Source: Gemmatimonas sp.
GTDB lineage: Bacteria > Gemmatimonadota > Gemmatimonadetes > Longimicrobiales > Longimicrobiaceae
Direction: 5' to 3'
Assembly: GCA_009380025.1 (NCBI GenBank)
Contig: WHSP01000007.1
Span: 1 to 64,000 of the forward strand
Length of the DNA: 64,000 nucleotides
Within the stretch, counting starts at the first letter, position 1, and each line of letters starts with the position of its first letter. Below are positions 1 to 64,000 of the stretch, piece by piece. The notes below the pieces were generated by a model that saw only the letters and a list, made by a program, of their open reading frames with translations, was not told the origin of the DNA and ran no database searches. The position numbers and the translations under genes were made by a program.

Positions 1-636
1 ATACTCGGACCAGTTCCGGTAGCGCGTGCGGGAGATGGTGCCATCCCCGTCGCGATCCACGTTGACCGATTCGATCACCCCCCGCCCTGCCGCTCGTTCC
101 AGCCTGGTCAGCGCAAACGAGTCCGCAGCGGGGTCGCGGGTGAATGTGTAGGCGAAGATCTCACCGTTCGGCGTGCGGTAGCGAAGGTCGGCACTCATAT
201 CGGTCGTCGTTGCGCTCTCGAGCCGAGCGTCGGCCGGAGGCCTCAGCACCCCCACTGCCGACCACAAGAGGGAGGGCGACGGAAGAACGGCCGTGTCCGC
301 GGCACCGGGCGGCAGGCGGTACTCCTCATCAACGAGGGCGGCCATCAAATACGTCTCACCTCGGGGGCCGAACAGGTCCAACCTGGCGCGCTCTGGCGCC
401 TCGAACCGCACGACCCCGCGTCCGTTCACTCGCGACCCACCTTCATTGAGCGTCCAGCCGAAGTTGACCTGCAGTGGGGAGGCCGGAGTCGTTGTCGAGG
501 CGATCTCGGTCTCGAGAGCCGCGGGGTCTGCGGCGACCTCCCCGACCGGACCGCCCAGCCGGCTCGCTGCGCACCCGGAAACGGCGCTGCTGGCACCCAG
601 GATCCCGAGGAGGATCGGAAAACGCAATGCAATCAT
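1..636 (-). CDS. Lipoprotein, LolB/DUF4292-like, partial (3' end outside window)
   Basis: The frame is open from an ATG at 636 to the left window edge (212 codons). The N terminus (MIALRFPILLGILG, then SAVSGC) is a lipoprotein signal with a lipobox Cys near residue 22, so the protein is probably membrane-anchored. The body reads like a LolA/LolB-type outer-membrane lipoprotein domain (FGWTLNEGG, VRFEAPERARLDLFGPRG), but that family call is weak and inferred. The ATG sits four bases after the stop of the HEAT/cyclophilin gene, and GAGAGG lies just before it, so the two are probably cotranscribed and translationally coupled. Confidence 0.65.
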   Translation of the reverse strand, partial: MIALRFPILLGILGASSAVSGCAASRLGGPVGEVAADPAALETEIASTTTPASPLQVNFGWTLNEGGSRVNGRGVVRFEAPERARLDLFGPRGETYLMAALVDEEYRLPPGAADTAVLPSPSLLWSAVGVLRPPADARLESATTTDMSADLRYRTPNGEIFAYTFTRDPAADSFALTRLERAAGRGVIESVNVDRDGDGTISRTRYRNWSEY

Positions 637-640
637 CCTC

Positions 641-2743
641 TCAACATCCTTCTTCGCTCGGAGCAATCTCCCTTATAGAGAGGATACGTTGCCCAGGCAA
701 CAATCGCTCGAGGGCCTCCTGCCCTGCCACGACCTCGGCAAAGACGGTGAATTCACCGTCGAGGCCCGGCTGGGGCGAATGGGCGACGAAGAATTGACTT
801 CCAGCCGAATCGCGGCCAGAGAGCGCCATCCCGACGCTGCCTCGATCGAATCGGATACGGTTCGGCTCGTCGCGAATCGTATACCCCGGTCCACCCGTGG
901 TGTCCCCGTTGGGGTCACCGCCCTGGATCATGAATGCGGGGACGAGTCTCGCCCACTCCTGACCGTCGAAGAATCGTGCGGCGATAAGCGCCAGGAAGTT
1001 CGCTGCGGTCAGCGGCGCCTGATCGCCCCGCAGGACGATATCGATCGGCCCCTCTTCGGTATCGATCCGGATCTGCGGAAGCGCATTCGTCTCCGGGTGC
1101 GGAGCGATCCAGCGAGTCACGAGAGCCTCGTAGTCGGCGGTGGGCTCATCGGGGACGACGGGGGGCGCATCGCCCCAGGCGCGTGTCGCGGGGTCGCCAA
1201 ACCGGGCTATCGCGCGTTGGTGAACCTCGGATGCCGGAGGGTTTGGAAAGCGTGCGAAGAACGCCCGCTCGGGGGCCATACCGATCAGGCCGAGATCGGC
1301 GATGGCCTCGACGGCAGCGACCCCGACGTCCGGCTCGTCGTCGTTGCGGGCGACGTCGAACGCATCGAGCAGGAGCGGGAAGGTCGCAGCGTCCTGGAGC
1401 CAGGCGAAGCCTTGGAGGACCCCGACGCGAACGCCAACGAAGGGCGAGCCAAGCAGCTCGAGAAGGAGCGGTCTGACCCGGCCGATCTCCGACGGTCCCA
1501 GGGAGATGATGATGGCCTGGACCGCGTCGGCGGCGACGCGCTGGTCGGCGTCGTGGGCGAGGATCTCGAGCTCCGGAATCGCCGCCTGCCGAAACCGGGC
1601 GAAGCCGTCGACAACGGCGGAGCGGACGCGCCAGGAAGAGTCGTCGACGAGGCTGCGAAGGAGCTCTCGGGAACCCTCGCGATCCAATTCCAGTGAGGCT
1701 CGAATGGCGGTGGCGCGCTCGTAGGCCAGTTGGGTGGGATCACGAGCGAGACCGTGCAGATCGGGTAAGGCGGCGAGTGCCACCTCCCCCATCCGCCCGA
1801 GGGCCTCGGAAGCAACCACTGCATCGTGAGGATGCTCACTCGCCAGAAGTCGCCGCAGCGCTTGCACGGCTCTGGCCGAAGAGTAGGTGCCGATCGAACG
1901 GGCGGCCTCGATTCGTGGCGCGTACGCATAATCCTCGATGGCCCTCGAGAGCTGATCGATCACGGAATCGAGGGCGAGGTCGGTGCCGCTCAGCGCGGTC
2001 GAGGTCAACCCACGGACCGCGCTGGCTCGGACGAGCGGGTCCGGGTCCTCTGCGAGCCCCATCAGAATGCCCACCGCCCCGGGGTCAGTGGCTTGTGCGA
2101 GGGCGTAGGCCGCTTGCCGACGGGTTTCCACGTCCTGGCTGAGGGTCCACCGCGCGATTGCCTCGACGGGAATGTCGCCGGCGCCGGCCGCCGCGACTAG
2201 AGCGGATGCTGCCACAGTCTGGACCTCGTCCGACTGGGGATCGGCACTGGTCAAGAAGTGGCCAAGAGCGTCGTCGGCTTCGGGCGAGGAGATTCGGCCC
2301 AGGGCGGTTGCGGCCTCGGCGGCCACCGTCGGGCGAGCCGAGAGGATGTCGGGATTCAGCCGTTCGACGAGAGCGGTCGCGGAAGCGCTATCGGCGAGAA
2401 GGCCGAGCGCAAAAGCGGCCGAGGCGGCCACGGAGGTGTCAGGATCCTGGAGAAGGAGCCGCGCCGTCTCGAGACCCGCCGGATCGCGAATTCGGCCGAT
2501 GGCGAGGGCAGCGCGGGCTCGGAGCTCGGGGCGGTCGGCGGTCGCGGCCCTTTCGACGGTCGCGGCATCGTAGCCACGGGAATCCTCCAATCGAAGCAGC
2601 GACGCGGCCAAACTCACGTCGGCGACTGCGAGCGGCTCGGGGTTCGACTCGACCGGGGCCGGCGTCGCCACAAGCGCGCACCCCGTCGACGCGAGCGCGA
2701 TGATGAATACGAGGCATCGGCCCGCAAGCATCGAATCAGCCAT
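641..2743 (-). CDS. HEAT-repeat lipoprotein with C-terminal cyclophilin-type peptidyl-prolyl isomerase domain
   Basis: A 700-residue protein. It starts with a lipoprotein signal (CLVFIIALASTGC). Residues about 50-520 are repeated alpha-helical HEAT-like units (ARAALAIGRI, AASAAFALGLLA, ASAVRGL). The last 150 residues are a cyclophilin domain (GPIDIVLRGDQAPLTAANF, MIQGGDPNGDTTGGPGY, SAGSQFFVAHS). Cyclophilins isomerise Xaa-Pro bonds; the HEAT solenoid is a binding scaffold, so a periplasmic or outer-membrane folding factor is inferred. Its ATG overlaps the end of the upstream thioesterase gene by 8 bp (GAGAATGGCTGA). An alternative Met at codon 5 would still keep the signal peptide. Confidence 0.85.
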   Translation of the reverse strand: MADSMLAGRCLVFIIALASTGCALVATPAPVESNPEPLAVADVSLAASLLRLEDSRGYDAATVERAATADRPELRARAALAIGRIRDPAGLETARLLLQDPDTSVAASAAFALGLLADSASATALVERLNPDILSARPTVAAEAATALGRISSPEADDALGHFLTSADPQSDEVQTVAASALVAAAGAGDIPVEAIARWTLSQDVETRRQAAYALAQATDPGAVGILMGLAEDPDPLVRASAVRGLTSTALSGTDLALDSVIDQLSRAIEDYAYAPRIEAARSIGTYSSARAVQALRRLLASEHPHDAVVASEALGRMGEVALAALPDLHGLARDPTQLAYERATAIRASLELDREGSRELLRSLVDDSSWRVRSAVVDGFARFRQAAIPELEILAHDADQRVAADAVQAIIISLGPSEIGRVRPLLLELLGSPFVGVRVGVLQGFAWLQDAATFPLLLDAFDVARNDDEPDVGVAAVEAIADLGLIGMAPERAFFARFPNPPASEVHQRAIARFGDPATRAWGDAPPVVPDEPTADYEALVTRWIAPHPETNALPQIRIDTEEGPIDIVLRGDQAPLTAANFLALIAARFFDGQEWARLVPAFMIQGGDPNGDTTGGPGYTIRDEPNRIRFDRGSVGMALSGRDSAGSQFFVAHSPQPGLDGEFTVFAEVVAGQEALERLLPGQRILSIREIAPSEEGC

Positions 2744-3161
2744 TCTCGAGGGCGTGGATCAGTTCCGGTGGTAGCTTGCGCGGCCGGGTATCGTGGCCGA
2801 GAGCGATGAGCCGCGTCTGCGCCGTAACCAGGCGCTCCGGGGCTGCGTTGCCGGGGTCCTCCAAACGCAGGATCTCGTAAGCGAACGTCACGGTTCGGGA
2901 GCGGATTTCTTCGATCCAGCTCTCTGCACGAATCGGATCATCGTACCGGGCCGGAGAGTGGAATCGCATGGAGACATCGGCGACGGCGAGAAGCACTCCA
3001 TCCCTCTCGAGCTCGGCGTAGGAGGGCCCGCGTTGGCGGATCAGCTCGGTGCGGGCCATTTCACACCAGACGAGATAGTTTGCGTGATACACCACGCCCA
3101 TCTGGTCGGTCTCGGCGTAGCGGACCCGAAACTCGATCGCGGTCCTGGGCGGCGTGCTCAT
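2736..3161 (-). CDS. Acyl-CoA thioesterase, YbgC/4-hydroxybenzoyl-CoA thioesterase (hot-dog) family
   Basis: About 141 residues from the Met at 3161. The segment VRYAETDQMGVVYHANYLVW carries the catalytic Asp and the Tyr-His-Ala-Asn-Tyr block of YbgC-type single hot-dog thioesterases, which hydrolyse acyl-CoA esters. The open frame continues upstream to 3263, but that would overlap the divergent LpxH-like start and adds no family sequence, so the start at MSTPPRT was chosen. It leads a likely operon with the HEAT/cyclophilin lipoprotein and the partial lipoprotein. The physiological substrate cannot be read from sequence. Confidence 0.85.
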   Translation of the reverse strand: MSTPPRTAIEFRVRYAETDQMGVVYHANYLVWCEMARTELIRQRGPSYAELERDGVLLAVADVSMRFHSPARYDDPIRAESWIEEIRSRTVTFAYEILRLEDPGNAAPERLVTAQTRLIALGHDTRPRKLPPELIHALENG

Positions 3162-3261
3162 TGTGGGCGTGTGCCTTTCGATGAACGGCTCTCGATACGA
3201 GGTGTCCAGAGGCGGCACCTCTATTGTCGGGGTTCTCCGGGCCGGATAGTTTGCCGCCGCC

Positions 3262-4032
3262 ATGAGCGAATCGCCAGTCTACGTGATATCGGACATCCAT
3301 CTGGGGGCCGTTCCGGAGTCCACCGAGATCGCGTTCCGACGCTTTCTCGACGTAGTGCGCCACGAGGCGTCCGAACTCCTCATCAACGGCGACCTCTTCG
3401 ACTTCTGGTTCGAATACCGAACCGTCGTCCCTGCGCGCCACTACCGCGTCCTGGCGGGTCTCGCCGAAGTCGCAGACGCCGGCGTCCGAATCCGATTCCT
3501 CGGTGGAAATCATGACGCCTGGGGGGGTCGCTTTCTGCGGGACGAGGTCGGGATCGAGATCCTTCCCGATCATGCCGTGATCGACCTGGCCGGTATGACG
3601 GCGCTGGTCGTCCATGGTGATGGAGTGGGGAGCGGCGATCTGGGGTACCGGGCGTTGAAGAGGTTTATCCGGAATCCCATGGTCGTTCGGATCTTTCGGT
3701 TCGTCCACCCCGACTGGGGCGATCGCCTGGCGCGGTTCGTCTCCACGACCGAAGACAAGGCGGGCAACGCGGGTGGCACGAATCCTGTCCGAGCGGAGCA
3801 ACTCCGGCAGTGGGCGCGGGCTGAAATCGAGGGCCGATCCGAGCTCGATCTGGTGCTCGCGGGCCACACGCACACGCCCGTAGTCGAAGAGGTGCGACCC
3901 GGACGCTACTACGTGAACACCGGCGACTGGATCAACCACTTCACGTACCTGGTCCTCGCACGCGGTTGCCCACCAGAACTGCGCGTCTGGGAGACCAAGG
4001 AGGGGCGTGGAGGTGGTCAGATCGAAACGTGA
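3262..4032 (+). CDS. UDP-2,3-diacylglucosamine diphosphatase-like metallophosphoesterase (LpxH family)
   Basis: 256 residues with the full calcineurin-like metal-binding set: DIHLG (11-15), GDLFDFW (43-49), GGNHD (81-85), a central VVHGDG, and GHTHTP near residue 205. LpxH cleaves the pyrophosphate of UDP-2,3-diacylglucosamine to lipid X in lipid A synthesis. The third motif reads GNHD here, where classical E. coli LpxH has GNRD, so the exact substrate is inferred. It is transcribed divergently from the thioesterase gene, and its 3' end overlaps that of glutamate racemase by about 16 bp. Confidence 0.8.
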   Translation: MSESPVYVISDIHLGAVPESTEIAFRRFLDVVRHEASELLINGDLFDFWFEYRTVVPARHYRVLAGLAEVADAGVRIRFLGGNHDAWGGRFLRDEVGIEILPDHAVIDLAGMTALVVHGDGVGSGDLGYRALKRFIRNPMVVRIFRFVHPDWGDRLARFVSTTEDKAGNAGGTNPVRAEQLRQWARAEIEGRSELDLVLAGHTHTPVVEEVRPGRYYVNTGDWINHFTYLVLARGCPPELRVWETKEGRGGGQIET

Positions 4033-4805
4033 GCCGTGTCGACGGGTCCGCCCCACAGCCGATCGACGATCGGCGCGACAGTGGTTGGGTCGCCGGTCGT
4101 GAGGGCGCGGAAATCGCCAGAACCGGACTGCCTGAGGAGCCCGTTCGCGGCGAGGACGCGCTCCACCTGGCGGGCGACGGCGGCTCCGCTATCGAGGATC
4201 TCGACGGACTCGCCGAGCACGTCGGTCAGGTGTTCGCGCAGGAACGGATAGTGGGTGCACCCGAGCACTACGCGATCGACGTCGGCCTCAACGACAGAGG
4301 CCAGGACGTCCCGAACGACCTTCGCGGCCCGCTCGCCGGTGACTTCTCCCGATTCAACCAACTCAACGAACCCGGGACAAGCGACTTTGACCACGTCGAT
4401 CCCCGGTCCATGGTTGTCGACCAACCGATGGAAGCGCTCTGTCTGAAGGGTTGCCGGCGTGGCGAGCACCGCGATACGGCGCTTCCGCGAGGTTGCCGCA
4501 GCGGGCTTTACGGCGGGCTCGAGGCCGACGATCGGGATGGCGAAAGTCTCACGCAGCGCCTCGATCGCCGCCCCCGACGCCGTGTTGCATGCCGCGACGA
4601 CGAGCTTCGCGCCCGCCTCCACCAGCTCGCGGGTCATCGCGATCGACCGTTCGCGGATCTCCTCGAGCGAGCGTCCGCCGTAGGGGACGTAGGCGGAATC
4701 AGCGATGTAGAGAAGATCCTCCCGAGGCAGGCGAAGTCTGACCTCCCTGGCGACGCTGAGCCCGCCCAGCCCGGAGTCGAAGATCCCGAGGGGGTGCGCG
4801 CTCAT
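4017..4805 (-). CDS. murI: Glutamate racemase
   Basis: 262 residues, normal for MurI. GIFDSGLGGLSVAREV (7-22), the first catalytic Cys in AACNTASG (C73) and the second in LGCTHYPF (C183) are present, as is YVPYGGRS at 39-46. It interconverts L- and D-glutamate for peptidoglycan in the cytoplasm. The start codon overlaps the stop of the upstream DUF5683-like gene by four bases (ATGA), suggesting coupled translation. Confidence 0.96.
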   Translation of the reverse strand: MSAHPLGIFDSGLGGLSVAREVRLRLPREDLLYIADSAYVPYGGRSLEEIRERSIAMTRELVEAGAKLVVAACNTASGAAIEALRETFAIPIVGLEPAVKPAAATSRKRRIAVLATPATLQTERFHRLVDNHGPGIDVVKVACPGFVELVESGEVTGERAAKVVRDVLASVVEADVDRVVLGCTHYPFLREHLTDVLGESVEILDSGAAVARQVERVLAANGLLRQSGSGDFRALTTGDPTTVAPIVDRLWGGPVDTAHVSI

Positions 4806-5326
4806 CGAGGGCCCCCGAGAGGAATATTCACCTGAAGCTGGAGGCTGCCGTCGGGACCGCGCTGTACGCCAATCCGCTCGTCGAAGTCTGACAGGTATGC
4901 GGCGACATAGGCGTCGGCGCCGGAGAAGAACATGAGGAAGACGGTCAGCGCCGCCCAGTCTTCGAACTGTCGAGCGCGGGCCTGAACGAACTCGGTGTCG
5001 TCCTCTCCCTCGATCGCTCCCGGTTCGCGAAGCCGATCTTGCTCGGCGCGTGCGTCCTCGAGCTCTCTACGCGCCACCCAGGTCATCCAGAGGCTGCTGC
5101 TCGTAAGGGTGAAGTAGACGGCCCCACGGCCGTAGGCGCCGACATGTGCCTGACCCCAGCCGGGAAGCACCAGGGATCGCAGAAAGGCCCCCCGTGGCGA
5201 GACCGGCGGGCCCTCGAATTCCGGTGATTCCGGTTGGTCGACCGGTTCCTGTTGACCGTTGAGCGCCGGGGTGGACAGCAGCAACGCGCACGCCCCGACG
5301 ACGATCGCCGTTCGCACTCGATCCAA
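4802..5326 (-). CDS. DUF5683-like membrane protein, start uncertain
   Basis: The coding region ends in ATGA shared with murI. The segment RSLVLPGWGQAHVGAYGRGA, followed by a hydrophobic stretch and a second one (FLMFFSGADAYVAAYLSDF), is characteristic of DUF5683 small membrane proteins, whose function is unknown. A signal-like hydrophobic segment AIVVGACALLLSTPAL begins about seven residues after a TTG at 5326 that is preceded by AGGGGG. The frame stays open to an ATG at 5419, but the extra 31 residues would put charged sequence before the signal, so TTG (or the GTG three codons later) is preferred. Confidence 0.65.
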   Translation of the reverse strand: MDRVRTAIVVGACALLLSTPALNGQQEPVDQPESPEFEGPPVSPRGAFLRSLVLPGWGQAHVGAYGRGAVYFTLTSSSLWMTWVARRELEDARAEQDRLREPGAIEGEDDTEFVQARARQFEDWAALTVFLMFFSGADAYVAAYLSDFDERIGVQRGPDGSLQLQVNIPLGGPR

Positions 5327-5515
5327 GACTTCAAACCCCCAGGGGAAATTCCAGCGTAGGGAAACGCAAGGTTCCCGCCGCGCCGAGAGCAAGGTATTCC
5401 CAGCTCTTCCGTTTCGCAAAATGGGCCGATCGCATCGCTGCCCCCGCCCACGTTACGTTTCTTGCTTCGAACCACCGTCTACCCCTGACGGCAATCCCGC
5501 GATCCGACTCCCGAC

Positions 5516-6238
5516 GTGATTCCACTCAGCGACGAAAACCCGACCGAGATCACACCGCTTGCGACCGTTGTGATCCTGCTGGCGAACGTGCTGGCTTGGA
5601 TCCTGGTTGAAGGGTCCGGAGAGCAGGCGGCCCTCGTCGCGTCCATCACGGAGTTCGGAGTCGTGCCCTGTCAGATCACGGGCGAATGTGCGGGTGCCGG
5701 GCTGACGTGGGGGACGGTGTTCACATCGATGTTCCTGCACGGGAGCTGGGGCCACCTGATCGGCAACATGGTCTTCCTGTGGGTATTCGGAAACAACATC
5801 GAGGACTCGATGGGCCACGTCCGCTTCGTCGTGTTCTACCTGCTCTGCGGGATCGTCGCGGCTCTGGTCCATGTCTATCTCGCTCCGCAGAGTGCGATAC
5901 CGACGGTGGGCGCAAGCGGAGCGATCAGTGGCATCATGGGTGCCTACATCCTCCTCTATCCGAGAGTTCGGGTGCTCACCTGGATTCCGCCCTTCTTCTT
6001 CGTCCAGGTGCCGGCGCTTCTCCTGCTCGGATATTGGTTCTTGGTCCAGGTGGCGACGGGTGTGCTGACCTACGGTCCGGAAATGGGAGACCAGGGTGGC
6101 GTAGCCGTCTGGGCGCACGTAGGCGGGTTCGCGGCCGGCCTCGTGCTGATCAAGCTATTCGAGAAGCGGGCGCTCACGTTCGCCAAAAGCCACAAGATCA
6201 AACTGCCGCCAGAGGAGGCGCATCGACTGGAATGGTAG
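5516..6238 (+). CDS. Rhomboid family intramembrane serine protease
   Basis: 240 residues with about six hydrophobic segments. The catalytic Ser is in GASGAISG (S134) and the His in AHVGGFAAG (H201), with the conserved HGSWGHLIGNM block in an earlier segment. Rhomboids cleave transmembrane helices within the membrane. Translation begins at GTG 5516 (VIPLSDENP). A positively charged tail (KRALTFAKSHKIK) ends the protein. It is followed 12 bp later by adenosine deaminase on the same strand, so the two may be cotranscribed. Confidence 0.92.
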   Translation: MIPLSDENPTEITPLATVVILLANVLAWILVEGSGEQAALVASITEFGVVPCQITGECAGAGLTWGTVFTSMFLHGSWGHLIGNMVFLWVFGNNIEDSMGHVRFVVFYLLCGIVAALVHVYLAPQSAIPTVGASGAISGIMGAYILLYPRVRVLTWIPPFFFVQVPALLLLGYWFLVQVATGVLTYGPEMGDQGGVAVWAHVGGFAAGLVLIKLFEKRALTFAKSHKIKLPPEEAHRLEW

Positions 6239-6250
6239 GCTCATCGATAA

Positions 6251-7318
6251 ATGTGCAGGCAGAGTCCGCCCGTGGCTGACGACGCGGAGATTCTGGAGAG
6301 GGTTCGAGAGCTTCCGAAAGCTGAACTTCACGTTCACCTCGATGGCTCTCTCCGTCCGGCCACGCTCCTGGAGCTCACTCGAGAGGCCGGAGGCATACCT
6401 CCCCGAGACGATCCGAAGGACCTCCGACAATACATGAAGGCGCCGCCGGCCGGTGACCTCATCGAGTACCTGGAGCGGTTCGAGATCACCCTCGCCGCGA
6501 TGCAAACTGGCGAGGCGCTCGACCGCATCGCGTATGAGCTCGTCGAGGATCTCGCCGGCGAGAACGTCCGCTATGCCGAGGTCCGCTACTCTCCGATCCT
6601 CCATACGCGCCTCGGACAATCCGCACGGGCCTCGCTCGACGCCGTACTCTGTGGCATTCAGCGGGGAACTCGCGAGTTCGGCATGCGGGCGAAGGTGATC
6701 CTTTGCGCTCTTCGCCATCTGTCGCCCGACGTCTCGGTCGAGGTCGCTCGCCTGGCGGCGGCGTACCGCGATCGTGGGGTCGTAGGGTTCGATCTCGCCG
6801 GACCGGAGCGAGGGCACCCCGTCGAACAGCACCGAAGCGCGTTCGCACTTGCACACGAGGCGAATCTGGGAGTCACGATCCACGCAGGGGAAGCTGAGGG
6901 GGTGGAATCGATCGGGCACGCGATCCACATTTGCGGCGCTCACAGGATCGGCCATGGTACCCGTCTTTTCGAAGATCAGGAGCTCCTCGAGTACGTAAGG
7001 GACTTCCGCGTGCCTCTCGAAGTCTGTCTCCTCTCAAATGTTCAGACGGGTGCCGTCCGAGATCTCGGCAGACACCCGCTGAGGCAGTATTTCGACTCGG
7101 GTCTGGTGCTCAGTCTGAACACCGACAACCGTCTGATCAGCGGAACGACACTCAGCGAGGAGTACCGGCGGGCGCATTCGCATCTCGCCCTCACCTGGGC
7201 CGATCTATCGCGAATTGCGCTGATGTCCTTCGAGAGTGCGTTCTTGGCCTGGCCAGAGAAAGAAGAGTTGCTCGAGAGCGTGAGGATGGAGATCGAGGAG
7301 TTGCGCGGGTGGACGTGA
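6251..7318 (+). CDS. add: Adenosine deaminase
   Basis: 355 residues of the ADA metal-dependent hydrolase fold. Zinc and substrate motifs are in order: AELHVHLDGSL (HxH, about residue 25), VTIHAGE (His and catalytic Glu), HRIGHGTRL, and SLNTDNRLISGT. The last matches the NTDNR variant known from actinobacterial-type enzymes rather than NTDDP. It deaminates adenosine or deoxyadenosine to inosine in purine salvage. An ATG at 6251 is used here; a GTG at 6272 (VADDAEIL) is a plausible alternative since the family normally begins shortly before the HxH motif. Confidence 0.92.
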   Translation: MCRQSPPVADDAEILERVRELPKAELHVHLDGSLRPATLLELTREAGGIPPRDDPKDLRQYMKAPPAGDLIEYLERFEITLAAMQTGEALDRIAYELVEDLAGENVRYAEVRYSPILHTRLGQSARASLDAVLCGIQRGTREFGMRAKVILCALRHLSPDVSVEVARLAAAYRDRGVVGFDLAGPERGHPVEQHRSAFALAHEANLGVTIHAGEAEGVESIGHAIHICGAHRIGHGTRLFEDQELLEYVRDFRVPLEVCLLSNVQTGAVRDLGRHPLRQYFDSGLVLSLNTDNRLISGTTLSEEYRRAHSHLALTWADLSRIALMSFESAFLAWPEKEELLESVRMEIEELRGWT

Positions 7319-8704
7319 TTAGCCCGTGACGTACCGCAATACGTCGAAGCGTGTGATGATCCCCGTGATTTTACCGTCCCTGCGAACGAGGACCGCGGGA
7401 TTCTGGCGGGTAAGCAGACCGGTGATGGCCGGTAGGTCGGCATGAGCGTCAACGACCGGCAGGGGAGCATCCATCAGGTCCTGGACGGACTGTTCGAGAA
7501 CGGTCGGGTTCTCGAGGACCCTCGCCATCAGCGTGGACTCGGCGACATGACCGATGCAGTCGCCCTCGTTGATGACCGGAAGCTGGGAGATGTTGTGCTC
7601 GGTGATAAACCGCAGGGCTGCCCGAACCGAGGTCGAGGGCTCTACTGAAACCACCGACCCGGGAGCCCCGTCCGTCTTCACTGACACCATGGATTCGGCG
7701 GTGACGCGGGCAGGCTCGATGAGTCGGTTCTCGCGCATCCACTCGTCGTTGTAGAGCTTCGATAGATATCGCTCGCCGGTGTCACAGAGGATGCAGACGA
7801 CGCAGGCGGCCGGGTCGTCGATCTCGCGCGCGATCTGCAGCCCGACGTGGACGATGAGCCCGCTCGACCCGCCCACGAAAAGCCCCTCCTCCCGGGTCAG
7901 GCGTCGGGCCATGGCGAAGGAGGATCGATCGTCGACCGATCGCCATTCGTCTACGACGCCGAGGTCGAGCGTACCCGGCACTTTGTCTTGACCGATTCCC
8001 TCGACCTTGTAAGGCGCGGAGTCGTTGATCGTCCCCGTTTCCGCGAACTCCTTGAGGATCGACCCAACCGGATCACCGCCGACGATGCGGACGGAAGGAT
8101 CTCGCTCCTTGAGATACCGGCCAACCCCGCTAATCGTCCCGCCGGTTCCGGCTGCGGCGACGAAGTGCGTGATTCGGCCTTCGGTCTGTTCCCACAGCTC
8201 TGGACCGGTGGTTCGATAGTGCGCCTCCGGGTTCGCCTGGTTGTAGAACTGATTCGCGAGAATCGCATTCGGTATCTCTTTGGCGATCCGCTTGGCCGTT
8301 TCGACGTAGTTGTCGGGATGGTCCGGGGGGACTGCGGCGGGCGTGACGATTACCTCAGCGCCAAACGCTTTCAGGAGCCGGACCTTCTCCTGGCTCATCT
8401 TGTCCGAGATCGTGAAGATGCAGCGGTAGCCCTTCTCGGTTGCGGCGATGGCCAGACCGATACCGGTGTTCCCGCTCGTCCCCTCGACGACGGTGCCGCC
8501 AGGCCGAAGGCTGCCCTGACGCTCGGCCGCTTCGATGATCGCGGGTCCGATCCGGTCCTTCACCGATCCCCCCGGGTTCATGAACTCCGCCTTGCCGTAG
8601 ACGGGGGTCGATATGCCCTCGGTGATCCGTCGGAATTGGATGAGGGGGGTCCAGCCGATCACCTCGAGCACACCCTGGTAGGGGCGTTCGTGGCGTGGCA
8701 TCAC
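7319..8704 (-). CDS. Cystathionine beta-synthase-like PLP enzyme with C-terminal CBS pair
   Basis: 461 residues. The N-terminal two thirds are a cysteine synthase-type PLP fold: the PLP lysine in NPGGSVKDRIG (about 43-53), the substrate loop EGTSGNTGIGLA, and GTGGTISGVGRYL binding the PLP phosphate. Residues about 330-461 are two CBS motifs (TSVRAALRFITEHNISQLPV and LPAITGLLTRQNPAVLV), a regulatory module that often binds adenosyl compounds. The architecture matches bacterial cystathionine beta-synthase (serine plus homocysteine to cystathionine); O-acetylserine sulfhydrylase activity cannot be excluded. It overlaps the preceding TonB-domain lipoprotein gene by four bases. Confidence 0.88.
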   Translation of the reverse strand: MMPRHERPYQGVLEVIGWTPLIQFRRITEGISTPVYGKAEFMNPGGSVKDRIGPAIIEAAERQGSLRPGGTVVEGTSGNTGIGLAIAATEKGYRCIFTISDKMSQEKVRLLKAFGAEVIVTPAAVPPDHPDNYVETAKRIAKEIPNAILANQFYNQANPEAHYRTTGPELWEQTEGRITHFVAAAGTGGTISGVGRYLKERDPSVRIVGGDPVGSILKEFAETGTINDSAPYKVEGIGQDKVPGTLDLGVVDEWRSVDDRSSFAMARRLTREEGLFVGGSSGLIVHVGLQIAREIDDPAACVVCILCDTGERYLSKLYNDEWMRENRLIEPARVTAESMVSVKTDGAPGSVVSVEPSTSVRAALRFITEHNISQLPVINEGDCIGHVAESTLMARVLENPTVLEQSVQDLMDAPLPVVDAHADLPAITGLLTRQNPAVLVRRDGKITGIITRFDVLRYVTG

Positions 8705-9084
8705 GGTTCTCCGCCGCTCGTCTCGGAGGCGGCTGAATCCTCCGCGGGCAAATGGAACTGGATAGGGAGCAGGACTCGCACCGCGACGCTGTCGCTCCCT
8801 CGTCGTGCGGGCACGAAGCGAAGATCGTTGGCGCCGGCAATGGCGGCCGAGTCAAACTGCTCGTAGCCGCTGGTCTCGCCCACCCGCGCCGAGTCAACCG
8901 TACCGGCTGCCGAGACATGGATCTCCAGCACGGTTTCGCCCTCGACACCGGCATCCCACAGATCCTCTGGGTAGTGGAAGGCGGACTCGTTGAGCTGAAC
9001 GGGAGGGACCTCGGGCTCCGGTTCCGTGCAAGCCGTAGCGCTGAGCACCAGGGAGATGAGTGCGATCGATCGTCGTTGGATCAT
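8701..9084 (-). CDS. Lipoprotein with TonB C-terminal-like domain
   Basis: 127 residues. Signal MIQRRSIALISLVLSATAC gives a lipobox Cys near residue 19. The remainder (GETVLEIHVSAAGTVDSARV, then AAIAGANDLRFVPARRG) resembles the TonB C-terminal domain, which normally contacts outer-membrane receptors. The usual N-terminal transmembrane helix and Pro-rich spanner are missing and replaced by a lipid anchor, so an energy-transducing role is unlikely. It overlaps the cystathionine beta-synthase-like gene at 8701-8704 (ATGA). Confidence 0.7.
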   Translation of the reverse strand: MIQRRSIALISLVLSATACTEPEPEVPPVQLNESAFHYPEDLWDAGVEGETVLEIHVSAAGTVDSARVGETSGYEQFDSAAIAGANDLRFVPARRGSDSVAVRVLLPIQFHLPAEDSAASETSGGEP

Positions 9085-9103
9085 CGGCGGCGTTCAGTGT
9101 CGC

Positions 9104-11692
9104 TCACGAGCGTGCTTGCGCGACGAGCTCGGCGAGCAGATTCAGAGCCTCGATCGGCGTCATCTGTTCTACATCAATTTTGCTGATCCGAGCCAGCACC
9201 GGGTGTGTGGCAGGAAATAGACCGAGTTGATTCGGATCGGGGGGCGCGGGTTCCCGCCGTGCGCCTTTGCCCGACCGGCGACTGCCGTCACGCTCCAGCT
9301 CCAGCAGCAGCTCGCGCGCGCGGTTCGTCACCTCTGTCGGAAGCCCGGCAAGCCGGGCAACCTCGACGCCGTACGAGCGATCGGCCCCGCCCTTCACCAG
9401 GGACCGGACGAAGACGATCGACTCTCCTTCCTCCTTGACCGCGACACTGAAATTGGCCAGCGCATCTAGCCGTTCCGAGAGTTCCGTGAGCTCGTGGTAA
9501 TGAGTTGCGAAGATCGTCTTTGCTCGAATCCGATCGTGGAGGTACTCGGTGACGGCGGTGGCGACGCTCAGGCCATCCCAGGTGGAGGTTCCCCGGCCGA
9601 TCTCGTCCAGCAGCACGAGGGAGCGTTCGGTGGCCCCATTCAGGATGGCAGCCGTCTCCGTCATCTCCACCATGAACGTGGAGCGTCCGCGGACGAGGTT
9701 GTCCGAAGCACCGACCCGGGTAAAGATCCGGTCGGCAACGCCGATGCGTGCGCTTCGCGCCGGCACGAAGCTCCCTACCTGGGCGAGGACGGAGATCAGC
9801 CCGACCTGACGGAGGATGGTCGATTTCCCGGCCATGTTCGGACCGGTGAGGATGATGATTCGGCCGGCCTCGTCGAGACAGAGATCGTTGGGGATGAACT
9901 CTTCTCGCGGCATCATCGTCTCGACTACGGGATGCCGACCGCCCCGGATCTCGATGCCGTACCCCTCGTCGACCTCCGGGCAGGTGTAGTCCGCGTGTAC
10001 GGCGACCTCGGCGAGGGCTGCGAAGACGTCGAGCATGGCAAGGGATTCGGCGAGGGACTGGAGTCGTTCGATGAACGTCGCCACCTGCCGACGCACGTCC
10101 TCGAAGAGCTTCCCCTCGAGCGCGAGTAGGCGATCCTCCGCGCCGAGTATCTTCTCCTCCCACTCCTTGAGCTCTGGCGTGATATAGCGTTCGGCATTCG
10201 CCAGCGTCTGCCGCCGCTGGAAGTCGTCCGGCACTCGATCGAGATTGGCGCGCGTCACCTCCAGATAATATCCGAAGACCTTGTTGAAACCGACTTTCAG
10301 GGACGAGATGCCGGTTCGCTGTCGCTCCCGCGTCTGAAGCTTCGCGATCCACTCGATGGCTCCGTCGCGGATGGAGCGGATCTCGTCCAATCGCGCGTCG
10401 AAGCCGGCGTTGATTACCCCTCCGTCGGAGACGGTGGGAGGAGCGTCGTCGGCGATCGCCGATGAGATCAGGCCCGTGAGCTCGGTCAGAGGGTCGAGGC
10501 CCTCACGGATCTCGCCAAGGAGGGGCGAGGTCGAGCCGAGCGGGAGCTCCGCGATCCCGGGCACGGGTTCGAGCGAAGCGCGAATGGCGAGCAGATCCCG
10601 CGGCGTGGAGCGCCCCGCGGCGACCTTGACCGCGAGACGCTCCAGGTCGCGCACGCCCTTCAGGCGAAGCCGCACAGCCTTTCGCAAGTCGACTTCCTCG
10701 ACCAGCTCGCGAACGGCGGACTGCCGGGCGACGATCGGTTCCAGACGAATTAGCGGCGCCAGGAGCCAGCGACGCAGCAGTCGCCCGCCCATCGGCGTGA
10801 GCGCCGCGTCCAGGATATCCAGGAGTGTTCTTCCCTCCGGGCCCCCGGAGAGGGGCTCGACCAGTTCGAGGTTGCGTCGCGTCATCTCATCGAGCGGCAT
10901 CTCTTCGCCAATCGCGACGGCGCGAGGAGGGCGGAGTGCCGCGCAGACGTGAGGTTGTGTCTCCGCCAGATAGGAAACGAGAGCACCGGCCGCCCCGAGG
11001 AGTGCGCTGTCATCAGGGAGTCCGAAGCCGTCCAGGTTATGAACGCCGTAGTGCCGGCGTAACTCCTCGCGCCCGTGAGATGATTCGAAGCTCCAGTCGC
11101 CGAGGTAGGTCAGTGATCCGTGGATCGCGGGCAGATTCTCGAGAACCTCCCACGATCGCGGAAGCAGGACCTCGGCAGGCTCGATCTGACCAAGCCGATC
11201 CGCGAGCTCGCTCCAGGGGCCGATCTCGACGCGAACCTCCCCCGTCGACAAGTCGGCCACGGCGATGCCCACGCGGCCACCTCGGACCGGATCGCCGGCG
11301 ACCGCGGCGAGGTAGTTGTTCCGGCGGGCGTCGAGCAGGGCGTCGCTCAGCGCGGTCCCGGGCGAGATCGTCTCCACGACTTCACGGCGGACGATACCCT
11401 TTGCCTCGGCGGGATTTTCGACCTGCTCGCAGATCGAAACCCGCCGGCCGAGGCGGACGAGGCGCTCGAGGTATCCGTCGAGGGCGTGAACCGGGATTCC
11501 CGCGAGGGGCGCCCGGGAGCTTCCGTTGTTCCGAGAGGTCAGGGCTATGTCGAGCAGCTTTGCTCCTTCTTCGGCGTCCTGAAAGAAGAGTTCATAGAAA
11601 TCGCCGACCCTGAAAAAGAGCAGCGAATCGGGATGGCGCGACTTGATCTCACGCCACTGCTGCATCAGGGGGGTATCGGAGAAGGTCGACAT
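9104..11692 (-). CDS. mutS: DNA mismatch repair protein MutS
   Basis: About 862 residues from the ATG at 11692, the usual MutS size. The mismatch-binding Phe-x-Glu lies in FFRVGDFYELF, the Walker A is TGPNMAGKST, and VLLDEIGRGTSTWDG (Walker B and D-loop) and ATHYHELTEL follow. It recognises mispaired bases and starts methyl-independent or MutL-dependent repair. The frame extends to a TTG at 11785, but those extra 31 residues fall outside the family's N terminus, so MSTFSDTPLMQQW was chosen; no strong ribosome-binding site distinguishes the two. It lies just after holA. Confidence 0.95.
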   Translation of the reverse strand: MSTFSDTPLMQQWREIKSRHPDSLLFFRVGDFYELFFQDAEEGAKLLDIALTSRNNGSSRAPLAGIPVHALDGYLERLVRLGRRVSICEQVENPAEAKGIVRREVVETISPGTALSDALLDARRNNYLAAVAGDPVRGGRVGIAVADLSTGEVRVEIGPWSELADRLGQIEPAEVLLPRSWEVLENLPAIHGSLTYLGDWSFESSHGREELRRHYGVHNLDGFGLPDDSALLGAAGALVSYLAETQPHVCAALRPPRAVAIGEEMPLDEMTRRNLELVEPLSGGPEGRTLLDILDAALTPMGGRLLRRWLLAPLIRLEPIVARQSAVRELVEEVDLRKAVRLRLKGVRDLERLAVKVAAGRSTPRDLLAIRASLEPVPGIAELPLGSTSPLLGEIREGLDPLTELTGLISSAIADDAPPTVSDGGVINAGFDARLDEIRSIRDGAIEWIAKLQTRERQRTGISSLKVGFNKVFGYYLEVTRANLDRVPDDFQRRQTLANAERYITPELKEWEEKILGAEDRLLALEGKLFEDVRRQVATFIERLQSLAESLAMLDVFAALAEVAVHADYTCPEVDEGYGIEIRGGRHPVVETMMPREEFIPNDLCLDEAGRIIILTGPNMAGKSTILRQVGLISVLAQVGSFVPARSARIGVADRIFTRVGASDNLVRGRSTFMVEMTETAAILNGATERSLVLLDEIGRGTSTWDGLSVATAVTEYLHDRIRAKTIFATHYHELTELSERLDALANFSVAVKEEGESIVFVRSLVKGGADRSYGVEVARLAGLPTEVTNRARELLLELERDGSRRSGKGARREPAPPDPNQLGLFPATHPVLARISKIDVEQMTPIEALNLLAELVAQARS

Positions 11693-11792
11693 CGAGGGAG
11701 ACGGACCGGCTTTCAGCGATGGGGCAATCACCGCGATGAAGCCCCGCGAGCGTCGAAGATAGAAAGTCGGCTCGGTGCCCGGCAACCGGGAT

Positions 11793-12827
11793 TCAGTCAG
11801 CCCCGGCGGTCTGGAGGGGACGGGTTGGTCGAGCGCCCGCGGCGATCCGCAGGAGCAGTTCCTCCATTGCTTGCCGATCGGAAAGGGGTGCGCTCTTCAA
11901 CAGGCGGTCGGTGCGGAGCAGCTCTTCGAGGACGTTATCGATCTGGCCGGTGGTCCACTGCCTTGCCTGAGGGTGCAGACGGTGGACCAGCCACCGCTGG
12001 TGGGGCCCCAGGTGGCGCTCGAGAGCATCCCTTCCGCCGTCGGTGAGCAATCCGAGCTTGAGGAAGTGTGCACCCAGGCCGATCAAGAGCCCCACCCCGT
12101 TCTCTCCGGCATCCAGCAGGTCGGGGAGCTGAGAGAGTGCCTCGACGAACCGGCGGTCGCCGACGGAATCGAACCACGCCCAACGATCGACGCGAGGAAC
12201 ATACCCGCCGACAGCACGGACGTCCTCCACCGTGATTCGGCCTCGCCCATCCGCGTAGGCAGCCACCTTATCCAATTCAGTCGCAAGGATGCCGAGCTGC
12301 GAACCGATTGCGGTGGCCATGGCTCGGGCCGCCTCGATCTCCACCTCCGCGCCGTGTACTTCCGACCCACGCGTGACCAGCCAGCCGGGCAAGTCCGCGG
12401 CGTCGAGGCTCGCGAGCTCGACCGACAAGGTCTCCTCCCTCAGCGTCCGGTAGAACCTGGCCTTGCTTCCGGACGGGATGGTTCCGCTGAGAATCAGGAT
12501 CGTGCCAGGGCTAGGGTTCTTCAGGAAATCCTCGACCACTCCCCTGCACTTCGGGGTCAATCCCTGTGCGTCACGAACGACCACTAGCCTGTAGGCGGCC
12601 ACGGTCGGCGGTGTAGCCAACGTGGAGGCGAGCGTCTCGGGATCTGCCGCCGAGCCACGTAGCTGGTCGAAGTTGAAGTCGCGCGTGGATGGATCGAGAA
12701 CCACGGTGAGGACCTGCTGCAAGCTCTCTTCACGCAGGAACTCTTCCCGTCCGTGCAAGAAGACCGTCGCGGATGGCGGGTTGGCCCGGAGGCGTTCGAG
12801 GACCTTCGGAATGCTGAGCTGCGGCAT
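11793..12827 (-). CDS. holA: DNA polymerase III subunit delta
   Basis: 344 residues, the length of bacterial HolA, the clamp-loader delta subunit. The N terminus MPQLSIPKVLERLRANPPSA leads into TVFLHGREEFLREESL, the degenerate ATPase start typical of delta. AAYRLVVVRDAQGL and LILSGTIPSGSKARFY match the central domain. It opens the sliding clamp within the clamp-loader complex. mutS follows on the same strand. Confidence 0.85.
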   Translation of the reverse strand: MPQLSIPKVLERLRANPPSATVFLHGREEFLREESLQQVLTVVLDPSTRDFNFDQLRGSAADPETLASTLATPPTVAAYRLVVVRDAQGLTPKCRGVVEDFLKNPSPGTILILSGTIPSGSKARFYRTLREETLSVELASLDAADLPGWLVTRGSEVHGAEVEIEAARAMATAIGSQLGILATELDKVAAYADGRGRITVEDVRAVGGYVPRVDRWAWFDSVGDRRFVEALSQLPDLLDAGENGVGLLIGLGAHFLKLGLLTDGGRDALERHLGPHQRWLVHRLHPQARQWTTGQIDNVLEELLRTDRLLKSAPLSDRQAMEELLLRIAAGARPTRPLQTAGAD

Positions 12828-12869
12828 CGATGACCGGGAGGGAGGTGCCGGGGTCCGTTACAGACCCGA

Positions 12870-13424
12870 CTAACGAGGCGAGACCGATGCGGTACGGTAG
12901 ACCACGTTGGAGCCCAAACGCGTATAGCGGAAGAAGACGGTTGGGGTCAATGGGGTCGAGGGAGAATCGAGGGGCAAGAGGACCGGTCTGGATTCCAGGA
13001 GGGGTCCCTCCCGGAAGAGCGTGTGAACGTCAGGTTCCGGGGCGGGCGCTACGGCGGCTACGGGAGCGAGCTCCACGAGCGCAGCCTGGCGACGAAGCGT
13101 CGGCACCCAGGCCGCAGCCCCGATCAGCAGCACGAGAAGCAGAACGAACGCAGGTGACATGGCTGAGCGTTCGCTACGGCGCCAGGGGCTGAGCCCATCC
13201 TCCAGATGAAAGATCCGGTGCTGAAGACGCGGAAGAAATTCCCAGGAGGGCTCGATCTCCGGGATCGAACGAAGCTCATCTACACCGGCCACCACAACGC
13301 GGTCATAACGGGCACACGACGAACACCCGGCAAGGTGCGCCTCCATCTCCGCGCGCCGTACCGGGTCGACCCGTCCGTCTCGATAATCCGAATACTCCCG
13401 AACGAAGTCGGAACAATTGAGCAT
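12870..13424 (-). CDS. Anti-sigma factor with zinc-finger domain
   Basis: About 184 residues from MLNCSDFVREY. The N-terminal zinc-binding anti-sigma domain has the H-x3-C-x2-C pattern (AHLAGCSSC). A transmembrane helix follows (AFVLLLVLLIGAAAWV) and then a periplasmic Pro-rich tail. It is encoded immediately downstream of the ECF sigma gene on the same strand, which fits a cognate sigma/anti-sigma pair that releases the sigma factor on an envelope signal. The frame continues 13 codons upstream, but Met at 13424 fits the family start. Confidence 0.82.
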   Translation of the reverse strand: MLNCSDFVREYSDYRDGRVDPVRRAEMEAHLAGCSSCARYDRVVVAGVDELRSIPEIEPSWEFLPRLQHRIFHLEDGLSPWRRSERSAMSPAFVLLLVLLIGAAAWVPTLRRQAALVELAPVAAVAPAPEPDVHTLFREGPLLESRPVLLPLDSPSTPLTPTVFFRYTRLGSNVVYRTASVSPR

Positions 13425-13528
13425 CGTGACGCCCGTTACGAAGATCTGATCCGTGGGGCACAACGTCGTGCCCCGGTTGCGGTGTCTTCTACAGGCGAAC
13501 GCCGATCAAGGTTCCGTGACCAACGGGC

Positions 13529-14167
13529 TCAGGCGAGAAGGGGTTCGATCAGTACCGCGAAGCTGTTCCGCGCCCGATTCAGTCGACTCTTCACCGTGCC
13601 GAGATTGCATCCGGTGATCTCGGCGATCTCTTCGTACGTCTTCCCTTCCATCTCGCGCAGTACGAATACCGTTCGATGATGCTCCGGCAACTCTCCAACG
13701 GCCGTCTCGACCATGCTTCTCAAATGCCGCTTCCGGAAGAGGTCGTCAGGACGGTACGTGTGGTCTTCCCACTCGAGGGGTCGTTCGTCGGAATCCCAGC
13801 CGCGAGTGATCGTCTGGAATAGGATCAGAGGATTCCGTGAGCGGTTCCGCAACTCGTTCTTCGCCAGGTTCGAGGCAATCGTGTATACCCAGGTCGAAAA
13901 CTTCTTCGACTGGTCGAACCGGTGTAGGTGCCGGTAGACGCGAATGAAGGTCTCCTGTACGAGGTCTTCCGAGCGCTCGCGATCCCCGGTCGTCCGATAG
14001 ACGAAGTTCAGGAGACGCGTATGATAGCGGTCGGCCAGCTCAGTGAAAGCTCGCTTGTTTCCGTCCAGAAAGGCTGCGGCGAGTGCGCTGTCGTCCAGAT
14101 CCTGAAGCTCGCTATGCCTCTTCTCCGGCTCGGAGCCGAACGTACGGGCGATCGTTGGCTTACCCAT
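13529..14167 (-). CDS. ECF RNA polymerase sigma factor (RpoE-like)
   Basis: About 212 residues. Region 2 is visible as DRERSEDLVQETFIRVYRHL and FDQSKKFSTWVYTIASNLAK; region 4 as LPEHHRTVFVLREMEGKTY and GCNLGTVKSRLNRAR. The ATG at 14167 is chosen because AGGAG lies seven bases upstream; the open frame runs on to 14278 without family similarity. It directs core polymerase to extracytoplasmic-stress promoters and is followed by its probable anti-sigma factor. The 245 bp upstream are AT-richer than the neighbourhood and may carry its promoter, which is inference. Confidence 0.93.
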   Translation of the reverse strand: MGKPTIARTFGSEPEKRHSELQDLDDSALAAAFLDGNKRAFTELADRYHTRLLNFVYRTTGDRERSEDLVQETFIRVYRHLHRFDQSKKFSTWVYTIASNLAKNELRNRSRNPLILFQTITRGWDSDERPLEWEDHTYRPDDLFRKRHLRSMVETAVGELPEHHRTVFVLREMEGKTYEEIAEITGCNLGTVKSRLNRARNSFAVLIEPLLA

Positions 14168-14412
14168 GCTCTGCTCCTGGAGAGCGCCTAGAAAGGAAAT
14201 CATTCGGGCACGGCGGTGCGTGAACGAACGACGATCTGCGTTGGCCGAGAGGGCAGAATCCATTCCCCCTGCGTCCACATTTCTAAGGGATTGTGGACAA
14301 GTAAGTTACCAAATATTTGCCGAGAGCGGGAGGGGGGGCGGTGTCCGCACTCGAGGACAGCGAGGGACCACTTCAGGTAACACCCGTCCCGAAGCCGAAA
14401 AGGGAGTTATCC

Positions 14413-14994
14413 TCAGGAGAGAAGAAACTGACGAGCGAAGAGGAGGGTGCAGAGCGTTTTCGCGTCACTGATACGTCCCTCGCGAACCAGGTTCACAGCC
14501 TCCGAGAGACGCATCTCTGCAAGCTCCATGAACTCGTCGTCGTCATGGCCGATCTCTCCCTCGGACAGGTCGGTAGCGAGGAAGAGATGGATCCGCTCAT
14601 CGGTGAAGCCGGGGGTTGTGAGGATGGAGGTGAGGTATCGAAGCTGGCCTGCGCTGTAACCAGTCTCCTCACGCAACTCGCGCCGAGCGCAGACATCCCA
14701 TGCCTCGCCGACGTGGTCCGGTCTTCCGGCAGGTACCTCGAAAAGATAGCCGCCGGCGGCGTACCTGAACTGCCTTACCAGGACGATCGTCGGGTCGGGA
14801 TGAGGTGGCGAGTCGAGAAGAGGAAGCACCGCTGCAGCACCGGAATGCCGGATCATTTCCAGCTCCCCGCTGCTTCCATCTGGAAACCGAACCGTGTCGA
14901 CGCTGAGGTCGACCACGCGACCCCGATGAACAGGCCTCGATGAAATCGGAGTCAGCTCGTCGGCGACCTCGTCGCCCGCGTGACCGGTGCTCAT
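14413..14994 (-). CDS. Nudix hydrolase, ADP-ribose pyrophosphatase-like
   Basis: 193 residues. The Nudix box is clear, with a Glu followed seven residues later by RELREETGY (about residues 95-118). Upstream LVRQFRYAAGGYLFEVPAGR is the strand set typical of ADP-ribose pyrophosphatases. It hydrolyses nucleoside diphosphate sugars such as ADP-ribose; the substrate is family inference. Its start overlaps the M16-like gene stop by four bases (ATGA), placing it third in a peptidase-peptidase-Nudix operon. Confidence 0.88.
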   Translation of the reverse strand: MSTGHAGDEVADELTPISSRPVHRGRVVDLSVDTVRFPDGSSGELEMIRHSGAAAVLPLLDSPPHPDPTIVLVRQFRYAAGGYLFEVPAGRPDHVGEAWDVCARRELREETGYSAGQLRYLTSILTTPGFTDERIHLFLATDLSEGEIGHDDDEFMELAEMRLSEAVNLVREGRISDAKTLCTLLFARQFLLS

Positions 14995-16367
14995 TCGTTC
15001 GACTCGGGACGCACCGCTTCGATCGGACCAAGGTTCAGCGATTCGAGCTGGGGTCGTAGCGGGTCGGGGTCGCCAACGATCACGATGGCCAGGCGATCGG
15101 GGTGGATATGTTGACGCGCCGCTTGGAGGACCTCGTCGGCGGTCACGGCCAGGACACGCTCGGCGAAGTCGTCGAGATAGCTGTCGGGCAGGTCGTAGAT
15201 GGCGAGCTCGGCCAGGCGTGAGGCGACGCCGTCGGTCGTCTCGAGTCGCAGAGGGAAGGTCCCCGCGACGTATTGCCGCGCGTCGGCCAGCTCATCGGGA
15301 CGGATTTCGGCCTCCCGGATCCGGTGCAACTCGTTCAAAGTCTCTTCGATCGCCCGGCCGGTCACCTCGGATTGGACGGCTGCCGAGACGATGAACGGAC
15401 CGGGCCTTCGACGCATCACAAAGCGCGAGTTCGCCCCGTATGTGAAGCCGTGCTTCTCGCGCAGGTTCAGGTTCAGCCTCGAAGAGAAGGCGCCCCCCAG
15501 CACCGTGTTGAGGACGAGGATCGGGAAGTAATCTGGGCTGTTTCGTGGAACTCCGACGTGGCCGATCCTGATCTCGGACTGGACTGCACCCGGGCGCTCG
15601 ATGATCACGACATGTGTAGTGTCTGATCGAGCCTCGACGACGGTCGGCAGCTTCACCGCCGCGTCGCCGGTCCATTCCCCGAAAGCAACCTCGGTCGTGG
15701 TCCTCATTTCATCCGATGTCAAGTTGCCGGCGACGATCAGGCTGGCTCCCATCGGGGTGAAATAATCCGCGTGGAAACTCATCGCCTTTTCGCGGGACAG
15801 CTGGGCTACCGAACGCGGCGTGCCGACGAGTGGCCGAGAGAAGGGTGTGTCTTCGGAAAAGACGTACCGCGCCACCATTTCGTTTGCGAGGCCTCGCGGC
15901 TCCGCGCGCCGTTGCATGATCGAAGCGAGCTGCTGATGTCGAATGCGCTCCACCTCTCCTTCGGGGAAGGTCGGATCCCCAACGAGCGTGGCGACTACCT
16001 GCGCGGCTTCGCCAGCCTTCGCAGAGAGCGCGGTGAAATCGACGCGGGATACCTCCCAGGATGTCCCGACGTGCATCCGGACCCCGAGGGTCTCGAGCCG
16101 TTCCGCGATCGCGGCCGCGTCCATGGAGCCTGTGCCGGACTCGAGGAGGGAGCCCACGAGGCTGGCCAGGCCGGCGTCCCTCCCGGCCTCGTGAATCGCG
16201 CCGGCAGGCAGCAATAGGCTGTAGGTGACGACGGGCAGGCTTTCGGTTCGCGCGGCGAGGACGGGGAGACCGTTGCTGAGCTGGAAGCGGTCGATCGGCG
16301 GAAACCTGAACGGACGCAACGAGCCCGGATCGGGGATTCGGCTCCGATCCAGCCTGTTCTGCTTCAA
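14991..16367 (-). CDS. M16 family peptidase-like protein lacking the zinc motif
   Basis: 458 residues with the two-domain M16 layout (N half from FQLSNGLPVLAARTE; C half with VPRNSPDYFPILVLNTVLGG and FTYGANSRF). Where active members have HxxEH, this reads GLASLVGSLLESGTG (about 66-80), with neither His nor Glu. The Arg/Tyr substrate-binding region near the C terminus is kept (RQYVAGTFPLRLET). Non-catalytic M16 partners that form heterodimers with an active subunit are known, and its active paralogue is encoded directly upstream with a four-base overlap. Confidence 0.88.
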   Translation of the reverse strand: MKQNRLDRSRIPDPGSLRPFRFPPIDRFQLSNGLPVLAARTESLPVVTYSLLLPAGAIHEAGRDAGLASLVGSLLESGTGSMDAAAIAERLETLGVRMHVGTSWEVSRVDFTALSAKAGEAAQVVATLVGDPTFPEGEVERIRHQQLASIMQRRAEPRGLANEMVARYVFSEDTPFSRPLVGTPRSVAQLSREKAMSFHADYFTPMGASLIVAGNLTSDEMRTTTEVAFGEWTGDAAVKLPTVVEARSDTTHVVIIERPGAVQSEIRIGHVGVPRNSPDYFPILVLNTVLGGAFSSRLNLNLREKHGFTYGANSRFVMRRRPGPFIVSAAVQSEVTGRAIEETLNELHRIREAEIRPDELADARQYVAGTFPLRLETTDGVASRLAELAIYDLPDSYLDDFAERVLAVTADEVLQAARQHIHPDRLAIVIVGDPDPLRPQLESLNLGPIEAVRPESNE

Positions 16368-17677
16368 GCCGCCTCCTTCCTCTCGGACCGAGGAAGATAC
16401 CGCAACACCACCGAGTTGTCCGAAACGAAGTACTCGGCGGCAAGCTCGGTCGCCAAGGCGGCGTCGACGGCGCGGTACCGATCCAGTTCGGTGTTGATCG
16501 TTTCCGGGTCGTCGAAGAGTGTCGTGAACATCGAGATCTGATCGGCCCGTTCACCCACCCGCTGCAAGGAAACGAGGTGTCGAGCGGCGATTCCCGTGAT
16601 CACTCGCTCGGTCTCCTCCGCCCGACAGCCGGCCGTACGAAGGAGCTCCAACTCGCTCCACAGCTCGGCTTCCAGCTTCTCCAACGGTGTCTCGGGGCTG
16701 GCCGTCGCCCAGACCAACGCGATCGAGGCTCCGGTCACGATCGGAAACGCGAACCCGACGACGCTCTGCGCCAGCCGCTTTCGCCTCACGAGGGAATCAT
16801 AGAGTCTCGAAGACTTCCCGCTGGTCAGCACCTGGGTCACGACATCCGCCTGATAGAAACGGGGATCCCCGTACGGAGGGATCCTGAAAGCGGCGTAGAC
16901 GCGAGGGAGCCCAACCGCTGCCTCCACCGTCTCCACGACCTGACCCGCGAGCTTCGGCGGGAGCTCGGGACGACCGGGAATCGGCGGGGGTACGGGACCA
17001 CGGAGGATTCCTGCGAAGTACTTCTCCACCAGCGCGAGAGCCTCCCGCCGATCGAAGTCACCACAGATCGTCAGCACTGCGTTGTTGGGCGCGTAGTACG
17101 TCTCGAAGAAGGTGCGCACATCTGCCAACGTAGCCGCATCGAGATCCTCCATGCTGCCGATCACAGAATGGTGGTACGGATGGTCCGGCGGATAGACCAT
17201 CGCCTGAATTCGTTCGTCCCAGTCACCATACGGCTGATTGTCGACCCGCCACCGCCGCTCGTTCTTCACGACGTCCCGCTGATTGTCCAGCTTTGCCTGG
17301 GTCAACGCGGGAATAAAGAACCCCATCCGATCCGACTCCAGCCAGAGGGCGAGCTCGAGGCGGTTGGCCGGGACCGTTTCGAAGTAATTCGTTCGGTCCA
17401 GCCAAGTCGACCCATTCATCGATCCGCCGACCCTCTCGATATGCGCGATATGCTGGGTGTCCGGGACATGCTCCGAACCCTGGAACATCATGTGTTCGAA
17501 CAGGTGAGCAAAGCCGGTACGGCCGGGGCGCTCATTCCGACTGCCGACGTTGTACCAGAGGTTGACGGCAACGACCGGCTGGGAAGGTTCTTCCGACAGA
17601 ACGACCCGAAGCCCGTTGTCGAGTTCGAAGCGCTCGATGGGAAATTCCATGGAGGAATCAACGATTGGGGTTGGCAC
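16364..17677 (-). CDS. M16 family zinc metallopeptidase, active subunit
   Basis: 437 residues. The inverted zinc motif HLFEH is at 58-62 in FAHLFEHMMFQGSEH, with the third ligand Glu about 78 residues later in VVKNERRW. The first residues may be fewer: Met at 17650 (MEFPIERFEL) starts at the family boundary, while the GTG at 17677 is used here. No signal peptide is evident, so a cytoplasmic role, or export by another route, cannot be settled. It pairs with the zinc-less homologue immediately downstream, suggesting a processing-peptidase-like heterodimer. Confidence 0.9.
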   Translation of the reverse strand: MPTPIVDSSMEFPIERFELDNGLRVVLSEEPSQPVVAVNLWYNVGSRNERPGRTGFAHLFEHMMFQGSEHVPDTQHIAHIERVGGSMNGSTWLDRTNYFETVPANRLELALWLESDRMGFFIPALTQAKLDNQRDVVKNERRWRVDNQPYGDWDERIQAMVYPPDHPYHHSVIGSMEDLDAATLADVRTFFETYYAPNNAVLTICGDFDRREALALVEKYFAGILRGPVPPPIPGRPELPPKLAGQVVETVEAAVGLPRVYAAFRIPPYGDPRFYQADVVTQVLTSGKSSRLYDSLVRRKRLAQSVVGFAFPIVTGASIALVWATASPETPLEKLEAELWSELELLRTAGCRAEETERVITGIAARHLVSLQRVGERADQISMFTTLFDDPETINTELDRYRAVDAALATELAAEYFVSDNSVVLRYLPRSERKEAA

Positions 17678-17783
17678 CCGAAGAAAAGGAGCGTGACAAT
17701 GGCGATGGCGCTGGGAATGCGCAATATCTGGCCCACCTCACGTGAGGGGTGAAGGCACGTCAGAGGTAAAGGACGGAGTCGGC

Positions 17784-18404
17784 TCAACGGGGGATGAACG
17801 GGGTCGCGACCAGAGACGGGGCGCGATCGCCGAAAAACAAGCTCGGCAGGATCAGGCTCTCTCGAAGTACGTGCCACCATTCGTCGTGGGAACCAAGACC
17901 GATCGGGCTGGAACGGGTGGGTGAGCTGTAGGCGTCCAGGTCGAGGCGGGAAGCAAGGAGCCGCAGGCGGAGCATGTGGAAAGGATCACTGACGAGAATA
18001 GCAGAGGACAGGCCATGGCTTTCCATCAGGACCACGACCGCCCTCATGGACTCGCCCGAGCTCAGTCCACCGCGCTCGAGCAGGATGTCCTTGGCCGGTA
18101 CGCCTTCACCGATCGCGTATCGCCGGCCAACCTCGGCCTCGCTCACCGTATCGCCGACGCCAACGCCTCCGGTGAGGATCATCCGCTCGGAAAAGCCGCG
18201 AGTGTGAAGGTCGATCGCGTGATCCAGCCGCGCCTTCAGAACGGGAGAGGGGCGGCCGTCGTACTGTGCGGCGCCCAACACGACGATCGCGTCGGCCGGT
18301 CGTGCCTCGTCCTTGCGGCCGAAGAGGAAGATCGAGAGTACGGCGAGACACCACCCGAAGGCGACGAGGAGCAGGAAGGTCGAGAACGCGCGGAAGAAGA
18401 ACAT
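17784..18404 (-). CDS. YdcF/SanA family protein (DUF218)
   Basis: 206 residues: an N-terminal membrane helix (FSTFLLLVAFGWCLAVLSIF) and a DUF218 domain with ADAIVVLGAAQYDGRPSPV, RMILTGGVG and SHGLSSAILVSDPFHMLR. Members of this family (YdcF, SanA) are membrane-anchored and linked to envelope barrier function; the enzymatic activity is unproven. It ends a short minus-strand run with the TPR gene one base upstream. Confidence 0.85.
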   Translation of the reverse strand: MFFFRAFSTFLLLVAFGWCLAVLSIFLFGRKDEARPADAIVVLGAAQYDGRPSPVLKARLDHAIDLHTRGFSERMILTGGVGVGDTVSEAEVGRRYAIGEGVPAKDILLERGGLSSGESMRAVVVLMESHGLSSAILVSDPFHMLRLRLLASRLDLDAYSSPTRSSPIGLGSHDEWWHVLRESLILPSLFFGDRAPSLVATPFIPR

Positions 18405-18405
18405 C

Positions 18406-19242
18406 TCAGCCTACTGCCAGGCGGTCGCTCAGGACGGCGGGTCCGACTGCGTCGAACAGAAGCTGACGGGAAGCTTCGGGGCCGAGCTCGAAGGCTCCCT
18501 CCACTTCGCGCACCAGGCCGGGATCCCGGGCGATTTCCGCTGCTTCGGCGCGACTGAGGGAGAGCCACGCCTCCTCTTCCCACCCTTCTGCCATGAAGGC
18601 CAGGGCGAGGACTATCTGAACATCGCCATCGAAGGCGAACTCCTCGGCGAGCGGGAGAAGTTCCTCGGCGGCACTCGATACGTCCGCGTCGCGGATCAGG
18701 GCCAGCGCCAGTAGAAAACGGGCGTCGGGATCCTCGGGGGATGCCGCCTCCAGCTCCGCGATCGCCTCCCTGTTCCGCCCTGCTATCACGTACGCGATCC
18801 CCAGCTGCTTCCTCACCTCGGGTCCCGGATCCAGGTTTCGCGCTGCCTCCAGCTGCTCGAGACCTTGCTCGACGAGTCCATTCCGAACCAGGAACGCTCC
18901 GTAGTGCATCCGCGCCGGCGGGAGGTCCGGGGCCGAGAGGGCGGCCAGACGAAGGGCGCCCTCCGCGGCTGCGTCGGCCGATCTGGCGAGGCCGGCACCG
19001 GCCGCCACGAGGAGTTCGGGATCCGTTGGGTTCTGGGCCAGGCAGCGCCTGAAGAAGTCCCCTGCCATTCCGTCGGCGCCGAGTTGACTGGCGAGCACTC
19101 CGATCATGCAGAGCAGCGTCGCGTGATCCGGGTGATCGGGCTCGAGGCGAAGCAACAGCTCCAGTGCTTCGGCATCCTCACCGATCTCGCTGAGCCGTGA
19201 GGCCTCCAGAAGCTCGTCGTCGATCAGTCCTGATTCGTTCAT
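18406..19242 (-). CDS. Tetratricopeptide-repeat protein
   Basis: 278 residues made of helical pairs of TPR type (LLLRLEPDHPDHATLLCMIG, DFFRRCLAQNPTDPELLVAA, GLEQLEAARNLDPGPEVRKQ, YVIAGRNREAIAELEAA). No signal peptide or catalytic motif is visible, so it is probably a cytoplasmic adaptor with unknown partners. Its ATG overlaps by four bases (ATGA) the end of a possible small ORF upstream, and the YdcF gene follows after one base. Confidence 0.78.
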   Translation of the reverse strand: MNESGLIDDELLEASRLSEIGEDAEALELLLRLEPDHPDHATLLCMIGVLASQLGADGMAGDFFRRCLAQNPTDPELLVAAGAGLARSADAAAEGALRLAALSAPDLPPARMHYGAFLVRNGLVEQGLEQLEAARNLDPGPEVRKQLGIAYVIAGRNREAIAELEAASPEDPDARFLLALALIRDADVSSAAEELLPLAEEFAFDGDVQIVLALAFMAEGWEEEAWLSLSRAEAAEIARDPGLVREVEGAFELGPEASRQLLFDAVGPAVLSDRLAVG

Positions 19243-19598
19243 CCCGAAAGTTCTCGAATTCGAATCGCAACGGAGATGCTCAGTGGAGCAACCCCCGGAC
19301 CAACCTCAGGACACGCCTCAAGTCGCCATGCCAAAAGAGCTTCGGCGCGGTCCGCCAGCCCTTTCGGAGCGGGATGCCGTCGGTCGCCGCCGACCGTAGC
19401 CGGACGAGGCTCTCCGGTTCGCAATCGACTCACGCCAGGTCCCGCCGCGATTCTCTCCGTCGGCCACGGGGCATCGGGTCGTTGGTTGAGAAGATACCCG
19501 AGCGGATGAGCGGTGCACAACAAACACTTCGACGAATGGCCCCTCTCCCGGCAGGCCAGTCGGCTTCGGCATAGCCCTTCCCCGGCGGCGAACACCAT
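19239..19598 (-). CDS. Possible small protein upstream of the TPR gene
   Basis: A 119-codon frame ends in ATGA shared with the start of the TPR gene, the same junction used throughout this operon-rich strand. The predicted protein has a Cys-rich start (LACRERGHSSKCLLCTAHP) and an alpha-helical end (LADRAEALLAWRLEA). I recognise no family, no good ribosome-binding site precedes the ATG, and third-base GC is only moderate, so it may be non-coding. Confidence 0.25.
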   Translation of the reverse strand: MVFAAGEGLCRSRLACRERGHSSKCLLCTAHPLGYLLNQRPDAPWPTERIAAGPGVSRLRTGEPRPATVGGDRRHPAPKGLADRAEALLAWRLEACPEVGPGVAPLSISVAIRIRELSG

Positions 19599-19841
19599 GG
19601 TTGACAGGTGTTGATTCCACGCTCAACCATAAGTGATGAGGCTTTGGATCTTGCCCATGGCCACCGGCTTCGGCGGATCCGTAGCATCCCGCGTTATTGC
19701 CTGTCTTGTTGGCGGGGTCCCGGACGGCAGCGGAGTGCATCTGCCGTCTATCGCAACCCAACCCGACACCCCTGACAGGCAACCGGTCCAGAACACTTCG
19801 AAAGGCGGCGTTCAAGCCTCAACCTGAGGAGGAGGTGTAGC
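19599..19841. other. Intergenic region with an 8-bp inverted repeat
   Basis: No convincing gene. ATGGTTGA at 19597-19604 and TCAACCAT at 19623-19630 form an inverted repeat with an 18-base spacer, and TTGACA at 19601-19606 within it could be a -35 element without a good -10. The last bases before 19842 carry GAGGAGGAGG, a strong ribosome-binding site for the molybdenum enzyme gene. Confidence 0.4.
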
Positions 19842-22256
19842 ATGGCCGACTACAAGTTGATCGGACAGAGCATCGCGCCGCAGGATCTCGTGGCCAAGGT
19901 CACGGGACGCGCGAAGTACGCTGAGGACTTCCGAGCCGAAGGGATGCTGTTCGCGAAGCTGTTGGCCAGTCCCATGCCCCACGCCCGTGTTCGCGCCATC
20001 GATCTCTCCGGCGCACTGGAGGTGGAAGGCGTCGTCGCGGTCCTTACTCCTGAGGATCTGCCGGAACCGGAGCCAGGCGAGGAGCCATTGCTGACGATGG
20101 AACCTCGCTACGAGGGTCAGCCGATCCTCGCAGTGGCCGCCGTGGATGAGCTCACCGCCGCGGAGGCGATCGAACGAGTACGGATCGATCTCGAACCCCT
20201 TCCCTTCGTTCTGAATCCGCTCGACTCGCTCCGCCCGAACGGTCCGGACGCTACGCTCGTCGGCAACGTCTGGATGGGGGAAGACGAAGAGGAGCGGATC
20301 GGCCAGCTGAAGTGGACGGAGGCGGACTTCCAGGGTGTCGGGTCGGACGAGTTGCCGCGGGGTCAGCATGTCGACGAGTGGGAGTGGGGGGAGAATGTCG
20401 ACGCGGTCTTCGAGCGAGCGGACATGGTTCTGGAGGAGACGCTCTACCATCAGTCCCAGACGCACCACCCGATGGAGCCCCGGACGTCGATGGCCTACTG
20501 GCAGAACGGGAGGCTGTACCTCCACTGCTCGACGCAGAGCGTCGCGGTGACCCGCCGGAGTATCGCTGCCCAGATGGACCTCGACCTTGCCGATGTGGTC
20601 CTGATCTCGGAGTACTGCGGTGGCGGCTTCGGGTCGAAGGCCGGTGGCAGCCTCATTGATATCGTGCCGGCGATGCTCTCGCAGAAAGCGGGTCGTCCGG
20701 TCATGCTACGGATCTCACGTGCCGAGGAGACCTCCGTTGGACGCGCACGTACCGGCATGCTCGGATGGGCAAAGATGGGGTTCCGGAGCGACGGCCGCCT
20801 GCTCGCCCTCGATCTCTTCCTGGTTCAGGACAACGGTCCGTTCGGTCGCATGGGCGATTCGTACAGCGCATCCGGTACGGCGTCACTCAACTACTCGCCC
20901 GAGAGCATGCGGTGGCGTGGGGTCGCCGTGCTCACCAATACGCCACCTCGGTCCGCGCAGCGCGCTCCCGGAGGCGCCCAGGCCATCGCGATGATCGATC
21001 CCATGATGGACCGAGCCGCCCGCCGCCTCGGGATCGATCGTCTCCAGATCCGTCTGATCAACGCACCCGGGCAGGATGGCGTTTACGGGTCCGGGAGGGC
21101 TCCGGTGACCAGCTCGTACGCGCGGGAGGCGCTGCAACGCGGTAATGAGCTCTTCGACTGGGAGGAACGGGTGCAGAGGAGCGGGCAACGGAACGGCTCC
21201 AAGGTCCGCGGAGTCGGCGTTGCGCTCAGCAACTATGCTGCTGGGAGCATCGGGTACGACGGCTTGGGCGTCATTCGCCCGGACGGGATCTTCTATATCC
21301 ACCAGGGCATAGGTAATCTGGGCACGCATTCGGTGTTCGACACCGCCCGGACGGCCGCCGAGCTGATTGACATGCCCTGGGAGCGTTGTCAGATCATCTG
21401 GGGCAATACGAGCAACCACGCACCTCACAGCTCGATCCAGGCGGGGAGTCAAACGACTTACGCCCACACCCGGGCTAACTATGCCCTCGGGGAGGGGGTG
21501 CGGGCGCGTTTGCAGGAGCTCGTGGCCGCGGACCTCGGCGGGTCGCCGGAAGACTACGAAGTGGCTGGCGAGCGGGTCTTCCGGCGCGGTTCACCTGGCA
21601 CAGGGATGACGTTCGCACAGGCAGCCGAACGAGCGATCGAGCTCGGCGGTCGCTTCGACGGGCACGAACTGCCGGACGACATCGACGCCATGACCCGTGC
21701 CTCGGCCACTGCCCTGGCGGGTCAGGGGCTGGTCGTGGCCGCGAAAGACACCCGCCCCAGAGAAGGGACGACGCGCGCGTTCGTCGCCACGTTCCTCGAA
21801 GTCGATCTGGATGCGGAGACGGGGGTCGTCGATATCCTCGACATCGTTTCGGTCGCCGATTGCGGTACGGTACTGAACCCCCGAGGCCTCATTGCTCAGG
21901 TGAACGGCGGCGTCATCCAGGGTATCGGCATCGCTCACAGCCAGAAGTGGGCGATCGATCCCACTTGGGGCGTACACCTCGCCAAGGGCATCGAACCCTC
22001 CAAACCACCGACCATTCTCGATCTCCCGACGACGCTGACCGTCGAGGCGGTCGGGCTGCCCGATGCGAGCAACCCAATCGGTGCGAAGGGGATCGGCGAG
22101 GCTCCGGTCGGCGCAGGGGCCGGTGCGTTGATCTCCGCCATCGAGGACGCGATCGGTGGTCAGCATCCCAGCCACACCCCGATGACTCCGGACAAGGTCC
22201 TCAACATCATCGAGAACGATTGCCTGCCCTGCGGGCGACTCGAGACGCACCTTTGA
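19842..22256 (+). CDS. Xanthine dehydrogenase/aldehyde oxidase-type molybdopterin-binding subunit
   Basis: 804 residues covering the small aldehyde-oxidase/xanthine-dehydrogenase domain (KVTGRAKYAEDF, then LEVEGVVAVLTPEDLP) and the large molybdopterin-binding domain (CGGGFGSKAGG, QRAPGGAQA, and near residue 750 KGIGEAPVGAGAGALI with the catalytic Glu). Such subunits hydroxylate purines, aldehydes or related substrates. Strong GAGGAGGAGG before the ATG supports the start. No 2Fe-2S or FAD subunit lies next to it, and no Tat signal is visible, so electron acceptor and substrate are unknown. Confidence 0.9.
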   Translation: MADYKLIGQSIAPQDLVAKVTGRAKYAEDFRAEGMLFAKLLASPMPHARVRAIDLSGALEVEGVVAVLTPEDLPEPEPGEEPLLTMEPRYEGQPILAVAAVDELTAAEAIERVRIDLEPLPFVLNPLDSLRPNGPDATLVGNVWMGEDEEERIGQLKWTEADFQGVGSDELPRGQHVDEWEWGENVDAVFERADMVLEETLYHQSQTHHPMEPRTSMAYWQNGRLYLHCSTQSVAVTRRSIAAQMDLDLADVVLISEYCGGGFGSKAGGSLIDIVPAMLSQKAGRPVMLRISRAEETSVGRARTGMLGWAKMGFRSDGRLLALDLFLVQDNGPFGRMGDSYSASGTASLNYSPESMRWRGVAVLTNTPPRSAQRAPGGAQAIAMIDPMMDRAARRLGIDRLQIRLINAPGQDGVYGSGRAPVTSSYAREALQRGNELFDWEERVQRSGQRNGSKVRGVGVALSNYAAGSIGYDGLGVIRPDGIFYIHQGIGNLGTHSVFDTARTAAELIDMPWERCQIIWGNTSNHAPHSSIQAGSQTTYAHTRANYALGEGVRARLQELVAADLGGSPEDYEVAGERVFRRGSPGTGMTFAQAAERAIELGGRFDGHELPDDIDAMTRASATALAGQGLVVAAKDTRPREGTTRAFVATFLEVDLDAETGVVDILDIVSVADCGTVLNPRGLIAQVNGGVIQGIGIAHSQKWAIDPTWGVHLAKGIEPSKPPTILDLPTTLTVEAVGLPDASNPIGAKGIGEAPVGAGAGALISAIEDAIGGQHPSHTPMTPDKVLNIIENDCLPCGRLETHL

Positions 22257-22381
22257 TCGCACCTGAGTACCGGAACGCACGGCGACGTCCGAGGCTCTTC
22301 GCGAGCTCTTCGTGGAGGGCCTCGGAGCGTTTGAAATCCCGGGGCCAAGATAGGACCTGTGTGAGTCGATGTGGCGGCAGG

Positions 22382-22676
22382 TTACAGCTCGGTCGGAAAA
22401 CCTCGGGCGGCGTGATGAACGGTGAGAATGTGAATGCTGTCGGGGCCAACCAGTCGATAGACGACTCGATAGGGAGATTCGATCATCTCTCGCACCAGCG
22501 GGTCGGAAAATTTAGGCACCATGCGACCCGACTCTGGAAAACGGGTAGCTCGCACGGCGGCACGAATCAGTTTCGCGATGAGCAAGTCCGCGTAATGGGG
22601 TGAGTCCCGACTGACGAATGCGTGGGCAGCGGCTAGGTCCCTCGCACGCACGCTCGGCCCAGAGGAGGCGCCTCAC
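22382..22676 (-). pseudogene. ParE/RelE-family toxin, frameshifted near its N terminus
   Basis: The frame from a GTG at 22651 encodes a ParE-like toxin body (ARDLAAAHAFVSRDSPHYAD, ESGRMVPKFSD, PYRVVYRLVG, ILTVHHAARGF) but lacks the first beta-strand. That strand is found in another frame: a GTG at 22676 overlaps the antitoxin stop by four bases (GTGA) and reads MRRLLWAERA before leaving the toxin frame near 22642-22652. Joining the two gives a normal RelE/ParE start. A one-base shift, genuine or an assembly error, best explains this; the alternative is a toxin truncated to the GTG at 22651. Confidence 0.7.
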
Positions 22677-22855
22677 TTGAGGAACTGCTTCTTGACCTCC
22701 TCATGTGGTACGACATGGCCCTCCTCAGACTGACGCATTCCCTCCTCGACCTTCGCGATGAAGCAGAGTCGTTCAATTGCGTCCTGGATGGTGGCATTGT
22801 CGGGAAGCGTACGAACCGCTTCGATCGCCCGTTCCTTTTCAGACACGGTAGGCAT
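22673..22855 (-). CDS. Antitoxin of a ParE/RelE-type toxin-antitoxin pair
   Basis: About 60 residues from MPTVSEKERAIEAVRTLP. The sequence NATIQDAIERLCFIAKVEEG and HVVPHEEVKKQFLK follows the small antitoxin family encoded in front of RelE/ParE toxins, where it neutralises the toxin and usually represses the operon. The open frame extends to 22948, but the added residues look non-coding. Its stop overlaps the original GTG of the frameshifted toxin gene. If the toxin is dead, this antitoxin is an orphan. Confidence 0.7.
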   Translation of the reverse strand: MPTVSEKERAIEAVRTLPDNATIQDAIERLCFIAKVEEGMRQSEEGHVVPHEEVKKQFLK

Positions 22856-23305
22856 AGGCGGAGATTCTACATGCTGGTGGGGGGGGGCGGGCATCCCGTG
22901 AAACCGATCATGCTGTTTACACTTGGCGGGCCTGATCGTTCTCCTCAAGCTCGTTCAGGATGTCAGTTGGTGCCGTGGCCGGACGCAAGGGCGGCGCTCG
23001 GAAGGGCAGCGAGCACGATGGCCGAAACCATCCCTCGCAGCCCGTGGAAACTCGCCCCTCCATTCACCCCTACCGCTGCAGACATTTCTACTTCACTCAA
23101 CCGGCTTTTCTATTTCACGGTGACAGGAATGGAGATCGAGGGGCTAGAGTGAAAGCTACACTCCCTGCCCGGCATCGAGGCACATTCTAGGAAAAGCAAT
23201 CGGCAGAGGCGTGACGCTAAGGAATTCGTTGACACGGTGCCCGAGCGAGGCGATCATTCGAGGGATCGTGAATTCCTTAGCGATAACCTGCCCGCCAGAC
23301 CTGTC
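22856..23305. other. Intergenic region between toxin-antitoxin pair and permease
   Basis: No gene supported. It contains a run of nine G near 22879 and a perfect 13-bp inverted repeat described separately. The open frames here show no family resemblance. Confidence 0.4.
23215..23282. repeat. Perfect 13-bp inverted repeat upstream of permease gene
   Basis: CGCTAAGGAATTC at 23215-23227 is repeated in inverted orientation as GAATTCCTTAGCG at 23270-23282 with a 42-base spacer. It ends 23 bases before the permease ATG. No T-run follows, so it is not a standard terminator; it could be a regulator site, an mRNA hairpin in the leader, or the ends of a small element. Confidence 0.6.
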
Positions 23306-25726
23306 ATGAACCTCCAGTCCCTTGGTCAGGACCTGAAGTTCGCAGTGCGGTCTCTCCGCCGAAGCCCCGGGTTCACGGTGGTCACCGTCTTGACGCTGGC
23401 CCTAGGGATCGGCGCGAGCGTCGCAATGTTTGGTGTCCTGAACGGTGTCCTACTTCGTGGGCTTCCGGTGCCGGAAGAGGACGATCTCATTGTGCTGTGG
23501 ACAGATGCTCCGGCGGGTGCGTACGACCACCTCCCGGTCTTTCAGGAAGAGCTCGCGGCGTTCCGGGAACAGACGCGCGCGTTCGAGGCCGTGGGGGGCA
23601 TAGCGTATCAGGGTGCCGCCGAGCAAGTCCTCCGTGATGGCGACACGCCGTTCACTGCTATCGGCACCTGGGTTACGGGCGACTTCTTCCCCGTCCTTGG
23701 AATCACACCGGTTCACGGTCGTACGTTGCTGTCCTCAGATGACGTGCTTGGCGCCGAACCCGTTATGGTCATCGGTTACGGGTTCTGGCAGCGTCACTTC
23801 GGCGGCGATCCCTCCGCTGTTGGCCGCGTGCTCGAGTGGAACGGCAAGCGGTATACGGTAGTCGGGGTGCTTCCGCGGGGCCTCGAGTTTCCGGCGGGAG
23901 CGGAGTTCTGGATTCCGGTGTTCGCGGCGTTCCCGGACGAGGCCCAGCTAAGCAGGTCGGGCTACGTATTCTATGATCTCGTAGGTCGCTTGCGACCCGG
24001 GGCAACGGTACAGGAGGCCCGAGAGGAGTTCGAAGGATTCCTACGCGAGACCGATTCTGAACGCGTTCTCGGCAGGGGGATGTCGGCGGTCCTCATTCCC
24101 CTGTCCGAATTCATCAGCGGTGAGGCGCGCGCCACCCTCCATGCAGCCGCGGCTGCGGTGGGGCTCCTGCTGCTGATCGCCTGCATCAACGTCGCGAACC
24201 TCCTTCTGATCAGAGGTTCGGCCCGGATTCAAGAGCTCGCGATTCGGGGAGCCCTCGGTGCGGGTCGGGTCCGCCTGGTCCGCCAGCTCCTGACCGAAAG
24301 CAGTGTGCTTGCGCTCCTCGGAGGCATGTTGGGCGTGCTCATCGCCTTTGTGATCGTGCGAGTCCTCGCTGCCACAGCACCGCCGGAGCTTCCTCGGCGC
24401 GAGATGATCGAGATCGACGCCCGGGTGCTGCTCGTCGCCGTCGCCATCACCACCGCAGCAGCACTCCTTTCCGGGATGTTACCGGCGGTTCTGTCGGCCA
24501 GCGGCAGTCTGAGCACATGGCTGCGAAGCTCAGGTCGCACGGCTTCTGCGAACCGTGGTGCAAATGCGCTACGGCATGGTCTCGTGATCGTTCAGGTCTC
24601 CCTCGCGATCCTGGTCGTCGTGAGCGCGGGACTTCTGGTCCGGAGCCTCATAAGCCTTCAGCGTGTGGATGTAGGCTTCAATGAGGACCAGCTGATGGTT
24701 TTCGAGACATCGCTGCCGCCGGACCTCTTCCCTGAACGCCCTCAGCAAATTGCGCTGCGGGAAGAGATGCTCGGACGAGTTCGCGGGATTCCGGGCGTGA
24801 GGCGGGCGACATCGCTCGCGGTGGGGCCGTTCTCCGGAGGCGGATGGACGTCGACCTTCAGTGCTGAGGGGCAGACAGCGGAAGCGAAGGCGACGAACCC
24901 GCTCGTCAATCTCGAGTCCTCAGGTCCCGAGTACTTCCGTACGATGGAGATCCCCCTCTTTCGTGGAAGGCCCTTCGGCGCGCAGGATCGAGAAGACGCT
25001 CCTGGCGTGATCATTGTCAGCGATGCCCTGGCGCGTCATGCCTGGCCAGACGAGGACCCGATCGGCAAGCGGGTCGAGACCCCGGCAGAGTGGCTCACGG
25101 TCGTAGGCGTCGCGGGTGAGACGCGGTACCGTGACCTCATGAATCAGCAGCCCACAGTGTATCGCCCGACGGCTCAGTTCGGGCCAATGCCGATGAGCAT
25201 AGCCGTTCGAACGCGGATGGATCCCTCTGAGTTGATCCCACAGGTTCGGCTCGCATTGCAAGAGGTCCACCCGGACTGGATGGTTGTTCGGGGAGGCTCG
25301 ATTCACCAGCTCCTGTCCGCTCCGCTGGCGCGGCCGCGCTTCAGCGCTCTCCTGTTGGGCAGCTTCGCCGGAATGACGCTGTTGCTGGCGACCGTCGGAA
25401 TCTACGGTGTGATGGCGGCTTCGGTTCGACAGCGTACCCGCGAGATCGGAATACGACTCGCCCTCGGCGCCCAGGTGGAAGAAGTACGTACGCTCGTGAT
25501 GCGACAGGGCATGCAGATCGCCCTCTTCGGCTCTGCGATCGGGATTGCGCTTGCGCTCTCGGCAACCCGGGTACTCCGCAGCATGATGTTCGAGATCAGC
25601 CCGACGGATCCCGTGACCTTCGTGGTCGTGACAGCGGGGACCCTGGGAGCTGCAGCGCTCGCCAGCTACGTGCCCGCCCGGCGTGCGAGTCGGGTGAACC
25701 CGCTGGATGCTGTACGGGCGGAATAG
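23306..25726 (+). CDS. ABC transporter permease, MacB/FtsX-like (ADOP family)
   Basis: About 806 residues from MNLQSLGQDLKFAVRSLRR. Two MacB-periplasmic-domain/FtsX halves are seen: a first helix (FTVVTVLTLALGIGASVAMF), a periplasmic region (GDFFPVLGITPVHGRTLL, VMVIGYGFWQRHFGGD), a three-helix FtsX block (LLLIACINVANLLLIRGSAR), then a second copy (ANALRHGLVIVQVSLAILVV ... VRQRTREIGIRLALGAQ). This duplicated layout without a linked ATPase defines acidobacterial-type orphan permeases; the substrate is unknown. The frame is open to 23237, but those codons overlap an inverted repeat, so the ATG at 23306 is preferred. Confidence 0.88.
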   Translation: MNLQSLGQDLKFAVRSLRRSPGFTVVTVLTLALGIGASVAMFGVLNGVLLRGLPVPEEDDLIVLWTDAPAGAYDHLPVFQEELAAFREQTRAFEAVGGIAYQGAAEQVLRDGDTPFTAIGTWVTGDFFPVLGITPVHGRTLLSSDDVLGAEPVMVIGYGFWQRHFGGDPSAVGRVLEWNGKRYTVVGVLPRGLEFPAGAEFWIPVFAAFPDEAQLSRSGYVFYDLVGRLRPGATVQEAREEFEGFLRETDSERVLGRGMSAVLIPLSEFISGEARATLHAAAAAVGLLLLIACINVANLLLIRGSARIQELAIRGALGAGRVRLVRQLLTESSVLALLGGMLGVLIAFVIVRVLAATAPPELPRREMIEIDARVLLVAVAITTAAALLSGMLPAVLSASGSLSTWLRSSGRTASANRGANALRHGLVIVQVSLAILVVVSAGLLVRSLISLQRVDVGFNEDQLMVFETSLPPDLFPERPQQIALREEMLGRVRGIPGVRRATSLAVGPFSGGGWTSTFSAEGQTAEAKATNPLVNLESSGPEYFRTMEIPLFRGRPFGAQDREDAPGVIIVSDALARHAWPDEDPIGKRVETPAEWLTVVGVAGETRYRDLMNQQPTVYRPTAQFGPMPMSIAVRTRMDPSELIPQVRLALQEVHPDWMVVRGGSIHQLLSAPLARPRFSALLLGSFAGMTLLLATVGIYGVMAASVRQRTREIGIRLALGAQVEEVRTLVMRQGMQIALFGSAIGIALALSATRVLRSMMFEISPTDPVTFVVVTAGTLGAAALASYVPARRASRVNPLDAVRAE

Positions 25727-25843
25727 GCGACGACAAGGTCGACCAACAAGTGGGGGTGGGCTGAGTCAATCGCTCAAGGGCGAACAACGTCGCGAACACA
25801 TCGGGGGTCGAGGTCAGCGAACGTCTAGAAGGCTGTTTGATAA

Positions 25844-27106
25844 TCACGCTTCCACGAGGTCGATCCACGCCACGGAGGCCACGCCGAGCTCGTCCCGCTG
25901 GACTTCCCAGACTCTCTCCGATGTGAATCGATAGGCGTCGAACCGGTCCGGGAATCGAACTTCCTGCGCCCCACCGTCGGGGCTGAGGCGTAGCCAAATC
26001 GGGCCACCCCGCAATCCACCGATGTCGAGATCAATCGGCTGGATCCACTGGGTTCCCGCCCCGTCGCAACGGTAGTCCACATACATCGGCAACAAACTGG
26101 CGAGATCTTCCGGCGACTGGGTCACGCGTGACGTGATGCGCTGGATGATCTGCGCGCTGTCCGCGGCCGTCACCTGGATGGGTCCGGGCGGGACCTGGCC
26201 CATTCGCTCGACCGCGCCTAGGTCGAATGTGGCCCGGGCGAATTGGCGGGGCGTGACCTCTTCGTAACTCGGGGGAGGAAGCGCCGTGGGTTCTCGTTCG
26301 ACACCTTCGCTGGTGAATCCGCGAATCTGATTCTGAATCTGATCATAGACGCGAATCTCATCCGCCCCGCACACCCCCCACAACCGGTACCAGAGCGGGA
26401 ACGGCGGATATTCACCCGTCAGGAGGCTGGGTCTTGGGTCGCCGAGGATCTCTGCCAGCCGGACGACGGTCCTTACCTCGTCCGTGCTAAAGTTCAGCGC
26501 GACGAGGTCCGGGCTCCAGCCATAGTACCAGTAGGAAGTGGCCGGGATCTCGCCCTCGATGGAGGCGCGCGGGAGGACGATCTCGCCTTCCATCCGTGCC
26601 GTCCGCACGCGACGGCTGAGCAGGTTCATTCCGCCCAGGACCGTGCCGGGCCGAATCGGGTCGGGAGGAATCGCAATCTCCCGAGACGTGGTGTCCGGAC
26701 CTGATACCTGCAGGAAAGCGTGACGGCCCACGTCGAGGGCCCAGGCCGCTCCGTCGATCCCTCCGTCAGTAAAGCCGGCCGGCTCCTGGAGCTCCCCTGG
26801 GCCGCCGCCACTCCGGCCTCGCGTCTGGAGCACCTCGCCGTCAGCGCCGAAGCCGACAAAGAATGGCTCGACGGAGTTGAGGACCCACACCGTTCCATCC
26901 GGGAGCACCTCCAGATCCTCGACGGTCGCGATCGCGTCCGAGGTCCCCAGGATGTGGACATCCGAGGCATCGAGGACGAGCGGGCCCCCGTCCGTCTCCG
27001 TCGAACCCCGACCTTCCCTGTCGCACGCGGCGAGGCCTGCGGCCACGAGGACTGCCAGCCCGGTGGCTCCGGATCGCCCGTTCCAGCGCAGCGAGGTCGT
27101 CTTCAA
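25844..27106 (-). CDS. Beta-propeller lipoprotein (6-bladed type)
   Basis: 420 residues. Signal and lipobox are clear (GLAVLVAAGLAAC, Cys near 28). The body contains propeller-like repeats: AIATVEDLEVLPDGTVWVLN, GGGPGELQEPAGFTDGGIDG, WALDVGRHAFLQVSG and LWLRLSPDGG. Proteins of this type are surface or periplasmic lipoproteins of unknown role, common in Bacteroidetes and Gemmatimonadetes-like genomes. No partner is encoded next to it. Confidence 0.72.
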   Translation of the reverse strand: MKTTSLRWNGRSGATGLAVLVAAGLAACDREGRGSTETDGGPLVLDASDVHILGTSDAIATVEDLEVLPDGTVWVLNSVEPFFVGFGADGEVLQTRGRSGGGPGELQEPAGFTDGGIDGAAWALDVGRHAFLQVSGPDTTSREIAIPPDPIRPGTVLGGMNLLSRRVRTARMEGEIVLPRASIEGEIPATSYWYYGWSPDLVALNFSTDEVRTVVRLAEILGDPRPSLLTGEYPPFPLWYRLWGVCGADEIRVYDQIQNQIRGFTSEGVEREPTALPPPSYEEVTPRQFARATFDLGAVERMGQVPPGPIQVTAADSAQIIQRITSRVTQSPEDLASLLPMYVDYRCDGAGTQWIQPIDLDIGGLRGGPIWLRLSPDGGAQEVRFPDRFDAYRFTSERVWEVQRDELGVASVAWIDLVEA

Positions 27107-27375
27107 AGCATCCTCCGGGTTCCCGGTCGTTCAGCGACCAGACCAGCACGGCGCTGCTCCCCATTGGTAGGCTCATGAAGACCCCATGGGCCGCAACGAG
27201 GATGCGCCTGCCCAATTCCAGAATTGCGCTCCGCTACCGGTCGATCGTGTACAGGAGGTCGGCCCGCTCTCCTTGGCGGTGGGGTAACGCCTCGAGGAGT
27301 GAGAGGTAAGCTGAGCGAAACTTTGTGCTCAAGCTTGTGCCCAAGCCGCCCGTTTGGGGTCTCCAGCCAGCAAAG
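27107..27375. other. Intergenic stretch upstream of propeller lipoprotein, downstream of tRNA-Leu
   Basis: No gene is supported here. Open frames crossing it translate part of the tRNA and its terminator. It probably carries the promoter of the minus-strand lipoprotein gene, which I cannot define. Confidence 0.4.
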
Positions 27376-27408
27376 AAAGCCCCCTCGCCAAAGTGGTTGA
27401 GGGGCTTT
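27376..27408 (-). terminator. Rho-independent terminator of tRNA-Leu
   Basis: On the minus strand AAAGCCCCTC pairs with GAGGGGGCTTT (one bulged G) around a short loop, followed by CTTTG. It begins six bases after the tRNA 3' end. Confidence 0.7.
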
Positions 27409-27413
27409 GTATA

Positions 27414-27495
27414 TGCCCGGGGCGGGAGTCGAACCCGCACGGCTTTCGCCTTCGGATTTTAAGTCCGATGTGTCTACCGATTCCACCACCCGGGC
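27414..27495 (-). tRNA. tRNA-Leu (anticodon UAA)
   Basis: 82 bases on the minus strand. The acceptor stem GCCCGGG pairs with CCCGGGC, followed by discriminator A. The anticodon arm TCGGA-CTTAAAA-TCCGA gives anticodon TAA. The long variable arm (AGGCGAAAGCC) and T arm GCGGGTTCGACTCCCGC are typical of leucine tRNA. The CCA end is not encoded. A hairpin terminator follows at once. Confidence 0.96.
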
Positions 27496-27521
27496 CCGGC
27501 CATCAGCGTAGAACGTCGTGA

Positions 27522-28190
27522 TCAACCCTCCGCCGCCCGACGGAGTCGAGCGATGTTCTCGCGGACGCTTCTCTGGGGGTTGTACACTGCAGACCCCGCA
27601 ACGACCACGGTCGCGCCGGCGTCGACCACCTGCGCGATGTTCGACTCCCCTACCCCGCCGTCGACCTGTAGCTCCACCTCTTCCTGCCCAACGTCCTCCA
27701 ACATCTGACGAACCCGTCGGATCTTCGCGAGCGATTGCTCGATGAACCGCTGACTCCCGAACCCGGGATTCACGGACATCATGAGAACGAGATCGACAGA
27801 CGGGAGGATTTCCCTGATCGACTCGACTGGGGTGCCCGGATTGACCGCGACCCCTGCCTTCGCGCCGGTCTCGTGGATCGATTGAATCGTGCGGTGGAGA
27901 TGAGGGCACGCCTCGACATGTACGGTCAGGAGATCGACACCGGCATCCCGGAAGGCGCCGATGTAGCGCTCAGGCTGCTCGATCATGAGGTGGGCGTCGA
28001 TCGGCAGCGAGGTGGCCGCGCGCGCCGCGGCGGCGATCAGCGGCCCGATCGTGATGTTGGGCACGAAGTGCCCATCCATGACGTCGAGATGAATCCAATC
28101 CGCGCCACCTTCCTGAGCTTCGGTGATCTGCTCGGCGAGCCTGCCGAGGTCGGCCGTGAGGATGGAGGGAGCAATCCGAACGCGCGTCAT
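27522..28190 (-). CDS. rpe: Ribulose-phosphate 3-epimerase
   Basis: 222 residues, normal length. [31 protein letters not shown] (catalytic Asp and metal-binding His), [24 protein letters not shown] and VDGGV are all present in order. It interconverts ribulose-5-phosphate and xylulose-5-phosphate in the pentose phosphate pathway. The ATG overlaps the stop of rpiA by four bases, so the two isomerases are cotranslated. Confidence 0.96.
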
Positions 28191-28897
28191 CGCGGCGACT
28201 CCGGCTCGCGGCGGAGAACCTGAACGCCATCCTGACCGGCGACGACGACGTCAGTGGCCAGATCGAGGAAGAGACCGTGTTCCATGATCCCCGGTCGAGA
28301 GTCGAGGGTGGCAGCGACATCGCGGGGGTCGAGAATGCGGCCCCCAAAGTCGCAATCGAGGATGAAATTTCCACCGTCCGTGACGAAAGGCTCACCACTG
28401 GGGCCTTTCCGAAGTCGAGGTTTGGCGGAGAGCTCGCGAAGAAACGGCACCTGAATGCCCAGGCCGAAAGGATCGATCTCAACCGGCAGTGGAGCGCGTT
28501 CGCCGAGGTGATGCACGCGCTTCGATGCGTCGGCGAGAATTACGACCCGCTTGGAGGCGACCGCGATCAACTTCTCCCTGAGCAGTGCACCGCCGAGCCC
28601 CTTGATCAAGTCGAGGTTTGGATCGAACTCGTCCGCGCCGTCCAGTGTCAGGTCGACCATCGGATGGTCGCGAAGCGTCGAAAGGGGGATCCCGAGCTCC
28701 AGCGATTTACGCCGGGTATCCTCGGAGGTCGGTATGCCGATGACCGAGAGGAGTTGTCCGCCCCGACGCGCGTCGGCGATGGAATCCAGCAGATACCGAA
28801 CCGTCGAGCCGGTGCCGAGGCCAACCACCATTCCATCCTCGATCCAGCGGGCCGCGTGGAACGCGGCCGCACGCTTGAGTTCTTCGTTCGTCGCCAC
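28187..28897 (-). CDS. rpiA: Ribose-5-phosphate isomerase A
   Basis: 236 residues. The motifs are [36 protein letters not shown] (catalytic Asp) and [14 protein letters not shown]. It isomerises ribose-5-phosphate and ribulose-5-phosphate. Overlaps rpe by four bases (ATGA). Confidence 0.96.
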
Positions 28898-29012
28898 GTA
28901 TCCCCGCAGGGGTTGGAAGGCTGTTGAGCACAGTCTTCAAGGAAAGTGGATCAAAAATAGGGTCGGGCTCGAGATGAGTCGATGCCAGGGAAGGTCGGGC
29001 GTCGATCGGCAG

Positions 29013-29045
29013 AATGAGAAAGGGGCACCCCGAAGGAGTGCCCCT
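29013..29045 (-). terminator. Rho-independent terminator after polyproline outer-membrane protein gene
   Basis: On the minus strand GGGGCACTCC-TTC-GGGGTGCCCC forms a 10-bp stem (29022-29044, one G-T pair) followed by TTTCTCATT. Confidence 0.8.
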
Positions 29046-29070
29046 GTCACTGCGGCCTGGCTGAAGTCGA

Positions 29071-30246
29071 TCAGCCGCGCGGGCGAATGGCAGCCCGCGG
29101 CTGGTACGGCTGGAGCTCGCAACCAGGTCGAACCGAGACGTAGACGACGTCGTACGGTTCCTGCCGTCCGGTCTCGGCGAAGAGCGGAGTGCCCTCGACA
29201 TCGCCGACCACCTGAACCTGCGCCGGCTGAATAACACGCGTCACACCGAACTTGACCCAGGTTCGGTCGTTGAACGCCATCGTGTCCGACTGGATGAACC
29301 AGTTGGCACCGGCGGCGTAGTTCGGAGCAGTTGCCGGATGGACCTGGGCAAACGCCTGGCCATCGATCACCGTGTCACTCGTCTCAGGACGGAATGTTGC
29401 CGCTACCGTCTGCAGCTGTCCACCCTCCACTACGCACACCTCGATCTCCCGCTCAGCCGGAGGCGGTGGCGGAGGCGGTGGCGGTGGCGGTGGCGGTGGC
29501 GGTGGCGGAACTGGCACCACCGGCGGCGCCAGCGAACCAAAGCCGAACTTCACACCCAAGACACCACGGGTCGTGACGGCGAACTTGTCCTCACCGGCGT
29601 TCGCGTCCTCTGAAACGTGCACGGGTGAGTCATACCCATGTACGCCGAGCTCGGCGAAAACGCCGATGTTGTCCGCCAGGGACATCAGATCGCCACCGAT
29701 GCCGACCGTGCCCTGCCCCACCGTCGCATAGCCTGGCTGGAACGAGAGACAGGCACCCTCCGGTACGTACTCGGGAACGCATCGGAACTCGTCCCCGGGC
29801 AAGGGCTCGGGATTCCCGGCGACATTCGCGAGCAGGATGCCGCCACCCAGCCAGAAGTACAGCGAAGACATCAGGTTCCCCATGTCCGACGTTCCCCACC
29901 AGGGACGCAGGACAACCCCGAGGTCCAACAGGTAGTTGTTGACGGGAAACCCATCCTCCAGGCTCTCCAGACTAGTATCGGAGTGCGGGAGTTTCGTCGG
30001 CATGTAGCCGGCGTGGAAGCGGACGCCGAACATCTCGGACGTCCAGAGTGTTGAAGTCAGTCCAAAGATCGGGCTCAGCCCGACCCCGAAACTCTCACCG
30101 CCGGAACCCTCCAGCCAGGAGGAGGTCCATGCGCCGCCGCCGTAGAGGCCAAGGTCGAAGCGGGAGGCGGCGGCTTCCTGAGCCTCCGCCGTGCTTGCCC
30201 CGGCGACCAATACGGCCGCTGTTGCAAATGCCAATAGACGTTTCAT
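29071..30246 (-). CDS. Outer-membrane beta-barrel protein with polyproline linker and extra C-terminal domain
   Basis: About 391 residues from MKRLLAFATAAVLVAGAST, a clear signal peptide; GAGAGGA four bases upstream supports this ATG over one at 30297. Residues about 30-240 have alternating barrel-like strands (FDLGLYGGGAWTSSW, VRFHAGYM, TRGVLGVKFGFG). A run of about 17 prolines follows, then a 130-residue domain (EREIEVCVVEGGQLQTVAAT, NDRTWVKFGVTRVI) of no family I recognise. A terminator lies just downstream. A role at the cell surface is inferred from the architecture only. Confidence 0.75.
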   Translation of the reverse strand: MKRLLAFATAAVLVAGASTAEAQEAAASRFDLGLYGGGAWTSSWLEGSGGESFGVGLSPIFGLTSTLWTSEMFGVRFHAGYMPTKLPHSDTSLESLEDGFPVNNYLLDLGVVLRPWWGTSDMGNLMSSLYFWLGGGILLANVAGNPEPLPGDEFRCVPEYVPEGACLSFQPGYATVGQGTVGIGGDLMSLADNIGVFAELGVHGYDSPVHVSEDANAGEDKFAVTTRGVLGVKFGFGSLAPPVVPVPPPPPPPPPPPPPPPPPAEREIEVCVVEGGQLQTVAATFRPETSDTVIDGQAFAQVHPATAPNYAAGANWFIQSDTMAFNDRTWVKFGVTRVIQPAQVQVVGDVEGTPLFAETGRQEPYDVVYVSVRPGCELQPYQPRAAIRPRG

Positions 30247-30927
30247 CGAGTCCTCTCGGAACCTGATTGTGGTAAAAGCTCGTTTCCCGCCAGCCACGGG
30301 AAGCCGAATACCAACCGCGCGGCACCTTACAAGTTTAGTGCCACTTACTGCTCGTTCTTGTTGCTTTCCAACCGCGGGTCCTTCTTCACCTTACTCACCA
30401 CCTCCTTTCGAATCAGAATCCGGCGAGAACGGCCGCAAACGATAGTTCCTGGGTCATGAGAAATGACCACCCCGGTGAACGGTTCACGAGCCACGTCGAA
30501 CCGCCCCTTTGCGGCGGAAAAATTCCCGACCGACGTTGGTTCACCTGCCGATGGCCGCTAAACCGCGGAAAATACCCATCCCTCGTGCTCGGGTGCATCC
30601 ATTGATTCGCTCCGAGGTGACCCGAACCGCCCGATCTGCGGGACAGTCCGGGGATCCGACAACGGGCAACGTTGGTGTACATCATCTGTCCGCTCATTGA
30701 ATGAGCGGGGTGCCGCCGACGGGTGGCCACTGCCCGGGCGGGAATCTACCCTATTCCAAGAAACGAACGAAAGCCTTGGAAACTGTCGCCAACCTTCGCG
30801 TCAGCCAACCCTTGGCGAGAAGCGTGTGATCCCGTCGGGTAACACATGCCCCCACCATAAGGCTTCATGCGCTCGAGCGCGATGGTCGCATGCCATCAGC
30901 GCTGGTGACGAGCCCGCGGCGAGGATT
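30247..30927. other. Long intergenic region, no recognised gene
   Basis: About 680 bases. I looked for tmRNA, RNase P, SRP RNA and riboswitch signatures and saw none. The right half holds a perfect dyad, CCGCTCATT/AATGAGCGG with one base between the arms (30690-30708). TTGTAA with a possible TATTCG -10 (minus strand, roughly 30305-30333) may be a promoter for the outer-membrane protein. Confidence 0.4.
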
Positions 30928-31611
30928 CTACGACGGAACGTCGCCCGTAGCCATGTTGTGCTCGGCTTCCTCCAGAGCGGCCTCGTTCGCGATGGCTGGC
31001 AGTGGCGGCAGTACCTGATCGGCGACCAGCCGGAGGGCACGGTTGTAAATCACGTCCGAGGGGCCCTCCGGGAGCTGCATGGTGTCGACATAGAGCTCGA
31101 CCGCCTCCGGTTCGTCGATCTCGTCGAGGGAACGGACGAAGAGGAGTGCATTCTCGACGTGTGTCGCGAGTAGTTCGTCTTCAGTCCGAGCCGCCGCGAG
31201 GCTGATCCGGTGTCGCAGATCTTCCTGAACACGACCACGAACGCGGCGGCGCAGTCGAGAGAAGAGGGCGTCTGCTCTGGCCTGTGCTCCGTTGGACTCG
31301 GCCGGCTCTTCTTCCTGCTCTTCCCTCTCGTGCATGAGCTCCGTCTCGGTCAGCGGCGTTCGGGTCGCGCCATCGCGACGTCCCAGCTCTGCGAGGGCCC
31401 GGCTGCCCACGTTCCGCGCCTGCTCCGGACTCAGACGCAGGATGCGCACGTAGATGTCGAGAGCGTCGTCGAAGGGGACTCGATCCGCGATCAGGTCGAC
31501 GAGTGCGAGCACGTGTTGAACGTGGGCTGCCAGGATCCGCTCCTGGCAGACCGCGGTAGTCAGGTCGACCTGTCGCTGCCGGGCGCGAGGCGAACTCTTC
31601 ATCAAAGCCAC
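30928..31611 (-). CDS. Unrecognised helical protein with internal duplication
   Basis: About 227 residues. The GTG at 31611 has GGAGG six bases upstream and is preferred to the ATG nine bases later. Two related helical blocks are visible: one around LAAHVQHVLALVDLI ... ALDIYVRILRLSPEQA, the other around LATHVENALLFVRSL ... AVELYVDTMQLPEGP, each ending in a Ser/Asn-Arg-Ala-Leu turn. An acidic linker (HEREEQEEEPAES) lies between them. There is no signal, membrane helix or catalytic motif. Function unknown; cytoplasmic. Confidence 0.7.
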   Translation of the reverse strand: MALMKSSPRARQRQVDLTTAVCQERILAAHVQHVLALVDLIADRVPFDDALDIYVRILRLSPEQARNVGSRALAELGRRDGATRTPLTETELMHEREEQEEEPAESNGAQARADALFSRLRRRVRGRVQEDLRHRISLAAARTEDELLATHVENALLFVRSLDEIDEPEAVELYVDTMQLPEGPSDVIYNRALRLVADQVLPPLPAIANEAALEEAEHNMATGDVPS

Positions 31612-31745
31612 AGAGCACCTCCGAGACGGGCTCGTGAATCGGTTGAAATCGGCCCGCAAACACTTCAACGGAGAAGCCTGGAAACGGTTTAGCGGGCTGC
31701 ACTTGAGAGCGCAATTTCCATTCCGATCAGCGGCGCGAAACTGCA

Positions 31746-31793
31746 AAGAGAAAGCCGCCCAAAGCCCCTTCGATCGAAGGGGACGAGCGGCGT
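31746..31793 (-). terminator. Rho-independent terminator after secG
   Basis: On the minus strand CCCCTTCGATCGAAGGGG makes a strong stem with an outer GCCGC/GCGGC pairing, followed by TTTCTCTTT. It lies about 40 bp past the secG stop and closes the glycolytic gene run. Confidence 0.75.
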
Positions 31794-31835
31794 CTGAACG
31801 ATGTCACCAACGCGATGCTGGCTGCTTCGGGCTCG

Positions 31836-32225
31836 CTATTGACCTTGAGGCGTCTCGGTCGGGGCTGCCTCCGACGACGGAGGCGGAGCGGTCTCGGGCT
31901 CCCCGGCGGGCTGCAAGGTTCCCGGCAGAGCTGGCGAGGTCGGTGCGGGTGCGGATGGAGCCACGCCCCGGAGGATCGACTCGGACTGACCAGCCCCACC
32001 TGCGAGCAAGGAGATCGCGAAGGACAGCGTCAGAAAGATGCCACCCGTCCACCACGTAGCCTTCGTGAGCAGCGTCGCTGCCTGACGGCTACCAAACAGG
32101 GTATCAGAACCTGCACCGGCCGCCCCCATCGCGGCCAGGCCACCACCCTTTCCTGCCTGGAGCAGCACGATCACCGTCAGGAGGATGGCGTCGAGCAGCA
32201 GCAGGGCCAGTAGAAAGTAGTACAC
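31836..32225 (-). CDS. secG: Preprotein translocase subunit SecG
   Basis: About 129 residues from the GTG at 32225 (VYYFLLALLLLDAILL). Two membrane helices flank the conserved cytoplasmic loop VLLQAGKGGGLAAMGAAGAG and SDTLFGSRQAATLLTKATWW. The long Pro/Ala-rich C-terminal tail is beyond the core family. SecG aids SecYEG protein export. It follows tpiA at the end of the gap-pgk-tpi run, a common bacterial order. Confidence 0.92.
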   Translation of the reverse strand: MYYFLLALLLLDAILLTVIVLLQAGKGGGLAAMGAAGAGSDTLFGSRQAATLLTKATWWTGGIFLTLSFAISLLAGGAGQSESILRGVAPSAPAPTSPALPGTLQPAGEPETAPPPSSEAAPTETPQGQ

Positions 32226-32297
32226 GAGGCACTTCGCTTTTCCGGTAGTACACGTCGACCACAAGCGTCCGATTGTACCGCCGACCCTACCGTAATG

Positions 32298-33059
32298 TCA
32301 AGATGGGATGGCACAGATTCGGGCGAAGGTGGAGGGCTCGAGACTGGCTCCGCCAATGAGAAGACCATCGACCTCGGGGGCAGCGAGCAGGTCCGGCGCG
32401 TTCTCTTGCTTGACGCTACCCCCGTAGAGGATCGGGATGGCAGACGCGGCGGAGCCGAAGTGCTTGGCCAGGACCTCGCGGACGTGGAGGTGCATCTCGG
32501 CGGCATCGGCGGGCGAGGCGGTTCGACCGGTGCCGATCGCCCAGACGGGTTCATATGCAATGAGGACTCGCGACAACTCCATCTGAGAGAGCGTGCCGGC
32601 GACCGGCTCGAGCTGCCCGGTCACGACACCCTGGGCAGCCCCCGACTCTCGCTCCTCGATGGTTTCGCCGACGCAAAGGATGGCGGAGAGTTCGGCGTCG
32701 AGGACCGCGCGCACCTTCTTGACCGTCTCCTCGATCGATTCGCCGAAAACGTGACGGCGCTCGCTGTGACCTACCAGGGCCAGCTGGGCTCCCGCCTCAT
32801 GTGCGAGTGGCGCCGAGATCTCGCCAGTGAAGGCGCCGCGCGACTCCCAGTAGACATCCTGGACGCCCGCGAGGATGTCTGTTCTCGTGGCGATCACCTC
32901 TACCGCTGCCGCCAAGGAAAGCGACGGAGGGAAGATGGCGATGGTCCCGACGTGATCGGCGGGCACCTCCGGAAGCAGAGCACGGAAGAAGGCACGGGTC
33001 TCCTCGGGCCCGTGGTTGAGCTTCCAATTGCCGGCGATCACCGGGGTCTGGATCGTCAC
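32298..33059 (-). CDS. tpiA: Triosephosphate isomerase
   Basis: 253 residues. AGNWKLNHG (substrate Asn and Lys), LVGHSERRHVFGE (catalytic His), AYEPVWAIGTGRTASP (catalytic Glu and flexible loop) and ILYGGSVKQENA are present. It interconverts dihydroxyacetone phosphate and glyceraldehyde-3-phosphate. Four-base overlap with pgk. Confidence 0.97.
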   Translation of the reverse strand: MTIQTPVIAGNWKLNHGPEETRAFFRALLPEVPADHVGTIAIFPPSLSLAAAVEVIATRTDILAGVQDVYWESRGAFTGEISAPLAHEAGAQLALVGHSERRHVFGESIEETVKKVRAVLDAELSAILCVGETIEERESGAAQGVVTGQLEPVAGTLSQMELSRVLIAYEPVWAIGTGRTASPADAAEMHLHVREVLAKHFGSAASAIPILYGGSVKQENAPDLLAAPEVDGLLIGGASLEPSTFARICAIPS

Positions 33060-34279
33060 GATACCGACTCGTTGGCTGCCGAGAGCGCGTCCACTCCGGG
33101 AAGTGCCTTGCCCTCGAGGAACTCGAGGGAGGCGCCACCCCCCGTCGAGACGTGGGAAACCTGGTCCTGGAGGCCGAGCTCGAGCAGGGCGGCGGCCGAA
33201 TCACCGCCGCCGACGACGGTCACGGCCCCTAATCGGGTCGCTTCGACCAGGGCCCGGGCCACACCCTCCGTGCCGTGCCGGAACTCGGGTATCTCCGCGA
33301 CTCCCATCGGTCCGTTCCAGAGGACGGTTCGAGCTGAGCGTACCGCCTCCGCATAGCGTGTGACCGTCGCTGGGCCGACATCCAGCGCCATCCGGCCGGC
33401 GGGAATCTGGTGGCTCGGGACGACCCTGGTTTCGGCGGCGGCCTCCATTTTCCGGGCGATGATGACATCGTCCGGGAGCGTGAGCTGGTCGCCTGATCGA
33501 TCGAGGAGCGAGGCCGCCATATCGACGCGGTCATCCTCGACGAGCGAGCTTCCCGTTTCGTAGCCGAGTGCGCGGAGGAAGGTATTGGCCATCGCTCCCC
33601 CGATCAGGAGACGATCGGTCTTGGGAAGCAGGGCTTCGATGACGTCGATCTTGCCGGAGATCTTGGCGCCGCCGAGGATCGCCACGAAGGGCCGCGCCGG
33701 GCTTTCCAACGCGCCGCCAAGGTACTCGAGCTCTCGCTTCATCAGGAGGCCCGCGACGGCCAGCCCGCCGCGCTCTCGGACGCGATCGGCGACGCCGGCG
33801 GTCGATGCGTGGGCGCGGTGGGCTGCACCGAAGGCGTCGTTTACGTACAGGTCGCACAGCTCGGCCAGCTCCGCGGACATCTCCGGATCGTTCGCTTCTT
33901 CCCGCGCATCGTAGCGGGTATTCTCGAGGAGGATGACTTCGCCGTCGGCGAGTTCTCGGGTAGCCGCGATCGCATCGCGTCCCGTCGTCGATTCGACGAA
34001 ACGCACTGGTTCCCCCAGCAGATCCGACAGGCGGTTCGCTACAGGTCGGAGCGACATCTCGGGTACACGCTTGCCCTTGGGGCGGCCGAAGTGGGCAACC
34101 AACACGATCCGGGCACCCATCTCGATCAAGCGCCTCAGCGTTGGCAACGTCGCGCGGATCCTGGAATCGTCGGCGACCTCGAGCCGGTCGTCGAGGGGAG
34201 CATTGTAGTCTACCCGCACCAGAATACGCCGCCCCCGAAGATCGTCGTCGGACAGATCATCGAGCGTCACTTTGTTCAT
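33056..34279 (-). CDS. pgk: Phosphoglycerate kinase
   Basis: 407 residues. The N-terminal motif [31 protein letters not shown], the [12 protein letters not shown] block, [13 protein letters not shown] and the C-terminal nucleotide region [15 protein letters not shown] with [13 protein letters not shown] are all present. It makes ATP from 1,3-bisphosphoglycerate. Preceded by gapA with a 186-bp gap and overlapped by tpiA. Confidence 0.97.
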
Positions 34280-34465
34280 CGGCGCGGGATCAGGAGGCTG
34301 CTGATGAGCCGGCTTTCAGCGAAGACCACGAGAGGTCGTGGAGGTCAACGCGTGCGACGAGCCGCGCCGGAGGCGTACTCGTGTGCGGCGCAAGGAGAGG
34401 CGAGGAGGCGTGCGCCCGAAGGAAGCATCGGTACCTACGCAGAGATGCTCGACTTATCAACGGCC

Positions 34466-36290
<1,825 letters not shown>

Positions 36291-36313
36291 CAAATCGTCT
36301 CGAGCGGTCGGCG

Positions 36314-37153
36314 TCAACGGGGAGGAAGGGCGGCCCGCATCGCGGCGAGAGGCGCGGGACATCCCCACCATCGCTCAAACGAAGCCGCACCCTGGAAGAG
36401 GAGCATATCGAGTCCATCAGCAGCGGGGATTCCCCGCGCCTCGAACGATCGGATCCAGGGTGTCCCGACGGGCGAGTAGACCAGATCGAGGACCGCGGCG
36501 GTCCGTGGTGTCGAGTCGGGATCGCTCGGAAGGGGGTCGTCGGGCCGCAGGCCGAGGCTGGTGGCGTTCACGATCAGGTCGAACGATTCGGTCGAAAGGG
36601 TCGCGAGGTCCGGGGCGGTACGAAGTCGGGACGTGGCGTCGGCGAAACGGCGTACCAGGTCAGCGGCTCGGTCGGCCGAGCGGTTGACGACGACGACTTC
36701 GGCAGCCGAGTCCTCGACCAGCGCACAGACAACCGCTCGGGCCGCGCCGCCGGCACCGAGCAGCAGCACTCGGGAGCTCGTTAGGGCATGTCCCAACAGC
36801 CGTTCGGCGGCTCGGCGGAAACCGACGACATCGGTATTGTCACCCCACAGCTCCCCATCCTCGAGCCAGTAGGTGTTGCAGGCGTCAGTACGATGGACGG
36901 CGGATGTCTTCCGCTCGACCACCCGGGCCGCCAGCTGCTTGTGGGGAACCGTGATGTTGCCCGCTCCGCCGGCCCTTCCGATCCCGATAAGAGCACCGGG
37001 AAGGTCCGTGGCACTGCATCGCAGGGCGACATAGACGCCGTCGACGCCGGCGGCCGCGAAGGCGGCGTTCTGGAAAGAGGGTGAGAGCGAATGGGAGACC
37101 GGATCACCGAGCAGAGCGACGAGGCGTGTCGCCGGGGAAGTAGTGGGGGTCAA
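36314..37153 (-). CDS. aroE: Shikimate dehydrogenase
   Basis: 279 residues. LLGDPVSHSLSPSFQNAAF binds shikimate, NITVPHKQLAARV carries the catalytic Lys, NTYWLEDGELWGDNTDVVGF carries the Asp, and LLLGAGGAARAVVCAL is the NADP motif. It reduces 3-dehydroshikimate in aromatic amino-acid synthesis. The start overlaps the phosphatase gene by four bases. Confidence 0.96.
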   Translation of the reverse strand: MTPTTSPATRLVALLGDPVSHSLSPSFQNAAFAAAGVDGVYVALRCSATDLPGALIGIGRAGGAGNITVPHKQLAARVVERKTSAVHRTDACNTYWLEDGELWGDNTDVVGFRRAAERLLGHALTSSRVLLLGAGGAARAVVCALVEDSAAEVVVVNRSADRAADLVRRFADATSRLRTAPDLATLSTESFDLIVNATSLGLRPDDPLPSDPDSTPRTAAVLDLVYSPVGTPWIRSFEARGIPAADGLDMLLFQGAASFERWWGCPAPLAAMRAALPPR

Positions 37154-37650
37154 GGTTCGACGACCAAGGCGATTCGATCGACAGTCTGGGCGACCAGGCG
37201 CTCGAGCTCGGCCAGCGTCGAGCGATACGCGGCGCGACCGCCCCCGAACGGATCCGACACCGGGAAGCCCCTTCCGTCGGTTCCCGCCACGAAATCACCG
37301 AGCAGGGCGGCTTTGTGGACGCCTCCGAGGTCCTCGATCAGGTCGAGGTGCGACGGGCTCATCACCAGGATCAGATCCGCCCACGCGACCAGCGAGGGAT
37401 CTAGTTGGGTCGCACTGTGGGGCGTGAGGTCGAGGCCGATGTCCCCGACGCTCGACACTGCCTGCTCGCTCGCGGGCGTCCCAGCCGTCGCCGCGACGCC
37501 CGCAGAACGCAGGGCGACGTTTTGCCAGCCACGAAGGTCGATCTCCCTCCGGGCGAGCACCTCCGCCATCGGTGACCGGCAGGTGTTACCGGTACAGACG
37601 AATAGAAGGTTGTAGGTCGTGGGCTCGGCGCGAGCCGCCTCTGTCTCCAT
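37150..37650 (-). CDS. Low-molecular-weight phosphatase, protein-arginine-phosphatase (YwlE)-like
   Basis: About 166 residues from METEAARAEPTTYN. The P-loop reads LLFVCTGNTCRSPMAEVLA: the CX5R catalytic motif with Thr before the second Cys, the variant found in YwlE-type phospho-arginine phosphatases. The catalytic Asp is in VSDPFGGG near residue 135. No McsB kinase is encoded in the window, so arginine specificity is inferred from the P-loop alone. It lies between ispD and aroE, with a four-base overlap onto aroE. Confidence 0.85.
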   Translation of the reverse strand: METEAARAEPTTYNLLFVCTGNTCRSPMAEVLARREIDLRGWQNVALRSAGVAATAGTPASEQAVSSVGDIGLDLTPHSATQLDPSLVAWADLILVMSPSHLDLIEDLGGVHKAALLGDFVAGTDGRGFPVSDPFGGGRAAYRSTLAELERLVAQTVDRIALVVEP

Positions 37651-37693
37651 TCCGCTCCTCACCGCTCGAGCACACCGCCAGGATGACTGGGGC

Positions 37694-38392
37694 TCACAGC
37701 GCCGGCAGGGGCAATCGTTGCGCCAGTAGCTCCGCAACGGACAGGTCGAATGAGGTGGTGACTTTCAGGTTCGACATATCACCCTCGATGACATGAACCG
37801 TATGACCATAACGCTCGAAGAGCCCCGCGTCATCCGTCGTGACGATCCCATCGATCCGGGCACGGTCGTGGAGCTCCTTGAACAGTGCGAAGGGAAACGC
37901 CTGCGGGGTCTGGATGCGAAGGAACCGGCGCCGGTCCGGGGTTCGGCTCACGTTGCCGGTCTCGTCCACTTCTTTGAGGGTGTCGGCGACTGGGATCCCG
38001 GGGACGACACCAACGCGAGGGTCGGCCGCGATCACTCTGTCGATCAGGGAACGGCTTGCCAGCGGCCGGGCTCCGTCATGCACCAGAACGCGGTCGAACT
38101 CGTCGAGCGATTCGGCACCGGCGCGTACGGAATCGGCGCGTTCACAACCGCCGCCGACGAGATGGAGCGGCAGACGGCGGAGCCAGTGCGGAGGATCATC
38201 CATGTCCTCGGGCGGCACGACGACGGTCACGCGATCGACCCGCGGGTGTTCGAGGAAGGGAGCAACGGACCACGCCAGAAGTGGAATGCCGCGCAAGGGC
38301 AGGTATTGCTTCCTCACTTCGGATTCACCGAAGCGGCGGCCAGAGCCGGCAGCGACGACGATCACTGCGATTCGAGAAGACCGATCAGTCAC
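37694..38392 (-). CDS. ispD: 2-C-methyl-D-erythritol 4-phosphate cytidylyltransferase
   Basis: 232 residues. VIVVAAGSGRRFGESEVRKQ is the CTP-binding start, VLVHDGARPL the metal-binding block, and IQTPQAFPFALFKELH the typical C-terminal motif. It transfers CMP to methylerythritol phosphate, the third step of non-mevalonate isoprenoid synthesis. Confidence 0.95.
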   Translation of the reverse strand: MTDRSSRIAVIVVAAGSGRRFGESEVRKQYLPLRGIPLLAWSVAPFLEHPRVDRVTVVVPPEDMDDPPHWLRRLPLHLVGGGCERADSVRAGAESLDEFDRVLVHDGARPLASRSLIDRVIAADPRVGVVPGIPVADTLKEVDETGNVSRTPDRRRFLRIQTPQAFPFALFKELHDRARIDGIVTTDDAGLFERYGHTVHVIEGDMSNLKVTTSFDLSVAELLAQRLPLPAL

Positions 38393-38446
38393 GAGAATGC
38401 GGTGGGCGAGCGACCACTTCGGTGCCGGTCTGGTACTCTTTCGGCC

Positions 38447-39856
38447 TCACGGGATCGGCGCATCGGTTCGTGGCGAGTAGCTCTCGAATCGGGTGTACTC
38501 CTTGTGGAACATCAATTGGATCGTGCCGGTCGCGCCGTTCCGCTGTTTGCCGATGATCAGCTCCCCTCGACCTTCCAGGCTGTTCCCGTCTTTGTCGACC
38601 GGACCGTGGTAGTACTCGGGTCGGTAGAGGAACATGATCACATCGGCATCCTGCTCGAGCGCGCCGCTCTCTCGAAGATCCGACATCATGGGTCGCTTGT
38701 CGGGGCGCCCTTCGACGGCGCGAGAGAGCTGCGAGAGCGCGACGACGGGGAGATCGAGCTCTTTGGCCAATGACTTGAGACCGCGGGACACCTCCGAGAC
38801 TTCCTGCTGTCGATTCTCCGTCCGGACGTTCGCCTGCATGAGCTGCAGATAGTCCACGACGACCATCGCGAGATCCGGTCGGTCCGCCTTGAGGCGTCGT
38901 GCCTTCGCCCGCATCTCCAGGATTGAGATGGCAGGTGTGTCGTCGATGTAGATCGGGGCCGTGTTGAGCAGTCCGGCGGCCTGGGCAAGCCGCGGGTAGT
39001 CGTCATCGCGGAGGCGGCCGGTGCGGACCCGGGAGGCGTCTACTCGCGCCTCTGACGTGAGCATTCGCTGAACGAGCGCCTCCTTGCTCATCTCGAGCGA
39101 GAAGAAGGCGACGGCCTTGCGCGCGCCAATCGCCGCGTGCTGGGCTACGTTGAGCGTGAACGCCGTCTTGCCCATCGACGGACGCCCTGCCACGATGACC
39201 AGGTCGCCACGCTGGAAACCGGCGGTCTTCTCGTCGAGATCGTCGAACCCAGTGGGGACGCCAGTGATCGAGGAGCTGTTTTGCGAGAGCAGCTCGATCT
39301 GCTCCATCGCGGGCCAGAGCAGCTCCTTGATCCAGACGAAACCACGCCGATCATGTGTCTGGGCGATCTGAAAGATCTTCTGCTCGGCCTCGTCGAGTAG
39401 CGCTTCCACCGCGCCGCCGGCCTCGTAGGTCTGCTGGATGATCGAGGTGGCGGCTTCGATCAACCTGCGGAGGAGCGCCTTCTCGCGGACGATCCTCGCG
39501 TGATATTCGACGTTGGCGGCCGTCGGCACGGCGTCGAGGAGCTGCGCGAGGTAGGGCGCGCCGCCGACTGCGTCGAAGTCGCCAGAGCCTTTGAGCTCTT
39601 CCGACAGGGTGACTGCATCGACTACCTCCCCTCGCTCCCAGAGCCGTACCATCGCCCGATAGAGACGGCGATGTCCCTCCCGGTAGAACATCGTGTCATC
39701 GACGACTTCGATCGCCTTCACAACTGCGTCGGCGTCGATGAACATCCCCCCCAGGACCGACATCTCCGCCTCGAGCGAGTAGGGCGGACGCCGCTCCGCA
39801 AAGGCGGCCGCCGTCGCGCGCGACGCGGATGGGGTCGGTGGCGATACAGACGACAT
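38447..39856 (-). CDS. dnaB: Replicative DNA helicase DnaB
   Basis: 469 residues. PPYSLEAEMSVLGGMFIDAD is the N-terminal scaffold, GRPSMGKTAFTLNVAQHAA the Walker A, MVVVDYLQLMQ the Walker B, and ALSQLSRAVEGRPDKRPMMS the DNA-binding loop. It unwinds DNA at the replication fork. An interspersed palindromic repeat separates its start from the udg gene upstream. Confidence 0.97.
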   Translation of the reverse strand: MSSVSPPTPSASRATAAAFAERRPPYSLEAEMSVLGGMFIDADAVVKAIEVVDDTMFYREGHRRLYRAMVRLWERGEVVDAVTLSEELKGSGDFDAVGGAPYLAQLLDAVPTAANVEYHARIVREKALLRRLIEAATSIIQQTYEAGGAVEALLDEAEQKIFQIAQTHDRRGFVWIKELLWPAMEQIELLSQNSSSITGVPTGFDDLDEKTAGFQRGDLVIVAGRPSMGKTAFTLNVAQHAAIGARKAVAFFSLEMSKEALVQRMLTSEARVDASRVRTGRLRDDDYPRLAQAAGLLNTAPIYIDDTPAISILEMRAKARRLKADRPDLAMVVVDYLQLMQANVRTENRQQEVSEVSRGLKSLAKELDLPVVALSQLSRAVEGRPDKRPMMSDLRESGALEQDADVIMFLYRPEYYHGPVDKDGNSLEGRGELIIGKQRNGATGTIQLMFHKEYTRFESYSPRTDAPIP

Positions 39857-39908
39857 TCAGTCCTGCGGCCGGAGTGTCGGGACTGGTTCATCCCTGGGTG
39901 CCAGCAGC

Positions 39909-40011
39909 GTCATCCCCGCGAAGCCTGCCCCGGTAGGCTGTAAGCCGAAGGCGGGGATCCAGTCGCACCGTCGGCTGCCGCGCTCTGGATTCCCGCCTTC
40001 GCGGGAATGAC
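39909..40011. repeat. Palindromic interspersed repeat between dnaB and udg
   Basis: GTCATCCCCGCGAAGC at the left matches, as reverse complement with some mismatches, GCCTTCGCGGGAATGAC at the right; inner arms (GCGGGGATCCAG, CTGGATTCCCGC) pair as well. This is the pattern of dispersed palindromic repeats frequently seen in large bacterial genomes. It could fold in RNA between the two genes. Confidence 0.7.
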
Positions 40012-40056
40012 GACCGGGGCGATCAGATACGTCTTCAATGCCGATGCCAGATATTT

Positions 40057-40803
40057 TCATTCGACATCCGCTTCATCAACGATTTGCCGCAGTCGCTGGA
40101 GGTCCGCCCAAACCGGGCGAATCCAGCTCGGGTTCCGCAGGAGGGCCGCGGGGTGATACGTCGCGATCAGCGGGATGCCTTCGTAGCTCTGCGAGCTTCT
40201 GCGTAGACGGCCGATCGGCTGGGAGGTGCCCAGCAGGGTCTGCGCCGGGAAGGTGCCGCACGCCAGGATCGCCGAGGGGCCGATCGTCTGAAGCTGCCCT
40301 TTCAGGAAGGGATTACACGACTCGACCTCATCCGGCTGCGGGTTGCGATTCCCCGGAGGGCGGCACTTCAGGACATTGCAGATGTAGACCGTCTCGCGTG
40401 GAAAGCCGCTGGACGCCAGCAGTTGGTCGAGGAGCTTGCCGGCGCGTCCGACAAATGGACGTCCGGTGCGATCCTCTTCGGCCCCGGGGGCCTCTCCGAC
40501 CACCACGACCCTGGCCGCGGGATCACCCTCTCCGAAAACCACCGTCGAACGGGTCTCGGCGAGACGGCAGGCTGTACACTTGCCCGCAGTTTCGCCAAGA
40601 ACCTGGAGGGAGCGGGTGGCGGCCGGCGCGGAAGGCTCCGGGTGGACCGTCGCTGCCACGGGGGTGGCGATCGGGGCAGCCGGCGCCGCGGCAATCGCTG
40701 ACAGCACCTCGTGCACGTCCTGACTGAAGACGATCTCGATCTCACCGATCTCCCGCCGCTGCTGAAGGTAGCGGGCGAGGAGATTACGCGCTCGGTCGCT
40801 CAT
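40057..40803 (-). CDS. Uracil-DNA glycosylase, family 4 (Fe-S type)
   Basis: 248 residues. CTACRLAETR and a pair of later Cys (CNVLKCRPP, SCNPF) fit the iron-sulfur ligands of type-4 UDG. GEAPGAEEDRTGRPFVGRAG is the catalytic water-activating motif and ATYHPAALLRNP the second. The N-terminal 75 residues are an Ala/Pro-rich extension seen in many members. It removes uracil from DNA. Its ATG overlaps the coaBC stop by four bases. Confidence 0.92.
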   Translation of the reverse strand: MSDRARNLLARYLQQRREIGEIEIVFSQDVHEVLSAIAAAPAAPIATPVAATVHPEPSAPAATRSLQVLGETAGKCTACRLAETRSTVVFGEGDPAARVVVVGEAPGAEEDRTGRPFVGRAGKLLDQLLASSGFPRETVYICNVLKCRPPGNRNPQPDEVESCNPFLKGQLQTIGPSAILACGTFPAQTLLGTSQPIGRLRRSSQSYEGIPLIATYHPAALLRNPSWIRPVWADLQRLRQIVDEADVE

Positions 40804-42023
40804 TCTCCGGCAACCAACCGCTGCGCGACCCGCTCCAGAATCCGCTCGGCCACTTCGTCCTTCGAGAGGAGGGGCAGATCTTCACGCTGACCGGAGGCGT
40901 GGAGGAGGGTCACACGGTTCGTTGGGACTTCGAAGCCCGCGCCTGGCTCGCCCGCGTCGTTCACGACGAGTAGGTCCAGTCGCTTGTCGCGCAGCTTCTT
41001 CGTAGCGTTCTCGATCGGGTTCTCGGTCTCGAGGGCAAAGCCGACGACGACAGCTCCGGGCTTGCGCAGGGACATCGTGCTGCCCAGCACATCCGGCGTG
41101 TGTTCCAACACAATCTCGGGAATGCTGTCTCCCTGCTTCTTGATTTTCTGGTCCCGAGTGCTGACGGGACGGAAGTCAGCGACCGCCGCCGCCATGATCA
41201 GCACGTCCGAGCGGTTCAAGTGCCGACGGACGGCGTCGGCCATCTCGATCGCCGTCTCGATTTCGATCCGTCGGACCCCCGCGGGCGTTCGCAGAGGGGA
41301 AGGGCCAGAAACCAGGAGGACATCCGCTCCCATCCGCCAGGCGGCTGACGCGAGGGAGAACCCCATGCGTCCCGACGAACGGTTGCCGAGGAAGCGAACG
41401 GGATCGATCGGTTCGCGAGTGGGCCCCGCCGTCACGATGACGCGCTTCCCCGATAATGGAGTCTCACCCGTCAACGACCGTGCCGCCCACTCCATCAGTT
41501 CATCGGGCTCGATCATCCGGCCGGGGCCCGCGCGCTCTCCGAATGCCAGGAGTCCCTCCGCCGGACCCGCCACGTGGTACCCGATCTCCTGCAGCCTTGC
41601 GAGGTTCGCCTGCGTCTGGGGGTGGGTATACATCCGATCGTTCATCGCGGGAGCAAAAAGGACCGGAGCCTTTGTTGCGAGCAGGATGCAGCCGAGGAGG
41701 TGATCGGCCATACCGGCCGCTGCCTGGGCGATGAAGTTGGCAGTAGCGGGCGCGATGAGCACGAGGTCGGCTTCACGGGCGAGGCGGATGTGCAGCAGCG
41801 GGTCTCCCGGGGCGTACAGATCCGAAAGAACCGACCGACCAGTCAGCGCCTCGAAGGAGAGCGGGCGGACGAACTCGAATGCCGCGGCCGTCGGGACGAC
41901 GTCGACCGCGGATCCGGCCAGAGTCAACTCGCGCGCGAGGCCGATCGACTTGAACGCAGCGATGCCGCCCGTGACGCCGAGGACGATCCGACGACCACTG
42001 AAGGGGGGTCTCTCGACCCGCAC
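40800..42023 (-). CDS. coaBC: Bifunctional phosphopantothenoylcysteine decarboxylase/phosphopantothenate-cysteine ligase
   Basis: 407 residues. The CoaC half has VLGVTGGIAAFKSIGLAREL, the active-site His in PLLHIRLAREADLVLIAPAT and the PAMNDRMY motif. The CoaB half begins at VIVTAGPTREPIDPVRFLGN and includes NRSSGRMGFSLA and LIMAAAVADFRP. Together they turn phosphopantothenate and cysteine into phosphopantetheine for CoA. rpoZ lies 8 bp upstream. Confidence 0.96.
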   Translation of the reverse strand: MRVERPPFSGRRIVLGVTGGIAAFKSIGLARELTLAGSAVDVVPTAAAFEFVRPLSFEALTGRSVLSDLYAPGDPLLHIRLAREADLVLIAPATANFIAQAAAGMADHLLGCILLATKAPVLFAPAMNDRMYTHPQTQANLARLQEIGYHVAGPAEGLLAFGERAGPGRMIEPDELMEWAARSLTGETPLSGKRVIVTAGPTREPIDPVRFLGNRSSGRMGFSLASAAWRMGADVLLVSGPSPLRTPAGVRRIEIETAIEMADAVRRHLNRSDVLIMAAAVADFRPVSTRDQKIKKQGDSIPEIVLEHTPDVLGSTMSLRKPGAVVVGFALETENPIENATKKLRDKRLDLLVVNDAGEPGAGFEVPTNRVTLLHASGQREDLPLLSKDEVAERILERVAQRLVAGE

Positions 42024-42031
42024 TCGATGTT

Positions 42032-42262
42032 CTACACTTCGGAAGGTCGGCGAGCGACGAGCTCGAACGCCACTTCCCCGCGGGCGACTGCTTCGAGGGC
42101 CGTGGTCGTGAGCTTTTCGCGCAGCTCGCCGGGCAGTGGCTCTTCGGCGAACTGACTACGAGTGAACTCGTTCAGGCTGCGGGCGTACTTCGCCGCGACC
42201 AGAACACCGAGATACTTGCTGTCCGTGCGGCGCGCGAGGGCGCCGGGAGTCACCACATGCAT
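42032..42262 (-). CDS. rpoZ: RNA polymerase omega subunit
   Basis: 76 residues. KYLGVLVAAKYARSLNE matches the conserved omega/Rpb6 helix (ALVAARRARQL in others), and EKLTTTALEAVARGEVAFE the second conserved stretch. Placement between gmk and coaBC is a common bacterial arrangement and supports the call. Confidence 0.85.
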   Translation of the reverse strand: MHVVTPGALARRTDSKYLGVLVAAKYARSLNEFTRSQFAEEPLPGELREKLTTTALEAVARGEVAFELVARRPSEV

Positions 42263-42290
42263 ATTGAATCGTCAGCTGAGGAAATAAGTG

Positions 42291-42941
42291 CTATCGTCCA
42301 AGAACCCGATCGACGTCGCTGATGAGGCTGCGAACTTCCTCCTGGAGATCGACTCGCCGGAAGATCCTGAGTGCCTCCGCCTCGAGGATCGTCTCGACCG
42401 ACCCGACGGCCGCCGCAAGGTTGTCGTTGACGACGACATAGTCGAACTCGGCGGCAGCATTCAGCTCCTCACGAGCAGCCAACAGACGATGGCGGCGGAC
42501 CTCACCGTCTTCACTGCCCCGCCCGATGAGCCGCTGCGCCAGCTCAGCCCCGTCCGGCGGAAGGACGAATATCGATACGGCATCGGGAACCACGTCCTTC
42601 ACCTGCCGGGACCCCTGGACGTCGATGTCGAGCAATAGAAAATGGTGCCGATCTCGGGCTTGAACAAGGTTTCGCCGCGGCGTGCCGTAGAGGTATCCGT
42701 GCACCTCCGCCCACTCGAGGAGCTCGCCCTCCGCGATCATCCGACGGAACTCCTCCTCCGTGTGGAAGAAGTAGTCGACGCCGTCCCGTTCGGTTCGCCG
42801 GGCCGGACGGGTCGTCGCGGAAATCGAGAACTCGACATCGCGGCGCCGCGTGCTCAATTCGCGGGCGATCGTCGTCTTGCCGGCGCCCGAGGGGGCAGCG
42901 AAGATGACAGGAAAGGTCCGGATCGTGCCGCGGTCACTCAC
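42291..42941 (-). CDS. gmk: Guanylate kinase
   Basis: 216 residues. VIFAAPSGAGKTTIAREL is the Walker A, then SISATTRPARRTERDGVDYF and the GMP-binding EWAEVHGYLYGTPR, and LLLDIDVQGSRQVKD. It phosphorylates GMP to GDP. Overlaps the yicC-like gene by four bases and precedes rpoZ and coaBC. Confidence 0.97.
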   Translation of the reverse strand: MSDRGTIRTFPVIFAAPSGAGKTTIARELSTRRRDVEFSISATTRPARRTERDGVDYFFHTEEEFRRMIAEGELLEWAEVHGYLYGTPRRNLVQARDRHHFLLLDIDVQGSRQVKDVVPDAVSIFVLPPDGAELAQRLIGRGSEDGEVRRHRLLAAREELNAAAEFDYVVVNDNLAAAVGSVETILEAEALRIFRRVDLQEEVRSLISDVDRVLGR

Positions 42942-43831
42942 TCGACGTTCTCCACCTGCTCGCGAAGCCGCTCGATCTCATCTTTGATCGCGACGACCAG
43001 GTGAGAGATGGGCGAGTCATTCGCTTTCGAGCCGATCGTGTTGGCCTCCCTGTGCATTTCCTGTACAAGGAACGCGAGGCGCTTCCCCACGGGCTCGTTG
43101 GAGGCGGCGTCGAGGAGCTCGAGGAAGAGGTCGTCGTGGGAGCGAAAGCGGACGAGCTCCTCGTTCAGATCCCACCGTTCGGCCAGCATCGCAATCTCCT
43201 GCGCGATCCGATCCGGGTCCGGTGCCGCCCCGTCGAGGAGCGCAGCGACTGCCGCTTTCAGCCGGTTTCTCTCCGCCTCGAGACGCTGTGGCGCCCGTTC
43301 CGCGATCCGGTCGAGCGCGTCCTCGATCGCGTCGATTCGGCCGCGCAGGTCGGCCTCGAGTCGCTTCCCTTCATCCTCCCGCATCGCGATCACCTGCGAG
43401 GCTGCTTCGTCTACGATCGGACGAAGTTCGTCGACTTCGAGCTCGACGCTGTCTTCCTCGTCGTCGGCTCGGACGATGATATCATTGTAGCGAGCGAGGA
43501 GCGCCAGGTCGGGTTCGCCTCCGACGTTGAATCGCTCTGACAATTCGCGGAATAGATGGAGGTAGTTCTGAATCCGTTCCTCGTCGAGTCGATAGCCGGA
43601 CGTTTCCGAGGATCCCTCGCTCGCCTCCCAGCGCGCCGTCAAGTTGACGTGGCCACGGCCGATGCGGGATCGGAGCCACTCCCGGACATCGTTCTCCCAC
43701 TTTCCGAGCGCGGACGGGAGCCGGGAATTGAGGTTGAAGTATCGGTGGTTGACCGTTCGTAGCTCAACGCGCAGGACCCCGGCGCCGGTCGTGCCCGACG
43801 CTTCACCATAGCCGGTCATGCTCCGAATCAT
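42938..43831 (-). CDS. YicC family protein (endoribonuclease-associated)
   Basis: 297 residues, the usual length. The N terminus MIRSMTGYGEASG and ELRTVNHRYFNLNSRLP are diagnostic for YicC, and the C terminus TIGSKANDSPISHLVVAIKD is conserved as well. YicC has been linked to RNA decay. It starts the yicC-gmk-rpoZ-coaBC-udg run. Confidence 0.93.
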   Translation of the reverse strand: MIRSMTGYGEASGTTGAGVLRVELRTVNHRYFNLNSRLPSALGKWENDVREWLRSRIGRGHVNLTARWEASEGSSETSGYRLDEERIQNYLHLFRELSERFNVGGEPDLALLARYNDIIVRADDEEDSVELEVDELRPIVDEAASQVIAMREDEGKRLEADLRGRIDAIEDALDRIAERAPQRLEAERNRLKAAVAALLDGAAPDPDRIAQEIAMLAERWDLNEELVRFRSHDDLFLELLDAASNEPVGKRLAFLVQEMHREANTIGSKANDSPISHLVVAIKDEIERLREQVENVE

Positions 43832-43913
43832 CGATCGAGCTCCATCCGAGTAGAATCGTGATCCTGGCTTTCGGCCGGAGGATTGTCGACGTACTTCCTT
43901 ACACGTGAGGTCG

Positions 43914-45815
43914 TCAATTCGTGAACCGCCAGCTGACGCCGTAGACGATCCGAGGGAAGGCCGGAGGGACTCCCGGCATATCGATGGCCGTTTGATCGTT
44001 CAGGATGTTTTCCCATATCAAGTACGCGCGAACATCGATGATCCTGAGAGTGAAGTAGAAGTTGAGCAACTGGTACGGATCGGTCGACGTGTCGAACGGT
44101 AGACCGGGCTCCTCGGGGACGAATGCGCGCCCACGGCGTATGCCCTCGATTCGAACCACCGGCTCCAGCTGGCCTTCATAGTAAGCACGGTGGAAGACGA
44201 TGCCGGCACGACCGATGGAAGTCGGGACGTACGGCCTGCTCCCCCCGTCGTCGAAATGGGTGTACCATCCTTCCAGTCTCAGGGCGCCCGATGTTCCGGG
44301 TACGCCGATGTTGAAGAATGCCTCGCCACCGAGGAGGCTCTCCCCCGAGACCGTCGGCGAACCGCGGTCGAACGGTAAACTGAACGGCCCCAGGTCGGTG
44401 CCCGTCGACCCGAACGCAGCGATGCCCAGCGCTCCGAATGGTCCGCTCAACTCGACCCCTCCACGCCATCCTGTGACGTCAGCTACGAATAGGCTGTCAG
44501 CGAGGACATCGACGAGGACGGTGTCCAGGGGCTCTTCGGGCGGTCCTTCGATGGTGTCCGGCACCTGAACGGGGAAGTAGTGAGGGACGAAGCGGGTGCC
44601 AGCCGTTACCGATCCGAAGACGGACAATGGAGCGAATGGCGTCGCAGTGGCAGTAACCCGCACGCTGCTCGCCGCGGTCCCGTCTGCGTTGGCGAGGTCG
44701 CCTTCGGTTTCGAGCCGCAGACCGCGAACTGGCCGGAGGACGCTTCGCAAACCAGCCTCGAACGTTGGCATTGGAGAGGGGGGGTCACCAGAATCGCGAA
44801 CGCGCGTGGTGGCCTCCAGCCCGAATCGCTCCGATGAGTAGGCCCCACGGAGAACTCCCTGCGTGGTGCGGAGAAGCTCAGGAATCACGGTGTCCGCCTT
44901 CTCTTCCGCGGAGCTTCGACCGACGATCGCCTGTAGGAAGAGCCGATCGGTCAACCGTCGCGTTCCACGCAACACCAGGTCGCTCCGGGTATACTCCCTG
45001 GGGTAGACCGTGCCACTTCGATCGATCCCGGTGCGGCGCCACTCCAGTTCGAGACCGGTATCGTCGTTGAAGCCGTGGCTCAGGCGGAAGACGGCGTTCG
45101 ACTGGGAGTAGTCCTCGTTGATCCCCACCCCACTAGTACTGACGATGTCGAAAGCACCCGTAGCCGTCGTGTGACGGCGGATGCCCCGGCTGAAAAGCGC
45201 CCGCAGGAGGCGAATCTGGGACGCTCCAGTCCCCAGCTCGACGATCGAGTAGGGCTCCGGCCGGTGAAGCTCGTAGGTCTCGACTTCGACCCGGATCCCC
45301 ATGAGGGAGCGTTCGATCCGCAGAGAGCTTACATCGTACAGGGAGAGGGCCTCGAGCTCCGGCATTCCGCTTCCCAACGAGTCGAGCTCATAGCCGTTCA
45401 GGAACACACGCAAACGAGCGCCAGCGAACCCCATCGCGGTGAGCCCGACGGGACGGCCGAACCCGCCGGCCCGGAAGCGCGTGATTCCGGGGAGCAGCTC
45501 CAGGAAGTCGAGTAGGGTAAGGCCAGGCAGTTGGGCGAACTCCTCGCGCGTCCAGACCCAGCTACCGGTAGCCCACCCCGACGGCAGGATATCGGGAAAG
45601 GGAGGAATGACCGGTACCTCCACCGACGATTCAGCCTGCTCGCGTAGTTCGGTCGGTATCGTGTCCTCCTCCGCCTCGTCGGGCGGGATCGGGATGCGAA
45701 CGGTGTCCTCGGGGATGGTATCGGGAGTTACCTGCGCGAGCCCGGCGACGGGGAGGAGCAACACTACGGACAGAAAGGCGACGAGCCAGGCCCACCGAAG
45801 GGGCCTGGCTCGCAC
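43914..45815 (-). CDS. TonB-dependent receptor plug-containing outer-membrane protein
   Basis: About 633 residues from the GTG at 45815 (VRARPLRWAWLVAFLSVVLL, signal peptide). After a Pro/Glu-rich linker comes a plug-like domain (LPGLTLLDFLELLPGITRFR, FNGYELDSLGS) and then a strand-rich barrel ending WRFTN. A TonB box is not evident. An alternative GTG at 45845 overlaps the pepA end. Such proteins are outer-membrane importers or relatives; substrate unknown. The preceding pepA gene lies just upstream on the same strand. Confidence 0.68.
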   Translation of the reverse strand: MRARPLRWAWLVAFLSVVLLLPVAGLAQVTPDTIPEDTVRIPIPPDEAEEDTIPTELREQAESSVEVPVIPPFPDILPSGWATGSWVWTREEFAQLPGLTLLDFLELLPGITRFRAGGFGRPVGLTAMGFAGARLRVFLNGYELDSLGSGMPELEALSLYDVSSLRIERSLMGIRVEVETYELHRPEPYSIVELGTGASQIRLLRALFSRGIRRHTTATGAFDIVSTSGVGINEDYSQSNAVFRLSHGFNDDTGLELEWRRTGIDRSGTVYPREYTRSDLVLRGTRRLTDRLFLQAIVGRSSAEEKADTVIPELLRTTQGVLRGAYSSERFGLEATTRVRDSGDPPSPMPTFEAGLRSVLRPVRGLRLETEGDLANADGTAASSVRVTATATPFAPLSVFGSVTAGTRFVPHYFPVQVPDTIEGPPEEPLDTVLVDVLADSLFVADVTGWRGGVELSGPFGALGIAAFGSTGTDLGPFSLPFDRGSPTVSGESLLGGEAFFNIGVPGTSGALRLEGWYTHFDDGGSRPYVPTSIGRAGIVFHRAYYEGQLEPVVRIEGIRRGRAFVPEEPGLPFDTSTDPYQLLNFYFTLRIIDVRAYLIWENILNDQTAIDMPGVPPAFPRIVYGVSWRFTN

Positions 45816-45834
45816 CGCAAGCGGAAACGCGCCT

Positions 45835-47352
45835 CTATGAGGCACGAGAGAGAACCCAGTCGACGAAGAGCCGCGTCGGCACACCTGTCGCCCCCTTGGT
45901 CTGGTAGGCGAGCTTCCCTTCCCCGTACGCGGTGCCGGCGATATCCAGGTGGGCCCAGGGAAAATCGCCCACGAACTCGCGGAGGAACCAAGCGGCCGTG
46001 ATGGTCCCCGCGGGACGGCCGCCGGAGTTCTTGATGTCCGCATAGTCCGACTTGATCTGCTCCCGGTATTCCTCGAACATCGGGAGTGGCCAGACCCGCT
46101 CACCCACGCGGTCTCCCGCTCGTCGGATCTCCTCGATCAAGCCGTCATCGTTACCGCAAACGGCACTCGCCTGCGCGCCTAGCGCGATCACACAAGCGCC
46201 GGTGAGGGTTGCGGCGTCAACCACCGCCGCCGGATCGAACCGACGCAGGTACGACAACGCGTCCGCCAGGATCAAGCGGCCCTCGGCGTCCGTGTTGACC
46301 ACTTCGATCGTCTTCCCGAGGTGGCTCCGGATCACGTCGCCAGGCTTTATCGCCCTACCAGAGAGCAAGTTCTCCGATGACGGGATCACTCCAACCACGT
46401 TGGCCGGAACGTCGAGCTCGCCAATCGCATGCATCGCCCCCAGGACTGCAGCACCTCCACACATGTCGAACTTCATCTCCTCCATCCCCTGCGATGGCTT
46501 GATGGAGATTCCGCCCGCGTCGAAGGTCAGACCCTTGCCGAGTAGCACGAGGGGCTTGGCCTCCGCAGGGCCCTTGCGATGCTCGAGGACGATCAGTCGA
46601 GGCTCCTGCTCTGAGCCCTGGGCGACGGCGAGGATCGCCCCCAGCCCTTCCTGCTCCATCTCGGACGGGCCGAGTATCGTCACCTTCATCCCGAATGTCG
46701 ATGCGATCCCCCTCGCACGCTCGGCGAGATACTCGGGGGTGGCGTAGTTCCCCGGGAGATTGCCGAGCGTTCTCGCGAGGCTCTCCCCATTTCCGAGGGC
46801 CGATCCGACTCGTACTCCCGCCTCCATTGCGGCCACTCGCTCCTCGACGGGCTCGAGGATATCCATGCGCCGCAGCCCGGGCTGGGAGGCGTTGTTCTCC
46901 CTCTTCGTCTTCAGCTCATCGAACGAATAGCTGCCGAGAACGGCGCCTTCTGCAAGGGCTCGCGCATTCTTGACAGTCACGTTCTCAGAGGGTTGCCGGT
47001 CCTGCAGCGGCGCGAGGGTCGCCAAGCTCGCCACGCCAAGTCTTCCCGCCTGCTTCACAGCCGTCGCCGCGGCCCGTCTGATCCGTTCGAGGTCGAAGTC
47101 CTCCCGCTTCCCCAGTCCGATCAGGAGCACTCGTTCGGCGGCGATGGCCCCTTCCGGAGGGTAGAGTAGCAAATGCTGCCCCTCCCGAGCCTTGAAGTCG
47201 CCGCGCTGCAGCACTTCGGAGATTCGACCGCTCAGACGCTCGTCGACCCCAGCGACAGGGGCAGCCAGAGATCCCCTATCCTCGAAGAGCATCACCGCGA
47301 GCAGCGGAGTCGAGTAATCGACGCAATCGGCCTGAACGACAGCTATTTCCAT
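45835..47352 (-). CDS. pepA: Leucyl aminopeptidase (M17 family)
   Basis: 505 residues. The metal and catalytic motifs are VLLGKGLTFDAGGISIKPS, MKFDMCGGAAVLGAM and VVNTDAEGRLILADALSYL, which together define M17. It removes N-terminal residues, preferring leucine, in cytoplasmic peptide turnover. The TonB-receptor-like gene follows directly. Confidence 0.96.
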   Translation of the reverse strand: MEIAVVQADCVDYSTPLLAVMLFEDRGSLAAPVAGVDERLSGRISEVLQRGDFKAREGQHLLLYPPEGAIAAERVLLIGLGKREDFDLERIRRAAATAVKQAGRLGVASLATLAPLQDRQPSENVTVKNARALAEGAVLGSYSFDELKTKRENNASQPGLRRMDILEPVEERVAAMEAGVRVGSALGNGESLARTLGNLPGNYATPEYLAERARGIASTFGMKVTILGPSEMEQEGLGAILAVAQGSEQEPRLIVLEHRKGPAEAKPLVLLGKGLTFDAGGISIKPSQGMEEMKFDMCGGAAVLGAMHAIGELDVPANVVGVIPSSENLLSGRAIKPGDVIRSHLGKTIEVVNTDAEGRLILADALSYLRRFDPAAVVDAATLTGACVIALGAQASAVCGNDDGLIEEIRRAGDRVGERVWPLPMFEEYREQIKSDYADIKNSGGRPAGTITAAWFLREFVGDFPWAHLDIAGTAYGEGKLAYQTKGATGVPTRLFVDWVLSRAS

Positions 47353-47409
47353 GGGACGATGAATACCGTAAACGAGGACGGGGGAACACTGTGGCTCCCC
47401 CGGCCTCGT

Positions 47410-48711
47410 TTACATGTTCTCGATGATCGCGCGCCCGAAGTCCGACGTCGAAACCTTGGTCGCCTCTTCCATGAGACGGTGGAAGTCGTAGGTCACCGTC
47501 TTTTGATCGATTGCGCCCTGCAAGCCCTGCACGATCAAGTCGGCAGCGTCGCCCCACCCCAGGTAGCGTAGCATCATCTCGCCCGAGAGGATGACCGAGC
47601 CGGGGTTGACCATGTCCTTGCCGGCGTACTTGGGGGCCGTACCGTGCGTGGCCTCGAAGATCGCATGGCCGGTCACGTAGTTGATGTTGGCCCCCGGAGC
47701 GATGCCGATTCCGCCGACCTGGGCGGCCAGGGCATCCGAGACGTAATCCCCATTCAGATTTAGCGTGGCGATGACGTCGTATTCGCGAGGCCGCGTGAGA
47801 ATCTGCTGCAGGAAAGCATCCGCGATCACGTCCTTCACGATGATCTTGCCGGCGGCCTCCGCTTGCTGCTGGGCGTCGTTGGCGGCCGTCGCTCCGCTCT
47901 GCTCCTTGATCCTGTCGTACTCGGCCCAGGTGAAGACGTGGTCTCCAAACTCGCGCTCGGCGACTTCATATCCCCACGTCTTGAAGGCCCCCTCCGTGAA
48001 CTTCATGATATTGCCCTTGTGCACGAGCGTCACGGAGCGGCGCCCGTTCTGGAGGGTGTACCGGATCGCGGCCCGCATGAGACGCTCGGTTCCCTCGATC
48101 GAAACCGGCTTGAGCCCGATTCCGGACGTCTGGGGAAAGCGAATCTTCCCGTACTGCTCGGGGAATTGCTCCTCGAGCAGCTGAATCAGGCGCGAAACTT
48201 CGGCCGTCCCCTCCTGGAACTCGATGCCGGCGTAGATGTCCTCCGTGTTCTCACGGAAGATGACCATGTCCACATCGCCCGGGGAGCGGACCGGTGAGGG
48301 TACACCGTCGAACCACCGAACGGGTCGCACGCAGGCGTACAAGTCCAGCTTCTGCCGGAGTGCGACGTTCAGCGAGCGGATTCCGCCGCCCACCGGCGTG
48401 GTCAGCGGTCCCTTGATGCCGACGAGATAGGTGCGGAACGCTTCGAGCGTGGCCTCCGGGAGCCAGTCTCCGGTTGCGTTGAAAGCCTTCTCACCGGCCA
48501 GAACCTCCATCCACTGGAGCTTCTTCGCTCCTCCATACGCCTTCTCGACTGCCGCGTCGAGAACGGGCTGCGAGGCGGCCCAGATGTCGACACCCGTGCC
48601 GTCCCCTTCGATGAATGGAACGATTGGGTTCGAAGGAACCTGCAACTCCTCGTTCTGGATCGTGATCTGCTCGCCCGCCTCGGGCGGAGCAGGTTGCCAG
48701 CCGTTCACCAT
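47410..48711 (-). CDS. icd: NADP-dependent isocitrate dehydrogenase
   Basis: 433 residues. [36 protein letters not shown] (substrate Ser and Arg), [16 protein letters not shown] and [11 protein letters not shown] are present, as in prokaryotic NADP-type enzymes. It decarboxylates isocitrate to 2-oxoglutarate in the TCA cycle. gltA lies upstream on the same strand with a terminator between them. Confidence 0.96.
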
Positions 48712-48764
48712 GGTTACGTCGTCGGTTCGATGTGGTGCTGAGGTCGGATAAACAGAAACGGGGC

Positions 48765-48797
48765 GCCGCGGGCGAACCGCTGCGCCCCGATTGCGCC
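48765..48797 (-). terminator. Rho-independent terminator after gltA
   Basis: On the minus strand CGGGGCGC(A)GCGG pairs with CCGCGGCGCCCCG, followed by TTTCTGTTTATCC. It separates gltA from icd, so icd probably has its own promoter or depends on read-through. Confidence 0.75.
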
Positions 48798-48810
48798 GAT
48801 TGGCGTCCCG

Positions 48811-49947
48811 TCAGCGCTCGGCGATCGGGGCTACCCGGAGCCCCCGCGGCCCGACATAGTCGGCCTTCGGCCGAATGAGGCGGTTGTTCGCGTACTGCTC
48901 GAAGAGGTGTGCCGTCCAGCCGGTCACCCGTGACATCGCGAAGATCGGGGTGAAGAGATCCGTGTCGATCCCCAGTGTCGTATAGACCGAGGCGGAGAAG
49001 AAATCGACGTTCGGGTAGATCTTCTTGCCCGACTTCTCCATCTCGACAGACATCGCCTCGCGTACGCGGTCCGATAGATCGAGCCAACGCGTCTCCTGCC
49101 CGCCCTCCATGATCTGGTCGGCAAGCTCGCGAAGTACGGTCGCCCGGGGGTCCGTCGCCTTGTACACCCGGTGGCCGAACCCCATCACGCGCTCTTTGCG
49201 CTCGAGCGCCTCCTGGACCCACGTCGCCGGGTCCGTTCCGCTCGATTCGATCGCGTCCAGCATCTTCATCACTCGGGTGTTCGCCCCGCCGTGGGCCGCC
49301 CCCTTCAAGGTGCCGATGGCCGAAACGACGGCCGAGTAGATGTCCGAAAGGGTCGCGGCCGTAACGCGGGCAGCGAAGGTCGATGCGTTCATTCCGTGCT
49401 CCGCGTGCAACACCAGGGCGGCGTCGAGGGTGCGGGCGCGGAGCTCCTCCGCCTCCTCGCCGTTCAGCATGTATAGGAAGTTGGCGGCCGTCGATACCCC
49501 GGTCTGAGGGTCAACGGGCTCCCTTCCTTTCCGGATCCGGTCGAATGCGGCGATAATCGTCGGCATCTTCGCCGTGAGCCGGATGGCCTGGCGGCGATTG
49601 GCTTCTGTCGAGTTGTCGTTGGCTTCGGGATCGGTGAGGGCGAGAGCGGAAACGGCGGTCCGGAGGGCGGCCATCGCGTCCGCGTCTTTGGGAAAGCTCC
49701 GGAGAAGCGCGACGACCTCGTCGGAGAGCCCACGCTCCGCATCCAACTCTTGTTTCAACCCATCCAGCTCAGCCTGGTTCGGCAACCGAAGATTCCAGAG
49801 CAGGAAGGCGACTTCCTCGAAGGTCGTGTTTCGAGCCAGGTCGTCGATGTCGTATCCCACATAGATCAGCTCCCCCAGCTCTCCGTTGATCTGACTGAGT
49901 TCCGTCTGACCAATGACGACTCCTTCTAGCCCGGTATTGGTGCTCAT
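48811..49947 (-). CDS. gltA: Citrate synthase
   Basis: 378 residues, the shorter (about 370-residue) bacterial class. GVVIGQTELSQINGELGELI, the His in NASTFAARV-type region (EHGMNASTFAARV), AAHGGANTRVMKML and GFGHRVYKATDPRA are present. It condenses oxaloacetate and acetyl-CoA to citrate. 2-methylcitrate synthase is closely related and cannot be fully excluded. Confidence 0.94.
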   Translation of the reverse strand: MSTNTGLEGVVIGQTELSQINGELGELIYVGYDIDDLARNTTFEEVAFLLWNLRLPNQAELDGLKQELDAERGLSDEVVALLRSFPKDADAMAALRTAVSALALTDPEANDNSTEANRRQAIRLTAKMPTIIAAFDRIRKGREPVDPQTGVSTAANFLYMLNGEEAEELRARTLDAALVLHAEHGMNASTFAARVTAATLSDIYSAVVSAIGTLKGAAHGGANTRVMKMLDAIESSGTDPATWVQEALERKERVMGFGHRVYKATDPRATVLRELADQIMEGGQETRWLDLSDRVREAMSVEMEKSGKKIYPNVDFFSASVYTTLGIDTDLFTPIFAMSRVTGWTAHLFEQYANNRLIRPKADYVGPRGLRVAPIAER

Positions 49948-50334
49948 CTCACTTCCTGGAACCTGGATTCAAGCCCGCATGTGCGAGCCATTGATCAACG
50001 GACGGGGCGGCCGAAAAGGAGAACTGCCCGATCGGACGCAACTACCGATCGGGCGAGAAAAGTGCCGATTTCCGATCAAGATCGTGAGTATAAGCGGCGA
50101 ACGGGGCGGCAGGCAAGAGTGCCTCGACGGACCAACGAACGAGGCTCACGCGGAGACGCGAAGGCGCGAAGACGTAAAGCGAAGATGGATAAAAATGAGG
50201 TCCTCTTCGCGGACTTCGCGCCGTCGCGTGAGCCTAGGCATTTTGCGGTAGAATAACCGGATAGCGGCAAATGTGACCACCATGGTTACGTTGGAAACAG
50301 GCTGGATTCTCACCTGTCAGAGCGAGGTTTGACC
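49948..50334. other. Intergenic region with dispersed repeat
   Basis: No gene supported between the divergent gltA and copper-monooxygenase-like genes. It contains an imperfect inverted repeat at 50142-50235 described separately; promoters for both flanking genes should lie here but I cannot define them. Confidence 0.4.
50142..50235. repeat. Imperfect inverted repeat (CGCGAAGGCGCGAAG type)
   Basis: AGGCTCACGCG (50142-50152) and CGCGTGAGCCT (50225-50235) form a perfect 11-bp outer pair; inner GCGAAGGCGCGAAG and CTTCGCGGACTTCGCGC pair imperfectly. Elements of this composition are frequent dispersed repeats in environmental bacterial genomes. Confidence 0.6.
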
Positions 50335-51630
50335 ATGGCCATCCTGGCGCTCGGCGTCTTTTCGATCCTGCTGGCCCACTCCTCGGCCCAGAGTGCAGTG
50401 GCTCAGCCCGGCGATCCCATCACCTTCGCGCGAGACGTTGCGCCGATCCTCCAGGAGAACTGCCAGGCCTGTCATCGTCCTGGGTCCATCGGGCCGATGT
50501 CGTTGATGACGTACGAGGAAGTCCGCCCCTGGGCACATGTGATCAGGCTTCGGGTCGAGACCCGCACGATGCCGCCCTGGCACATCGACGATGCCGTGGG
50601 CATCGCGAAGTTCCAGAACGACGTCTCGCTGAGCGACGAGGAGATCGATTCGATTGTACGGTGGATCGAGGGCGGTATGGAGCGGGGCGATCCCGCGGAC
50701 CTCCCCAAACCGATCGACTGGCCTGACGGACGCGGGTGGCAGCGGGCCCAGGAGCTCGGTAAGCCCGATCTCGTCATCCGGTCGGACCCGTACACCGTCC
50801 GGGCAAGCGGTCAGGATCAATGGTGGAGTCCGGTGGTGGAAACCGGTCTCCATGAGTCCCGCTACGTCCGCGCGATCGAGCTGAAGCCCTCCGACCCCCT
50901 CGGCAATCGAGTGACCCATCATGTTATGCTGTTTACCCTGCACGACGGTCGGCAGGAGCTGTTGACCGAGTGGGCGATGGGGAAGGTCGGCGAAGTCATG
51001 CCCGCAGAGACCGGGCGCCTCATCGAAGCCGGCTCCGAAATCAGGTGGGACATACACTACTCTCCCATCGGCCAAGAGGTGCCTGACGACCGTGTCGAGC
51101 TCGCACTCTGGTTCCATCCGGAAGGGTACGAGCCGGAGTATCGCAACGCATTGGAGCTCTTCCGAGCGGAGCCGATGGACGGGCGGCCGCGCGGAGCAGC
51201 CATCGACATCCAACCCGGCGAGGTCCGGACGGTCCAGGGCATCCATCGATTGGAACAGCCGGTTAGGATCGAAAGCTTCCAGCCCCACATGCACTTGAGG
51301 GGTCGGGAGATGACACTCGAGGTGATCTATCCGGATGGCCGGCGGGAAATCCTCAGTCGCATCGATCGCTTCCACCACAACTGGCAGATCAGCTACCGGT
51401 ACGCCGAGGAGGTGATGCCTCTGTTACCGGCCGGGTCCAGGCTCGTCCTCACAGCAGTGCACGACAACAGCGAGCAGAACCCGAACAACCCCGACCCGTC
51501 GCAATGGGTGGGTTTCGGGCGTCGTACAGTAGACGAGATGGCCCACGCCTGGATTGGGATCACCCATCTCGATCAGGAGGGGTACGAGCGGCTTCTCCGT
51601 GAACGGGAAGCGAAGGCGACCAGCCGTTAA
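50335..51630 (+). CDS. Secreted cytochrome c-like/copper type II ascorbate-dependent monooxygenase-like protein
   Basis: About 431 residues from MAILALGVFSILLAHSSAQS, a signal peptide; GAGG seven bases upstream of this ATG supports it over a TTG at 50329. Residues about 28-90 form a planctomycete-type cytochrome c-like domain with CQACH, covalent heme site (RDVAPILQENCQACHRPG). The rest resembles the C-terminal copper-monooxygenase fold, with VTHHVMLFTLHD and FQPHMHLRGREM supplying metal His and Met. Activity and substrate unknown; extracytoplasmic by inference. Confidence 0.75.
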   Translation: MAILALGVFSILLAHSSAQSAVAQPGDPITFARDVAPILQENCQACHRPGSIGPMSLMTYEEVRPWAHVIRLRVETRTMPPWHIDDAVGIAKFQNDVSLSDEEIDSIVRWIEGGMERGDPADLPKPIDWPDGRGWQRAQELGKPDLVIRSDPYTVRASGQDQWWSPVVETGLHESRYVRAIELKPSDPLGNRVTHHVMLFTLHDGRQELLTEWAMGKVGEVMPAETGRLIEAGSEIRWDIHYSPIGQEVPDDRVELALWFHPEGYEPEYRNALELFRAEPMDGRPRGAAIDIQPGEVRTVQGIHRLEQPVRIESFQPHMHLRGREMTLEVIYPDGRREILSRIDRFHHNWQISYRYAEEVMPLLPAGSRLVLTAVHDNSEQNPNNPDPSQWVGFGRRTVDEMAHAWIGITHLDQEGYERLLREREAKATSR

Positions 51631-51836
51631 GCGGCAACCGAGAGCTCGTGCATCGCCCGGTTGCTTCAGCGGGGAGGGGGCGATAAGATCCAAATTCGGC
51701 TTCTTTTGTTTACCACCCCTTGTGACACTCGGTCTCCACCTCCTCCTGCTGACGGCCCACGCCACAGCGTCGCCCGCTGGCACCAGCATCACCACAGCGA
51801 AGCCTCTTCTCACTCAACCCTCCGGAGGGACGCCTC

Positions 51837-52445
51837 ATGCGCGCTGGCTTACGATTCTTCCGACTCGTTCCGCTCTCCGCCGTTCTTCTCGCCTGTAGCG
51901 ACACGTCAGGTCCATCGGATAACGGTCCGCCGGACGGACTCATTACCATCAGCGGAACCATCGACAATCGGACGGAGGCCACTATCCCTGAGAACACCAG
52001 GCTTCTGCTCGTATGGGGAGTTAGCGCGACATCCCCCGACTACACCTATGTGTTCGGCGAAGGGACGATCGATCGCAACAACGGTACGTTCGAGCTCGTC
52101 CTGGAGGAACCTCCTCCAAGTGCCGCTTTGAACGCCGACGCGCTCGGCGTTGGTGTTATCGCGGCAACCACCAACACCACCGTAAGCACAGGGGACGACA
52201 TCGAAATCGTGCCGCCCTCAGAGATCGTCGGTGCGACGGGTTGCTGCGGAGTGATCTACGTGAAGGACTCGAACGTCGCTACTACCGTGCGGCCATGGGC
52301 GGAGGCGTTCGCCCCTGGATACACGGTGGGCGTGGGTGAGGACGTGCCCGGCAGCAGTTACGACAAGTTCGTACCGGCCGATGCCTCGGACGTGGTGCTC
52401 ATCATCGACGAGGTGACCAACATCGAGCTGGTCAACTGGTCGTAG
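51837..52445 (+). CDS. Hypothetical lipoprotein
   Basis: 202 residues. Signal MRAGLRFFRLVPLSAVLLAC ends in a lipobox Cys near 20. The mature part (DGLITISGTIDNRTEATIPE, RLLLVWGVSATSPDYTYVFG) looks beta-rich; a CCG block (TGCCGVIYVKD) is notable. I recognise no family. It stands alone between the cytochrome/copper protein and the vapBC pair. Confidence 0.65.
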   Translation: MRAGLRFFRLVPLSAVLLACSDTSGPSDNGPPDGLITISGTIDNRTEATIPENTRLLLVWGVSATSPDYTYVFGEGTIDRNNGTFELVLEEPPPSAALNADALGVGVIAATTNTTVSTGDDIEIVPPSEIVGATGCCGVIYVKDSNVATTVRPWAEAFAPGYTVGVGEDVPGSSYDKFVPADASDVVLIIDEVTNIELVNWS

Positions 52446-52703
52446 GGAGCGGCTTACGCCGTCGACGTGTCTCGGGAATCGCCCTGGCGTCTCCCGATTC
52501 GTATGGGAGTCGGCTGGCTTTTGGGCGGATGGACACGCGGACGTCGGCGGCTCGGATCTGCACGGGTTGATGCTGTCTGGCGGTCTTCGCTTTTGACTAT
52601 CGAATCGATCGATATCCCCCTGCCGTTCGGCTTCCTTGATATCATCTTGCATCTTTTGTGGATTTACGGATCGACCCAACAGGGCTATCTGTTAGGAGAG
52701 CAC

Positions 52704-52919
52704 GTGTCTATAAGAAAAACGAGCATCGAGATAGACGGCGGCCTTCTTGAGGAGGTGCGTCGAGTACTAGGGACGCGGACACTCAGGGAAACCGTAGAAC
52801 AGGCGTTCCTCGCCGTGCTGCGTGAACGGGCCCGTCGCGAGGAGATCGAGGCGCTCAGTTCAATGGATGGCATGGATCTCGACGACCCTGAAGTCATGGC
52901 GTCGGCGTGGCGAGATTGA
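52704..52919 (+). CDS. VapB-type antitoxin
   Basis: 71 residues from the GTG at 52704, which has AGGAG about six bases upstream; the long frame to 52467 is not supported. MSIRKTSIEIDGGLLEEVRR and VLGTRTLRETVEQAFLAVL fit the VapB ribbon-helix-helix start and RARREEIEALSSMDGMDL the toxin-neutralising tail. It should repress its own operon and bind VapC. The toxin gene directly downstream is interrupted. Confidence 0.8.
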   Translation: MSIRKTSIEIDGGLLEEVRRVLGTRTLRETVEQAFLAVLRERARREEIEALSSMDGMDLDDPEVMASAWRD

Positions 52920-53329
52920 GCGCGCGATAGCTGGTCGACAAGAGCGCACTGGCTCGGATGCCCATGACACGTGTGCATGAGCGACTGGCGCCGATCATTG
53001 CTGCGGGAGAGGCGGCTAGCTGCGCGTTGGTCGATCTCGAAGTGCTCTTCAGTGCGCGGAATGCGAGGGAATACGAGCGGATTCGTTCGAGGCGAGAATT
53101 GTCATACCTGCACGTGCCGAACAGCGACGCGATCCTGAATCGCGCGATCGAGGTACAGGGGAAGCTCGCAAAGCGCGGCCAACACCGTATCCCGATTCCC
53201 GATCTGATCATCGCCGCAGCGGCCGAGTCCGCCGGGCTCACGGTCCTGCACTACGACGCGGATTTCGATCTGATCGCAGCGGTTACATCCCAGCCAGTCG
53301 AGTGGCTCGTTCCTCGCGGGACCGTATAG
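52916..53329 (+). pseudogene. VapC-family PIN toxin with in-frame amber codon
   Basis: From a TTG at 52916, overlapping the vapB stop by four bases, the frame reads MSAR, then TAG (52928-52930), then LVDKSALARMPMTRVHERLA and continues to 53329. The PIN acidic residues are kept downstream: Asp in LVDKSAL, Glu in LVDLEVLFSAR, Asp in IPIPDLIIAA and near LTVLHYDADFD. In relatives the TAG position is usually Tyr. Starting at the ATG at 52958 loses the first catalytic Asp. Expression would need suppression or a non-standard start, so it is called a probable pseudogene. Confidence 0.72.
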
Positions 53330-53388
53330 CAGTCGCCTAATCGGTAGGTCATGGCTCTTCGCATTCAAGAGCGGCTGAGCCACGGCGG

Positions 53389-53529
53389 CTAGAGGCCGAA
53401 CCGAAGAGCGCCTTCGGGGCCGCGGGTGAACTTGAACGCCCACCGCCCTGCTCCAAGCCCTCGACCCCGCCGGGGTCCTCGATGACTCCGTCCACGGTGA
53501 TGAACTGCGAAACGACGACCTTTGCCCAT
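53389..53529 (-). pseudogene. Dihydrofolate reductase-like (RibD C-terminal) N-terminal fragment
   Basis: A 47-codon remnant after the permease pseudogene. Correcting one extra G near the ATG (53529) and one missing G near 53437-53440 gives MAKVVVSQFITVDGVIEDPG and ...GGWAFKFTRGPEGALRFG, a clear start of the RibD-C/dihydrofolate reductase family (MGKVVVSQFVTLDG in relatives). GGGGGAG precedes the ATG. The rest of the gene is absent and the frame ends in TAG. Confidence 0.6.
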
Positions 53530-55028
53530 GACCACGCTCCCCCGGTTTTGCGTTGGTGCCGATGAACGATAGGCGTTTCGATCCGTCATCTGAGCGGCGA
53601 AGGCCGCTCGGTCGGAACCCTCCGCGTAGCGACTATCCGGTAGGTAGACCTCGAAGGTGAGCAGGCCCTCAGGCTCGAACCCGGGGTCGACTTCCTGGAG
53701 TATCGAAAGGCTACGCAGCAGTAGCCCCGCGCCGACGATGAGGATCACGGAGAGTGCTACCTCCGAGATCACCAGGAGCCGGCGGAGGCGCTGGCGACCG
53801 GCGGCGGCCGTCGAGCGCTGTCCACCGTCCCGGAGCGATTCCGCCATCGCGCGCTGCGTCAGGTGGATCAATGGCGCGATGCCAAAGATCAGGCCGGTCA
53901 GCACGGCCACACCCAGGGTGAAGACGAGGACCGGCGGATCCAGCGTGACGGAGTCGGCGCGGGGAATGCTACCCGGGCTCGTCGCCAGCAGTGCACGTAG
54001 CCCCAGCTGACCGAGCAGGAGCCCGGCGGTACCACCGGCGGTTGCCAGAACCGCGCTCTCCGTCAGGAACTGGCGCAGCAACCGCCGTCGACCCGCACCC
54101 ATCGCCGCACGAACCGCGATCTCCTTCTGCCGGCCCTCCGCGCGGGCGAGCAGCAGGTTAGCGACGTTCGCGCAGGCGATCAGCAGCACGAGGGCCCACA
54201 GCCCCCAGCAGGATGAGGAGTGCTGGACGGACGCCCCCCACGACTTCCTCCCGCAGGCTCTTCACCACGATGGCGTGCGTCGAATCGTTGGGCACGTGAG
54301 TGTTGGGCGCGATATCGCTCCAGCTCCCGAGGAGTATCTCCATCTCGCTGCGGGCTTGCTCCAGGGTAACTCCGGGAGCGAGCCGCCCGACCAGGTTGAG
54401 GAAGTGCGACCCACGGTTGGTGGGATTCCCCCCGATCGCCGCTGGCGTCCACACGTCCACACCCGCCTCCTCCACGTCGAACCCCTCCGGCATCACCCCA
54501 ACCAGGGTCCCGAGCGTGCCATTCAACTCGATGCCACGACCCACGATAGAAGGGTCGCCGCCGAAGGCGCTTCGCCAGAGCCGATGGGAGATGACGGCGA
54601 CGGGCTCGCCACCCGGCACGTCCTCTTCGGCGACGAACGCGCGCCCCAGCTCCGCCGGAACCCCAAGCGTGGGAAACAGCTCGGCCGTCGCGATAGCCGC
54701 CACCACGCGGACGGTTCGTCGATTCCCGACAGGCTGACGGACCCCGTGCGCCACGCTCCGATCGAAGAGAATGATCGGGTGCTCTGCTGAAGGTCACGAT
54801 ACTCGGGCGGCGAGATCCAGAACTCGTCGAAGCCGAGCGTCGGGAACTGACTGTGGATGAAGGCCAGCCGATCGGGGTCGCGAAAGTCGAGCGGCTTCAG
54901 CAGAACGGTGTTTACGACGCTGAAGATCGCGCTGTTCGCGTCGATGCCGAGCGCCAGCGTCAGCACAGCCACAGTCTGAAGCCGGGGCTCCTCAACAGTG
55001 TGCGGATCGTGTAGCGGAGATCCTGCAT
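53530..55028 (-). pseudogene. Frameshifted and 3'-truncated ADOP-type ABC permease
   Basis: Reading from the ATG at 55028, MQDLRYTIRTLLRSPGF leads into a shift near 54974; TVAVLTLALGIDANSAIFSV continues in the next frame until about 54760, then GVPAELGRAFVAEEDV and later GGVRPALLILLG in a third, and after another shift near 54185 LVLLIACANVANLLLARAEG and VISEVALSVILIVGAGLLLR. About 500 of the usual 800 residues remain; the second half is missing, replaced by the reductase-like fragment. It is a paralogue of the intact permease at 23306-25726. Confidence 0.85.
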
Positions 55029-55194
55029 CAAGGTGATCAATGGAGACGCTCCTGAGTAGACGTGGCGAGCAGGCGGTGACGCGGTCGCATGAGGTCGGCG
55101 CAAATGCTGAATATTTGCATCCGCGTCGGGGGGCGTCAACCTCTTGTGTACGGACGGTCGCGCCGGATCAGCAACGCGGATCGTGCCTCCATGC

Positions 55195-55223
55195 TTGACG
55201 ACGATTACGCCTTCCGGTAGCCT
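55195..55223 (+). promoter_or_regulatory. Possible sigma-70-type promoter for the MNT/HEPN pair
   Basis: TTGACG (55195-55200) and TAGCCT (55218-55223) are separated by 17 bases, about 50 bp before the nucleotidyltransferase start. The match is modest. Confidence 0.3.
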
Positions 55224-55275
55224 GCCAGTGAGACTTCTCGTCCCCTTTCGAGGTGGCCTGGCGGAGGGCTCGACA

Positions 55276-55620
55276 ATGCTTTACGAGAGGACGCCCTATG
55301 ACGAATGCCGTTCGCGCCGCGAGATAGGTGAGACACGCGCGGTCCTGGAGCGCGAGTACGGTAAGTGGCTCGATCGCGTCGTGCTTTTCGGATCTCAGGC
55401 TCGGGGGGACGCGACCTCTGACTCAGACATCGACCTTCTCGTAGTTCTGCGGCGAGAGGTCGTCGCAAGTGAGGAGGTTGCCCGGATGAGTCGTCATCTT
55501 GCAGATATCTCCCTTCGACACGACGTCGTAGCGAGCTGTGTCTTCGTCTCGGATGAGCGGTTCCAGAATGGGGCAAGTCCCTTTCTGATGAATGTTCGTC
55601 GCGAGGGAGTCGCGGCGTGA
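55276..55620 (+). CDS. MNT-type nucleotidyltransferase (MNT/HEPN system)
   Basis: About 114 residues from MLYERTPYDECRSRREIGE. VVLFGSQARGDATSDSDID has the GSx10DxD nucleotidyltransferase motif with both metal Asp. In MntA/HepT-like pairs this protein neutralises the HEPN partner, sometimes by adenylylating it. The open frame extends to 55144, but the family start is at this Met. It overlaps the HEPN gene by four bases (GTGA). Confidence 0.88.
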   Translation: MLYERTPYDECRSRREIGETRAVLEREYGKWLDRVVLFGSQARGDATSDSDIDLLVVLRREVVASEEVARMSRHLADISLRHDVVASCVFVSDERFQNGASPFLMNVRREGVAA

Positions 55621-56006
55621 CGTCAGAGCAGGAGGCACTAATCGCGAAGGCGGAGCGAAGTCTGGCGGCGGCGAAGACATTGCACGCGGAAAAGCATCCC
55701 GACTTCGCCATATCTCGATTGTATTACGCGATGTTCTATCTTGCCGAGGCGCTTCTTCTGGGTGACGGTCTCACTTTCTCCAGGCACTCTGCGGTAATCG
55801 CGGCATTCGGCAAGCACTTCGCGAAGACCGCGAGGCTTCCGGCCGAGTACCACCTGTTCCTCAGAGAAGCCCAGGACATGCGGAATCTCGGCGACTACGA
55901 TACGGGAGCGACGCTCACCGAGGCTGATTCAGCTGAGCAGCTGCGGCGCGCCGACGACTTTCTTCAGGTAGCGCAGCGGTTTTTGGACGACATGTCCAAG
56001 CGGTGA
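55617..56006 (+). CDS. HEPN domain protein (UPF0332 type)
   Basis: 129 residues from a GTG overlapping the nucleotidyltransferase stop. FAISRLYYAMFYLAEALLLG and SRHSAVIAAFGKHFAKTARL are the HEPN/UPF0332 signature, and NLGDYDTGATLTEADSAEQL the C-terminal helix. The Arg of the catalytic Rx4-6H motif is present, but the His is Tyr (RLYYAMFY), a substitution found in some relatives. Probably the toxin or effector half of an MNT/HEPN module, activity unproven. Confidence 0.85.
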   Translation: MTSEQEALIAKAERSLAAAKTLHAEKHPDFAISRLYYAMFYLAEALLLGDGLTFSRHSAVIAAFGKHFAKTARLPAEYHLFLREAQDMRNLGDYDTGATLTEADSAEQLRRADDFLQVAQRFLDDMSKR

Positions 56007-56502
56007 TTTTTCGCGCTCCGAAAGATCAGCGGAGCGATCCGCCGCTCCCGCCCTCGGTGTCCGGATACGGACAACCGTTTCCCGCAGTGAACAAGCGCAG
56101 ACAGGAGCGAGTCAACGCCTCCTTCCGCGTAACGCATTGCTTCATCGACTGTTGCGGCAGTGCCCGCGACGCGACACTTCGTCCTTTGAAGGCCCCTCCA
56201 TCGAAGCGCAGCGGCCACCGGCGCGCCCTCTCGGAGTCCGGGGCACTCGGCGGGCGCGGCCCCTTGCGGATATGGCCGCTGCACACTGACAGCACCAGAC
56301 CACCGTTCTTGGACCGGACTCAACCTTCGTGTGTTATATTTTCGGGATGTTTTGGCACGCACGTCGTGCCAGCGACCGCTCGAGATCAGCCTTTATCACT
56401 GCTTGGGGTCATGAAGTTTGACGATGTGTAACGCGCCTGAAAACCTAGATTCTGTGCTTCCATCGCTACGCCAGCTCGCTCAGTAGTGGCGCCTTCCCGC
56501 CC
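56007..56502. other. Apparently non-coding stretch
   Basis: Open frames on both strands here show no family or codon signal. A TGGCACG-CACGT-CGTGCCA dyad at 56353-56371 is described separately, with TTATATT about 20 bases before it. I looked for integron attC features and could not support any. Confidence 0.4.
56353..56371. promoter_or_regulatory. Operator-like dyad
   Basis: TGGCACG and CGTGCCA are perfect inverted arms around five bases. TGTGTTATATTTTCGG just upstream (about 56331-56346) is AT-rich like a -10 region. Confidence 0.3.
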
Positions 56503-56886
56503 ATGAAGCGCCTCGCGCACTGTGCCTTGAGCCGATGGCTCTCGCTGCTCGCACTTGCTTGTGCGATGCAGTCAGCGTCGCTTGCGCCGAGTACTGAGCG
56601 AGCACGAGAGGCGAAGATTGGTGCGGTCCTCCCATACCCCTTCGCCGAAGCGGTCCGCCCGGAAACCGGGCCGGTGGAGCTCTCGAATGAGGGGCGCGGC
56701 CCGAACGCCTCCACGTCGCAAGGTTCCGGAGATACTGGAGCCGTGCCGATACCGCCCGGTGCGGGCGGACCGACCCAACAGTACCGGCAGACTGTTTCCC
56801 CACTTCGACCGGGACACGTCCTGGTCATTCGCCCTTTCGCCGAGCGTCTTCCCTACTACGCCACCGCCCCGCCGCTCGAGTCGTAG
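56503..56886 (+). CDS. Possible secreted protein, unrecognised
   Basis: 127 codons. MKRLAHCALSRWLSLLALAC has a signal-like hydrophobic core, and the rest is Pro/Gly-rich with no motif. No clear ribosome-binding site; overlapping frames are equally open. It could be real or chance. Confidence 0.3.
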   Translation: MKRLAHCALSRWLSLLALACAMQSASLAPSTERAREAKIGAVLPYPFAEAVRPETGPVELSNEGRGPNASTSQGSGDTGAVPIPPGAGGPTQQYRQTVSPLRPGHVLVIRPFAERLPYYATAPPLES

Positions 56887-56986
56887 CACTCCTTCTCAGA
56901 TCCTTACGAATCGGACAGGACGGGCGCTCGCGAGCGGTCGCATCCTGTTCTCATCCGCATGCGGCCAAGCGCCGCAAGGGGAAGCC

Positions 56987-57190
56987 ATGCTCGTTTTCGC
57001 CGTTGCACTACAGGCGGAGGCTTGGCAGTGGATTCAGGGCAATTGGGTGTCGGTCGTGGTGATGCTCGGGATGATTGGCCTGATCGTAGTCCTAGGCCTG
57101 TTGGCCCTCGCTCCGGATCCGCCATCCGACGAGCCGGAGATTTCAAAGCGCGACCGGAAGGATCGAGGGCCAGATGTGAAATCGAGGTGA
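56987..57190 (+). CDS. Small single-helix membrane protein
   Basis: 67 residues from the ATG at 56987 with AAGGGGA six bases upstream. WIQGNWVSVVVMLGMIGLIV continues into one membrane helix, followed by a charged tail (KRDRKDRGPD). A strong hairpin follows the stop, so it is probably its own short transcription unit. Function unknown. Confidence 0.55.
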   Translation: MLVFAVALQAEAWQWIQGNWVSVVVMLGMIGLIVVLGLLALAPDPPSDEPEISKRDRKDRGPDVKSR

Positions 57191-57215
57191 ACGCCATCTG
57201 AATGACGCTAAGCTG

Positions 57216-57255
57216 CTACCCTGCCTTCCCATCCGTCACTGGGGAGGCAGGGTAG
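57216..57255 (+). terminator. Strong hairpin after small membrane protein gene
   Basis: CTACCCTGCCTTCCC pairs with GGGGAGGCAGGGTAG (15 bp, one G-T pair) around a 10-base loop. Only TAATTTCG follows, so it is a good stem with a short T tract. Confidence 0.65.
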
Positions 57256-57470
57256 TAATTTCGAAAATTCTCTTCTCAGGAATCGACCCGACTGCAGGCG
57301 ACCAGAAGCAGTGACGTATTGGGTCTCCATCTTGATTCGACAGTGTACCCGGTCCGTTGTTTGACACCGGCCGTGTATCGTGGAAGCTTTGTCCGGTATC
57401 GACAGACGTTCCAGACGTATCTCCACTTCTGCGTCCGGTCCCGACGAACGGCTCACTCCGATCATAGCCC

Positions 57471-59243
57471 GTGTTCCAGATCGATCGTCTCCTCTTAGGC
57501 GGAGCGGTACTGCTGCTGCTCGCAATCGTCTCGAGTAAGTTCTCCGCACGAGTCGGCTTGCCCGTTCTCGTGCTATTCCTGGTGGTCGGAATGCTTGCGG
57601 GCTCGGAGGGGATCGGAGGGATCGCCTTCGAGAACTATGCGCTGGCCCATGGGATCGGGACCGTCGCGCTGGCGACAATCCTGTTCGATGGCGGCCTGAG
57701 GACGCCGTTGCGAGCGATCCGCGTCGCCTGGAAACCGTCGATTCTGTTGGCGACCGTGGGGGTCCTCATTACCTCGCTGGTCACCGGAATCGCGGCCGCC
57801 CGAATTCTCGACATCTCCCTCCTCGAGGGGATCCTTCTCGGAAGCATTGTTGGCTCGACCGACGCGGCCGCCGTCTTCTCTCTGCTCCGGTCTGCCGGAG
57901 TAAATCTGAAAGAGCGCCTTTCCGCAACGCTCGAACTGGAGAGCGGATCCAACGATCCGATGGCAGTCTTTCTGACCGTGGGTCTCCTGGAAGTCCTCTT
58001 GGGCGGGATGGATCTCGGGCCCGGACTCGCGGGGTTCTTCGTCCTCCAAATGGGGGTTGGGGCGGCTGTCGGGCTGGGGGTGGGTTGGGCCGCAGTACGC
58101 TTGATCAATCGGATCAATCTCGAGGCCGCAGGGCTCTATCCTGTACTGACCGCCTCATGTGGGATGCTGGCATACGGAGCCGCCGCCACGCTTTCGGGAA
58201 GCGGGTTTCTGTCGGTGTACCTTGCCGGCATCGTCCTCGGGAACAGCCGAGTCGTCTTTCAGCGGGGTACGCTGTTCTTCCACGATGGTCTCGCCTGGGC
58301 AGGACAGATCACAATGTTCGTCGTGTTGGGACTCTTGAGTTTCCCGAGCGCGTTGGTGAACATTGCTGGCCCCGGGCTGACCATCGCCATCGTCCTGACA
58401 TTGATTGCCCGGCCGCTGGCGGTTGTGCCGCTCCTCCTTCCCTTCGGCTTCAATGTAAGGGAGATCGCTCTGGTTTCCTGGGTCGGATTGAAGGGGGCGG
58501 TCCCCATCATCCTCGCCACCTTCCCGCTCCTTTTTGGTCTTCCCGATGGTGATATCCTCTTCAATGTCGTCTTCTTCGTCGTTCTTGTGTCGGCGATCAC
58601 GCAGGGGTGGTCACTACCGCTCCTTGCCCGGAACCTCGGGCTCGCAGAAGAAATCGTATCCGTTCCCCCTGTTACTCTTGAGATCACGTCACTTCGTGAC
58701 GTCGATGCCGACATCGTCGAATACACGGTAACCGAGGAAACCCGAGCCGCCGGGAAGCGGCTGAACCAGCTTGCCCTTCCCGACGGCGTCGTGGTCGCGA
58801 TGATCGCTCGGGAGAACGCCCTCATTCCTCCTCGTGGATCGACGCAAATCGCACCGGGAGATCACATCTTTCTCGTTCTGCGTCCAGCAACACGGCTGCT
58901 CGTGGATCGTGTCTTTAGCCGGGATCGAACGACTCATGCAGAACTTCCCCCACTCGTAGAGTTTCCGCTGACGGGTTCGGCCACCGTCGACGAACTGTGG
59001 CAGTTCTATGGGATCCAACTCGGAATCGGCGGAAGTCAAACTCTGGACCAGGTCCTTCGAGAGCGACTCGGGGCCGACTTGCGACCTGGAAGCACCCTCG
59101 TCGTGGAAAACTTCGCTTTGTACGTGCGGGAGATCGTGGACGGACGGATCACGACAGTTGGGCTTGCGATTTCCGAGAGCCTCTCGCCAGACCGTGTCAT
59201 CCAGCCCACTCCCTTCGAGGAAGACGGGTCTGGTTCGGAGTGA
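57471..59243 (+). CDS. Cation/proton antiporter, NhaP2/CvrA type, with TrkA-C domain
   Basis: 590 residues from a GTG at 57471. About twelve hydrophobic segments carry the CPA1 features FDGGLRTPLRAIRVAWKPS, GSIVGSTDAAAVFSLL (membrane Asp) and LELESGSNDPMAVFL. Residues about 405-485 are a TrkA-C-like domain (RPATRLLVDRVF at its end) and the last 100 a CorC-HlyC-like one, as in K+/H+ antiporter NhaP2. It exchanges potassium or sodium for protons at the inner membrane. The segment before it contains a terminator and no gene. Confidence 0.9.
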   Translation: MFQIDRLLLGGAVLLLLAIVSSKFSARVGLPVLVLFLVVGMLAGSEGIGGIAFENYALAHGIGTVALATILFDGGLRTPLRAIRVAWKPSILLATVGVLITSLVTGIAAARILDISLLEGILLGSIVGSTDAAAVFSLLRSAGVNLKERLSATLELESGSNDPMAVFLTVGLLEVLLGGMDLGPGLAGFFVLQMGVGAAVGLGVGWAAVRLINRINLEAAGLYPVLTASCGMLAYGAAATLSGSGFLSVYLAGIVLGNSRVVFQRGTLFFHDGLAWAGQITMFVVLGLLSFPSALVNIAGPGLTIAIVLTLIARPLAVVPLLLPFGFNVREIALVSWVGLKGAVPIILATFPLLFGLPDGDILFNVVFFVVLVSAITQGWSLPLLARNLGLAEEIVSVPPVTLEITSLRDVDADIVEYTVTEETRAAGKRLNQLALPDGVVVAMIARENALIPPRGSTQIAPGDHIFLVLRPATRLLVDRVFSRDRTTHAELPPLVEFPLTGSATVDELWQFYGIQLGIGGSQTLDQVLRERLGADLRPGSTLVVENFALYVREIVDGRITTVGLAISESLSPDRVIQPTPFEEDGSGSE

Positions 59244-59321
59244 GTATCTGGCAAGTCATTCCGGCTTCGGGCCGAGATTTCGAGCACGGACGCCAGCTAC
59301 TTCGATCGACTGGATCGAGGC

Positions 59322-59519
59322 TCACTCTTCTTCAGCGACATCGTCCCTTTCCTGCTTCGTCGGAAAACCGCATCGCCTCGATCCCTTCCTCCGTCGTCTC
59401 CTCAAATCCTGGACAACTCTGAACTCCGCCTTGGTCTCAGCACGCATGAAGGCGAACCATGCTGCGATGGCGATTAGCACAACCAACAGAGCCAACCCGA
59501 GGGTGAGGACAGTTTCCAT
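59322..59519 (-). CDS. Small single-helix membrane protein
   Basis: 65 residues. METVLTLGLALLVVLIAIAA is the start of one membrane helix; a basic segment (DLRRRRRKGSRR) follows. AGGAG eight bases upstream of the ATG supports it. No family recognised. It is tail to tail with the antiporter gene. Confidence 0.5.
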   Translation of the reverse strand: METVLTLGLALLVVLIAIAAWFAFMRAETKAEFRVVQDLRRRRRKGSRRCGFPTKQERDDVAEEE

Positions 59520-59579
59520 GAGTGGTCTCCTCTGTCCGTGATTCCCGCAGGGAGAGGCCTGCCGGCTTAGATCACAATG

Positions 59580-59955
59580 CTATTGCCGTTCGGTGATTGT
59601 GCTGTCGACTTCGCCGTCGAGAGTGTCCGCGGCCTCATTGTCTCCAAGCTCAACTTCGATCCCAGAGTCCATACTTGCCCTGGCCCGCGCGAAGCCCTGA
59701 AGGCCTTGACGGATGGACCGACGAGCGCTCTCGAGCCGCTCCTGACCGCCGCGCTCTACCGCGTCGAGCGCCAATTCGACCCCCCACCGTAGCTCTCGTA
59801 CCGCCGAGCCGTACAAGATAGACAGTTCCAAACAACCAGAGGGCGACACCGGCGACGGTCCCCGCTGCGAGGGCGCGAGGCTCGTCGCCACCTACACGGT
59901 GCTGCTCCTGCTGCTCGCGCTCAGTCAGTGGGTGCTGGCGTGGATTTTCGGGCAT
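59580..59955 (-). pseudogene. Small membrane protein frameshifted at a G run
   Basis: From the ATG at 59955 (MPENPRQHPLTEREQQEQ) the frame gives a membrane helix (AAGTVAGVALWLFGTVYL). Near a six-G run (plus-strand C run at 59779-59784) coding jumps frame to VELALDAVERGGQERLESAR and continues to a stop at 59580. Removing one G gives a continuous 125-residue protein. Assembly error or real indel; family unknown. Confidence 0.4.
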
Positions 59956-60243
59956 GAACCGCCGCCCTCTCTCCTCCATCTCCCCGTGCCGAACCTGACG
60001 TTGGCGTACCTGCTCGGCGGGGTAACAACCGGCACTGTGCTGGGCGTCCCTGGCCGCTTCGGCAACCGGGTGCAGGCTGATGAAAGAACCGAATACCACC
60101 ACCTCCGGGCGGCCGAGGTCTCTCTGCCGCGTGCAGGGCTCGAAGCGGGGTTTTCTGATGGCCTCCGAGTCCCACTGCGCTGCCCCATTCGCCTGCATCT
60201 CAGGTCCGCACGCATAGAGCAGGGCTGTTATGAGGCAAGGGAG

Positions 60244-60876
60244 CGCGGCACGCGATCCAGGTTGCTCCCCGCATATATCGACATCATGCTGGCCGTGGAC
60301 GACATCGAAGCGGCACGCACCGCCGCCGCCGAGCTGGGGGAGATCGCTGGCGAGATGAGCGCCCCATTGCTGCGGGCCGTTGCCGCGCAGGCGAAGGGGG
60401 CCGTCCTCCTGGCCCGTGGAGACGCCCGGAACGCACTCCCTGCTCTGCGCGAGGCCTTGACGGGCTGGCAGGAGCTCGAAGCGCCGTACGAAGCCGCACG
60501 TGTCCGCGTCCTGATCGGGCTCGGCTGCCGAGAGCTCGGGGACAAGGAAACCGCGGAAATGGAGATCGACGCCTCCCGCCGCGTCTTCGAACAGCTCGGT
60601 GCAATACCAGACCTCAGCCGTGTAGAGGAGCTCTCCCGGATCGAAGGGCCGAAGTCAGCAGGCGGTCTGACCCCGCGCGAGATTCAGGTGCTTCGCCTGG
60701 TCGCCACCGGTAAGACGAACAAAGTCATTGGCGCCGAGTTGTTCATAAGCGAGAGAACGGTGGATCGGCACGTAAGCAGGATACTGGCGAAGCTGGGATT
60801 ATCGTCCCGGTCGGCGGCTACCGCGTTCGCTTATGAGCACGACCTCCTGGAGCTACGGCCATCGGCGGGAGGATAG
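60244..60876 (+). pseudogene. LuxR-family transcriptional regulator, C-terminal remnant
   Basis: The last 210 residues of a TPR-containing LuxR regulator: SRLLPAYIDIMLAVDDIEAA, ALPALREALTGWQELEAPYE, and the helix-turn-helix LTPREIQVLRLVATGKTNKV, ELFISERTVDRHVSRI. Regulators of this kind have several hundred more N-terminal residues (often an ATPase domain); none is found upstream, where other frames start. It may still be translated from the ATG at 60286, but is probably a remnant. It ends tail to tail with the AbiEi fragment. Confidence 0.6.
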
Positions 60877-61051
60877 TAGCCCATACACGAGAGTCGGGCT
60901 GGGCCCCCGCGAAACGCCAGACGGCATCGAGTTGCTTTGGATACAGCCGTCGATAATCCGTGAGGGCTTCGACGGCGACGTCGGTCCCGATCTTGTTGCG
61001 GAACTTGAAGCAGTCTGCCACCGTCTTGGCCGTGCTGACCCGCACCGTCAC
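60818..61051 (-). pseudogene. AbiEi-type antitoxin, C-terminal remnant
   Basis: VTVRVSTAKTVADCFKFRNK followed by IGTDVAVEALTDYRR is the conserved C-terminal core of AbiEi-family antitoxins (type IV toxin-antitoxin). The N-terminal winged-helix part is missing; a TAA stops the frame about 35 bases upstream of the GTG. The AbiEii toxin gene is not nearby. Confidence 0.6.
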
Positions 61052-61405
61052 CCCCCTACGTCGGCGGCATCGTTCGTAGTCACGAATCCTCGGCTCTTAT
61101 TGTTAAGTGCCGAGAAAACGTGACAATCGCACTCGTGTGAAGCAAGTGGGGGAACCGTGATACTATGGCGAGAAAAGAAGCTGAAGGGGACCCTCCGCTT
61201 TGTCGGGCCGCGATGCCTGAGAAGCCGTGGTGAACGGGTTTGGCGTGCTCGATCCTGGCAGGCAGGATATCGCGGACTAATGGCCTTGAGGATGGTTGCT
61301 GGAAGCCCGGGGGTCCCCTACGTTGCTTTCCTCACGTCATCGCCTACCCCACCCAACGCCAATCGGTCGCCGAGTCTCCGACCCGATCACCACATCGCCT
61401 GATCA
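61052..61405. other. Leader region of the three-gene operon
   Basis: No gene supported. It should hold the promoter of the downstream operon; I see no good -35/-10 pair. AT-rich near 61100-61115. Confidence 0.4.
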
Positions 61406-62212
61406 ATGGAAGCGAACGCCGTCACCTCCTGGACAGACACAACGACAGAATCTCTCGAGGGCGCCCTTGCCCACACCGAACGGGATGCGGAGCTGGCGCT
61501 ACGCGCCGAGTCTGCAGTTCACCGGGAGCTGAAGAGAGTCCGGAATTCCGCTGTGCAGGGGGCGCTCAAGGACCTCAGGAAGAGTCTCGCCGAAGCTGAA
61601 CAGCTTGCGGACGCGCTCCGCGAGTCGGTGCGGGTTCTGCGCGCAGGTTGGACATTCGATGAGCGTACCCACCTTGAATCCGGCGCCTACACGACCGAGC
61701 TCCTCGGCGTCGCGAGGGAGCAAGGGGTGAAGCTGTTCGAGCAAGACGAGCGGATCCTCAGCTATCCCTCGCTCGTCCGTTTGCTGCCCGGCGAGGCTGC
61801 CGTCGAGATCGATCGCAAACGCGAGAAGCGAATCCGGCCGTCCGTCCTCGCCGAACTGCTCGGCGCGCGCCAACAGAAGCCGCCACGGTTCAAGCCCGAG
61901 CCGTTCCTGGAAGCCCTTCTGCGAGCGTATCGCCTGGCTCTGCCGGAGAAAAAGGGACGAGCGATGGGCTCGACCGTGTCCCTCCTCGAGATTTATCAGA
62001 TTCTGACTCTCTTCCCCGGGAGTGCTCGGGATTACACCAAACAGGAGTTCGCACGGGACATCTATCTTGTCGACCAGAGCGGCGTGCGAACACGGGAAGG
62101 ATTGCGCGTGAGCTTCCCCGCGGCGACCGGGACCAAGTCCGGCGGCACCCTTTCGACCGTCACGCGGGAGGGCGAGCTGAAAGTGTACTACGGCGTAGCG
62201 TTCCGGCCATGA
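61406..62212 (+). CDS. Unrecognised protein of a putative defence operon, coiled-coil N terminus
   Basis: 268 residues. Residues about 15-85 are strongly helical and charged (RELKRVRNSAVQGALKDLRK, SLAEAEQLADALRESVRVL), probably a coiled coil. The middle has a basic stretch (EIDRKREKRIRPSVLAELLG) and the end YTKQEFARDIYLVDQSGVRT, then LKVYYGVAF. I recognise no family. Its stop overlaps the next ATG by four bases, so it is the first gene of a tight operon with two ATPase-like proteins. Confidence 0.75.
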   Translation: MEANAVTSWTDTTTESLEGALAHTERDAELALRAESAVHRELKRVRNSAVQGALKDLRKSLAEAEQLADALRESVRVLRAGWTFDERTHLESGAYTTELLGVAREQGVKLFEQDERILSYPSLVRLLPGEAAVEIDRKREKRIRPSVLAELLGARQQKPPRFKPEPFLEALLRAYRLALPEKKGRAMGSTVSLLEIYQILTLFPGSARDYTKQEFARDIYLVDQSGVRTREGLRVSFPAATGTKSGGTLSTVTREGELKVYYGVAFRP

Positions 62213-63186
62213 TTAGACCCGAGGATTACGTCGAGTTCGTCCGCCGGGAATATCTCGGGGAATTCGTACGTTCCGGAGGGGCAACAGTGAAGTTCGTGCT
62301 GCCACAGGACGGCCTCTCCATCGCCAATGTCGGGGAGGGATTGAGGCGAGCCGCGGAACAGGAAGGGTTTGTCTACGCACGGGTAGACGCGGCCGCCGTG
62401 AAGGTACACATGATCGACAAGGTGTTCAACGCCATTGCACGGCAGGTCGATTGGAACGCTCTCGCCTGGCACGTTGTCCGCGAAACCCTAGGCGAGTTGA
62501 GATTTGATATCCCGTCGGGCGAGTCTCGGCCGACACTGGAGGAGATCGCTTGCGCCAACGACTACGATCCCGCCGAGCTGCGTCGCGAGTTCAATCGGCG
62601 ACTGCAGACCAAGCTGTTCCGCGACTACCAGATGGCGCAGGAGTTCCGGATCGCGATGATCCGATTGTGTCAAGCCCAGGTGGACGCCAGCGCGGCTGCG
62701 CAGACCACGGCGATAGCGATCACCGATTGGCTGACGGGTGACCTAAAACGAATCGTCGCGCTCAAACCTGCGCTGATCTTCCAGAGGATCGGCCGGCACA
62801 ATGCGCGGCACATGCTGTTTTCGCTGGCCTGGTGGTTGACCCGAGCGGGCCGGGCCGGGCTCGTGCTCGAGCTGGACGTCCGCCGCTGCTTGCTGGCACG
62901 CCGTGCTGACGTGCCGCCGGATTCCGTGCACTACTCGAAGCCGGCGACACTCGATGCCTATGAAGTGCTGCGACAACTGATCGACGCGACCGACGAGCTG
63001 AGCTATTGCTTCACGCTGGTTTCTTGCGCGCCGGAATTCCTGACGGACCCCGCCCGCGGTGTCGACGCATACCTCGCGCTCAAGTTGCGAATCTGGGACG
63101 ACGTTCATGATGCCCGGCGGGCAAATCCTCTGTCTGCATTGGTCCGCCTGACCGCTAACGCTCCACCGCTCGAGGAGCGCGCATGA
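62209..63186 (+). CDS. BrxC/BrxD-like (DUF2791-like) protein lacking Walker A
   Basis: 325 residues. IRPEDYVEFVRREYLGEFVR, then EGFVYARVDAAAVKVHMIDK and VFNAIARQVDWNALA resemble the DUF2791/BREX ATPase group, with MAQEFRIAMIRLCQAQ in the middle. At the place a P-loop would be, the sequence is GGATVKFVLPQDG, which lacks the GxxxxGKS pattern. It is probably a regulatory or structural partner of the ATPase encoded next, with four-base overlaps on both sides. Confidence 0.65.
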   Translation: MIRPEDYVEFVRREYLGEFVRSGGATVKFVLPQDGLSIANVGEGLRRAAEQEGFVYARVDAAAVKVHMIDKVFNAIARQVDWNALAWHVVRETLGELRFDIPSGESRPTLEEIACANDYDPAELRREFNRRLQTKLFRDYQMAQEFRIAMIRLCQAQVDASAAAQTTAIAITDWLTGDLKRIVALKPALIFQRIGRHNARHMLFSLAWWLTRAGRAGLVLELDVRRCLLARRADVPPDSVHYSKPATLDAYEVLRQLIDATDELSYCFTLVSCAPEFLTDPARGVDAYLALKLRIWDDVHDARRANPLSALVRLTANAPPLEERA

Positions 63187-64000
63187 ACGAACGTCAGGTG
63201 CAGCAACGGCGTGCCATCGAGGCTTTGCGCTCCGGCGTTCCCAATCGTGATGCCGTGAGGGCATTGGGTTCTACCCAGGGCGCCATTGAACACAGCTTCG
63301 TCCAAAAACTCGTGGAGGTGCGCAGCGGCGCGAACGCGGGGGGTCTCCTGGTGGCCGGGGGCTTCGGAACCGGGAAGTCGCATCTCCTGGAGTTTCTGCA
63401 GCATCGGGCTCTCGAAGAGCGATTCGTGGTCAGCGAGGTGGTGATCAGTAAGGAGACGCCGCTGCACGATCCGGCAAAGATTTTCCGTTCCGCGATCGCC
63501 GCGGCGACGCTGCCGGACAGACGCGGGGACGCGCTCACGGCGATCGCCACGGCGCTCCGCTTCGACAGCCCCGACTACCGGCAATTCTACCGCTGGACCG
63601 GGACCCCCGAGGCGCGTCTCGACGAGCGCTTCGCCGCCACACTCTACCTGTACGAACAACTGGGAGCGGAGGACCTCGAGTTTTCCGACCGAATACGGCG
63701 GTTCTGGGCGGGAGATCCGATCACGCTGTCAGAGTTGAGGCGTAAGCTTCGCGAGTGCAGTCAGGCGGCGACTTGGGTGTTACCGAAGATCTCCACCCGG
63801 GAGTTGGCACTGCAGCGCTTCCGCTTTGCCGCCGGCCTTATGCGCTGCGTCGGATATGCCGGTTGGGTGCTGCTCTTCGACGAAGTCGAATTGATCGGCC
63901 GGTATTCGCTCCTCCAGCGAGCCAGATCCTACGCGGAGCTGGCTCGTTGGGTGGCAGGCTTCGACACTGAACCATTCCCGGGCGTTACCGCGGTGCTGGC
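63183..64000 (+). CDS. BrxD-like DUF2791 P-loop ATPase, partial (3' end outside window)
   Basis: 272 codons to the window edge. QQRRAIEALRSGVPNRDAVR, LVAGGFGTGKSHLLEFLQHR (Walker A at 59-66), VVSEVVISKETPLHDPAKIF and GWVLLFDEVELIGRY (Walker B about 228-234) are the features of the BREX ATP-binding protein BrxD/DUF2791. In type 2 BREX, BrxD is a core gene; DUF2791 proteins also occur beside helicases outside BREX. Overlaps the previous gene by four bases (ATGA). Confidence 0.85.
   Translation, partial: MNERQVQQRRAIEALRSGVPNRDAVRALGSTQGAIEHSFVQKLVEVRSGANAGGLLVAGGFGTGKSHLLEFLQHRALEERFVVSEVVISKETPLHDPAKIFRSAIAAATLPDRRGDALTAIATALRFDSPDYRQFYRWTGTPEARLDERFAATLYLYEQLGAEDLEFSDRIRRFWAGDPITLSELRRKLRECSQAATWVLPKISTRELALQRFRFAAGLMRCVGYAGWVLLFDEVELIGRYSLLQRARSYAELARWVAGFDTEPFPGVTAVL

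Follow-up and report, generated by a model that had tools for sequence, protein, structure and literature searches.

The window, meaning the whole stretch of 64,000 nucleotides analysed here, contains two toxin-antitoxin pairs (Table 1). The toxin of the first pair, located on the reverse strand, is encoded in two reading frames. In the sequence and the list of ORFs, the antitoxin stop codon shares bases with a GTG (22676-22674), which results in a GTGA junction. The frame opened by this GTG encodes the first ParE strand, MRRLLWAERACE, and belongs to an ORF of 54 aa (22676-22512; N-terminus MRRLLWAERACEGPSR; stop codon 22514-22512), for which the Pfam search returned no matches. The body of the ParE toxin is found in another ORF (22651-22382; N-terminus MRARDLAAAHAF), which matched the ParE_toxin profile PF05016 at positions 9-87 of 89 with 36.8 bits (E 5.9e-9), above the curated cut-off of 23 bits. 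The body is read one base further on than the strand-1 frame, i.e., in the antitoxin's own frame, with the TGA lying between the two. A previous sequence-only reading had proposed that the toxin starts in a separate frame coupled to the antitoxin stop by GTGA, and the sequence, the ORFs and the relatives described below all confirmed this arrangement.

When all switch points were scored against six relatives, the best-scoring one was located at approximately 22640, after residue 12, for four of them; a tie between 22646 and 22640 was obtained with L042, and L033 favoured 22646, six bases earlier. By the numbering of the predicted model of L031, an intact relative, the frame change falls inside the first helix and not at 22651. 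The body frame contains a single ATG, GTG or TTG codon in the stretch from the antitoxin stop to the body, namely the GTG at 22651, which is merely the first start codon available in this second frame.

The antitoxin showed 78% identity to that of L031 and 70% to that of L032. It had no match in Pfam, and only RelB/ParD models were hit in NCBIfam, weakly and below their cut-offs. The layout of the pair is that of a type II operon, with the antitoxin adjacent to the toxin, on the same strand and overlapping it at the GTGA. Promoter and terminator scans of the region 22200-23250 found nothing. With strand 1 in the other frame, the window copy does not encode a complete ParE protein in a single frame and, judged by its sequence, is a broken member of PF05016 rather than a demonstrated working toxin.

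Table 1. Features of the two toxin-antitoxin pairs of the window and of the other split ParE loci of the same genome.
Feature	Position	Strand	Remarks
Antitoxin gene, intact, 60 aa	22673..22855	-	ATG at 22855, stop TGA 22675-22673
Toxin N-terminus, first frame	22641..22676	-	GTG overlapping the antitoxin stop; 12 codons (strand 1 and start of helix 1)
Three-G run, frame changes by one base	22639..22641	-	Switch-point scoring
ParE body, second frame, including stop codon	22382..22639	-	PF05016 match; 61-67% identity to L031, L032 and L033
89-aa ORF from GTG 22651	22382..22651	-	Strand 1 and the beginning of helix 1 missing
VapB-type antitoxin, intact	52704..52919	+	PF09957, 26.9 bits
VapC-type PIN toxin	52916..53329	+	PF01850, 38 bits, profile 18-118
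ParE locus C166			About 28.1-28.5 kb; profile 23-88, earlier part in another frame; change at a run of six C
ParE locus C133			About 1.6-2.0 kb; profile 1-35 and 35-89, in two frames
ParE locus C90			About 6.9-7.3 kb; profile 1-53 and 54-88, in two frames

The second pair is of the VapBC type (PF01850) and resembles the first in that its antitoxin is intact and its toxin is cut near the start. The cause of the interruption is different. The TTG assumed to be the start codon of the PIN toxin overlaps the antitoxin stop, and after four codons it is followed by an in-frame TAG (52928-52930). The PIN body (52931-53329, forward strand) remains in the same frame past this TAG; the lesion is a stop codon and not a frameshift. 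The TAG directly precedes the residues LVDKSAL, where the PIN fold is taken to begin. The earlier claim that the window holds two pairs with damaged toxins and intact antitoxins therefore stands as far as the damage is concerned, with the qualification that one lesion is a change of frame and the other an in-frame stop codon. Elsewhere in the genome of the window (G000), the PIN toxins of L130 (G000:C433:7181-7453) and L134 (G000:C443:1620-1862) are apparently split over two frames, and the match to a PemK-type toxin in L152 (G000:C459:10676-10945) contains one TAG.

Intact relatives and the start of the toxin

Relatives of the toxin body were present in 13 of 98 related genomes (the genome of the window, G000, being excluded), and the named genome collection yielded 17 loci with such relatives. 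The closest were L031 and L032 (67% identity each) and L033 (61%). No relative was detected in the viral contigs searched, and the plasmids searched contained a single distant one (34%). L031, L032 and L033 matched PF05016 with 65.0-66.8 bits, from position 1 or 2 to position 88; consequently, profile positions 1-8 correspond to the part missing from the body frame of the window. The predicted model of L031 (mean pLDDT 89.9) comprises a strand at residues 3-6 and a helix at residues 8-22, and the PDB chains nearest to its predicted fold included 6x0a, 5cw7 and 8c24, titled ParDE or ParE, among the first ten.

An upstream antitoxin match was found for 23 distinct loci outside the window (two of these matches being weak, with E values of 2e-5 and 0.001), and in 21 of them the toxin body had the offset of an overlapping stop and start. 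The overlap was exactly GTGA or ATGA in 14 of the 21. Both exceptions, L002 from the window's own genome and L024 from G015, are themselves split genes. A fusion of antitoxin and toxin by readthrough of the stop codon was considered and rejected; the shared frame of body and antitoxin is due solely to the difference of one base, and this arrangement is absent from all 21 intact junctions.

The alignment comprised 18 of the 37 distinct loci outside the window, which were picked for a clear start and are mostly the closest ones; among those left out were the split genes L002, L003 and L024, L047, truncated at the end of its contig, and L015, whose body frame lacks a start. Strand 1 (mostly LxWT-like) shares one frame with the body in each of the 18 intact relatives aligned, and the start lies at or beside the antitoxin stop. 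The comparison of orthologues suggested by the sequence-only reading thus bears out the one-base difference in the window. The same reading would have been contradicted by orthologues that start at GTG 22651 and lack the additional strand, and no start equivalent to this codon was found among the 18.

These data also bear on the possibility that a shorter toxin is produced from GTG 22651, by a restart 21 bases past the antitoxin stop, and works without strand 1. Ribosomes could conceivably restart this far past a stop codon, the 89-aa ORF is open and its body is conserved. However, such a product would, by the L031 model, lack strand 1 together with part of helix 1. The missing part holds W6 and A10, which are present in the first frame of the window and do not vary among the 11 relatives that make up alignment A1 (across the larger set of 18, W6 is replaced by F in L041 and L043, and A10 by S in L044 and L045). 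Together with the lack of any aligned relative starting at this position, this makes a functional short toxin very improbable.

To an even lesser degree do we credit a programmed frameshift that would join both frames and set the dose of the toxin. The frame changes a short distance past the coupled start, a place at which low-level shifting would throttle toxin output; at C166, another ParE locus of the genome, it coincides with a run of six C, presumably a plausible +1 slip site; and the distant relative L015, from another genome, has a possible N-terminus out of the body frame. On the other hand, no shift is needed in any of the 18 aligned intact relatives, and no stop codon adjoins the shift site in the window. 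The four split sites of the genome differ (three +1, one -1) and share no common motif by eye, and the possible shift in L015 is likewise of the -1 sense. A check for programmed frameshifting had been proposed earlier; it brought no support, as a conserved frame change at a common slip motif was not encountered.

Full-length genes prevailed among the PF05016 matches of 60 related genomes. When full length was defined as a profile start of at most 5 and an end of at least 85, 78 of the 90 matches above the cut-off qualified (14 matches below it were left out). Five of the 12 that failed span positions 1-73, 3-74 or 1-75 and may be intact short variants. Two individual relatives are noted here separately. 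L024 (1480-2000; G015:C87), from a different genome within the same family, is likewise a frame-split ParE relative. The distant L015 (G054:C104:9281-9511) lacks a start codon in the frame of its body, has a possible N-terminus in another one, and may represent a further split copy.

Split ParE genes against the background of frame errors

The PF05016 search of G000 returned six matches at E values up to 0.01, which correspond to four loci: C456 (the window), C166, C133 and C90. All four are frame-split. An open antitoxin frame lies upstream of each of them, and the antitoxins of C133 and C90 matched PhdYeFM (63.4 and 58.2 bits, respectively). The frame changes, read as three +1 and one -1, occur at different points of the protein. 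On visual inspection, each of the four lesions amounts to a frame change by one base close to a short run of G or C.

Such a pattern could also originate from the assembly; the organism would then carry an undivided toxin gene, and the difference of one base would be an error in the draft consensus. For the window locus, we regard this as the main alternative and a serious possibility, although not the favoured one. Homopolymer indels in long-read assemblies often give frameshifts in gene calling, as stated in an excerpt of PMC9262707. A one-base change beside a short run of G or C also has the look of an assembly error, and both C133 and C90 are at most 2 kb away from a contig end; however, the run at the window site is short, comprising three G. 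The background was estimated with a composition-based detector of frame switches trained per genome. In G000, 24 robust frame switches were found in 340 kb of coding sequence (7.05 per 100 kb), in comparison to 4 in 278 kb (1.44 per 100 kb) in G001, its genus relative, i.e., an approximately fivefold difference in favour of an error. The genome G008 (L094-L113), with 79 robust switches in 349 kb of coding sequence (22.6 per 100 kb) and long contigs, looks like an unpolished long-read assembly and possibly illustrates the appearance of a heavily affected one. The assembly of G000 is accordingly somewhat indel-rich. The window itself accounts for 3 of these 24 events in G000 and for 64 of the 393 kb, a point against an assembly error. 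On the same contig, the last 12 kb (L052, bases 64001-75822) contain three robust frame switches, a higher density than in the window.

Corrected for the recovery of the detector, which amounted to 347 of 800 test indels, the rate for G000 was approximately 16 per 100 kb, or 0.047 per gene of 291 bp, an approximate figure given that events are called by composition and may include long gene overlaps. At this rate, the chance of the other three ParE loci all being hit is 1e-4. The expectation of about 0.05 per toxin-sized gene is close to the proportion of incomplete response-regulator domains, 2 of 45; the remaining 43 Response_reg matches above the cut-off cover at least 100 of 111 positions (six matches below the cut-off were left out). 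Other toxins of the genome were whole in 23 of 27 cases (PIN 17/20, BrnT 3/3, PemK 3/4). For PIN, 2 of 22 matches (C187 and C55) were dropped as weak and unclear; C443 (split) and C467 (whole), both scoring below the cut-off, are among the 20 retained.

Under the assumption of a uniform error rate, the broken state of four ParE genes out of four differed significantly from that of the response regulators (Fisher's test, p = 7e-5; 6e-4 without the window locus) and from that of the other toxins (p = 0.002; 0.009 without the window locus). Errors near contig ends may be commoner, and the coverage of accessory regions in a metagenome may be lower than that of core genes, to which the response regulators belong. 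The four split ParE genes thus represent a clear excess over the estimated error rate, which argues against the assembly as their common source.

The conservation of the body was consistent with either a recent lesion or an error. At sites where L031, L032 and L033 agree, the rates of change in the window body were 0.20, 0.07 and 0.26 for codon positions 1, 2 and 3, respectively. Three of 18 conserved columns were changed in the window toxin, in comparison to 0-4 in the leave-one-out controls, and two of the three were unanimous in the 18 relatives. An excess of the window toxin in relative-rate tests passed the 5% level only in comparison to L031, with two of three outgroups; the window antitoxin also showed such an excess, with one outgroup. 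As far as can be judged from the sequence, the body appears still mostly constrained and shows little sign of long decay. Since it remains so, the lesion in the window is either recent or not real, and the constraint counts among the points in favour of an assembly error.

Possible fate of the toxins and their antitoxins

With four of four ParE genes split against an expectation of about 0.05 per gene, and with the control families mostly whole, the best reading of the data is that the toxins were inactivated and the antitoxins kept. We consider it probable that the window locus carries a recently inactivated ParE toxin with a retained antitoxin, one of four such loci in the genome. In the intact relatives, a ribosome that finishes the antitoxin would be able to restart on the overlapping GTG or ATG and produce the toxin, a coupling suggested by the overlap itself. 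In the window, a change in length by a single base inside helix 1 would have inactivated the toxin gene, probably recently, and left the antitoxin gene intact. A restart at GTG 22676 would yield 12 toxin codons, after which translation would continue in the wrong frame as far as the stop codon of the 54-aa ORF. No whole toxin would be made, because the ribosome enters the wrong frame after these 12 codons. As all four ParE genes found are split, the cell appears to possess antitoxins and no working ParE toxins. We infer a lesion carried by the organism itself, an inactive toxin and continued production of the antitoxin.

Among known systems, the window pair is closest to ParDE. The body scores above the PF05016 cut-off, the intact relatives match the whole profile, the antitoxin lies upstream with overlapping stop and start, and the predicted fold of L031 is closest to ParDE and ParE chains. 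It departs from this system in that its first 12 toxin residues are in the other frame and its antitoxin matches no Pfam family and only the weak RelB/ParD models noted above. The characterised ParE toxins inhibit gyrase. Decaying toxin-antitoxin loci as such are already known. The work on ccdO157 reportedly provides an example of decaying chromosomal loci and orphan antitoxins, which the window would resemble in its inactivated toxin and retained antitoxin. The decay of chromosomal toxins by deletion or nonsense mutation, as well as inactive toxin mutants, is described in a portion of PMC7167474, and orphan antitoxins in a portion of PMC7192599. In contrast to such loci, every ParE gene found in G000 is broken, putatively in the organism itself, whereas three other toxin families consist mostly of whole genes.

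More tentatively, every ParE toxin of G000 may have been silenced independently by a one-base change while the antitoxins persisted, which would amount to a disarming of the whole family. Its cause would perhaps be the cost of ParE to the host, and the antitoxins could possibly serve as a guard against incoming elements bearing ParE. If the differences are assembly errors, the case would be a warning to look for frame errors in the short toxin genes of drafts before labelling these as pseudogenes. If the lesions are real, the genome would show four parallel losses of the toxin with retention of the antitoxin in one toxin family, and would serve as a natural test of whether the retention of antitoxins has a purpose, namely anti-addiction, or they merely decay later.

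Follow-up and report, generated by a model that had tools for sequence, protein, structure and literature searches.

Three tightly linked genes stand at the end of the 64,000-nucleotide stretch of DNA analysed here (the window), and a sequence-only reading took them for a three-gene ATPase operon and a candidate anti-phage system, one of whose products resembles the BREX type 2 component BrxD. If these genes are part of BREX type 2 or of another catalogued defence system, then the other genes of that system are expected beside them and their proteins should group with its known members. Alternatively, they could form a defence system of their own, or serve the host or a mobile element in some other way.

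A five-gene operon at the window edge

The window comprises bases 1-64000 of a contig of 75,822 bases in total, which extends 11.8 kb past it; the source genome is 97% complete. The three open reading frames proposed are real, and the 4-nt ATGA overlaps described between them are present at the A/B and B/C junctions. However, the unit is larger than a three-gene operon. The window end cuts gene C at residue 272, and two further genes, D and E, lie past position 64000, so that A-B-C is a real part of a unit of five genes (Table 1). Ordinary metabolism downstream had been named beforehand as an outcome that speaks against the proposal. Instead, D and a SNF2 helicase come next, and only after E is there a hydrolase and a catalase-peroxidase (KatG) on the opposite strand. 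Two family-less ORFs and a Fic fragment follow, and a transposase closes the contig. No pglX, pglZ, BrxC, PglW, BrxHI or Lhr gene was found from the operon to the contig end (75822), and the absence of pglX, pglZ and brxHI noted within the window thus also holds beyond it.

Table 1. Genes of the operon and upstream features on the contig
Feature	Position	Strand	Description
Gene A	61406..62212	+	268 aa; coiled coil at the N-terminus, helical in the middle, beta hairpins in the C-terminal part; no known family
Gene B	62209..63186	+	325 aa; BrxD/ORC-Cdc6-like; no Walker A, degenerate Walker B; predicted dead partner of C
Gene C	63183..64439 (window holds 63183..64000)	+	418 aa; BrxD/ORC-Cdc6-like ATPase; Walker A and B intact
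Gene D	64442-64966		Outside window; 174 aa; no family
Gene E	64944-66497		Outside window; 517 aa SNF2 helicase; lacks the Mrr nuclease found in most relatives
PIN-domain protein (VapC-like)	52958..53326	+	Pfam PIN 37 bits; upstream context, outside operon
Nucleotidyltransferase and HEPN pair (MNT-HEPN type toxin-antitoxin)	55144..56003	+	Pfam NTP_transf_2 42.5 bits, HEPN 56.8 bits; upstream context, outside operon

The area before the operon was described as full of toxin-antitoxin remnants. A PIN-domain gene and an MNT-HEPN pair do exist, but the description is overstated: they are 5-8 kb upstream, and a Na+/H+ antiporter and a LuxR-type regulator stand between them and the operon. On the other side, past the window and 6.6 kb downstream of the operon, the Fic-domain protein (73073-73696) is a truncated defence candidate, which aligns to the C-terminal half of the PADLOC candidate PDC-S24 (290 bits).

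Components of the operon

Both B and C match the Pfam family BrxC_BrxD (PF10923), B with 48 bits over its C-terminal two thirds and C with 76.5 bits. Since both exceed the gathering score of 22.2 bits, they are members of the ORC/Cdc6-type BrxC_BrxD superfamily. The earlier description of the two proteins is borne out: C is a BrxD-like ATPase with intact Walker A (GGFGTGKS) and Walker B (VLLFDEVE) motifs, and B is BrxD-like and has no P-loop. Among 21 B homologues, the P-loop is missing from 20 and kept (GRPGSGKT) only in L056, a divergent locus of a Chloroflexota genome (L056:7132-10436). In a quick tree with long branches, built from B proteins, C proteins and two BrxD/SngB proteins, the B and C clades are separate (branch supports 99 and 98) and BrxD/SngB stands apart (96), while L056 is at the base of both the B and the C clade and is likely an early-branching form of the A-B-C module. 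Because the basal L056 B still has a P-loop, B is most simply read as a once active duplicate whose ATP site had gone by the time of the main radiation. Likewise, because the two clades are separate from each other and distinct from BrxD/SngB, B and C are predicted to be an ancient active/dead pair. Against the BrxD equivalog model (NCBIfam NF033438, cut-off 350 bits), B scored 47.9 bits and the window part of C 62.6 bits, both far below the cut-off. The SngB model gave a weak 26.8 bits with the window C and 59 bits with the L056 C; C and SngB are of the same superfamily and stand in separate clades. Additionally, a 1274-aa frame with a C-terminal BrxD-like domain is present in the window's own family (L012:5624-9448), a possible fusion or read-through.

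The first gene had been said to belong to no recognised family, and wider comparison agrees. The best Pfam E-value of A is 0.034, and 20 A homologues scanned one by one against Pfam gave no credible match. An AlphaFold model of A (pLDDT 75, built from 3 sequences) matched no PDB fold with E below 0.6, and PDB sequence hits of A were discarded as coiled-coil/helical-bundle noise. Similarly, D has no PDB match and, with 13 homologues scanned one by one, no Pfam match; its single-sequence structure model (pLDDT 40) is useless. The TerB domain was absent from the 20 A proteins and the 13 D proteins in the Pfam scan.

Gene E of the window scores 144 bits against Pfam SNF2-rel_dom and keeps all core SNF2 helicase motifs. 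Its best PADLOC matches are ZorD (230 bits), DpdE and DrmD, and ZorD is also the nearest PADLOC helicase of the full-length E proteins (228-254 bits); this likeness is partly generic SNF2 similarity. The best BrxHI/BrxHII model reached only 85 bits on the window E, and with SNF2-rel_dom at 144 bits and ZorD at 230, identity with the BREX type 2 helicase BrxHI was rejected. A C-terminal Mrr-type nuclease with an intact motif is present in 7/13 E copies (RDGG-D...QCK in six, SHDGG-D...QCK in L023), and Pfam Mrr_cat was detected in the two relatives tested (71.5 and 88.7 bits). The domain is absent from five copies (window, L043, L045, L048 and L054), and in the remaining one, L061, the nuclease region is present, the motif is gone and Mrr_cat is undetected. 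On the A-B-C tree, at least three changes are needed to explain nuclease presence and absence. The window copy is there the sister of L017, and because L017 carries the nuclease, the loss in the window copy is recent. An apparent match of the window E past its stop codon is not nuclease sequence, and no obvious second nuclease was seen beside nuclease-less E among the neighbour lists examined. On a neighbouring branch, D and E are replaced in L049 by a RAD25/PbeA-like helicase without PLD (510 aa, L049:9447-10976), which comes directly after A-B-C and scores 200 bits against PbeA.

Distribution and neighbourhoods

A-B-C is contiguous and in the same order at 20 loci, including the window. That the three genes might never be found together elsewhere can thus be set aside: they occur together in 19 other sampled genomes, from Chloroflexota, Actinomycetota and the window's own order, in different surroundings. 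Because all three proteins keep their order in these 19 genomes, the conservation of A-B-C is beyond chance. The full A-B-C-D-E series is found in order on one contig at 11 loci, again including the window, and is split over two contigs in L003; some others among the loci read are broken off by contig ends. Across loci, the operon genes mostly overlap or are at most ~25 nt apart. At four loci (L050, L052, L056 and L060), A-B-C stands by itself, D-E being absent from the vicinity; L061 has E and no D. In the A-B-C-only genomes checked, there was no close relative of E, only generic SNF2 proteins or nothing.

The presence of the operon is patchy, at ~0.5-4% of sampled genomes overall. A profile of A hit 17/400 Chloroflexota, 2/297 Actinomycetota and 2/395 genomes of the window's phylum, and a single A protein as query hit 4/154 genomes of the window's order. 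In one other genome of the window's genus that was searched, the operon was absent. A search of a genome collection with C returned two good relatives, L003 (Dehalococcoidia) and L004 (Chloroflexi). The same protein matched nothing in plasmids, and viral contigs yielded no relative.

Insertion sites differ between loci. Of the ~17 neighbourhoods that could be read, two are clear defence islands. At L044, ZacA/B/C (365, 473 and 591 bits) begin 52 nt after the operon, and a GmrSD-like Orf5 protein (560 bits) and an integrase-like fragment (by eye) lie upstream. Genes resembling a type I restriction set are seen by eye further upstream at this locus. The neighbours at L061 are SoFic (251 bits), a type IV restriction enzyme (910 bits) and PDC-S11 (424 bits). 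Most other loci have ordinary chromosomal neighbours, and enrichment of defence genes around the loci is suggestive at most. The proposal of a candidate anti-phage system is plausible, given the two defence islands and a helicase whose nearest relatives are defence helicases, although the surroundings of most loci do not speak for it. At L052, two tRNA-Val genes that are 76/77 identical stand 3.2 kb apart (L052:3934-7190), the second 52 nt before gene A, and the A-B-C genes have a lower third-position GC than several neighbours. A convergent 685-aa gene follows A-B-C there (L052:10570-12624); its product contains a PLD nuclease domain of the NgoFVII type and weakly matches AAA/RNA-helicase families. 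L052 has no E, and this gene is a possible alternative effector. The hydrolase gene flanking the window operon was sought as a guide to the empty insertion site and was found, distantly, in only 1/40 relatives.

Relation to known systems and proposed function

The operon resembles several known systems in part. As in the BrxD-BrxHI portion of BREX type 2, a gene for an ORC/Cdc6-type BrxD-like ATPase is next to a gene for an SF2 helicase, and BrxD, itself an ORC/Cdc6 ATPase, may load or activate BrxHI, as has been inferred (PMC12839542). However, BREX type 2 has one ATPase where the cassette has two diverged ones, one predicted dead, and a Ski2-like BrxHI where the cassette has a SNF2 plus Mrr helicase; moreover, PglX, PglZ, BrxC and PglW are absent from the cassette, and A and D are extra. 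Like Shango (TerB, ATPase, DEAD/DEAH helicase), the cassette groups an ATPase of the BrxD/SngB superfamily in one operon with a helicase and a further protein, but it has no TerB, its helicase is of another family and usually carries a nuclease, and it adds D and the predicted dead ATPase. Membership in BREX type 2 was rejected on the missing pglX, pglZ and brxC, the equivalog scores of B and C and their own clades, and membership in Shango on the lack of a TerB-domain SngA among the A and D proteins and on the same separate clades. A relative or derivative of either system, in which the BrxD-like ATPase was kept and the Ski2/Lhr-type helicase replaced by SNF2, would fit the Pfam matches of B and C, the weak SngB match of C and the coupling of a BrxD-like ATPase to a helicase in both systems (PMC12839542; PMC10250203). 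The distinct clades, the low equivalog scores, the lack of TerB, PglX, PglZ and BrxHI, and the failure of A and D to match anything make such a derivation quite improbable, and membership of BREX type 2 or Shango as such is largely refuted.

Other likenesses concern the effector. Full-length E (L004, L010 and others) shares with ZorD of Zorya type I the plan of a SNF2 helicase with an Mrr-like nuclease; ZorD is reportedly recruited by ZorAB and targets DNA (PMC11890865). The window E has no nuclease, and the ZorD scores mainly reflect the helicase core. The cassette also lacks the ZorA/ZorB motor and ZorC (no match among the window A, B, C and D), its E is shorter, and its partners are BrxD-like ATPases. 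PbeABCD, with the SF2 helicase PbeA and an ABC ATPase, is approached by the L049 variant alone, where a PbeA-like helicase follows A-B-C. That locus lacks the PLD domain and a PbeC-type ABC ATPase, no PT modification genes were seen, and the window locus has a SNF2 helicase rather than PbeA. PbeABCD is reported to block viral DNA replication with no visible cleavage (PMC6459918), which is disputed (PMC10853773). A passage of the disputing source describes conflict systems in which an active ORC/Cdc6 protein is likewise paired with a second, partly inactivated one. Unlike B, however, the inactivated partner there has lost Walker B but still has Walker A, and the other genes named in that passage are KAP, HerA/FtsK and REase, not SNF2-Mrr, A or D. 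The cassette belongs to none of the catalogued systems tested. No description of its combination of components was found in open-licence papers, where absence is not proof of novelty, and the five-gene cassette is apparently undescribed.

On balance, the five genes more likely than not form a mobile system that targets DNA, in all likelihood as a defence against phages or plasmids. The evidence for defence is circumstantial: its patchy spread, varied insertion sites, a helicase akin to ZorD, DpdE and DrmD, and the two loci in defence islands. By analogy with the systems above, we infer complex formation, DNA loading, a trigger, a phage target and roles for A and D as follows. B and C would together build a ring or clamp of the ORC/Cdc6 type, where ATP is hydrolysed by C and the dead B has a structural or regulatory part. 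A, a coiled-coil protein with a small C-terminal domain, is probably an adaptor or a subunit that recognises DNA or the trigger, and D is probably the factor coupling the A-B-C complex to E. The complex would detect or hold on to invading DNA and would load or activate E, the putative effector, which would translocate on that DNA and, in most copies, cut it with the Mrr-type domain. Where the nuclease is inactive or missing, as in the window copy, interference would have to rely on translocation or blockage alone, or on another nuclease. If this inference holds, the cassette would work like a BrxD-type loader joined to a ZorD-type effector, as a member of neither system. More tentatively, and at somewhat less than an even chance, it may be an undescribed modular immune system, in which A and the B-C pair are a fixed sensor and loader and the motor effector is replaceable (SNF2 with an active, dead or no Mrr domain, or PbeA-like).

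Several observations count against defence. Clear defence islands are few, C matched no plasmid or viral contig, the operon has no modification gene, which leaves the sparing of self DNA unexplained, and the four A-B-C loci without D-E nearby have no close E elsewhere in the genomes searched. ORC/Cdc6 ATPases and SNF2 translocases serve replication and repair too. The cassette could accordingly be a DNA-repair or replication-restart module that acts on the DNA of the cell itself, where the ORC/Cdc6-like pair would bring the SNF2 translocase, nuclease-bearing or not, to sites of damage or stalling; the ordinary chromosomal genes around most loci and the missing plasmid and viral relatives are in keeping with it. 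Yet a housekeeping module would hardly be so patchy, vary in where it is inserted, lose its nuclease repeatedly and exchange its helicase, and two loci are in defence islands, so a repair or restart role is considered unlikely. The variable insertion sites, together with the integrase-like fragment at L044, the transposase at the window contig end and the duplicated tRNA-Val beside L052, could also reflect a part of a mobile element that serves the transposition or maintenance of the element and not the host. This is very unlikely: across loci, the neighbours seen around the five genes include no conserved integrase or transposase gene, and defence systems themselves routinely travel on mobile elements.

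Whatever intact relatives do, the window copy might be a remnant in decay that no longer has a function. Compared with L010 and with its sister L017 it has lost the nuclease, and its E is short of ~110 N-terminal residues. Lineage-specific changes (window/L017/L010) show no window excess in A (28/30/36) and B (27/29/46), a mild excess in C (53/36/39) and a clear excess in D (55/17/13) and E (78/27/45). Across all pairs, only the D of the window stands out strongly. That nuclease loss generally speeds change in D was rejected, as the window copy alone shows a fast D. Nevertheless, none of its five frames is interrupted, it retains intact helicase and Walker motifs, the overlaps are kept, and a nuclease-less E is also found in four other genomes. 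Complete decay is therefore a real but minority possibility. Because the nuclease is missing, the N-terminus of E is short and D is fast-changing, the window copy may be impaired, and it is probably altered or weakening, though all frames are open.

If defensive, the cassette would add a system of several genes, among them two (A and D) whose protein families are absent from Pfam, in host phyla with few experimentally studied defences (~4% of sampled Chloroflexota carry A). The loci also provide a natural experiment, as one ATPase module is combined with a helicase whose nuclease is active, dead or missing, or with a different motor. It could thus be tested directly whether BrxD-type ATPases load helicases, which for BREX type 2 is a proposal only, and whether interference needs DNA cleavage. 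If the modular system is real, interference would be possible by DNA translocation or blocking, with cleavage optional.
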